Source of the DNA: Clostridia bacterium
GTDB lineage: Bacteria > Bacillota > Clostridia > Christensenellales > Aristaeellaceae
Length of the DNA: 34,122 nucleotides
Direction of reading: 5' to 3'
Assembly (NCBI GenBank): GCA_017938795.1
Contig: JAGBAV010000005.1
Coordinates: 1-34,122, forward strand
Part shown: piece after piece, positions 1 to 34,122 of the stretch
Position numbering within the stretch: position 1 is the first letter of the stretch
How the letters are laid out: each line of letters opens with the position of its first letter
Notes under the pieces: generated by a model
The model's database searches: none
Told to the model about the DNA's origin: nothing
What the model saw: the letters and a program-made list of their open reading frames with translations, nothing else
Translations under genes and position numbers: made by a program

Positions 1-3000
1 CTCCAGCGTGAAGGTGAAGACCTCGCCCTCAGCCGGCTCCCTGCCGTCCACCGTCTTGCTCGCCGACAGCACGATCTGCGTGCCGTCGATGATGTGCTCG
101 TTGTCGAACACCACCGCGTCCGCCTCCGCGCCGTCGCGCTTGATCGAGGTGATCTGCGCATTCAGGCGGTAGTCCTCGCCGACGGTCACCGTCACCGTCA
201 CGGTATACACCGACGGGTCGGTCTCGTAGCCGTCCTGCGCCTGCTCCGTGATCGTGTAGACATGCTCGCCCTCGTCGCCCTCGCTGTAGGTGATCGGGTC
301 GAATGTCACCATGCCGCCCGCGTTCTGCTTCGTCTGGCTGACGCCGTCACCCGTCAGGGCAAAGGTGAAGACCTCGCCCGCGGCGGGCTCCCTGCCGTCC
401 ACGCGCTTCTGCGCCGTCAGGACGATCTGCGTGCCGTAGATCACGTGTTCGTTGCCGAACACCACCGCGTCCGCAGCTTCGCCGTCGCGCTTGATCGAAG
501 TGACCTGCGCGCTCAGCTCGCCGCCAGCCAGCTCGACGGTGACCGTCACGGTATACACGGACGGATCGGTCTCATAGCCGTCGGCTGCGTTCTCCGTGAT
601 GGTATAGGTATGCTCGCCGATATCGGCAAGCGTGTAGGCAATCGGGTCAAAGGTGACCGTACCGCCGACGTTCTGCTTCGTCTGGCTGACACCGTCGCCC
701 GTCAGGGTGAAGGTGAAGACCTCGCCCTCCGCGGGCTCCCTGCCGTCCACGGTCTTCGCCGCCGTCAGGATGATGGAGCCGGTCGGCGCGAAGGTATTGG
801 TGATGACGAAGCCGGTCACGTCGCCCTCGATTTCCACGGTATACACGGTGTTCTCCGGCATCACCTCGCGGACGCCGTAGACATAGGCCCTGCCGCTGTG
901 ATCCTTCTGCGGAACCTTCGCGAAGGTCATCGTCATCGGCCACGCATAGTAGTCAACGCCGTCCACCGTGACCTCGGTCCGCTCGAAGTCGACCAGCGCA
1001 TAATCCTCGCCGTCGCGCGTGAGCCAGACGCGGAAGGACGCCGGATGGATCGTCGCTGCCTCGCTCTTGCGCAGCAGGTAGCGGTTGTTCGCCTCGTCGG
1101 CGGTGAGCATCTCCGCGCCCTCGGCATCCACCCAGATCTTCTTCACCGGGATGGAGATCTCGTTGCCCTCCTCGCCGATCTGCACGTCGCCGTTGCTGGC
1201 GATACCGCCGCCGTAGCCGTTGGCCGCGCTGTTGCCGCTGATCATCACGCCGTCCGCCGCGGTGTACGCCGCCTGCGCGGCAGAGATAGCCGCCGCGTCC
1301 GGCGCGCTGTCGAGCTTGATGAAGGCCTCCGCGCCGGTCAGCCTGTTGGAGACGACGCGCTCACCGTTCTCATCCTTCCAGTTATACGCGCCGCCGCCGA
1401 GCATGGTCTCGCTGAGAATAATCTCCGACGCGCCGCGATACTCAGAGAAGCCCGCGCCGGTGTAGATCTCCCTGCCGCCGTCGCTGGCGCTGTTGCCGTA
1501 GAGGGCCGCCGCGCTCTGGTTGAACATCTCAATTGAGGACGTCTCGCAGCCCGCATAGGCGCCGCCGCTCTTCGCACTGTTGTCGGTGACGATGGCGTTC
1601 TTCAGGATAAGAAGACCATCTTTCGCCGCCGTGCCGCCCGTGTAGATGCGCCCGCCGTTGACATAGATGCCGCCGCCGGCGAACTTATGATGGGTGGACA
1701 TATTGCCGGTGAAGCTGCCGCCGGAGATCGTCGCTGTGCTCTCGCACTGGATGAACAGGCCGCCGCCGCTGTCCGAAGAGGTGTTGTTCGCAATCGTGCC
1801 GCCGGTCATGGTCATGCCGCAGGGCTGCGCCGGATCCGCCGCGACGCCCAGCGCAATGCCGCCGCCCCAGTTATAGGACGTATTGCCGCTGATCTCGCCG
1901 CCGGTCATGGTGATGGTCGAGGCATAGTTGACCATCACGCCGCCGCCCGCGCCCTTGGTGTTATCATCCGGGCTGGCGGCGATATTGCCGCTGATGCTGC
2001 CCGACTTGATTTCAATCTGCGATTTCTGCGCGTAGATGCCGCCGCCGTTGAAGGCCTGATTGCCTGTGATCGTGCCGCCGTCCAGCGTAATCTTCGCGTT
2101 CTGCGCGGACACCGCGCCGCCGTAGGTCTCCTCGTTCGCCGCGCCATACCGGTTGTTCTGCAGCACCGCGCCGGTATTGATATTCAGCGTGCCGCCGTTC
2201 ACATCGACGATGGAGCCCTTCGCCGTGACGGAGGACTTGCTGCCATCCAGCACGATATTCTCCAGCGTCAGCGTGCCGCTCACGCTCACCATATCGCCCT
2301 TGAAGCCCGGATAGCGCATCATGGTCTTGCCTTCCGGCAGGGTCCATGTCTGCGTATTGCGCACAGGCACGGTGCCCAGCACATAGATGCCGTCGAACTT
2401 GCTGTTCGCCGCGAGCACCTCCGCCGCCTTCGCGAAGGTACGCACGGGCTTGCCCACGCTCAGGCCGTCGTTGTCGTCGCTGCCGTTTACGCCGTCGATA
2501 TACACGCCGTCCAGCACCCGGCTGTCCGCAACGACGCGGCCCTTGTCGTCCGCCTTGATCTCCACAACCATTCCGGCCTCCTCCACGGAGACCTTCGCCG
2601 CCAGCGCGCTGAGCGTCTCGCCGGTATACGGGAGGATCAGCGGAACGGGCGCGGTGTTCGTGCCCGCGTTGAGCACAGCGATCGTGTCCTTATACAGCGC
2701 CAGCTGGAGCGGGCCGGTGACGTCGTCGTCCGCCGTCATCGTGCAGTTGATGCCCAGCGTGATGCTGTCGATCTGCGCATCGCCCTTCAGGTCAAAGTCG
2801 GAGGTGTTGGTGACGATATGCCCGGTGGTCATGCTGCCCGTCGGGTCAACCGTCAGCTTGCCGTAATTGATGATCGCATTCGCCGTGCTCATGGTCGTTC
2901 CGCTTCCGGTCAGGGTCAGGCTGCCGCCCTCCTCCACCTGCAGCGCATAGGTATTGCTGCCGTCGAGCGTGCGCCCGTTCAGGTCGAGGGTCACCTTCCC

Positions 3001-4650
3001 CTTGACCTCGACGCTCTCGATGATGGTCTTGGGCGTCTTGCCGTCCTCGCCCGCGATCAGGCGGATGGTATCCCCGGAGGACGCGGCGTCCATCGCCTCC
3101 TGCACAGAGGGATACGCCGTATTCGTGTTCACGTTCAGCGCAACATTGCGGAGCGTGCCGATCTTGGCGGTGAAGCCGCGATACACCCTCGCCAATGTAT
3201 TATTGATGGCGCCCACGGTCGCGGTACCGGTCATCCATGTGTATCCCTCAAACGTCCTGCTGCCGTCCTTCATATTGGCGGCCGCCATGATGTCATTGGG
3301 ATACGAGCTGCTGAACATATTCTGCACAAAGAAGATGTCATGTTCGCCGGAGCTGTTGCTGCCGGTCGTTTTGTTGCCGTAGATCGCGCTGCCGCTGCCG
3401 GAGGGCATCTTCAGGTTATCATAGTAATCAAAGCCCACGCCGCCGATCTGCGATCCGCGGTTGCCAGTGATCGCAGAATTCTTCATATGAAGCGTGCTGT
3501 ATGCGCCAACCCATGCGCCGCCGCAGCCCTTCGTGCCATTCTCCGCGCTGTTGTTATAGACGCGCGTGTTGGTCAGGGTGACCGTCGCCGCCTTATTGCT
3601 GCTGTTGCTCACGAACAGGCCGCCGGCCGTGCGGGCGGTCGAGGGGCTGGCGTTGCCGCTGACGCTGCAGCCGTTCATCGTCATGGTACCCACGGCATAC
3701 AGTCCGCACGCCGCGTTGTCCTTCACGCTGCTGTTGGTGAAGCTCACGGTGCTGGGGTTCAGAATGGCCGCCATGCCATAGATGCCGGAGGTATACACCG
3801 CAGCGCCGGACGCCGCCGCCTTGGTCACGGTGTTCCCGCTGATGGTCGTGCCGTTCACCGTCAGCTTCGCCCCGGTATTGGCCGCGCCGCTGAAATAGAC
3901 CGCGCCCCAGCGCGGCGCTTTGTTGCCGCTGATCTCGCAATCCGTGAGGGAAACATTCAGCGTCTTGCCCGAGGCGGCATACGCCGTGATCGCGCCCGCG
4001 CTCGCGCTGGTCGCAGCAGCATCATAGCAGGAGGTCACCTCATTGCCGGTGAAGGCGCAGTCCTTCATGATGATCGAGGCGCTGCTGTGCGTGCCGCCCG
4101 TCACAGGGTCCTTCGCCGGCGCCGTCGTATCCAGATAGGTATAGATCGCGCCCGCGGTATAGCTGTCCCTCGCAGTTCCCGCCGCCGGCTTATTCCCGCT
4201 GAAGGTGAGGTTTTCACCCGTCAGGGTCGCGTCGCCGAGATAGACGGTGAACTTCTTGTCCGCCGTAACGCCGGTGAGCGTGCCGTTCTTCATCGTGACA
4301 TTCCAGCCGCCGATGATATGGACGAACGACGCCGTGTTCTTGTCATTCGCCGACGTCAGGGTATAGTTGTCCATCTCCAGCGTCACCTTGATTGCATCGG
4401 TGCGCAGGGTGGTCCCGTCCGCCTGATAGCCGGGGAAGATGATGTCCTCCGTCACATCGCGGAGCATGACAATGGTATCCCCGTCCTTCGCCGCGTTGAT
4501 CGCCGCCTGCAGCGTGGCATAGCTCTGGCTGCCGATCTGCGCAGCATCCCCTCCTGCCGCAAGCGCGCCGGACACACAGGCCATCATCAGCAGCAAAGCC
4601 ATGACGACCCTCAGCAGCGATACGAATCTTTTCCTCAGCATGTTTCTCAT
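1..4650 (-). CDS. Large sortase-type surface adhesin, beta-helix plus Cna-B and pilin isopeptide domains (C-terminus outside window)
   Basis: The frame is open for 1550 codons from the ATG at 4650 to the window edge. The start MRNMLRKRF is followed by a hydrophobic core ending near ALAAG, a signal peptide. A second ATG at 4641 is equally possible; AAGAGG lies 9 nt before it. Residues about 35-1160 are a long run of short Gly/Asn/Thr-rich repeats (SGN..T..GGG type) typical of right-handed parallel beta-helix adhesins. Residues about 1167-1287 are a Cna-B-like domain ending in VITNTF. From about 1291 there are two complete Spy0128/FctA-like pilin domains and the beginning of a third (K in TAQKRVDG, E in YTITE, N in FDN or FGN), which in this family form internal isopeptide bonds. 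It is a paralogue of the gene at 4952-9871. The sorting signal is not visible. Probably a wall-anchored adhesin; the ligand is unknown. Confidence 0.85.
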   Translation of the reverse strand, partial: MRNMLRKRFVSLLRVVMALLLMMACVSGALAAGGDAAQIGSQSYATLQAAINAAKDGDTIVMLRDVTEDIIFPGYQADGTTLRTDAIKVTLEMDNYTLTSANDKNTASFVHIIGGWNVTMKNGTLTGVTADKKFTVYLGDATLTGENLTFSGNKPAAGTARDSYTAGAIYTYLDTTAPAKDPVTGGTHSSASIIMKDCAFTGNEVTSCYDAAATSASAGAITAYAASGKTLNVSLTDCEISGNKAPRWGAVYFSGAANTGAKLTVNGTTISGNTVTKAAASGAAVYTSGIYGMAAILNPSTVSFTNSSVKDNAACGLYAVGTMTMNGCSVSGNASPSTARTAGGLFVSNSSNKAATVTLTNTRVYNNSAENGTKGCGGAWVGAYSTLHMKNSAITGNRGSQIGGVGFDYYDNLKMPSGSGSAIYGNKTTGSNSSGEHDIFFVQNMFSSSYPNDIMAAANMKDGSRTFEGYTWMTGTATVGAINNTLARVYRGFTAKIGTLRNVALNVNTNTAYPSVQEAMDAASSGDTIRLIAGEDGKTPKTIIESVEVKGKVTLDLNGRTLDGSNTYALQVEEGGSLTLTGSGTTMSTANAIINYGKLTVDPTGSMTTGHIVTNTSDFDLKGDAQIDSITLGINCTMTADDDVTGPLQLALYKDTIAVLNAGTNTAPVPLILPYTGETLSALAAKVSVEEAGMVVEIKADDKGRVVADSRVLDGVYIDGVNGSDDNDGLSVGKPVRTFAKAAEVLAANSKFDGIYVLGTVPVRNTQTWTLPEGKTMMRYPGFKGDMVSVSGTLTLENIVLDGSKSSVTAKGSIVDVNGGTLNINTGAVLQNNRYGAANEETYGGAVSAQNAKITLDGGTITGNQAFNGGGIYAQKSQIEIKSGSISGNIAASPDDNTKGAGGGVMVNYASTITMTGGEISGNTSYNWGGGIALGVAADPAQPCGMTMTGGTIANNTSSDSGGGLFIQCESTATISGGSFTGNMSTHHKFAGGGIYVNGGRIYTGGTAAKDGLLILKNAIVTDNSAKSGGAYAGCETSSIEMFNQSAAALYGNSASDGGREIYTGAGFSEYRGASEIILSETMLGGGAYNWKDENGERVVSNRLTGAEAFIKLDSAPDAAAISAAQAAYTAADGVMISGNSAANGYGGGIASNGDVQIGEEGNEISIPVKKIWVDAEGAEMLTADEANNRYLLRKSEAATIHPASFRVWLTRDGEDYALVDFERTEVTVDGVDYYAWPMTMTFAKVPQKDHSGRAYVYGVREVMPENTVYTVEIEGDVTGFVITNTFAPTGSIILTAAKTVDGREPAEGEVFTFTLTGDGVSQTKQNVGGTVTFDPIAYTLADIGEHTYTITENAADGYETDPSVYTVTVTVELAGGELSAQVTSIKRDGEAADAVVFGNEHVIYGTQIVLTAQKRVDGREPAAGEVFTFALTGDGVSQTKQNAGGMVTFDPITYSEGDEGEHVYTITEQAQDGYETDPSVYTVTVTVTVGEDYRLNAQITSIKRDGAEADAVVFDNEHIIDGTQIVLSASKTVDGREPAEGEVFTFTLE

Positions 4651-4726
4651 CCTCTTACCCTTTGTCCTGTCATGCGCGTCTGCCATTCCCTTTTCAGGCA
4701 GACATACGCGCCCCAATATGCTGTAT

Positions 4727-4755
4727 AGTTTAATCTTCCATCCAATATGCGTCAA
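4727..4755 (-). promoter_or_regulatory. Sigma-A promoter of the first adhesin
   Basis: On the minus strand TTGACG (4755-4750) is followed by a 17-nt spacer and TAAACT (4732-4727). The transcript would have a leader of about 70 nt before the ATG at 4650. The neighbouring adhesin has the same layout (TTGACG-N17-TACACT). Confidence 0.6.
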
Positions 4756-4900
4756 TATCTTCCATATATTGTGTTGATATATTTACATTTATCGTTCATG
4801 TATTTACACTATTACATAATTATGTAATTTATATGTTAAGGGATTTCATATTTTAATTACATTTGCTTGATATATGATCTCTGTCCATGAGTCCGGCGGC
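4756..4900. other. AT-rich intergenic leader with a perfect 16-bp palindrome
   Basis: This stretch between the two adhesin genes is strikingly AT-rich next to its GC-rich surroundings and holds no gene. It contains the perfect palindrome TTACATAATTATGTAA at 4812-4827 and a 12-mer (TTTATCGTTCAT, 4788-4799) whose reverse complement occurs upstream of the second adhesin at 10010-10021. Both are candidate regulator sites for the first adhesin. Confidence 0.5.
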
Positions 4901-4940
4901 AAAAAAGAACCGCGCGGATCACTCCGCGCGGTTTTTCGCT
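4901..4940 (-). terminator. Intrinsic terminator of the second adhesin
   Basis: An 11-bp stem (4908-4918 with 4923-4933, AACCGCGCGGA / TCCGCGCGGTT) closes a TCAC loop. On the minus strand it is followed by CTTTTTT (4907-4901). A decayed copy lies at 10241-10270 next to the adhesin relic. Confidence 0.9.
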
Positions 4941-4951
4941 GATTCAGATAT

Positions 4952-7900
4952 TCAGGCCGCCCTGCGCTTCCTCATCATCACGAGGCCGGCCGCCGCGCCA
5001 AGGCACAGCAGCGCATACAGCGCCATGCTGCTCTCGTCGCCGGTCTTCGGGACAACGTCCTCCTTCTCGCGCTCGTTGCGGAAGAGGATTTCATTCCCCT
5101 CGCCTCCGCGGATGCTCTCCACCCGCGCCGCGAGGCTGCCGTCTGCATTCTGCTCCACGGCGACGACCACGGTATACACCGTCTCGTCGGTGATGTAGCC
5201 CGCAGCCGCCTCCTCATGGATCGTGTAGGTGAAGCGCCTGCCCGCATCGCGGCCGGTGTAGCCGATCGGATCGAAGACGATCTCGCCGCCCACGTTGCTC
5301 GCCGTCATGTCCACGCCCTCGCCCAGCAGGCGGAAGGTGAAGACCTCGCCCGCAGCAGGCGCATCGCCGTTGACCGTCTTGCGCGCGGTCAGGCGGATCT
5401 CCGCCTCGGGGATGGTGTTCTCAAAGAGAACCGCGTCCGCCTCCGCGCCGTTCCGCTTGATCGAGGTGATCTGCGCGTTCAGCGCATAATCCTCGCCGAC
5501 GGTCACCGTTACCGTCACGGTATACACGGACGGGTCGGTCATGTAGCCGGCCTTCGCCTGCTCCGTGATCGTGTAGACATGCTCGCCCTCGTCGCCCTCG
5601 CTGTAGGTGATCGGGTCGAAGGTGACCGTGCCGCCCGCGTTCTGCTTCGTCTGGCTGACGCCCTCGCCCGTCAGGGCGAAGGTGAAGACCTCGCCCGCGG
5701 CGGGCTCCCTGCCGTCCACGCGCTTCTGCGCCGTCAGCACGATCTGCGTGCCGTCGATGATGTGCTCGTTGTCAAACACCACCGCGTCCGCCTCCGCGCC
5801 GTCGCGCCTGATCGAGGTGACCTGTGCATTCAGCGCGCTGCCGTTCAGCGTGACGGTGACCGTCACGGTATACACGGACGGATCCGTCTCGTAGCCCTCC
5901 GCTGCGCTCTCGCGGATGGTGTAGGTATGCGTGCCGATATCGGCAAGCGTGTAGGCAATCGGGTCAAAGGTGACCGCGCCGCCGACATTCTGCTTCGTCT
6001 GACTGACGCCCTCGCCCGTCAGGGTGAAGGTGAAGACCTCTCCCGCCGTCGGGATCCTGCCGTCCACGCGCTTCTGCGCGGTCAGGATGACCGTGCCGGT
6101 CGGCGCGAAGGTATTGGTGATCACGAAGCCGGTCACGTCGCCGCGAACCTCCACGCTGTAAGCAGCGCCGGCCGGAAGCTCCTCGCGCACGGTATAGGTG
6201 TAGTTCCTGCCGTTCGCATCCTTCTTCGGCACGTCGACAAACTTCTTGGTGATCGGCCATGCGTAGTATTCCTCGCCGTCCACGGTGACGGTCTCGCGCT
6301 TGAACTCGAGGAACGTGCTGTCTTCGCCGTTGCGCACCAGCCAGACCTTGAAGGACGCCGGATGGATCGTCGCCGCAGCGCTCCTGCGCAGCAGGTAGCG
6401 GTTATTCGCCTCGTCCCTGATGAGCTCCTCCGCGAGTCCCTCATCCACCCAGAGCTTGGTGACGGGAATCTGGAGCACATCCTCCTCTTCGCCGAAATGG
6501 ACGGTGCCGTTGCTGGCGATACCGCCGCCAAAGCCGTTGGCGCTGTTGCCGCTGATCGTCAGCTGCGCAAGCGCCGAAGCGCGGTCCTTATCCGCCTGAG
6601 ACGGCGCATTGGAGAAGCTGCCGAATGCATCGTAGCGGGCAACGGAACCGGACTCAAGGCGGTTGCCATTCTTATCAATCCAGTTATACGCGCCGCCGCC
6701 GAGCATATAGTCGCTCAGCCGGACCGTCGGCTTGGCCAGATTCGAAGTCACTGTCTCAAAGAACAGCTCGTTGGATGCGGCATGCTCAGCCGTATTGGAG
6801 AACACCGCAACGCCGTCCTTGGTGAATGCATCGGTGAAGGACGTCTCGCAGCCCGCATAGCCGCCGCCGTGCGAAGCATTGTTGCCGGTGATCAGCGTGT
6901 TGCTCAGGAAGAGCTCGCCGTATTCGAAGGTTTCGTCGTTTTCCGTGGTGCGCGTGCCGTTGACGTAGAGGCCGCCGCCGGCAAAGCCGGGCATCAGCAC
7001 GCTGCGGTTTCCTGTGATGCGGCCGCCGGAGAGATAGCCCTTCGCCTCACACTGAATATAGATGCCGCCGCCCTGATAGGGCGCCTCATTGCCGCTGACT
7101 TCGCCGCCGGTCATCCTCAGCACGGAGCCAACATCCGCATAAACGCCGCCGGCAATACCGCCCACGCCCGTCTCAACCTTGCTGGCCTTGTTGCCGGTGA
7201 TCCTGCCGCCGCTCATGATAAGAGACGCCTTTTCCGTATACAGATGGATGCCGCCGCCGTATGCGGCCTCGTTCCCGCTGATCTCGCCGCCGGTCATGAC
7301 GACCTTGCCAAGGCTGTGGACAGCGCCGCCGAATCCGCTGGTGCCGGTATACTGGTTGTCGATCAGCTTCGCCCCGTCGCGGATGGTCAGCTGGCCGGAG
7401 GCGCCCACCGTCACGATCGCGCCCTGCGCCGCGACGGCGTCTCTGTTGCCGTCGATGACCACATCAGAAAGCGTCAGATCGCCGCTCACGGAGACAAGGC
7501 TGCCCTTATAGGAAGGATGGCGGAGGAGGCTCGCGCCCTCGCCCGCGTCTGCCAGCGACCAGCTCTGCGTATCCAGCACGGAGACCGCCCCTGTGATGTA
7601 AATCACGTTCACACCGCTGTTCGCCTTGAGCACCTGCTTGGCGCGGGCGAACGTACGCACGGCCTTATTCAGCGACAGGCCGTCGTTGGCGTCATTGCCG
7701 CTCTGTCCGTTCAGGAAGATGCCGGTAATGACGGCGTTCTGCGCCTGAACGTTGCCTTCCTCGTCGAATTTGACGACCACCTTGCGGCTGGAGCCCTCCA
7801 CCTCGACGCTGTTGCTCAGGCTTTCGCTCAGCGTGCTGCCGGGCTGGGGAACGACCAGCGGGACGCTCATCAGCGTGGTGCAGGCGTTCAGCTCGGCAAG

Positions 7901-9871
7901 CTGCTCATCGTCAATGGCAAAGGTCAGCTCATTGGTCACCTCTTTGCTCGCGGTCACCGTCTTGTCCTTGGCAAGGATGATCGTGCCCAGCTGTGCATTG
8001 GACAAAAGGGTGGTGTCGGAGGTATTGGCCTCGATATCCCCCACAACGGCGGACGCCTCCGTATGGAGGGTCAGCTTGCCGTTGTTGACGATCGCCGCAT
8101 TGCCGGACGCGGCGTCGATCTCGCCGTCGCCAATGATCGTCAGATCGCCGGTCCCGGCGACGGTCAGCGTCGCGCCGTGGCTGCTGTAGAGCTTCCTGCT
8201 GTTGAGGTCAAGGGTCAGCTTCTTGTCGATCACAGTGGGCTCGACAATCGTCTTCTCAGGCGCGATGGATGCACTGCGCATCAGGCCCGCGGTCTCCAGC
8301 GCCGGATCGCCGGCCACCAGCCGCAGCGTATCGCCGGAGGTCGCCTCGGAAACAGCCGTTCCGAGCGATTCATACAGCTTATCGGTCGTCAGGTTCCTGA
8401 CAATATAGCGCTTCTGGGCATAGACGGCGGTATAGGTGCGGGGCGCCGTGGCCGTATGCTCAACGCCAAGGCCGCCGTCCACATAGAGATCCACACCGTC
8501 CGCCTTGCTGTGAATCAGCCACTTGTAGCCCTTGAAGGAAACGCCGCTGTCCTGCATATCCGCCGCCGCAGGAATGGAAACCGTATTCCCGCTGCCGAAC
8601 TGATTCGAGAACGCAATATCATGGCCGGCATAGGCGTCACCGGCGGTCGTCGTGTTGCCGTAGACCGCGCCGGGCTTCTCCGCGTCAAAGACGACGTTCT
8701 TGCCGGAGGTGGTGTAGAGACCGCCGATCCTGCCGCCCGAGTTGCCGGTGATGACCGTATTGCTCAGCAGGCTCTCCGTCGTGCTGGTAGATACGCCGCC
8801 GTAGTAGGTGGCATGGCTGTTGCCGGCGATGCGGCAATCCCTGAGCGTCATGCTGGTGCCGGACGCCGTGACGCCGCCGGCGACAGAGCTTGTCGAGGGG
8901 GACTGATTGCGCAGCACCTGACAGCCGGTCATCGTGAGCGTGTCCCTGCTGTACACAGCGCCGTCGAGGTTGTCGCGGAAGATGGTATCCGTGATCTCAA
9001 TCGCCGTGTTGGAGCAGACCACAGCAGAGACCGTGGTGCCGGTCAGGGTATTGCCCTCAAACAGGCAGTCCTTAATCACGATGGGCGCGGGCTCCGTATT
9101 GTTGTTGGACATATACAGGCAGCTGTAGCGCTTGCTGGCGTTGCCCTTGAAGGTACAGCCGTCAATGGTGATCTCCAGGTTGGTCGGCTGGGTGCCGTTC
9201 CTCGCGCCCGCCGCATAGAGAACGCCGGCCGCAAGATATGTGCTGCTCTCGTACGTCGGCTTGTTGTCCTCGAAGCGGCAGTCCTTCAGATCCAGCACAG
9301 CGCCGCCATTATACGCCCCGGTCAGGGGATCCTTTGCGTAACCGCTGGACATGCTCACATAGGTGTAGATGGCGCCGGCGGTATACCGCCTCGCACTCTT
9401 GGGCATGTGTGGGCAGTTGTCCCTGAACGTGACATTCTCCGCATGGAGCTCGCCCTCGCCCAGATAGAGCGTGAACATCTTATCCGCGGTGACGCCGGTG
9501 AGCGTGCCGTTGCGGATCGTCACATCCGCGCCGGATGTGATATGGACAAAGGCGCTCAGATCCGTATCATTGGCGGACGTGAGCGTGAAGTAGTCCATCT
9601 CCAGCGTAAGGTCGGGCTTGTCCGCGCGCACATTCCCGTCCGCGTCATAGCCGGGGATCACAATATCCTCCGTCACATTGCGCAGCATGACGATGGTATC
9701 CCCGCTCTGCGACGCGTTGATCGCCGCCTGCAGCGTGTCATACCTCGTCTCCCCGATCCGGGCCGCAGGATCCCCGGCCGCATACGCGCCCGCCGCGCAC
9801 AGCAGCACGAGCAGCAGCAGCGCAAAGCAAACCGCCTTGTTCATCATCTGAGACGTCATCCTCTTATCCAT
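4952..9871 (-). CDS. Giant LPXTG-type surface adhesin with beta-helix, Cna-B and three pilin isopeptide domains
   Basis: A 1639-residue protein from the ATG at 9871 (MDKRMTSQ), chosen because AAGGGG lies 9 nt upstream; in-frame ATGs at 9925 and 9889 would lengthen it. A signal peptide (core ALLLLVLLCAAGAYA) comes first, then about 1100 residues of Gly/Asn/Thr-rich beta-helix-like repeats such as MTGGEISGN. A Cna-B-like domain follows at about 1136-1256, then three Spy0128/FctA-like domains (about 1260-1371, 1373-1489, 1490-1601), each with the Lys, Glu and Asn expected for an isopeptide bond. It ends with VPKTG (1607-1611), a hydrophobic segment and MRKRRAA, so a sortase should anchor it to the wall. 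No sortase gene is in the window. It parallels the truncated gene to its left. Probably host or fibre adhesion; the target is unknown. Confidence 0.92.
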   Translation of the reverse strand: MDKRMTSQMMNKAVCFALLLLVLLCAAGAYAAGDPAARIGETRYDTLQAAINASQSGDTIVMLRNVTEDIVIPGYDADGNVRADKPDLTLEMDYFTLTSANDTDLSAFVHITSGADVTIRNGTLTGVTADKMFTLYLGEGELHAENVTFRDNCPHMPKSARRYTAGAIYTYVSMSSGYAKDPLTGAYNGGAVLDLKDCRFEDNKPTYESSTYLAAGVLYAAGARNGTQPTNLEITIDGCTFKGNASKRYSCLYMSNNNTEPAPIVIKDCLFEGNTLTGTTVSAVVCSNTAIEITDTIFRDNLDGAVYSRDTLTMTGCQVLRNQSPSTSSVAGGVTASGTSMTLRDCRIAGNSHATYYGGVSTSTTESLLSNTVITGNSGGRIGGLYTTSGKNVVFDAEKPGAVYGNTTTAGDAYAGHDIAFSNQFGSGNTVSIPAAADMQDSGVSFKGYKWLIHSKADGVDLYVDGGLGVEHTATAPRTYTAVYAQKRYIVRNLTTDKLYESLGTAVSEATSGDTLRLVAGDPALETAGLMRSASIAPEKTIVEPTVIDKKLTLDLNSRKLYSSHGATLTVAGTGDLTIIGDGEIDAASGNAAIVNNGKLTLHTEASAVVGDIEANTSDTTLLSNAQLGTIILAKDKTVTASKEVTNELTFAIDDEQLAELNACTTLMSVPLVVPQPGSTLSESLSNSVEVEGSSRKVVVKFDEEGNVQAQNAVITGIFLNGQSGNDANDGLSLNKAVRTFARAKQVLKANSGVNVIYITGAVSVLDTQSWSLADAGEGASLLRHPSYKGSLVSVSGDLTLSDVVIDGNRDAVAAQGAIVTVGASGQLTIRDGAKLIDNQYTGTSGFGGAVHSLGKVVMTGGEISGNEAAYGGGIHLYTEKASLIMSGGRITGNKASKVETGVGGIAGGVYADVGSVLRMTGGEVSGNEAPYQGGGIYIQCEAKGYLSGGRITGNRSVLMPGFAGGGLYVNGTRTTENDETFEYGELFLSNTLITGNNASHGGGYAGCETSFTDAFTKDGVAVFSNTAEHAASNELFFETVTSNLAKPTVRLSDYMLGGGAYNWIDKNGNRLESGSVARYDAFGSFSNAPSQADKDRASALAQLTISGNSANGFGGGIASNGTVHFGEEEDVLQIPVTKLWVDEGLAEELIRDEANNRYLLRRSAAATIHPASFKVWLVRNGEDSTFLEFKRETVTVDGEEYYAWPITKKFVDVPKKDANGRNYTYTVREELPAGAAYSVEVRGDVTGFVITNTFAPTGTVILTAQKRVDGRIPTAGEVFTFTLTGEGVSQTKQNVGGAVTFDPIAYTLADIGTHTYTIRESAAEGYETDPSVYTVTVTVTLNGSALNAQVTSIRRDGAEADAVVFDNEHIIDGTQIVLTAQKRVDGREPAAGEVFTFALTGEGVSQTKQNAGGTVTFDPITYSEGDEGEHVYTITEQAKAGYMTDPSVYTVTVTVTVGEDYALNAQITSIKRNGAEADAVLFENTIPEAEIRLTARKTVNGDAPAAGEVFTFRLLGEGVDMTASNVGGEIVFDPIGYTGRDAGRRFTYTIHEEAAAGYITDETVYTVVVAVEQNADGSLAARVESIRGGEGNEILFRNEREKEDVVPKTGDESSMALYALLCLGAAAGLVMMRKRRAA

Positions 9872-9965
9872 TCTTCCGTACCCCTTCATCCCATTGTTGA
9901 AGCGAAATACATACCCTTTGCACAATCACGCGCACAGTCTGTATATTATTAAGAATTACACGGAA

Positions 9966-9994
9966 AGTGTACCCCTATTCGATGTTTTCGTCAA
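9966..9994 (-). promoter_or_regulatory. Sigma-A promoter of the second adhesin
   Basis: On the minus strand TTGACG (9994-9989), a 17-nt spacer and TACACT (9971-9966) lie about 95 nt upstream of the chosen start. The -35 box and spacing are the same as in the paralogous promoter at 4727-4755. Confidence 0.6.
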
Positions 9995-10240
9995 TTCTTT
10001 TACCCCTTTATGAACGATAAATTATTAAATTAGTTTACATTTCGTAACATAATTTATAATCTTTAATGTTATTATTACATCTTATTAATATTTTAATTAA
10101 ATTCTTAAATATATATTCATCATTATACCGTATCAATTCATATATCATCCGACTTTTGCCCTGCTCTTTTTCTTGTTTGTTACGCAAAATATTTTTCTTT
10201 ATTACTTGTGTCATCAACCATTCCGAAAGGACCCCCCTGC
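9995..10240. other. AT-rich intergenic region upstream of the second adhesin
   Basis: This stretch is very AT-rich compared with both flanks and holds no gene I trust. It carries ATGAACGATAAA (10010-10021), inverted relative to its copy upstream of the first adhesin, and a TTTACATTT-CGT block near 10034 that resembles 4782-4796. A 71-codon minus-strand reading frame here has no homology I recognise. Confidence 0.4.
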
Positions 10241-10420
10241 AAAACCGCACGGATCACTCCGCGCGTTTTTCCGCTTATTCAGATGTTCAGCCCGTCCTGC
10301 GCTTCTTCGTCATCACGAGAGCTGCCGCCGCACCGAGGCACAGCAGCACATGCAGCATGAAGCATACCGATTTGTTCATCCCCGGAAACATCGTCCTCTT
10401 CTCCATTCTTCAGTACCCAT
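10241..10420 (-). pseudogene. Relic of a third adhesin: signal peptide fused directly to sortase tail
   Basis: A 39-codon frame (ATG at 10406, TGA at 10289-10287) starts with MEKR and MNKSVCFML, matching the signal peptide of the 1639-residue adhesin (MDKR, MNKAVCFALLLL). It then runs straight into LLCLGAAAALVMTKKRR, matching that protein's sortase membrane tail (LLCLGAAAGLVMMRKRR). The 12 nt before the ATG (GGGTACTGAAGA) match the intact gene's GGGTACGGAAGA. The downstream hairpin (10241-10270) is a decayed copy of the intact terminator with a mismatch and a lost base. The simplest reading is an internal deletion of some 1600 codons, possibly through the LLC repeat shared by both hydrophobic segments. 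The Shine-Dalgarno is poor, so expression is doubtful. Confidence 0.8.
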
Positions 10421-10592
10421 TTATTCCGATATCCGGATCGGAATCCCCCCATCATATGCATTGCCCGTTGCCCGGCACGACGGATATGGTGCATGCAGTC
10501 CCATTCTTATTGCGCGTACAATATTCCAGCCGTCAGGAGAGCAGCAGCCCGCCGCCGCTCGCCGCAGTTGTCTCTGCGCAGCTTACCGCACA
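10421..10592. other. Intergenic, no feature recognised
   Basis: Between the adhesin relic and the reductase terminator I see no gene, no RNA and no repeat of note. Confidence 0.5.
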
Positions 10593-10630
10593 AAAAAGAG
10601 TCCCCATCGGAATCATCCGATGGGGACTCG
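10593..10630 (-). terminator. Terminator of the 1002-residue reductase
   Basis: A perfect 14-bp stem (10599-10612 with 10617-10630, GAGTCCCCATCGGA / TCCGATGGGGACTC) with loop ATCA is followed on the minus strand by six T (10598-10593). Confidence 0.93.
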
Positions 10631-10657
10631 CTGCTGCTTATTCTGTTATACCGCAGA

Positions 10658-13600
10658 TTACAGGCCCTTCATATATTCCTGAGCCATCTGCACAGCCTTC
10701 TTGAGCGCGGAGGAGGTCATGGTCGCGCCGGACACAGCCTCGACCTCGCCCACATTCTCCTGGCCGGCCACCAGCGCGGACAGGAACTCGGAGCCCTCCG
10801 CCGTCAGATTGCCGCCGATGCCGTCAGTCTCCTGCGCATCGCGCACGGTGACGGACACGATCTTGCCCTCGGCGTCGAAGGTGACGTGGGTCTCGATCTC
10901 GCCGGCATAGCCCTGGGTCGCAACCTCAACCTTGGTGCTGCCGTCGGTGGTGGTGTGGGTCACAACGCCCTCGAACAGCTCGCCGTGGATGGCGAGGTAC
11001 ACCATGCGCTGGAAGTCGCCCACGAAGGCGATGGTCGCGCCGGAGATAGCGTCGCGCTCCTCGATCGGCTGGCTGGACTGGTTGACGGTCTTGAACATCT
11101 CATAGACCTCTTCCAGCGTCATGCCGTTCTCAAGGATGTGCGCCACGATGGCGTCGATCTGCTCGCCGTAGCTGCGGCCGCCGTGATAGCCGGCGAAGGA
11201 CACGCGGGTGCTGCCCTCGACGAACGCGCCGTCCTTATAGAAGCCATGGATCGCCACGAGATCCTTCACCGGGGTCTCGGCGGTCAGGGTGATGCCCGCC
11301 TCGTTAGCGAGGTAGGTGTAGGCGATGATCGCCTTCTCGATGGCGACCGGCTCGCCTGGCTTCGCCAGGTTGACGAAGTTCAGCTCGCCGAAGGTGGTCT
11401 CCTCGGTCAGCTTTTCGGCGGAGGCCGTCACCATGAACTGAGCGTACATGCCCTCGTCGAATTCGGTGCTGTAGCCGTAGGAGGTCAGGGTGGTGAGCTT
11501 GTAGCCATCCTCGGTCTTCTCAACGGCGGCGTCGGAGACGTTCATGGAATAGCCCATGATGCCCTTCTTGGAGTACTCGCCCTCCTGGCCCTTGTTGCGG
11601 ATGATGTCGAAGTTCAGCTCGGTAATCTTGCCGTCGGTGGTCTTGCCCTCGAAGATGAAGGTGTCGTTCTTCGGCTTGCCCGCAGAGGTGGTGCCCTTCA
11701 TCTCGTACTCAGCGGAGAAGATCTCCTCGCCCTCAGCCGTCACGGCGGCCTCGGTCAGGCACTGCGCGACAGCCTTCATGATGCGGCCGGAGGTCAGGGT
11801 CGCGCCGGCGACGGCGTCGACGTCCACGGAGTTGGTCTCCACGATCTTCGCCGGGATGCTTTCCAGCGCAGCGCCGGCGACGGCCTGCGTCTCATGATTC
11901 TCTACGATCTCGACGGAGGCAATCACGCCGCCCGCGATCACGGTCTTGACGGTCATCTGGCCTTCCTGGCCGTCGACGGTGGCGGTATACTCGCCGTCCT
12001 TGAGCTCGGCGGTCATGTCGAACTCAGCGCCGGCGGCCTTTTCCTTCACGAAGAGGCTCTCGTCGAGCAGATTGGAGGCCGGCTTGACCTCATAGCCCTC
12101 GGCGGGCTCGTTGGCCATGGCATGGCGGGCAGCGACCTTACCAAAGACGATCGGGCCCATGACGCCGGTGCCGGAGGAGACGAACTTGCCCCACACGCCG
12201 CCGACGACCTCACCGGCCGCGTACAGGCCCGGGATCACATTGCCGGCCTCGTCGAGGACCTGCATGTTCTCGTTGGCGGTGATGCCGCCCAGGGTCATGA
12301 CGCACAGCGCCTTGAGCGGCACGGCGTAGAACTTATCGCCCTCGATCTTGTTGACGGCGACGTTGTAGGCGGTCTTGGTGCCGTCGTACAGGCGGCCGAA
12401 CTCGTCGGTGCCGCCCGCCTCAACGGCGGCGTTGTAATCGGCGACGGTCTTGGCGAAGGTATCCGCCGGGACGCCGATCTTGCCGGCCAGCTCCTCGATG
12501 GTGGAGGCAGTGGTCACGACATGCCAGCCCGGCTGGCCCTCGGCCTTGAAGTACGCGTCATAGAAGTAGGACTGGCCCGCAGCGGTCAGATCCTCGATGA
12601 TCTTGTCGGTGAAGATATCGTACTGGATCGCCTGCGGCTGCTCCTCAAGGGCGACCTCGCGGATGGCCGGGTTGGTCTCGGTCTCGTCGCAGAAGCGCTC
12701 GCCGTTCTGGTTGATGACGATGCCGCCCGCCTTGTAGGCGTAGGTGTTGGCGATGGCGCCGGTCTTCGGGTTGTCCTTGCTGACAAGGCCCATCGGGAAG
12801 GTCGGGATCGCGCTCATGGAGTCCATGTTCAGCGCAGCGCCGACCTGCTGCATCAGGCGCAGGCCGTTGCCGTCGGAGCCGGCAGCGCCGCCGGCCAGAT
12901 AGTACTCGCCATAGGGCACGTACTGGGCCATGAGCTTGCCGTTGGCGGAGTAGCCGCCGGTGGCGACGATGATCGCCTTGGACGCGGTGTAGCGGACCTC
13001 GCCCTGCGGGCCCTCGGCCACAACGGTCAGAACCTGACCCTTCTCGTTAGCCTCGAGGCGGGTCGCCTTGGTGTTGGTCACGACCTCGATGCGCTCCTCA
13101 GCCGCGAGCAGCTTGTCGAGCACCTCGTGCGCGGCGGACTTGTAGTTCGCCTTGTCGTCGGCGGCCGGCTTGTAGGTGCGCTTGATGGAGAAAAGCGCAT
13201 GCTCCGGCGCGAAGACGGCGCGGCCGCCGGTGGCGCGGTCCACGGAGTAGGTCTTGTCCTTCAGGCCGTTCTCATACAGCCAGTCAAAGACAGCAGCCGC
13301 CTCGTTGGCGTAGACATTGACGAGCTCCTCGGAGGGCTTGCCGCCGAAGTCGCTGCCGATGCGAAGGATGTCGGCGACGTAGGCCTCAACAGAGTCCTCA
13401 ACGCCCTCTTCCTTCTGGATGATGGTGCCGGCAGCGGACAGGGAGCCGCTGGTGTAGTTGAGCGCGCCGCCGGTCTTGGCGGTCATCTCAACGACGATCA
13501 CCTTCTGCGCACCCTGCGCAGCGGCCTCCAGCGCAGCGGACATACCGCCGCCGCCGGCGCCGATGATGATGACGTCGGCATCCGCAGCCTCAGCGGCGGC

Positions 13601-13666
13601 GGGCATGCTCATGCCGCACAGCAGCAGGCTGGCGCAGAGCAGCATCGCGATCATGCGTCTGATCAT
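10658..13666 (-). CDS. Secreted flavoprotein reductase, FAD domain plus C-terminal FMN-binding domains (fumarate/urocanate reductase type)
   Basis: A 1002-residue protein. The ATG at 13666 was chosen because AGGAGG lies 9 nt upstream and a signal peptide follows at once (MIRRMIAMLLCASLLLCGMS, cleavage near AEA). Residues 33-515 are a FAD_binding_2/FrdA-like domain: dinucleotide motif GAGGGGMSAA at 36-45 and the GLYAAGE signature at 480-486. FMN_bind-type segments follow: about 556-636 with DAVAGATLTS (617-626), and about 910-995 with EAVSGATMTS (976-985). A third GAT motif, DAISGATIAF (872-881), lies in a less familiar middle section. In this family ApbE-type transferases attach FMN to the Thr of SGAT. 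The predicted role is extracellular reduction of an organic acceptor, fed by membrane flavin carriers; neither carrier nor ApbE is in the window. The substrate cannot be read from sequence. Confidence 0.92.
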   Translation of the reverse strand: MIRRMIAMLLCASLLLCGMSMPAAAEAADADVIIIGAGGGGMSAALEAAAQGAQKVIVVEMTAKTGGALNYTSGSLSAAGTIIQKEEGVEDSVEAYVADILRIGSDFGGKPSEELVNVYANEAAAVFDWLYENGLKDKTYSVDRATGGRAVFAPEHALFSIKRTYKPAADDKANYKSAAHEVLDKLLAAEERIEVVTNTKATRLEANEKGQVLTVVAEGPQGEVRYTASKAIIVATGGYSANGKLMAQYVPYGEYYLAGGAAGSDGNGLRLMQQVGAALNMDSMSAIPTFPMGLVSKDNPKTGAIANTYAYKAGGIVINQNGERFCDETETNPAIREVALEEQPQAIQYDIFTDKIIEDLTAAGQSYFYDAYFKAEGQPGWHVVTTASTIEELAGKIGVPADTFAKTVADYNAAVEAGGTDEFGRLYDGTKTAYNVAVNKIEGDKFYAVPLKALCVMTLGGITANENMQVLDEAGNVIPGLYAAGEVVGGVWGKFVSSGTGVMGPIVFGKVAARHAMANEPAEGYEVKPASNLLDESLFVKEKAAGAEFDMTAELKDGEYTATVDGQEGQMTVKTVIAGGVIASVEIVENHETQAVAGAALESIPAKIVETNSVDVDAVAGATLTSGRIMKAVAQCLTEAAVTAEGEEIFSAEYEMKGTTSAGKPKNDTFIFEGKTTDGKITELNFDIIRNKGQEGEYSKKGIMGYSMNVSDAAVEKTEDGYKLTTLTSYGYSTEFDEGMYAQFMVTASAEKLTEETTFGELNFVNLAKPGEPVAIEKAIIAYTYLANEAGITLTAETPVKDLVAIHGFYKDGAFVEGSTRVSFAGYHGGRSYGEQIDAIVAHILENGMTLEEVYEMFKTVNQSSQPIEERDAISGATIAFVGDFQRMVYLAIHGELFEGVVTHTTTDGSTKVEVATQGYAGEIETHVTFDAEGKIVSVTVRDAQETDGIGGNLTAEGSEFLSALVAGQENVGEVEAVSGATMTSSALKKAVQMAQEYMKGL

Positions 13667-14030
13667 AATGAATTCCTCCTTTGTTTCCTCGTCCGCGCGC
13701 CGCCCGACGCAGCGCATTGATGCCGGACTTCTATCCATCATTATACCGCCTCAAGGGGCTTGAGGCGCAAGGCTGTTTGTCAGTTTCCTGTCAATTCCAT
13801 TTCCGCATGCATTTTCGCTGTGCAGCGCCGGATTTGCGCAAAATCCAGTCGCCGCCTGCATGTTCCGGGGTTCCCGTCCGCCGTTTTGTTCGCGCGGAAC
13901 GGATATCCTTGACAAAATAAACCTCAAGTGCCTTTGGATTTCCCCTCCCGCAGGCGGCACGGGCAAACGCCCCCGGCTCAAAGTCTCATATTGCGCGATC
14001 TGCCCCCTGCCGCTTTGCGCCATTCTGTGG
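13667..14030. other. Divergent intergenic region between the reductase and the SH3b/PDZ gene
   Basis: It holds the MerR-type promoter of the reductase (13740-13770) and, at its right end, leads into the promoter of the plus-strand gene. In between I see no gene; a single CTCAAG half-site occurs near 13923. Confidence 0.6.
13740..13770 (-). promoter_or_regulatory. MerR-type promoter with 19-bp spacer and CTCAAG dyad
   Basis: On the minus strand TTGCGC (13770-13765) and TATAAT (13745-13740) are 19 nt apart. The spacer holds CTCAAG-CCC-CTTGAG immediately after the -35 box, then four bases. A 19-bp spacer with a central dyad is the classic arrangement for MerR-family activators. The same layout occurs at 25934-25964, next to a MerR-family gene. 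Confidence 0.8.
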
Positions 14031-14036
14031 TATAAT
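14028..14036 (+). promoter_or_regulatory. Extended -10 promoter of the SH3b/PDZ-pectinesterase operon
   Basis: TGG-TATAAT at 14028-14036 is a consensus extended -10 element. No good -35 box lies 17 nt upstream (TGCCGC), which extended -10 promoters tolerate. The start codon follows about 60 nt downstream. Confidence 0.6.
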
Positions 14037-14101
14037 GGATGCATCACGGCGGGGTATACCGCCCCGCCAAAGCAGCAGTGAAAGGAATTGCCACCATATA
14101 T

Positions 14102-15988
14102 ATGAAGAAACATCATAAGACAGCGCTCATGCTGGCCGCAGCCCTGATGCTCTCCCCCGCAGCCCATGCGGAGGCCCCGGCCTTCAGCCCCGATCTGGAG
14201 GCTGCCATTCAGGCCGCCCTCGACGAGGCCGCAGCCGCCGGCGCCGAGGCCGGGGACATGCTGCAGACCGCGAAGGAAGCGAACCTGCGCCGCCTGCCGG
14301 CCGTGAAGAGCGACCTGCTCGAGCGCGTGAAGAAGGGCTCGAAGATCGAGGTGCTCTCCACCAGCGAGGAGAACGGCGAGACATGGGCGCGCGTGCGCGT
14401 GCGCAAGAGCGGGCGCGAGGGCTATATGCTCTTTGAGCTGCTGGAGCCCATCCCCACGCCGACGCCCACGCCCACACCGACGCCGACCCCGACCCCCACG
14501 CCGACTCCCTCCCCGACGCCCACGCCGTCCCCCGTGCCCACGCCCACGCCGGAGCCGACGCCCACGCCGTCCCCCACACCGACCCCGACCCCCACGCCCA
14601 TCCCCGGCACGCTGCCCGGCGAGCTCGTCTATGACGAGGTCATCCTCGCCCGCACACGGGACAATGTCAACCTGCGCCGCGAGCCGAACGGGCTGCGCCT
14701 TGGCGAGGTATCCACCGGCGTGAAGCTGACGCTGACGGGCGAGATCGAGGACGACGGCGAGCTGTGGTATCATATTGAAACGGAGGACGGGCAGGAGGGC
14801 TACATGCTCGGCGAGTTCGTGCGCCACATCCTCCCGCCGGAGATCACCGTCGTCAGCGAGGAGGCCGTGCGGGAGAAATACCCCGTGCTCTCCTGCGACC
14901 CGCTGGGCGACATCAACAAGATCAAGCCCTTCTTCTATACCGAGGAGGAGCTCGCCGCCTACACGACGCTGCGGGAGGGCGACAATTCCGAGGACGTGCG
15001 CGCCCTGCGCAGGCAGCTCTACGAGATGGGCTACTACGTCAAGCCCAACGAGAGCACCTATTACACCGGCTCTACCGCGGACGTCATCCGCGATTTTCAG
15101 GAGGACTGCGGCCTGCCCGTCACCGGCGAGGCCGACCCGCAGACGCAGGCCATGCTCTTTGACCCGCGCACCCCGAAGAAGCCCGGCAGCCCGAACGAGC
15201 TGCTGTATCTGGACAACAAGCGCGACGGCGATCTCTTCATCCAGAACGTCGAAGTGACGAGCTACCGCTTCAGCGGCAGCCTCCAGCTCTCGCTGGAGAA
15301 CAGGACCTCCGGCAGGCTGACCGGCTTCGCGCTGAAGATCATCCCCTACTGGACGAACGGCGACGCCGCCTATATGGCGGAGACCTTCGCCGAGGAGATC
15401 GAGCGCGAGTATGCCCTTGACGATATCTCCATCGGCGTGGGCGACACCTACTCCGACTTCGCCACTAACGACCTGCAGGAGGATCTGGGCCTCTGGCCGC
15501 ATCACTTCGAGGTCAGCCGCAAGGTCTACTTCACCGGTGCGCAGCTCGCCGTGACGAAATACCGCAGCGGCGGCGTGAACACCTACATCGACGACGACCA
15601 GATGATCTTCATCGAGGCGGGCGCGGGCGCGGGCGAGAGCCACATGCGCACCCTGCCCATCGAGGTGACCGCCGAGGAGCGCGAGGAGGCCGCGAAGTGG
15701 CAGATGGGCATCATCTCCCGCTATGTGCTGCCCGTCTATCAGAAGCATTACAGCCTGCCGCAGGGCGCATGGCTCAAGACCGTCTACGGCAATTCCCCCG
15801 CGCAGGACGCAGGCCTTGAGGAGGGCGACGTGATCGTCGGCATCGGCGATATCACCATCCTCGGCGACGCGACGCTGCGCAAGGCGCGCGCCTCCATCGC
15901 CCCCGGCGAGAGCGCGGAGCTGACCTTCTGGCGCGACGGCGTGTATTATCAGACCGAGATCCTCCGTCCCCTTGACGACATCGACTGA
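14102..15988 (+). CDS. Secreted SH3b - Pro/Thr linker - SH3b - peptidoglycan-binding - PDZ protein
   Basis: A 628-residue protein from the ATG at 14102 ([10 protein letters not shown], a signal peptide ending near AHA); GAAAGGA lies about 15 nt upstream, longer than usual. Domains in order: bacterial SH3 (about 52-115), an almost pure Pro-Thr linker (117-170), a second SH3 (about 175-243, [11 protein letters not shown]), a PG_binding_1 domain (about 288-353, [20 protein letters not shown]), an unrecognised region (about 378-525), and a C-terminal PDZ domain (about 550-622, [19 protein letters not shown]). No protease triad is seen, so it is probably a non-catalytic scaffold or regulator bound to the cell wall. 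The pectinesterase gene follows after 17 nt and should be co-transcribed. The substrate or partner of the PDZ domain is unknown. Confidence 0.85.
14448..14610 (+). repeat. Pro-Thr coding tandem repeat
   Basis: About 160 nt of degenerate CCNACG-type hexamers encode the (PT)n linker of the SH3b/PDZ protein, interrupted by PS, PV and PE pairs. Such low-complexity DNA is prone to length variation in whole codons. Confidence 0.9.
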
Positions 15989-16005
15989 GAGAGTGAGGCG
16001 ATACC

Positions 16006-16977
16006 ATGAGCGAACCCATCACCCTGCGCGTCGGCCCCGGCGCATATACCGCGATCAGCGAGGCGATCGCCCATCTCCCGCCGGACGACGGCACGCCCGC
16101 CCGCATCCTGATCGCCCCCGGCGTATACAGGGAGAAGATCGTCCTTTCCCGCAGCCATACGACCATGGAGGGCGAGGATGCGCAGCATACCGTCATCGCA
16201 TGGGATGACGCGGCGTTCGCCCTCCTTGAGGACGGAATGCGCCGCGGCACCTTCCGCACGGCCACCCTGCGCACGGACGGCGCGCATATCACGCTGCGCC
16301 GCCTGACCATCCGCAACGACGCCGCCCCGCGCGAGGCCGCCGGGCAGGCCATCGCCCTGTATGCCGACGGCGACCACTTCCTCTGCGAGGACTGCGTGCT
16401 GCTCGGCCATCAGGATACGCTCTTCACCGCGCCGCTGCCCCCGAAGGAGATGCAGAAGAACGGCTTCATCGGGCCCAAGCAGTTCGCCCCGCGCATCCCG
16501 CAGCGCCAGACCTACCGCCGCTGCCGCATCGAGGGCGACGTCGACTTCATCTTCGGCAGCGCCGCCGCGTGGTTTGACCGCTGCGACATCGTCTCCGTCG
16601 ACGGGCGCGGCGACAGGACGCAGCCGATGACGGCCTACGTCACCGCCGCCTCCACGCCGGAGGGGCAGGCATACGGCTATGTCTTTGACCGCTGCCGCTT
16701 TGCCGCGGTGGGCTGCCCGGACGGCAGCATCTATCTGGGCAGGCCATGGCGGGAGTATGCCAAGACCGTGCTGCTGCACTGCGAGCTCGGCGCGCATATC
16801 CGCCCCGAGGGCTTCCATGACTGGGACAAGCCGCATGCGCACAGCATCATCCTCTACGCCGAATACGGCAGCACAGGCCCCGGCGCACAGGGCGAGCGCG
16901 CGCCGTTTGCGCGCAGGCTCACCGACGACGAAGCGGAAGAGATCTGCTACGAAGACTTCCTTCGCTCGCTCGATTGA
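16006..16977 (+). CDS. Pectinesterase (carbohydrate esterase family 8), cytoplasmic
   Basis: A 323-residue enzyme that removes methyl groups from pectin or oligogalacturonides. The start at 16006 has GAGTGAGG upstream. The family motifs are all present: GQAIAL (113-118), GHQDTLF (134-140), GDVDFIFG (177-184) with the catalytic Asp180, and GRPWR (245-249). Gln114, Gln136, Asp137, Asp180, Arg246 and Trp248 match the known active-site set. There is no signal peptide, so it should act inside the cell on imported methylated oligomers. It lies 17 nt behind the SH3b/PDZ gene and ends at a strong bidirectional hairpin. A 2-keto-3-deoxygluconate kinase about 3 kb away fits a pectin catabolic role. Confidence 0.95.
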   Translation: MSEPITLRVGPGAYTAISEAIAHLPPDDGTPARILIAPGVYREKIVLSRSHTTMEGEDAQHTVIAWDDAAFALLEDGMRRGTFRTATLRTDGAHITLRRLTIRNDAAPREAAGQAIALYADGDHFLCEDCVLLGHQDTLFTAPLPPKEMQKNGFIGPKQFAPRIPQRQTYRRCRIEGDVDFIFGSAAAWFDRCDIVSVDGRGDRTQPMTAYVTAASTPEGQAYGYVFDRCRFAAVGCPDGSIYLGRPWREYAKTVLLHCELGAHIRPEGFHDWDKPHAHSIILYAEYGSTGPGAQGERAPFARRLTDDEAEEICYEDFLRSLD

Positions 16978-16984
16978 TCCAATC

Positions 16985-17027
16985 AAAACAGGCTGCAGAA
17001 GCATCCCGCCTCTGCAGCCTGTTTTTT
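16985..17027. terminator. Bidirectional terminator between convergent genes
   Basis: A 15-bp stem (16985-16999 with 17011-17025) encloses an 11-nt loop. T runs lie on both strands, serving the pectinesterase (plus) and the Gfo/Idh/MocA gene (minus, stop at 17038). Confidence 0.9.
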
Positions 17028-17037
17028 GTCCGCCGCT

Positions 17038-18330
17038 TTATTCGCGCACGCTGCGCATCTCCACCGCCGCGCCGCCATTCCTGCGCGACTGCTCCGCCGC
17101 GAAGGCGATATAGTGGCTCTCCGCGGAGGACTGCAGCGTGGTCATGCGCGCCGTCGGCCTGCCCGTATCCCCGTGCATGGTGAGCAGCTCCTCCACCAGC
17201 CTGCCGTCTCCGCCGCCATGCCCCGCCAGATCCCTGCCCAGCTTCGCCACGTCGATAACCTGCGCCTCCCCGCCGAAGGGCATGATGCGCACGATGTTCT
17301 CGTTCATATCCGCCTCGATGGAGCCGCGCGTGCTCATCACGCGGATCGTCCGCCCGCCGTGCGCGGAGAACGCCGTCATCATCAGCTGGCAGAGCGTGCC
17401 GTCCTCCATCTCCATATTGACGATCTGGCTGTCCACGACGTCATTGTCGCAGGCATAGACGCAGCGCCCGTACGGGCCATGCTCAATCGCCTCGCGGATC
17501 GTTGCCTCCGTCGGGTTCTGGGAGAGGATGTTGCAGGGCCAGCCGGTATTGCCGGCGAGCACGCCCGTCTTTTCATTCGTCAGATAGATCTTCTCCGCGT
17601 CGTAGGGGCAGCTGTCCTTCGCCGCGCAGCCCGCCGTGCAGCGCGCCGCCGCGCCCTCGGGCGCATGCTCCGGCCTGAAATGCCGCAGGCTGCCGAAGGA
17701 GGAGACCCTCGCGCAGCGCTGACCGCTGAGCCAGACGAGATAATCCAGATCATGGCAGCACTTCGCCAGCAGCATGAACGCGGACTCATCCTCCCTGCGC
17801 CAGTTCCCGCGCACGAAGCTGTGCGCCTGATGCCAGTAGCCCACATGCTCCAGCGCCTGAATGCAGGCGACCTCGCCCACCTCGCCGCGCTCAATCGCCG
17901 CGCGGATCACCTCAAAGAACGGCGCATAGCGCAGCACATGGCAGACGACCACGCTGCGCCCCATCTCCTGCGCGGTCCGCTCGATCAGGCGCACATCCTC
18001 CATGGCGACGGCGATGGGCTTCTCCAGCAGCAGATGATAGCCCGCGCGCAGCGCCGCGACGGCATGCCCCACATGCTGCCTGTCCTGCGTGCAGATGAAG
18101 GCGACGTCCGCAAGGCGCTCCCGGGCGAACATCTCCTCCCCGGTATGGAAGCACATATCCTCCGGCACGCCGTACAGATCGCGCACGGCACAGCGCTTCT
18201 CCTCATCCGGCTCGGCGACGGCGGCGATGCGCATCTTCTCCGGCAGGATCTGCGCCATCTTCGCGTAGGTGTCCTTGCCCCGGCTGCCAAGGCCGCATAT
18301 CGCGACCGTCACGGGATACTGCTGCTTCAT
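17038..18330 (-). CDS. Gfo/Idh/MocA family NAD(P)-dependent oxidoreductase
   Basis: A 430-residue protein. The ATG at 18330 (MKQQYPV) was chosen because GGAGGGG lies 7 nt upstream; the earlier in-frame ATG at 18345 overlaps that site. The N-terminal Rossmann fold has AICGLGSRG. The family motif EKPIA and the substrate-pocket HDLDYL follow. A cysteine-rich insertion (CTAGCAAKDSC, then PYDAEKIY) marks a subfamily common in Firmicutes and may bind metal (inference). These enzymes oxidise or reduce sugars, inositols or sugar acids; the substrate is not evident. The pectin-related neighbours make a uronate-derived substrate possible but unproven. It is divergent from degV and has its own consensus promoter. 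Confidence 0.9.
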   Translation of the reverse strand: MKQQYPVTVAICGLGSRGKDTYAKMAQILPEKMRIAAVAEPDEEKRCAVRDLYGVPEDMCFHTGEEMFARERLADVAFICTQDRQHVGHAVAALRAGYHLLLEKPIAVAMEDVRLIERTAQEMGRSVVVCHVLRYAPFFEVIRAAIERGEVGEVACIQALEHVGYWHQAHSFVRGNWRREDESAFMLLAKCCHDLDYLVWLSGQRCARVSSFGSLRHFRPEHAPEGAAARCTAGCAAKDSCPYDAEKIYLTNEKTGVLAGNTGWPCNILSQNPTEATIREAIEHGPYGRCVYACDNDVVDSQIVNMEMEDGTLCQLMMTAFSAHGGRTIRVMSTRGSIEADMNENIVRIMPFGGEAQVIDVAKLGRDLAGHGGGDGRLVEELLTMHGDTGRPTARMTTLQSSAESHYIAFAAEQSRRNGGAAVEMRSVRE

Positions 18331-18362
18331 GTCTTTCCCCTCCATGTATGCTTGGTTCTTTC

Positions 18363-18391
18363 ATTGTAGGGGACTGCGCTGCGCCTGTCAA
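18363..18391 (-). promoter_or_regulatory. Consensus promoter of the Gfo/Idh/MocA gene with flanking inverted repeat
   Basis: TTGACA (18391-18386), a 17-nt spacer and TACAAT (18368-18363) on the minus strand. A 10-bp inverted repeat, GGACTGCGCT (18371-18380) and AGCGCAGTCC (18391-18400), covers the spacer and abuts the -35 box, as an operator would. Confidence 0.75.
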
Positions 18392-18414
18392 GCGCAGTCC
18401 GCTGCAATTCATAA

Positions 18415-18443
18415 TTGACACCGCAATGTGTCAATCATATAAT
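18415..18443 (+). promoter_or_regulatory. Perfect consensus sigma-A promoter of degV with operator-like dyad
   Basis: TTGACA (18415-18420), exactly 17 nt, TATAAT (18438-18443). The dyad TTGACAC-N6-GTGTCAA (18415-18434) overlaps the -35 box and spacer. A promoter this close to consensus with a covering dyad suggests repression under some condition. Confidence 0.8.
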
Positions 18444-18490
18444 AGAGTTATATCAACGCCCCTCAGCGGAGCGCCACGGAGGTCATATTC

Positions 18491-19333
18491 ATGTTTATTC
18501 TTGCAGACAGCTGCTGCGATCTCTCCCCCGAGCTGCGCGAGCGCACCGGCGCGCTTACCGCCCCGCTGACCATCACCATCAGCGGCAAGGACTATATCGA
18601 CGACGGCAGCATCGACATCCCCGCGTTCATCGACGCGATGAAGGCCAGCAGCGAGCCCGGCCGCTCCGCCTGCCCCTCGCCCGATCAGTATGAGCAGCTG
18701 ATCAACGCGCAGGAGGGCGACTGCTTCATCGTCACCCTCTCCAGCAACCTCTCCGGCTCCTACAACGCCGCCGCCCTCGGCGCGCAGCTGGCGCAGGAGA
18801 CCAAGCCCGGCAGGCGCATCCACATCGTGGACAGCGAGAGCGCCAGCGCAGGCGAAACCTTCCTCGCGCTGATGATCCGCGACCTGATCGACGCGGGCCG
18901 CAGCTTTGAGGAGATCGTGGAGCTGGTGACGGAGAAGATGCGCACGATGAACACCATCTTCGTGCTGGATTCCCTTGACAACCTGGTCAAGAACGGCCGC
19001 GTGAGCAAGGCGGTCGCCACGGTCGCCGGCCTGCTCTCCATCCGTCTCGTGATGAGCGACGACGGCCACGGCCGCATCAAGCAGCTGGGCAAGGCGCGCG
19101 GCATCAAGGCCGCGCTCAGCAGCATGGTCGACGTCTGCCGCAAGCACACCGAGGGCAGCGAGCCCGGCTCCCGCCGCCTCGTCCTCTCCTACTGCAACTG
19201 CCCGGAGCGCGCCGCGCTGGTGCGCGACATGATCCGCGCAAAGTGCCCCGCCATCGGCGAGATCATCATGACCCCGACCTCCGGCCTTTCCTCGATGTAT
19301 GCCTATGACGGCGGCGTCGTGATCGCATACTGA
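18491..19333 (+). CDS. DegV family fatty-acid-binding protein
   Basis: A 280-residue DegV-family protein with GGAGG 8 nt before the ATG. It has the N-terminal ILADSCCDLS (family pattern D-S-x-x-D-L), the SSNLSGSYNAA segment, the VDSESAS segment, and ITPTSG-type (MTPTSGLSSMYA) and C-terminal sections. DegV proteins bind a fatty acid; in Firmicutes FakB, a DegV member, presents it to the kinase FakA. Whether this copy is a FakB cannot be told, and no FakA is in the window. It is followed 29 nt later by a deaminase gene, probably in one transcript. Confidence 0.92.
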   Translation: MFILADSCCDLSPELRERTGALTAPLTITISGKDYIDDGSIDIPAFIDAMKASSEPGRSACPSPDQYEQLINAQEGDCFIVTLSSNLSGSYNAAALGAQLAQETKPGRRIHIVDSESASAGETFLALMIRDLIDAGRSFEEIVELVTEKMRTMNTIFVLDSLDNLVKNGRVSKAVATVAGLLSIRLVMSDDGHGRIKQLGKARGIKAALSSMVDVCRKHTEGSEPGSRRLVLSYCNCPERAALVRDMIRAKCPAIGEIIMTPTSGLSSMYAYDGGVVIAY

Positions 19334-19362
19334 GAAGCATGCAAACAGAAGGGGACAGCACG

Positions 19363-19875
19363 ATGGAACGATACATCCGCAGATGCTACGAGCTCGCCGT
19401 TCAGGCCGGCAGAAAGGGCTATGATACCTTCGGCGCGATCCTCGTCCATGACGGCGTGATCCTTGAGGAGGCGGAGAACACCGCCGACTATGAGCGCGGG
19501 ATCTTCGGGCATGCGGAGTTTAATCTCGTGCATCAGTGCGCGAACAAGTATTCCGATCAGGTTCTGCGCGAGTCCGTCCTGTATACGAGCTGCGCGCCCT
19601 GCGAGCGCTGCCTCGCGGCCATTGCCTCGCTCGGGGTCGGCACGGTGGTCTGCGGCGTCTCATATCGCGCGTTCTGTCAGCTGCTCCCCTTTGACTATAC
19701 CCCGCTTAACAGGGAGGGGCTGCTTGCGCAGCTCGGCCTGCGCATGCGGATCGTCGAGTCCGTCCTCGAGGACGAAGGCATGCATGTATTCGAATGGTGG
19801 GGCGGCGAGTACCGTCCCCTGCATGAGCTCATCGCGGAGATGGACGCCGTCAAGGCCGGCGCAAAGGGCTCCTGA
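19363..19875 (+). CDS. Zinc-dependent nucleoside/cytidine deaminase family protein
   Basis: A 170-residue protein from the ATG at 19363 (MERYIRR, with AGGGGA upstream). The zinc-site motifs HAE (50-52) and PCERC (79-83, Cys80 and Cys83) define the CMP/dCMP/guanine deaminase superfamily, with Glu52 as the catalytic proton shuttle. Size and motif spacing resemble guanine deaminase or tRNA adenosine deaminase-like proteins, but the substrate cannot be fixed. It shares a transcript with degV and ends at the hairpin at 19906. Confidence 0.88.
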   Translation: MERYIRRCYELAVQAGRKGYDTFGAILVHDGVILEEAENTADYERGIFGHAEFNLVHQCANKYSDQVLRESVLYTSCAPCERCLAAIASLGVGTVVCGVSYRAFCQLLPFDYTPLNREGLLAQLGLRMRIVESVLEDEGMHVFEWWGGEYRPLHELIAEMDAVKAGAKGS

Positions 19876-19905
19876 CGACAGCGCCCCTCATACACACAGC
19901 ATAAA

Positions 19906-19931
19906 CGCCGGGCTGCATGCGCAGCCCGGCG
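19906..19931. terminator. Hairpin between convergent deaminase and kdgK genes
   Basis: An 11-bp GC-rich stem (CGCCGGGCTGC / GCAGCCCGGCG) with loop ATGC. T tracts on both sides are short and broken, so termination may be imperfect. Confidence 0.75.
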
Positions 19932-19958
19932 CTTTGTATTCGCTTTTGTTCTGTCCGA

Positions 19959-21044
19959 TCAGCGCTTGATGTCATAGTTCATGTTCATCAGGTTTCGGAT
20001 GCTGCTGACGTCGTCGGTGATGTTCGCATCGCCATGGATGGTGTGCTTGATCACGCTGGAGGCCACGGCGAAGTTGACCATGTCCATCGGCTTGTAGTCA
20101 TGCATCATCGCGTAGATCAGGCCGCTGGCGAAGGCGTCGCCGCCGCCGACGCGGTCGAGGATATTGAAGGTGAAGAGCTTGCTCTCGAAGGTATGACCCT
20201 GATACCACATGAAGGCCTTGAGGCTGTTCTCGCTGCCGGAATGCGCGTAGCGCACATGGCGCGCGATGCACTTGATATTCGGATAGCGCTCCACGAACTT
20301 CTGGAAGATCTCATCCTGCTGCTCATAGCTGGGCTGCAGCGGCACGCCGTCCTTCCAGTCGCCCTTGCTGTGATCCTCCTCGTCCTTCCACAGGTGGTAC
20401 GGCTCGATGCCCAGCAGCACGTCCACATACGGCAGCACCTGCGTGCAGTAGTCGCGCGCCTGCTCCCATGTCCAGAGCTTGGAGCGGGAGTTGCCGTCAA
20501 AGCTGACCGTCAGGCCCAGCTCCTTCGCCGTCTTGATCATGTTCATGATCAGCTCGGGGCAGTTGCCGCCGATGGCCGGGGTGATGCCGGACAGATGCAG
20601 CCAGTCATACCCCTCCAGCAGGGCGTGCAGGTCGTAGTTCGAGAAGTCATACTCGGAGAGGGCGCTGTGCTTGCGGTCGTAGATGACCTTGCTGGGGCGG
20701 ATACCGTAGCCGGTCTCCAGATAATAGGTGCCCAGACGGCAGGAGGGCGTCTCCTCCGGAGAGGAGAGGATCATCGGCGTGCAGTGCACGTCATTGGAGC
20801 GGAGCATGCGCACCGCGCTCTTGCCAAGGCTGTTGTTGGGCACGACGGAGAAGAACGTGCAGTCCACGCCCAGATTCGCCAGCGCGAGGGCGATGTTTGC
20901 CTCGCTGCCGCCGTAGCTCGCCTCAAAGCTGGAGGCCATGCGGATCTTCTCATAATTAGGCGGGGAGAGACGGAGCATGATCTCGCCCATGGTGATGAAC
21001 TTCTTGCCGGGCTTGGTGCCGATCAGCGGGTTGTGATGAATCAT
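19959..21044 (-). CDS. kdgK: 2-keto-3-deoxygluconate kinase (PfkB family)
   Basis: A 361-residue sugar kinase. The ATG at 21044 (MIHHNPL) was chosen because GAAGG lies 6 nt upstream and the family N-terminus (FITMGEIMLRLSPP) follows. The PfkB features are YGGSEANIALALANLG near the N-terminus and RVGGGDAFASGLIYAM near the C-terminus, containing the anion hole and catalytic Asp. The SPPNYE and FEASYGGSEAN segments are typical of the KdgK subfamily, which phosphorylates 2-keto-3-deoxygluconate to KDPG in uronate and pectin catabolism. A related PfkB sugar kinase is the main alternative. The pectinesterase nearby supports the KdgK reading; the KDPG aldolase is not in the window. Confidence 0.85.
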   Translation of the reverse strand: MIHHNPLIGTKPGKKFITMGEIMLRLSPPNYEKIRMASSFEASYGGSEANIALALANLGVDCTFFSVVPNNSLGKSAVRMLRSNDVHCTPMILSSPEETPSCRLGTYYLETGYGIRPSKVIYDRKHSALSEYDFSNYDLHALLEGYDWLHLSGITPAIGGNCPELIMNMIKTAKELGLTVSFDGNSRSKLWTWEQARDYCTQVLPYVDVLLGIEPYHLWKDEEDHSKGDWKDGVPLQPSYEQQDEIFQKFVERYPNIKCIARHVRYAHSGSENSLKAFMWYQGHTFESKLFTFNILDRVGGGDAFASGLIYAMMHDYKPMDMVNFAVASSVIKHTIHGDANITDDVSSIRNLMNMNYDIKR

Positions 21045-21126
21045 GTGCAGCCTTCTTTCTGATATGGTTTTTTGGAGCCGCCGCGCCTCATTTCGTCCAG
21101 ACGCCATGCAGATTTTTGCTGATATC

Positions 21127-21155
21127 AGTATACCATGAACGGCAGTTTTCTTCAA
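21127..21155 (-). promoter_or_regulatory. Promoter of kdgK
   Basis: TTGAAG (21155-21150), 17 nt, TATACT (21132-21127) on the minus strand. It lies back to back with the plus-strand promoter at 21163, the two -35 boxes being 7 nt apart. Confidence 0.65.
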
Positions 21156-21162
21156 TTGCAAT

Positions 21163-21191
21163 TTGCCATCCGCGCCGGGGCGTGCTACAAT
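21163..21191 (+). promoter_or_regulatory. Promoter of the ybaK-Nudix operon
   Basis: TTGCCA (21163-21168), 17 nt, TACAAT (21186-21191), with TGC directly before the -10 (extended -10). Confidence 0.7.
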
Positions 21192-21222
21192 AGAGGGCAT
21201 CACATCGCGGGGAGGGATTCCT

Positions 21223-21699
21223 ATGGCCGCACAAGCCAAAACAAACGCCATGCGCATCCTTGAGCGGGAGGGCGTTGCGCACGAAGTCCACCTGTATGAC
21301 CCGGAGCGCGGGATCGACGCCGTGTCCGTCGCCTCGCAGCTGGGGCAGGATCCGCAGGCCGTCTTCAAGACGCTGGTCACGCAGGGGAAGAGCCGCGCCT
21401 TCTATGTCTTCGTCATCCCCGCCCCGGCGACGCTCGACCTCAAGCTCGCCGCAGCAGCCTGCGGGGAGAAGGCCATCGAGATGATCCCGCAGAAGCTGCT
21501 GCTGCCCACCACGGGCTATATCCACGGCGGCTGCAGCCCCGTGGGGATGAAGAAGGCCTTCCCGACCTATATCGACGAGACGGCGCAGCTCTTTGACACG
21601 ATCTGCGTCAGCGCCGGGCGGATCGGCGCGCAGGCGGAGCTCGCCCCGGACGAGCTCTGCCGCATCACCGGCGCGCAGTACGCCGCGCTGACATACTGA
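21223..21699 (+). CDS. ybaK: YbaK/EbsC-type Cys-tRNA deacylase
   Basis: A 158-residue YbaK-type protein with GGGGAGGG before the ATG at 21223. The core contains VFKTLVTQGK, including the Lys (about 49) used for hydrolysis in YbaK, followed by VIPAPATLDLKLAAAA and GYIHGGCSPVGMKK, which are standard for the family. YbaK removes cysteine wrongly loaded onto tRNA-Pro and other tRNAs, working after prolyl-tRNA synthetase in the cytoplasm. It is divergent from kdgK and co-transcribed with the Nudix gene 25 nt downstream. Confidence 0.93.
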   Translation: MAAQAKTNAMRILEREGVAHEVHLYDPERGIDAVSVASQLGQDPQAVFKTLVTQGKSRAFYVFVIPAPATLDLKLAAAACGEKAIEMIPQKLLLPTTGYIHGGCSPVGMKKAFPTYIDETAQLFDTICVSAGRIGAQAELAPDELCRITGAQYAALTY

Positions 21700-21724
21700 G
21701 CGCCGCAGGAAGGAGGGCAGGCAG

Positions 21725-22141
21725 ATGGAATGGGAGTATTCCTGCGGGGCGGTCGTCTTCACAAGGCGCGGCGGGCAGATCCTCTACCTGATCGCGCAGG
21801 AGCAGTCGGGCGCATACAGCTTCCCCAAGGGGCACATGGAGCCCGGGGAGACCGAGGAGGAGACCGCCCGCCGGGAGATTTTCGAGGAGACCGGCCTGCG
21901 CCCGGAGCTGATCGGCGGCTTCGTCCTGCGGGACGAGTATTCTCTGGCCGAAAGGCCCGGAACCAGCAAGCGCGTCACCTACTTCCTCGCGCAGTTCGGC
22001 AGCGAAACCCCAACCGCCGCCGAGGGCGAGATCCGGCGGCTTCTGCTGCTCCCCTATGCGCAGGCGCTGGCGCTGTTTCCCCACGAGGGCTGCCGTCGGA
22101 TCCTCCGGCAGGCACATGCGCTGCTCACAGAGCGGCAGTAA
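21725..22141 (+). CDS. Nudix hydrolase (Ap4A hydrolase-like)
   Basis: A 138-residue protein with GGAGGG upstream. The complete Nudix box runs from Gly36 to Leu58 (GHMEPGETEEETARREIFEE, then TGL), providing the metal-binding glutamates. The short N-terminus WEYSCGAVVF and FPKGHMEPGE resemble bacterial bis(5'-nucleosyl)-tetraphosphatases of the MutT type, so hydrolysis of diadenosine polyphosphates is likely, though substrates in this superfamily are hard to predict. Its start lies 25 nt after ybaK. Confidence 0.9.
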   Translation: MEWEYSCGAVVFTRRGGQILYLIAQEQSGAYSFPKGHMEPGETEEETARREIFEETGLRPELIGGFVLRDEYSLAERPGTSKRVTYFLAQFGSETPTAAEGEIRRLLLLPYAQALALFPHEGCRRILRQAHALLTERQ

Positions 22142-22211
22142 ACAGGCGGTCTGCTCCGCGTCCGGATGGGTATGACAGACGGGCGGGGAAGCTGAATCTG
22201 GAGATGTAATC

Positions 22212-22640
22212 ATGGTAAGAAAAGCAACTGCAAACGATGCCGGGCAGCTGAGTGTTCTGAATGACGAGTTCAACGGCGCAGGCGGGACAACCCTTGACAG
22301 CATTCGCAATTCCCTGCTGTACAATCAACAGGAAATCGTTATTGTTGATGACGAACACGGCATATTGACCGGCTTCGTTTGTGTTCAGTTGAAAAGGTCA
22401 TTCTGTTACGATAAATACTCGGCTGAAATCACAGAAGTGTATGTTCGCCCTGAATACAGGGAAAGAGGTATTGCAGGTCAGATGATTTCTTTTGCAGAGG
22501 ATTATTGCAGCAGAAATTATCCTCTGCACAAATACGAGCTTCTCACGGAAACAGAGAATGTAATCTCCCAATCGCTGTATGCCAAGCTCGGGTATTCCGC
22601 TGACGGCGAGCTTCATTTATCCAAACAGATAAAGAAATAA
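22212..22640 (+). CDS. GNAT family N-acetyltransferase
   Basis: A 142-residue GNAT protein with GGAG 8 nt before the ATG. The acetyl-CoA binding motif is VRPEYRERGIAGQMI (R-x-x-G-x-A type), preceded by the beta-strand EITEVY and followed by YELLTETEN and SLYAKLGYSADG, the standard C-terminal half. The acceptor substrate is unknown. The gene is visibly AT-richer and uses more A/T-ending codons than ybaK and the Nudix gene, suggesting acquisition from a lower-GC relative together with the next two genes. Confidence 0.9.
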   Translation: MVRKATANDAGQLSVLNDEFNGAGGTTLDSIRNSLLYNQQEIVIVDDEHGILTGFVCVQLKRSFCYDKYSAEITEVYVRPEYRERGIAGQMISFAEDYCSRNYPLHKYELLTETENVISQSLYAKLGYSADGELHLSKQIKK

Positions 22641-22641
22641 G

Positions 22642-22845
22642 CAAATCCCGATTCTTCTTGGAGACAAAGACAAAACTGGAAACGTAAAACAATACTGCAT
22701 TGCATGGGCAGAAACAACAGGACATCCATTACACATCATTGAAAATGCTGCTCATTTCTCTAATGGGGATCATGAGAAACAGATTAATTCTGAGACAGAA
22801 CAGTTTGCTATACAAACAACTGTTGAGAAATCTAATCCTGATTAA
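22642..22845 (+). pseudogene. Broken C-terminal fragment of an alpha/beta hydrolase
   Basis: An open stretch of 67 codons ending in TAA (22843-22845) has no start codon of its own. It reads QIPILLGDKDKTGNV, then AWAETTGHPLHIIENAAHFS and NGDHEKQINSETEQF. This is the end of alpha/beta-hydrolase proteins, with the acid-containing strand (LLGDKD) and the loop carrying the catalytic His (NAAHFSN). The nucleophile domain is missing. The fragment begins directly after the GNAT stop codon, so the joint is a deletion scar. The DNA is AT-rich like its neighbours. Confidence 0.75.
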
Positions 22846-22899
22846 TAGCGTTAGACAGATTCCAATTTGACGAACGATGACGCATGGAGGTAAGTTAAA

Positions 22900-23301
22900 A
22901 TGGATTGTGTATTCTGCAAAATAGTAAGCGGAGATATCCATGGTTTAAGGGTGTATGAGGATGAGCATACATTGGTCTTCATGGATATCGCCAAAGATGT
23001 AGATGGCCATATGGTTGCGATCCCCAAGAAGCATGTAAAATGCATCCTCGATTGTGATGTTGAAACCCTGAGCCACTTGATGGCGACGGTGAAAAAGGTT
23101 TCTAATCACTGCATTGATGCTTGTGGATATGATGGAGTGAATCTGCTGAATGCAAGTGACGAAAGTGCAGGCCAGTCTGTGCCACATTTCCATATCCATA
23201 TCATCCCGAGGAAAAGGGGCGACAACATTGATGCTTGGCCTGCATTCGATGGCGCGAACTACGATGTAGAAGAGCTCTTCCAAAAACTCAGAATTCGATA
23301 A
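22900..23301 (+). CDS. HIT family nucleotide hydrolase/transferase
   Basis: A 133-residue protein with GGAGG 9 nt before the ATG. It begins MDCVFCKIVSGDI, with Cys3 and Cys6 of the zinc site found in many HIT proteins. The histidine triad HFHIHIIP (His96, His98, His100) follows QSVPH. HIT proteins hydrolyse nucleotidyl phosphoramidates or dinucleotides in the cytoplasm, going through a His-AMP intermediate. The base composition is AT-rich like the GNAT gene before it, so it probably belongs to the same acquired segment. Confidence 0.93.
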   Translation: MDCVFCKIVSGDIHGLRVYEDEHTLVFMDIAKDVDGHMVAIPKKHVKCILDCDVETLSHLMATVKKVSNHCIDACGYDGVNLLNASDESAGQSVPHFHIHIIPRKRGDNIDAWPAFDGANYDVEELFQKLRIR

Positions 23302-23679
23302 ATTTCGATTTGTCCAGAAGATAAAACTGCACGCCCGCCTGCTTCGGCGTACCCTGCCAAACGACCTCATCACCCTCTCAGTCACCTCCGGTGACAGCTC
23401 CCCCGGAGGGGGAGCCAAGGCTTATTCGCTGTTTGCCGCCGGGCGTCGTGACCCATTCCGGTTCGCCATGCAGACAAAACACAATAAGCAATTGGTCGTG
23501 CTTGTAAAGCGATAACAATCCCTCAGTCAGCTTCCTTTACACAAGGGAGCCCTTTGGATAGCACCGCATCAATGGAATCAATCCGAACCCTTCGGACAGC
23601 GGCGCTTCGCATAAAAGTCTCCCCTCCGGAAGCGCCGCACACATGAAATCAAACCCGATCTGACAAGGAGTATCACCCT
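23302..23679. other. Intergenic region with palindromic repeats, no gene
   Basis: No coding frame here is convincing. Two repeat-like blocks are visible: a double hairpin at 23370-23420 and a second block at 23518-23557 with the same opening (CCCTCAGTCA-like) and ending (AAGGGAGCC). Confidence 0.6.
23370..23420. repeat. Intergenic double-hairpin repeat element
   Basis: Two adjacent palindromes, GTCACC-TCC-GGTGAC (23381-23395) and GCTCCCCC-GGA-GGGGGAGC (23397-23415), sit in a CCCTCTCAGTCACC...GGAGCCAAGG frame. From memory, elements of this shape are abundant between genes of gut Clostridia, but only one full copy and one partial copy (23518-23557) are in this window. Confidence 0.6.
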
Positions 23680-23901
23680 ATGAAAACGCTGACGATAGCC
23701 GTATTCTCCATCATACTCTCCCTGTGTCTGGGCGGCTGCAGCAGCGGGTCCGCGGCCATCGGCATCATCGGCGGCGCGGACGGCCCGACCGCCGTGTTTG
23801 TGACCTCCAGAATCAACTGGCCGGGCGTATTCGGATTGATCGGCGTCATCGCCGCGGTCATCGGGATTGTCCTTGTGATCCGTCATCGCAAAAGGAGATG
23901 A
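23680..23901 (+). CDS. Small lipoprotein with decarboxylase beta-subunit signature (GIIGGADGPT)
   Basis: A 73-residue protein with AAGGAG 9 nt before the ATG. A lipoprotein signal ends in LGGC (Cys20 as the lipid anchor). Residues 27-43 read IGIIGGADGPTAVFVTS, which is almost word for word the hallmark of the sodium-translocating oxaloacetate/methylmalonyl-CoA decarboxylase beta subunit, a large membrane protein. A membrane helix follows (about 49-67) with a basic tail RHRKRR. No alpha, gamma or biotin subunit lies nearby. It is far too short to be a pump subunit. Either it is a domesticated fragment or a small membrane protein family sharing this motif; the function is unknown. Confidence 0.75.
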   Translation: MKTLTIAVFSIILSLCLGGCSSGSAAIGIIGGADGPTAVFVTSRINWPGVFGLIGVIAAVIGIVLVIRHRKRR

Positions 23902-24001
23902 CCCCTCCCCATTTCACCCAAGGAAGAAGAGCGCGGCCTGACGAAACGCGCCGCATGCAGATCGCATCCTGCAGAGAATACCTGCATCACTCCCCATAAA
24001 G

Positions 24002-24033
24002 AAAAGGACGCCCTCGAAAGAGAGCGTCCTTTT
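24002..24033 (-). terminator. Terminator of the 581-residue reductase
   Basis: Outer stem of 10 bp (AAAAGGACGC 24002-24011 with GCGTCCTTTT 24024-24033) and an inner CTC-GAAA-GAG hairpin, 14 nt beyond the stop codon on the minus strand. Confidence 0.85.
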
Positions 24034-24046
24034 GTGATGCGGGAGA

Positions 24047-25792
24047 TTACTTCGCCAGAGCGTAGGCGGCGGCGCTGTCGCCAGCGATGCGGCCCCAGGC
24101 AAAGGCGTTGGTGATGGTGAAGCCCATGTAGGCGCTGTTCGCGCTGGCCTCGCCGGCGGTGTACAGGCCCGGGATCACGGTGCCGTCGGCACGGATGACC
24201 TCAGCGGCCTCGTTGCGGGCGATGCCGCCGTAGGTGATGATCTCGCACGGCACGACCTTCACGGCGCAGTACGGAGCCTCGAGCTTCGCCAGCAGCAGAC
24301 GGCCGAACTCCGGATCATGGCCGGTCTCGACGTAGCTGTTGTAGTTGGTCAGGGACTCGACGACAGCCTCCACCGGGAGCTCCATCTTCGCAGCCAGATC
24401 CTCGAAGGTATCGGCGGTGATGAACTCCATGCCGAGGCCGCGGACAACGCCCTTCGCCTCGAGGGAAGCCTTGTCAGAGATCGCCCAGACGTAGCCCACG
24501 CCGTCCTTGTGCATCTGATCGAACACCGGGCTGTTGAGCTTCTGGGTCATGTAGCCGATGTCCTTCTCGTCCACGAAGCGCTTGCCGTTCTGGCCGAGCA
24601 GGACGGTGTTGTCGCGGCTGATGAAGGAGGAGACGTTCGCGGTGGCGGAGGTGCCGTTGTGCTCGGACATAATCTCATAGTCCTTGAGCACGCACATCAT
24701 GTCGCCGGTGTGGGTCAGGGCCGCGCCGACGTTGGAGGCCATGATGATGCCGTCGCCGGTAGAGCCCGGGAAGCCGATGCCCCAGGTGCCGGCCTTCTCC
24801 GGATCCAGACGGGCGGTGAGCTCGGGGTTGTAGGCGTAGCCGCCGGTGGCGACGACGACGGAGTCAGCATAGACGATGATGGTGTCCGCGCCGCGGGTCG
24901 CCTTCACGCCCTTGACGGAGCCGTCTTCGTTCATGAGGATCTCGGTGGCCCTGGTCTCGAGCATGAGCTCGATCTCGGTGCCCGCGAGGGTGGCTTCCAT
25001 GGCGGTCTTCATCGCCGGGCCGGCGCCCTCGACGAGGTGCATCATCTGCAGCGGGCCGTAGCCGACGATAACGTCATAGAACACCATGCCAAGACGCTCG
25101 TTCATCCAGTCGATGGTCTCGCCGGACTTCTCGAGGGTGATGGTGGTCAGCGCCGGATCAAGGCGGTAGGAGGCGTTGTTCATCAGGTTGGCGTACATCT
25201 CCTCGAAGGTGTGATGGACGTCCTTCTCCTTGGTGTACTTGGACTCGTTCGCGCCGACCATGCCCTGGCTGGTCGCGGTGGTGCCGCCGATGGCGGAGAG
25301 CTTCTCCAGCAGGACGACCTTCGCGCCCTTGTCATAGGCCTCGACAGCGGCGGAAACGCCGGAGCCGCCCGCGCCCAGAACGACGACGTCGGTGGTCATC
25401 TCGATGGTCTGGCCCTCAACGGCCTCCTCGGCGACGGCAGTCTTCAGCGCCTCGATGTCGGCGCCGGCCTCGGTCAGCGCGGCCTCGGCAGCGGCGAGGA
25501 TGGCCTTGGAGGTCATGGTCGCGCCGGCGACAGCGTCAACGGCGAGGGTCTGCTTCTCCACGATCGCAGCCGGGATCTTCGCGATCGCCGGGTCGGAGAT
25601 GCCGGCGGTCTCGTTGTGCGCAACGACCTCGACGCTCTCAATCGCGGTCTCGGAGACGGTGACGGCGACCTTCACGGCCTCGCCGAACACGCCCGGGGCC
25701 TCGGCTTCATAGGTGCCGGCGGTCATCGCCATCGCGCTGGAGGAAGCCAGCAGCAGGACGACCAGCAGCAGCGCAAGAATGCTCTTCTTCAT
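24047..25792 (-). CDS. Secreted flavoprotein reductase, N-terminal FMN-binding domain plus FAD domain
   Basis: A 581-residue protein. The ATG at 25792 was chosen because GGAAGGAG lies 7 nt upstream and a signal peptide follows (MKKSILALLLVVLLLASSSA). An FMN_bind domain comes first (about 25-100) with DAVAGATMTS at 86-95, the flavinylation motif. A FAD_binding_2/FrdA-like domain follows (about 134-580): GAGGSGVSAA at 140-149, GGIARNEAAEV and GLYTAGE near the end. The family includes fumarate, urocanate and related extracellular reductases of anaerobes. The domain order is the reverse of the 1002-residue paralogue at 10658-13666. Its promoter carries the same MerR-type dyad, and the MerR gene is divergent from it, so control by that protein is likely. 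The electron acceptor is unknown. Confidence 0.93.
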   Translation of the reverse strand: MKKSILALLLVVLLLASSSAMAMTAGTYEAEAPGVFGEAVKVAVTVSETAIESVEVVAHNETAGISDPAIAKIPAAIVEKQTLAVDAVAGATMTSKAILAAAEAALTEAGADIEALKTAVAEEAVEGQTIEMTTDVVVLGAGGSGVSAAVEAYDKGAKVVLLEKLSAIGGTTATSQGMVGANESKYTKEKDVHHTFEEMYANLMNNASYRLDPALTTITLEKSGETIDWMNERLGMVFYDVIVGYGPLQMMHLVEGAGPAMKTAMEATLAGTEIELMLETRATEILMNEDGSVKGVKATRGADTIIVYADSVVVATGGYAYNPELTARLDPEKAGTWGIGFPGSTGDGIIMASNVGAALTHTGDMMCVLKDYEIMSEHNGTSATANVSSFISRDNTVLLGQNGKRFVDEKDIGYMTQKLNSPVFDQMHKDGVGYVWAISDKASLEAKGVVRGLGMEFITADTFEDLAAKMELPVEAVVESLTNYNSYVETGHDPEFGRLLLAKLEAPYCAVKVVPCEIITYGGIARNEAAEVIRADGTVIPGLYTAGEASANSAYMGFTITNAFAWGRIAGDSAAAYALAK

Positions 25793-25933
25793 GGTGGTTC
25801 TCCTTCCTGTTTGTCCGCGCCTGCGTATGCGCAGGCTGTGCATGCCGGCAGAAAATGGGGATTGATTTTTGTGCTTCATTCCCTTACACTATATGTAACA
25901 ATATAACGTTTCCGCCGGTCGTATTCCTTGTCC

Positions 25934-25964
25934 ATTGTATCATCTCAAGCGGCTTGAGAATCAA
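25934..25964 (-). promoter_or_regulatory. MerR-type promoter with 19-bp spacer and CTCAAG dyad
   Basis: On the minus strand TTGATT (25964-25959) and TACAAT (25939-25934) are 19 nt apart, and the spacer begins with CTCAAG-CCG-CTTGAG. This layout is identical to 13740-13770. The dyad also lies over a possible weak plus-strand promoter for the MerR gene (TTGAGA at 25954, TATCCG at 25978), which would allow autoregulation. Confidence 0.85.
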
Positions 25965-26026
25965 GCGTGTTTTTTCATATCCGGACAGATTTTTATCAAA
26001 CTCGCACAGCGACGGAGGACCCCCGT

Positions 26027-26836
26027 ATGAAGATATCGATCAGCGCTTTATCCGATGCATACGGCCTGACGCCGGAGGCTTTGCGCTATTATGAAGAAAA
26101 GGGGCTGCTCACGCCGTCCCGCGCAGCTTCAAGCGGCTTTAGAAAATACTCGCTGGAGGACGTCAAGCGTCTGGGAATTATCAAGAGCCTGCAGCGGCAG
26201 GGCTTCTCGCTGGAGGAGATCCGCTCCGTCCTGACGGGCTGCACGCTCAGCGATCTGACGGCGATGATGGACGAGAAGCGCGAGCAGATGCGTGAGCAGA
26301 TCACGCAGGCAAGCGCCATCTACAACAGGCTGATCACGGGCGCGGCGATGCTGCGGGACAGCGCGGCGCTGGACCTGCAGCCCCGGCTGTGCGCGGGGAG
26401 CGCGGCATATATCGTGGACTATGACTCCTACCATGTGATGTGGGAGCATGTGCCCTCCTCGCCGCTGCTGCGCAGCCTCATCAGCGCGCTGCCGCTGACG
26501 AGCTACTGCACCGTCGTGCCCAAGGCGATCTTTCTGGGGCAGGACGTGCCGTTCCGCGCCGGCCTGTGCGCTCCGGCGGAGTGCCTGACGGCCATCCACG
26601 CCGACTTCTCCCTGATGCGCATGTGCGCCGGCCCGCGCACGGTGCGCGTCGTCTATGAGCTCTCCCCGCCCGAGCGTCGCAGCATCCATCCCGCCGCGCT
26701 GGCTGCGCGCGCATTCCTGCAGGAGCGGTCCCTTACGCCTGTCTGCGACGCCTACACGCGGGACTATGCGTGGTACGTCGGGCAGGACGGGCGCAAGCAT
26801 CACTACTGCGAGCTGATCATCCCCATCAGCGACTGA
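26027..26836 (+). CDS. MerR family transcriptional activator with small-molecule-binding domain
   Basis: A 269-residue protein from the ATG at 26027, with GGAGGA upstream. Residues 1-70 are a MerR helix-turn-helix (ISALSDAYGLTPEALRYYEE, then KGLLTPSR and FRKYSLEDVKRLGIIKSL). A coiled linker follows at about 75-115 (MMDEKREQMREQITQASAIY). Residues about 130-269 look like a GyrI/BmrR-type effector domain. No metal-binding cysteine pattern of the MerR/CueR kind is seen, so an organic ligand is more likely. It is divergent from the secreted reductase, whose promoter has the 19-bp spacer dyad such regulators need. The same dyad upstream of the other reductase gene implies a second target. The ABM gene follows after 24 nt. 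Confidence 0.92.
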   Translation: MKISISALSDAYGLTPEALRYYEEKGLLTPSRAASSGFRKYSLEDVKRLGIIKSLQRQGFSLEEIRSVLTGCTLSDLTAMMDEKREQMREQITQASAIYNRLITGAAMLRDSAALDLQPRLCAGSAAYIVDYDSYHVMWEHVPSSPLLRSLISALPLTSYCTVVPKAIFLGQDVPFRAGLCAPAECLTAIHADFSLMRMCAGPRTVRVVYELSPPERRSIHPAALAARAFLQERSLTPVCDAYTRDYAWYVGQDGRKHHYCELIIPISD

Positions 26837-26860
26837 CGGACACCGCAAGGAGGCTCCCTC

Positions 26861-27193
26861 ATGCCGATCACCATCCACATCACATACCGCGGTCAGAGCG
26901 GCGCCGCCCGGCTGTTTGCGCAGGAGATGACGTCCGCCGGCGTCGTCAGCGCCATCCGCGCGCAGGAGGGCTGCCTCGCCTACGCCTATTACCTCCCGAT
27001 GGACGACGACGAGGCCGTCCTGCTGATGGACAGCTGGGCGAGCCAGCAGGCGCTTGACCGCCATCACGCCTCGCCGATGATGGCGCAGATCGCCGCGCTG
27101 CGCGAAAAGTACAGCCTGAGCATGACGGTGGAGCGCTTTATCCCCGACGAAGCGGGGATCCCCGACAGGGACAGAGCCTTCATCCGGCCATAA
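26861..27193 (+). CDS. ABM-domain protein (putative quinol monooxygenase, YgiN-like)
   Basis: A 110-residue protein with AAGGAGG 8 nt before the ATG, 24 nt behind the MerR gene and so in its operon. It reads as an antibiotic-biosynthesis monooxygenase domain: an N-terminal strand MPITIHITY, the segment EEGCLAY-like (QEGCLAYAYYLP), then LLMDSWASQQALDRHHASP and the helix MMAQIAALREKY. Such small ferredoxin-like dimers oxidise or bind quinols and related aromatics without a cofactor. Here it may handle the molecule sensed by the regulator or protect against quinones; both ideas are inference. Confidence 0.85.
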   Translation: MPITIHITYRGQSGAARLFAQEMTSAGVVSAIRAQEGCLAYAYYLPMDDDEAVLLMDSWASQQALDRHHASPMMAQIAALREKYSLSMTVERFIPDEAGIPDRDRAFIRP

Positions 27194-27216
27194 CCCCGAT
27201 CACCCCTATAACAGAC

Positions 27217-27247
27217 AGAGACTGCCAGAAGGCAGTCTCTTCTTATT
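27217..27247 (+). terminator. Terminator of the merR-ABM operon
   Basis: A 10-bp stem (AGAGACTGCC / GGCAGTCTCT) with loop AGAA is followed by TCTTATTTATT. Confidence 0.88.
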
Positions 27248-27280
27248 TATTATCTTGATTGGCCGCGGATGCTCCGGGCG

Positions 27281-28660
<1,380 letters not shown>

Positions 28661-28696
28661 ACAGGGGCCCCCGCTTCCATTCAATGCTTTCCGGGT

Positions 28697-28725
28697 ATTG
28701 TATCACAGTTTTCCCCCGCGGGAAA
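28697..28725 (-). promoter_or_regulatory. Likely promoter of radA
   Basis: TACAAT (28702-28697) preceded by TGA (extended -10), with TTTCCC 17 nt upstream (28725-28720) as a weak -35. It lies about 40 nt before the start codon. Confidence 0.5.
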
Positions 28726-28786
28726 GCCGCGCCGCACCCTCATCCATTCTTTTTTTTCAACCTATCCAAATCAGACAGTTCTGCTG

Positions 28787-28816
28787 TTGCGGCGTGACCT
28801 CCGGATAGGATATAAT
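28787..28816 (+). promoter_or_regulatory. Likely promoter of the metallophosphoesterase gene
   Basis: TTGCGG (28787-28792), 18 nt, TATAAT (28811-28816). The start codon lies 37 nt downstream. Confidence 0.6.
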
Positions 28817-28853
28817 TTTGAAATCATCTTTTTCGGGGAACGGGGAGATCCGC

Positions 28854-29963
28854 ATGAACAGACGACCGAGCAAGAGCCGCAGCAGCTACGACGCCTTCTC
28901 TTCCAGCCGGACGGGCGGATTCCGCGCCGCATCGCCGGACGCTTCCTTCTTCGAGGAGAAAAAGCGCCCCCGCCCGCTGCGGCGCATCCTGCTGGCGCTG
29001 CTCGCCGCGCTGGCGCTCACGCTGGTCGTCAATACGGCGGTCAATCAGTTCGTCTTCGTGCGCCGGGTGAGCGTGCCGGTCAAGGGGCTCGCGCCGTCGT
29101 TTGAGGGATACACCTTCCTGCAGATCTCCGACCTGAAGGGCGCGCTCTACGGCGGGAATCAGGGTCTGCTGCGCATGGCGCTGGCGGACGAGGCCTACGA
29201 CGCCGTCCTGCTCACGGGCGACATGATCTCCCCGCTGGGCAACGCCGTCCCGTTCTATTCGCTGCTGAGCGTCCTGCGCGAGCTCGCGCCGCAGACGCCC
29301 GTCTATTTCATCGCGGGGGATACCGACCCCGTCCCGCTGTCCATGACCTACGCCCCCTCCGGCAGCCCGTTCGCCCCATGGGTGCTGGGCGCGCAGCAGC
29401 GGGGCGCGCAGCACCTGACGGCCCCCGTCCCCATCGAGCGCGAGGGGCAGACGCTCTGGCTAACGCCGGGCTCGCTGCTGCATCTGGATGTGGACACCAT
29501 GCAGGGGCAGTACGAGGCGCGCTACCTCTCCGCCGCAGCCTCCGGCGACGAGAACGCCATCGAGCTCGCCGCGCACGCCCTCAAGCAGCTGGAGGATATC
29601 CGCGCCGCGCGCAGGGCGACGAAGGAAGAGGATATCGTCATCTCCGTCACCCACGCCCCGCCCACCGACGACGACCTGAAGACCTATGCCGGCGCGGTCG
29701 ATCTGGTGCTCTGCGGGCATACGCTCGGCGGCCTGATCCGCCTGCCGCTCGCCGGCGCGCTGTTCATCCCCTCCCAGACGCTGCCGCGCTGGGGGCTGCT
29801 CCCCGGCAAGGCCGCCGGCAGCGGGCTGCTGCAGGACACGACGCCCCGCGTATACATCAGCCCCGGCCTTGGCAAGCAGGACGAGCGCTATCCGCCGTTC
29901 TTCTTCCGGCTGTTCAATCCGCCGTCCGTCTCGCTGATCACGCTCACGCAGTCGACGATGTGA
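28854..29963 (+). CDS. Membrane-anchored calcineurin-like phosphoesterase with degenerate metal site
   Basis: A 369-residue protein from the ATG at 28854, with GGGGAG upstream. It has a basic, Ser-rich N-terminus, one membrane helix (about 43-62), then a YkuE-like phosphoesterase domain facing outside. The fold signature is clear (FLQISDLKG at 89-96, LLTGD at 119-123, ISVTHAP at 263-269, LCGHTLGG at 286-293, RLFNPPSVSLITL at the end). Several metal ligands differ: DxH is DLK (Lys95), GNHD/E is GDTD (155-158), and GHTHGG is GHTLGG. Activity may be altered or lost. It is monocistronic, ending at a strong hairpin. Confidence 0.85.
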   Translation: MNRRPSKSRSSYDAFSSSRTGGFRAASPDASFFEEKKRPRPLRRILLALLAALALTLVVNTAVNQFVFVRRVSVPVKGLAPSFEGYTFLQISDLKGALYGGNQGLLRMALADEAYDAVLLTGDMISPLGNAVPFYSLLSVLRELAPQTPVYFIAGDTDPVPLSMTYAPSGSPFAPWVLGAQQRGAQHLTAPVPIEREGQTLWLTPGSLLHLDVDTMQGQYEARYLSAAASGDENAIELAAHALKQLEDIRAARRATKEEDIVISVTHAPPTDDDLKTYAGAVDLVLCGHTLGGLIRLPLAGALFIPSQTLPRWGLLPGKAAGSGLLQDTTPRVYISPGLGKQDERYPPFFFRLFNPPSVSLITLTQSTM

Positions 29964-29984
29964 ATCCCGATCAACCAAAGCCCA

Positions 29985-30017
29985 AAAGGAGCCCGGACGC
30001 TGCGTCCGGGCTCCTTT
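29985..30017. terminator. Bidirectional terminator
   Basis: A 15-bp stem (29985-29999 with 30003-30017, AAAGGAGCCCGGACG / CGTCCGGGCTCCTTT) with loop CTG lies between the convergent phosphoesterase and EamA genes. Confidence 0.9.
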
Positions 30018-30035
30018 GATCTCTTCTGTTTCTTC

Positions 30036-30899
30036 TTATTTCTTTTTCCCGCTGAGCACGGCGGCGACAATGCCCGTGCAGATGACCGCCGCGCCAAGGA
30101 GAAAGCTGGGCGTGATCGTCTCCCCGAGGATGAGTACGCCGAGGATGGAGGAGACCAGCGGCTGCATCGGATAGAACATCGAGCAGAAGCTCGCATCCAT
30201 CAGGCTCAGGCTCGTATTCCAGAAGGTATGCGCCGCAGCCGTGCCCACAAGGCCCATGAACAGCACGGCAAACAGGCTCTCCGCCGGCAGGGAGAAGGCC
30301 GCGCTGCGCAGCTCAATCGCCGCCCAGGCGCCCGTGAAGGGCAGGGCGAAGACCATGCCCAGCATCGCCACCTGCATCGGGTCGTACTTCCCGCTGATGC
30401 GCCTGATGATGACCGAGGAGGCGGACCAGAGCAGCACGCTGGTCAGCATCAGCGCCGCGCCGGCGGCGTTGACCGTGCCGCCCACGCCCACGATGATCAC
30501 CACGCCCGTCATCGAGACGGCGACGCAGGCCACCTTCGCCGCGGTGAGCCTCTCCCCGAGGAAGAGCGCGGCGAGGATGGGGATGAAGATCGGATTCATC
30601 GCGCCAAGGAGCGAGGAGATCGCGCCGGTGAGGCGGGCGATGCCCTGCATCTGCAGGCAGAAGCTGAGGAAATACCCCAGCAGGCCGATGGCGGCGACGG
30701 TCATCACGTCCGCACGCTCCATCCGCCGCAGCGTGCCCCTGATGCGCAGGATCACAAGCAGCGCGGGAATCGCAACCAGATAGCGAAGGGCCAGCAGCGT
30801 GACCGGCGGCACCGTCCTCAGCGCGATCTTGCTGACCACATACATGCTCCCCCAGCACAGGAACGTGCCGAACAATGGGATCAGGTGCTTTTTGTTCAT
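30036..30899 (-). CDS. EamA (DMT) family transporter
   Basis: A 287-residue protein with about ten membrane helices in two EamA repeats, from the ATG at 30899 (MNKKHLIPLFG). GGAG 8 nt upstream favours this over the ATG at 30905. First-repeat signatures are WGSMYVVSKIAL and ARLTGAISSLLGAMNPIFIP, then FLGERLT. Second-repeat ones are LLWSASSVIIRRIS and SMFYPMQPLVSSILGVLILG, then ETI. Members export amino acids, other metabolites or nucleotide sugars; the substrate cannot be predicted. It is monocistronic and divergent from the Liv operon. Confidence 0.92.
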   Translation of the reverse strand: MNKKHLIPLFGTFLCWGSMYVVSKIALRTVPPVTLLALRYLVAIPALLVILRIRGTLRRMERADVMTVAAIGLLGYFLSFCLQMQGIARLTGAISSLLGAMNPIFIPILAALFLGERLTAAKVACVAVSMTGVVIIVGVGGTVNAAGAALMLTSVLLWSASSVIIRRISGKYDPMQVAMLGMVFALPFTGAWAAIELRSAAFSLPAESLFAVLFMGLVGTAAAHTFWNTSLSLMDASFCSMFYPMQPLVSSILGVLILGETITPSFLLGAAVICTGIVAAVLSGKKK

Positions 30900-30983
30900 A
30901 TCCATCTCTCCGTATACAGCGTCACAGCCGGGGAATGCGCTGCGCAAGGCGGGCACCAGCAGCCCGAACCGGCATTTTCCTTC

Positions 30984-31012
30984 ATTATAGACCTCACTTT
31001 GGCCGATGTACA
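30984..31012 (-). promoter_or_regulatory. Promoter of the EamA gene
   Basis: TATAAT (30989-30984) with TGTACA 17 nt upstream (31012-31007) on the minus strand. The -10 is perfect and the -35 is weak. Confidence 0.55.
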
Positions 31013-31095
31013 GCCTGTTTTGCAATTTTCTTGACGCTAAGACTTCGTAACATGAAAATCATTCATCACAAACTTGAAACTTAGTGATGGCAAAT

Positions 31096-31127
31096 CCCTT
31101 GTAAGGGCAGTGGTTTTGTTGTATAAT
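31096..31127 (+). promoter_or_regulatory. Promoter of the Liv operon with overlapping inverted repeat
   Basis: TTGTAA (31099-31104), 17 nt, TATAAT (31122-31127). The dyad CCCTT-GT-AAGGG (31096-31107) lies exactly over the -35 box and could be an operator. The leader of about 80 nt contains a small hairpin, GCAGCC-TTCA-GGCTGC (31177-31192). Confidence 0.75.
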
Positions 31128-31213
31128 GTTTCCCATCATCGTCAGAAACGTACGGTTATCTGACATGACACAATCAGCAGCCTTCAGGCTGCGCGAATTA
31201 GGGGGATAAACCT

Positions 31214-32344
31214 ATGAAGAAGATTCTTGTGGCTGTTCTCGCTCTCGCGCTGATGATGACCGCGTGCCTCGCCTCCGCTGAGGACACCATCAAGCTCGGC
31301 GGCATCTCTCCGCTGACCGGCCCCGCTGCCGTGTACGGCCTCGACGTTCAGGCGGGCGTGGACTACGCTATCGAAGAGATCAACGCCAACGGCGGTGTCC
31401 TCGGCAAGAAGGTCGAGCTGATCTGGCGTGACGACATGCACGATCCGGCTACCTCCATCAACATGTACAACCAGCTGATGGACGAGAAGGTCGTCGCCTT
31501 CATCGGCCCGGTCACCACCGCCCCGACCATCGCCGTCTATGACGTCGCTGCGAAGGACAATATTCCGTGCATCTCTCCGTCCGCCTCTGCGTACGAAGTG
31601 ACCAACGCCGGCAACAACCTCTTCCGCGCCTGCTTCCTGGATCCGTATCAGGCCGGTATCGCTGCGCAGTACGCCGTCGAGTCCCTCGGCGCGAAGTCTG
31701 TCGCCATCATCTATGACAACTCCAACGACTACACCCTCGGCCTGTACGACGCGTTCGTCGCGAAGGCTGGCGAGCTCGGCCTCGAGATCGTCGCCACCGA
31801 AGTCGGCACCGCCGGTCAGGCTGACTACTCCGCCCAGATCAGCAAGCTCGCTGACGCTGAGCCGGACGCCATCTACGCCGCTCAGTACGCGCAGGAGATC
31901 GCCATCATGCTGCCGCAGATGTTCGACGCCGGCCTGGACGAGACCCCGATCATCGGACCGGACGGCTTCTCCGGCGTTGACGGCCAGATCGGCGAGGATG
32001 TGCACCTGCTCGCCAACTGCGTCTACACCTCCGCTTTCTCCCTTGACTCCACCGGCGACGTCGCCGTGAAGTTCATCGAGGGCTTCACCGCGAAGACCGG
32101 CGCTGCCCCGGCCCTGTTCAACGCGCTGGGCTACGACGCCACCATGATCATGGCTCAGGCGATCGAGAAGGCCGGCTCCACCGATAAGGACGCCATCATC
32201 GCTGCGCTGGACGCCACCGACATCGAGGGCGCGACCGGCCACATGACCTTCGACGATCACAACGACCCGATCAAGTCCGTCTTCGTCATCGGCTTCAACG
32301 AGGAGGGCGCCGAGACCCTGAAGACCGTCGTTGATCCGTCCTGA
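31214..32344 (+). CDS. Branched-chain amino acid-type ABC transporter substrate-binding protein
   Basis: A 376-residue periplasmic-binding protein of the LivJ/LivK type (Peripla_BP_6), with AGGGGG upstream. The signal MKKILVAVLALALMMTAC may be a lipoprotein signal (MTAC, Cys18) or end at ASA. The mature domain has KLGGISPLTGPAAVYGLDVQ, INANGGVLGKK, a first-lobe VAFIGPVTT, and NDYTLGLYDAF. The third-position preference for C with many GCT codons suggests high expression. It heads the Liv operon; a terminator-like hairpin behind it would keep its mRNA more abundant than the permeases. Ligands in this family include leucine, isoleucine, valine, other amino acids and small amides. Confidence 0.93.
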   Translation: MKKILVAVLALALMMTACLASAEDTIKLGGISPLTGPAAVYGLDVQAGVDYAIEEINANGGVLGKKVELIWRDDMHDPATSINMYNQLMDEKVVAFIGPVTTAPTIAVYDVAAKDNIPCISPSASAYEVTNAGNNLFRACFLDPYQAGIAAQYAVESLGAKSVAIIYDNSNDYTLGLYDAFVAKAGELGLEIVATEVGTAGQADYSAQISKLADAEPDAIYAAQYAQEIAIMLPQMFDAGLDETPIIGPDGFSGVDGQIGEDVHLLANCVYTSAFSLDSTGDVAVKFIEGFTAKTGAAPALFNALGYDATMIMAQAIEKAGSTDKDAIIAALDATDIEGATGHMTFDDHNDPIKSVFVIGFNEEGAETLKTVVDPS

Positions 32345-32365
32345 TCACGATTCAAACAATCATGT

Positions 32366-32413
32366 TGTCAAAGCGGCAAGGGAGCGACCCTCCCTTGCCC
32401 TTTGGCAGTTTTT
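32366..32413 (+). terminator. Attenuator-like terminator between the binding protein and permease genes
   Basis: An outer 8-bp stem with one G-T pair (32366-32373 with 32400-32407) and an inner 9-bp stem (GCAAGGGAG / CTCCCTTGC, 32376-32384 with 32390-32398) are followed by GTTTTT. Because livH lies downstream without an obvious promoter, partial termination is likely. Confidence 0.75.
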
Positions 32414-32456
32414 ACGGATGGATGTTTTTCCCGGGGGATGCACGCATCTCCCGCAA

Positions 32457-32482
32457 AAAGCACCCGTCAGTGCCGGTGCTTT
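32457..32482 (+). other. Small hairpin upstream of livH
   Basis: AAAGCACC (32457-32464) pairs with GGTGCTTT (32475-32482) across a 10-nt loop, ending 25 nt before the GTG start of livH. It may stabilise the processed permease mRNA or affect its translation. Confidence 0.45.
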
Positions 32483-32507
32483 ATCCACTTGAAAGGCGGT
32501 ATACCAC

Positions 32508-33407
32508 GTGAAACCAGCAACATTTGTCATCACGCTTATCAACGGCCTGCAGCTGGGCAGCGTTTACGCGCTCATCGCGCTTGGCTACACGATGGTCTAT
32601 GGCATCGTGAAGCTCATTAACTTCGCCCATGGCGATATCCTCATGGTCGGCTCCTACGTCGTGCTGTATATGCTCACGGCCGTGTTTGCCGCGCAGTCCC
32701 TTGCGGCGAAGGTCATTGCCGTTGCCGCGGCGATCATCTTCTGCGTCGTGCTGGGCGTATTGATCGACCGCGTCGCCTACAAGCCGCTGCGTGAGGCGCC
32801 GCGCATCTCCGCGCTGATCACCGCCATCGGCGTGAGCCTTGCGCTGCAGATCATCGCTCAGCTCGTCTTCGGCAGCGAGCAGATCAAGTTCCCGGCCGTC
32901 ATCATGAACGAGACGCTCTTCAAGATCGGCAAGAAGCCCGTCAAGTCGCTTCCGCTGATCACCTGCGCCGTGTCCGTGCTGCTGATGATCGCCCTGACCC
33001 TCTTCGTCAATAAGACGAAGCCCGGCCGCGCCATGCGCGCCGTGTCCGAGGATATGGGCGCCGCCCGCCTGATGGGCATCAACGTCAACAACACCATCTC
33101 CCTGACCTTCGCCATCGGCTGCTCCCTTGCCGCCATCGGCGCGGTCTTCTACGCGCAGAAGGTCGGCTTCGTCAAGCCGCTGCTTGGCTCCCTGCCCGGC
33201 ATCAAGGCGTTCATCGCCGCGGTCTGCGGCGGCATCGGCTCGATCCCCGGCGCGGTGCTCGGCGGCTTCATCATCGGCGTGCTGGAGACGTTCATCAACT
33301 ACTTCGCATCTGAATACGTCGACGCCGTCGTCTTCGGCCTGCTGATCGTGGTGCTGCTGGTCCGCCCGGCCGGCATCCTCGGCAAGGCTGTGCGCGAGAA
33401 AGTGTAA
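32508..33407 (+). CDS. livH: Branched-chain amino acid ABC transporter permease LivH
   Basis: A 299-residue membrane permease with a GTG start at 32508; AAAGGCGG lies about 10 nt upstream. LivH signatures are LINGLQLGSVYALIALGYTM and VYGIVKLINFAHGDILM near the N-terminus, then KPGRAMRAVSEDMGAARLMG (the loop that contacts the ATPase) and GGIGSIPGAVLGGFIIGVLE near the end. It forms the channel with LivM, whose gene starts 15 nt downstream. The binding protein gene lies upstream behind an attenuator-like hairpin. Confidence 0.95.
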   Translation: MKPATFVITLINGLQLGSVYALIALGYTMVYGIVKLINFAHGDILMVGSYVVLYMLTAVFAAQSLAAKVIAVAAAIIFCVVLGVLIDRVAYKPLREAPRISALITAIGVSLALQIIAQLVFGSEQIKFPAVIMNETLFKIGKKPVKSLPLITCAVSVLLMIALTLFVNKTKPGRAMRAVSEDMGAARLMGINVNNTISLTFAIGCSLAAIGAVFYAQKVGFVKPLLGSLPGIKAFIAAVCGGIGSIPGAVLGGFIIGVLETFINYFASEYVDAVVFGLLIVVLLVRPAGILGKAVREKV

Positions 33408-33422
33408 AAGGAGGAAGTTCAT

Positions 33423-34122
33423 ATGGTCAAGCGCAAAGGGCTTTCTTCCCTTGTCAATCTCGTCTGCATCGTGATTCTCTTCTTCGTTCTGCAGGCGGTG
33501 AGCAAAACCTCCCGCTCGATGAACGACCTGCTCCTGCAGATCGGCTATTCCATCATCATGGCCACCAGCCTGAATCTCGCCTGCGGCTATCTGGGCGAGC
33601 TGCCGCTGGGCCACGCGGGCTTCATGTCCGTCGGCGCGTATACCGCAGCCGTGCTGACCGCGAAGTTCCTGCCGCAGACCGCGGCCTTCTACCCCTTCGC
33701 GCTGCTGTGCGGCGGCCTGATGGCGGCGCTGTTCGCGTTCATCGTCGGCGTGCCGGCCCTGCGCCTGAAGGGCGACTACCTCGCCATCGTCACCCTCGGC
33801 TTCGGCGAGATCATCCGCGTGCTGATCAACACCGTCTTCGCCCCGCTGACCGACGGCGGCAAGGGCCTCTTCGGCATCCCCGCCTATGCGGGCTTCGCCG
33901 ACACCTTCATCATCACCGTCATCTGCGTCAGCGCGCTGTACATGCTCGTGCGCTCCCGTCACGGCCGCGCGACCATCGCCATCCGCGAGAACGCCATCGC
34001 CGCCGAGGCCTGCGGCGTGAACGTCTCCAACTACAAGATCCGCATGTTCGTGATCTCCGCGTTCTTCGCGGGCATCGCCGGCGGCATCTATGCGCATCAG
34101 CTGGGCGTTCTGACGGCAGCGA
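33423..34122 (+). CDS. livM: Branched-chain amino acid ABC transporter permease LivM (C-terminus outside window)
   Basis: The frame is open from the ATG at 33423 to the window edge (233 codons), with AAAGGAGGA 9 nt upstream. Typical LivM segments are GYLGELPLGHAGFMSVGAYT, LRLKGDYLAIVTLGFGEIIR and RATIAIRENAIAAEACGVN, the last being the coupling loop for the LivG/LivF ATPases. Several membrane helices are seen. The ATPase genes are expected beyond the right edge. Confidence 0.95.
   Translation, partial: MVKRKGLSSLVNLVCIVILFFVLQAVSKTSRSMNDLLLQIGYSIIMATSLNLACGYLGELPLGHAGFMSVGAYTAAVLTAKFLPQTAAFYPFALLCGGLMAALFAFIVGVPALRLKGDYLAIVTLGFGEIIRVLINTVFAPLTDGGKGLFGIPAYAGFADTFIITVICVSALYMLVRSRHGRATIAIRENAIAAEACGVNVSNYKIRMFVISAFFAGIAGGIYAHQLGVLTAA

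Follow-up and report, generated by a model that had tools for sequence, protein, structure and literature searches.

A MerR-type regulator predicted to control two distant secreted flavin reductases through a shared promoter dyad

In a 34,122-nt stretch of DNA from a Clostridia bacterium (here called the window), two genes for secreted flavin reductases lie far apart, one of them divergent from a MerR-type regulator gene, and each is preceded by a promoter that encloses the same inverted repeat. Does one regulator switch on both reductases, and what might it sense? The question turns on eight features of the window:

10658-13666, minus strand: RedA-carrier fusion, 1002 aa, with FAD_binding_2 and two FMN_bind domains and a signal peptide recognised by eye
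10658-11749, minus strand: aa 640-1002 of this fusion, the carrier part, which other species encode as a separate FMN_bind gene
13770-13740, minus strand: operator-promoter A, TTGCGC-CTCAAG-CCC-CTTGAG-GCGG-TATAAT, 19-bp spacer, reading TTGCGC-CTCAAGCCCCTTGAGGCGG-TATAAT and predicted to drive RedA
24047-25792, minus strand: RedB, 581 aa, with FMN_bind and FAD_binding_2 domains and a signal peptide recognised by eye
25862-25890, plus strand: putative merR promoter, TTGATT-17-TACACT, a conserved block between RedB and operator B
25964-25934, minus strand: operator-promoter B, TTGATT-CTCAAG-CCG-CTTGAG-ATGA-TACAAT, 19-bp spacer, reading TTGATT-CTCAAGCCGCTTGAGATGA-TACAAT and predicted to drive RedB
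26027-26836, plus strand: merR-type regulator, 269 aa, with a helix-turn-helix at residues 4-70 (Pfam MerR_1, E 3.9e-18) and a putative C-terminal effector domain
26861-27193, plus strand: ABM-domain gene behind merR (Pfam ABM, E 6.6e-14)

Promoters A and B share the minus-strand pattern TTGNNN-CTCAAG-NNN-CTTGAG-NNNN-TAnAAT, in which the dyad abuts the -35 hexamer and four bases separate it from the -10 box. All 12 arm letters are identical between the two operators, which lie 12.2 kb apart, operator A 73 nt upstream of the RedA-carrier fusion start and operator B 141 nt upstream of that of RedB. Scans of the window and the assembly thus confirmed the two minus-strand promoters with one dyad and exact 19-nt spacers that a preliminary description of this DNA had reported; as promoters, both sites have the exact architecture, and the -35 box of promoter A (TTGCGC) is weak. 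At up to two mismatches, the window holds six dyad matches against 1.13 expected, two of the six being exact; a near-match at 26128 was rejected as an operator because it falls in the merR coding sequence. The exact dyad occurs at three places in the whole assembly, of which the third (C15:8012) was set aside since it lies within a predicted gene, without promoter boxes. The genome-wide search proposed in the preliminary description, run here with the full promoter pattern at up to two mismatches, returns sites A and B alone, both before reductase genes, and the reversed-pattern control returns none; the assembly searched (2.87 Mb, 156 contigs) is 79% complete, and more targets may be missing.

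The exact promoter pattern is rare. It occurs in one of 391 class genomes, the window's own, which was the sole member of its genus drawn, and in 0 of the 390 others. In the family, where 308 genomes were scanned, 12 genomes carry 20 sites at one mismatch or fewer between them; the reversed pattern has one hit. Eleven of these genomes belong to the window's genus; the twelfth, G179, belongs to another, and its site lies between a MerR gene and an ortholog of a further reductase, RedC. Allowing two mismatches in the 29 genus genomes yields 26 hits in 15 genomes (reversed control, 4), of which those in G002, G008 and G026 were discarded as operators, being in predicted coding sequence with no reductase or MerR nearby. 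For column analysis we used 22 sites from 13 genomes, dropping five of the 26 two-mismatch hits (three coding, two beside a paralogous MerR) and adding G030. Over these sites TTG, C7, T8, A10, A11, C16, T17, T18, A20, G21, T26, A27 and T31 are invariant, in part by construction, since most of these columns belonged to the search pattern. The operator block also emerges when 10 RedB-merR regions are aligned independently of that pattern.

The operator also tracks the regulator. A MerR ortholog is present in 12 of the 29 genus genomes, the 10 other complete copies being 56-64% identical and that of G010 lying in two pieces; G030, from another genus, has an ortholog of 52% identity. The genomes compared are related MAGs whose counts are not independent, so that the p values are guides rather than strict probabilities: with contexts curated and up to two mismatches allowed, 11 of the 12 MerR genomes carry the operator before a secreted reductase or the FMN carrier, against 1 of the 17 others (Fisher p 4e-6), and the figures become 10/12 against 1/17 at one mismatch or fewer (p 3.3e-5) and 11/12 against 4/17 when every two-mismatch hit is counted (p 4.8e-4). 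G019 has the operator only in its two-mismatch form. G013 (78% complete) has MerR but yielded no operator, and a contig end truncates its RedA; conversely, G006 (80% complete) yielded no MerR ortholog despite an exact operator upstream of the carrier. The RedA genes of MerR-less G008 and G009 are without the operator; in G001 (RedC, no MerR ortholog found), the contig starts only at the -10 box, too late to show one. Upstream of RedA in G008 (C76, L264) a similar -10 end persists (GGTGTATAAT), with an 18-bp spacer and no dyad, which looks like a lost operator.

The genes behind the sites recur as well. The site precedes RedB in all nine genus genomes for which the RedB 5′ end is available (at most one mismatch), and in G030 with two mismatches. 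A second site stands before RedC in G003, G007, G010, G016, G024, G027 and G028, before RedA in G000, G017, G019 and G025 (with two mismatches in G017 and G019), and before the carrier alone in G006; equivalents of operator A before a reductase are found in 10 other genus genomes, at RedC in seven and at RedA in three. The target list is therefore as short as the preliminary description had expected, with sites before reductases and their FMN carrier. No RedC ortholog was found in the window's assembly, which is 79% complete. Gene order varies around the second site: operator, RedC, RedA and carrier follow one another as three separate genes in G003 and G016, RedC is followed by RedA in G007, G010 and G028, and a carrier gene lies behind RedB in G025. 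RedA and the FMN carrier, fused in the window, are separate on G003:C125 and G016:C19, and on G006:C4 the carrier alone remains at the syntenic place with its operator. Both the fusion and the sharing of operators suggest a single pathway, and the regulon would then be one physiological module of secreted FAD/FMN reductases and an FMN electron carrier.

Three observations argue for a single regulator at both sites, as the preliminary description had proposed: the identical arms, an unlinked operator in two genomes, and a homologous MerR beside RedC in two others. G010 (96% complete) and G019 (93%) have merR, and neither a RedB ortholog nor an adjacent operator was found in them; their operator lies at the RedC or RedA locus, on a contig other than that of merR. 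G053 and G179, from two other genera, each have a full-length MerR homolog (33% identity) transcribed divergently from a RedC gene (77% identical in G053, 73% in G179), and the operators, GTCAAG-CGA-CTTGAC and GTCAAG-CCG-CTTGAG respectively, keep the same frame. RedC thus adjoins this type of regulator in the outgroups and is its predicted unlinked target in the window's genus. At L280 (G085), outside the family but within the order, a MerR gene (27% identity) and a RedB-like reductase (36%) are divergent, and the sequence TTGACC-CTCAAA-CCG-CTTCAG stands upstream; our promoter scan scored no long spacer here. This locus suggests that the pairing of MerR with a reductase may be older than the family.

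The regulator itself has the N-terminal winged-helix MerR domain (PF13411, 65.8 bits against a cut-off of 21.6), as do all 11 orthologs scanned, and its putative operators place a dyad inside a 19-20-bp promoter spacer. For its start, ATG 26027 with ggagg upstream is preferred over GTG 25967. The regulator does not look like a metal sensor (MerR, CueR, ZntR, CadR): all 14 NCBIfam models listed score below their cut-offs, and no cysteine column is invariant among the 11 orthologs, in agreement with the earlier remark that a metal-binding cysteine pattern is lacking. The BmrR/GyrI-like effector domain named there stays putative. A profile of the full-length regulator aligns to BmrR (residues 4-262 against 7-271, E 3.8e-8); the C-terminal domain goes unrecognised, with no Pfam match to GyrI-like PF06445 at E≤10 in the 11 orthologs, nothing at E≤1 when its profile alone is compared with PDB profiles, and an hhalign probability of 0.3 against one GyrI-like protein. 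Length and full-length alignment, rather than the C-terminal domain alone, therefore suggest a BmrR-like ligand domain, and the regulator may plausibly sense an organic compound. In G025 (L046:1170) and G030 (L047:1996), an exact copy of the dyad, CTCAAGCGGCTTGAG, is embedded in the merR reading frame as well, across codons P-L-K-R-L-E-G, reflecting either chance codon use or an internal operator.

MerR proteins are described as activators of long-spacer promoters in PMC8113463 and PMC11049809. We propose that the regulator at 26027-26836 very probably activates RedB and the RedA-carrier fusion through the CTCAAG-NNN-CTTGAG element in both promoters. A MerR dimer would bind this element within the over-long 19-bp spacers and hold the promoters poised in a poor geometry; ligand binding would untwist the DNA and align the -35 and -10 boxes, allowing RNA polymerase to transcribe the divergent neighbour RedB and the fusion 12 kb away. 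The inducer may be the electron acceptor or its product. On the opposite strand, a TTG(A/C)TT-17-TA(C/A)ACT block is present in all 10 aligned RedB-merR regions, and the copy at 25862-25890 is probably merR's own promoter; a transcript from it would cross operator B, so binding there would probably repress merR. The preliminary description had also counted the ABM gene as a partner switched on with the reductases, which we reject: no ABM match at E≤1e-4 was found beside other MerR orthologs in the stretches examined (fewer than 400 bases behind merR in G003 and G024), and the gene lies on the plus strand behind merR, where a minus-strand promoter cannot drive it.

RedA and RedB combine FAD_binding_2 with FMN_bind domains, and ApbE, which attaches FMN to domains of the FMN_bind type, is encoded in all 29 genus genomes, the make-up expected of flavinylated extracytosolic reductases. 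RedB orthologs are 79-87% identical, and the RedA part of the fusion is 68-81% identical to genus orthologs. The carrier, a separate gene of about 360-400 aa in G003, G016, G025, G027 and G006, has one FMN_bind domain and a weak, below-cut-off similarity to RnfG. A D-x-V-A-G-A-T-x-T type motif, which we take to be the covalent-FMN motif, is present in RedA and RedB, and the same search found none in RedC. By hand reading of the alignment, the places of Fcc3 H365, R381, R402, H504 and R544 are taken in RedB by Y, S, T, I and A, and in RedA the equivalents of the catalytic Arg, H365, H504 and R544 are not conserved. These residues comprise a catalytic Arg and carboxylate-binding His/Arg, and their absence makes fumarate or urocanate reduction unlikely for RedA and RedB, which would then not be ordinary reductases of either compound; the two had been among the acceptors first suggested. 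The window's genome as a whole has 31 FMN_bind domain matches, with five such domains in one C82 protein, and many reductases lie beside single regulators; besides MerR, some of these resemble TetR or LysR (N-termini, by eye).

The arrangement is not confined to this regulator. We surveyed 60 regions chosen from MerR homologs, together with loci collected earlier, in stop-to-stop frames, and defined a pair as a MerR gene divergent from, or directly before, a reductase, taking the best-scoring upstream promoter whose spacer measured between 15 and 21 bp. Among 74 MerR hits, 35 form such pairs and 39 do not. The spacer is 19 bp in 27 pairs and 20 bp in three (30/35), whereas of 12 control reductases of the window's genome, beside which stop-to-stop frames reveal no MerR, none has 19-20 bp and eight have 17 bp (p 1.2e-7, with several pairs being mutual orthologs and the effective sample smaller than 35). 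In 100 dinucleotide shuffles of the pair regions, a mean of 3.64 and at most nine had 19-20 bp. An earlier subset of 30 pairs gave 19 bp in 23 and 20 bp in two, against 0/12 (p 5.6e-7), and the five pairs added by stop-to-stop frames all have 19 or 20 bp. Fourteen of the 35 have a strict 6-3-6 dyad in which five or more of the six pairs are complementary (shuffles: mean 0.03, at most one), and 21 do not; L280 and L321 have no long-spacer promoter in the scan. The arms vary with the regulator cluster (CTAAAG/CTTTAG, CGCAAG/CTTGCG, CCAAAG/CTTTGG, TTGGAG/CTCCAA, CGTCAC/GTGACG, TGTGTG/CACACA). Further pairs in the window's own genome lie on C29 and C75 (19-bp dyads), C11 (18-bp) and C38 (19-bp spacer, no clear dyad).

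These pairs suggest, as a hypothesis and the more surprising part of this work, an array of sensors. On balance it seems probable that many secreted flavin reductases of the family each have a MerR paralog and an operator of their own, giving anaerobic respiration one-sensor-per-acceptor control, with regulators gaining or losing reductases in trans as the operator moves. The frame would stay the same (-35, six-base arm, three-base centre, six-base arm, three to five bases, -10), with mainly the arm letters changing.

Could the second dyad instead belong to a paralogous MerR with the same half-site, leaving the regulator to act on the divergent RedB only? The genome encodes at least five further MerR homologs, and several paralog operators have an AAG-N3-CTT core. 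We nevertheless hold this improbable, given that arm letters differ between MerR clusters while the window's sites agree at every position, that the trans site tracks this MerR ortholog even where no RedB was found, and that in G053 and G179 the homologous MerR adjoins RedC itself. Short dyads do arise by chance, as the expected two-mismatch matches in the window illustrate, and the repeats might be accidental neighbours of ordinary promoters; such a reading is hardly credible, being already contradicted by the family-wide counts (20 sites against one reversed) and the class genomes (no exact site in 390). Moreover, the dyad stands out between the promoter boxes in the pattern-free alignment, and reductases without MerR have ordinary 17-bp spacers in most cases and 19-20 bp in none.

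A more specific doubt comes from the half-site, as CTCAAG/CTTGAG also lies between -35 and -10 in the E. coli SoxR box CCTCAAGTTAACTTGAGG, as given in PMC4411124. On that likeness, the regulator would be a SoxR-type redox or stress sensor and the reductases a defence against redox-cycling compounds rather than respiratory enzymes. We consider this quite improbable: the 11 orthologs have no conserved cysteines for an iron-sulphur cluster, the SoxR equivalog model scores 37.5 bits against a cut-off of 116.9, the dyad centre is three bases where the SoxR box has four, and the targets observed are secreted reductases and their carrier. Activation of both reductases by the one divergent MerR-type regulator is the reading we retain, and as far as sequence can tell the regulon is real.

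The nearest known systems include the BmrR-type activators (BmrR, EcmrR), which the regulator resembles in length, N-terminal MerR helix-turn-helix, full-length profile alignment to BmrR and 19-bp spacer promoters, and from which it differs in a C-terminal domain that is not recognised as GyrI-like and in targets that are secreted reductases instead of efflux pumps. RedA and RedB resemble the UrdA/Fcc3-like flavinylated extracytosolic reductases, described in PMC10979944, in domain make-up, apparent signal peptides and ApbE; they differ in lacking the conserved Fcc3 catalytic residues (in RedA, at the positions read) and in the fusion of RedA to an extra FMN carrier. Our literature searches met no MerR regulator of this reductase type, though we do not claim its absence from print. 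The system is of a known kind, a MerR regulon, with new targets.

In this gut-type bacterium, one sensor appears to switch on two distant secreted enzymes that dispose of electrons, and its relatives carry the same switch together with several look-alike switches before similar enzymes. Judged by gene order, RedA, RedB, RedC and the FMN carrier belong to a single pathway. To our knowledge, no acceptor is known for most of the flavin reductases that gut bacteria secrete. A regulator whose operator is defined and whose targets are few offers a direct route to such acceptors: whichever compound induces a reporter should be the acceptor itself or a product of it. The paralogous pairs open this route for about thirty-five more reductases in the genomes sampled, and finding out what each sensor detects could reveal the respiratory compounds of these bacteria.
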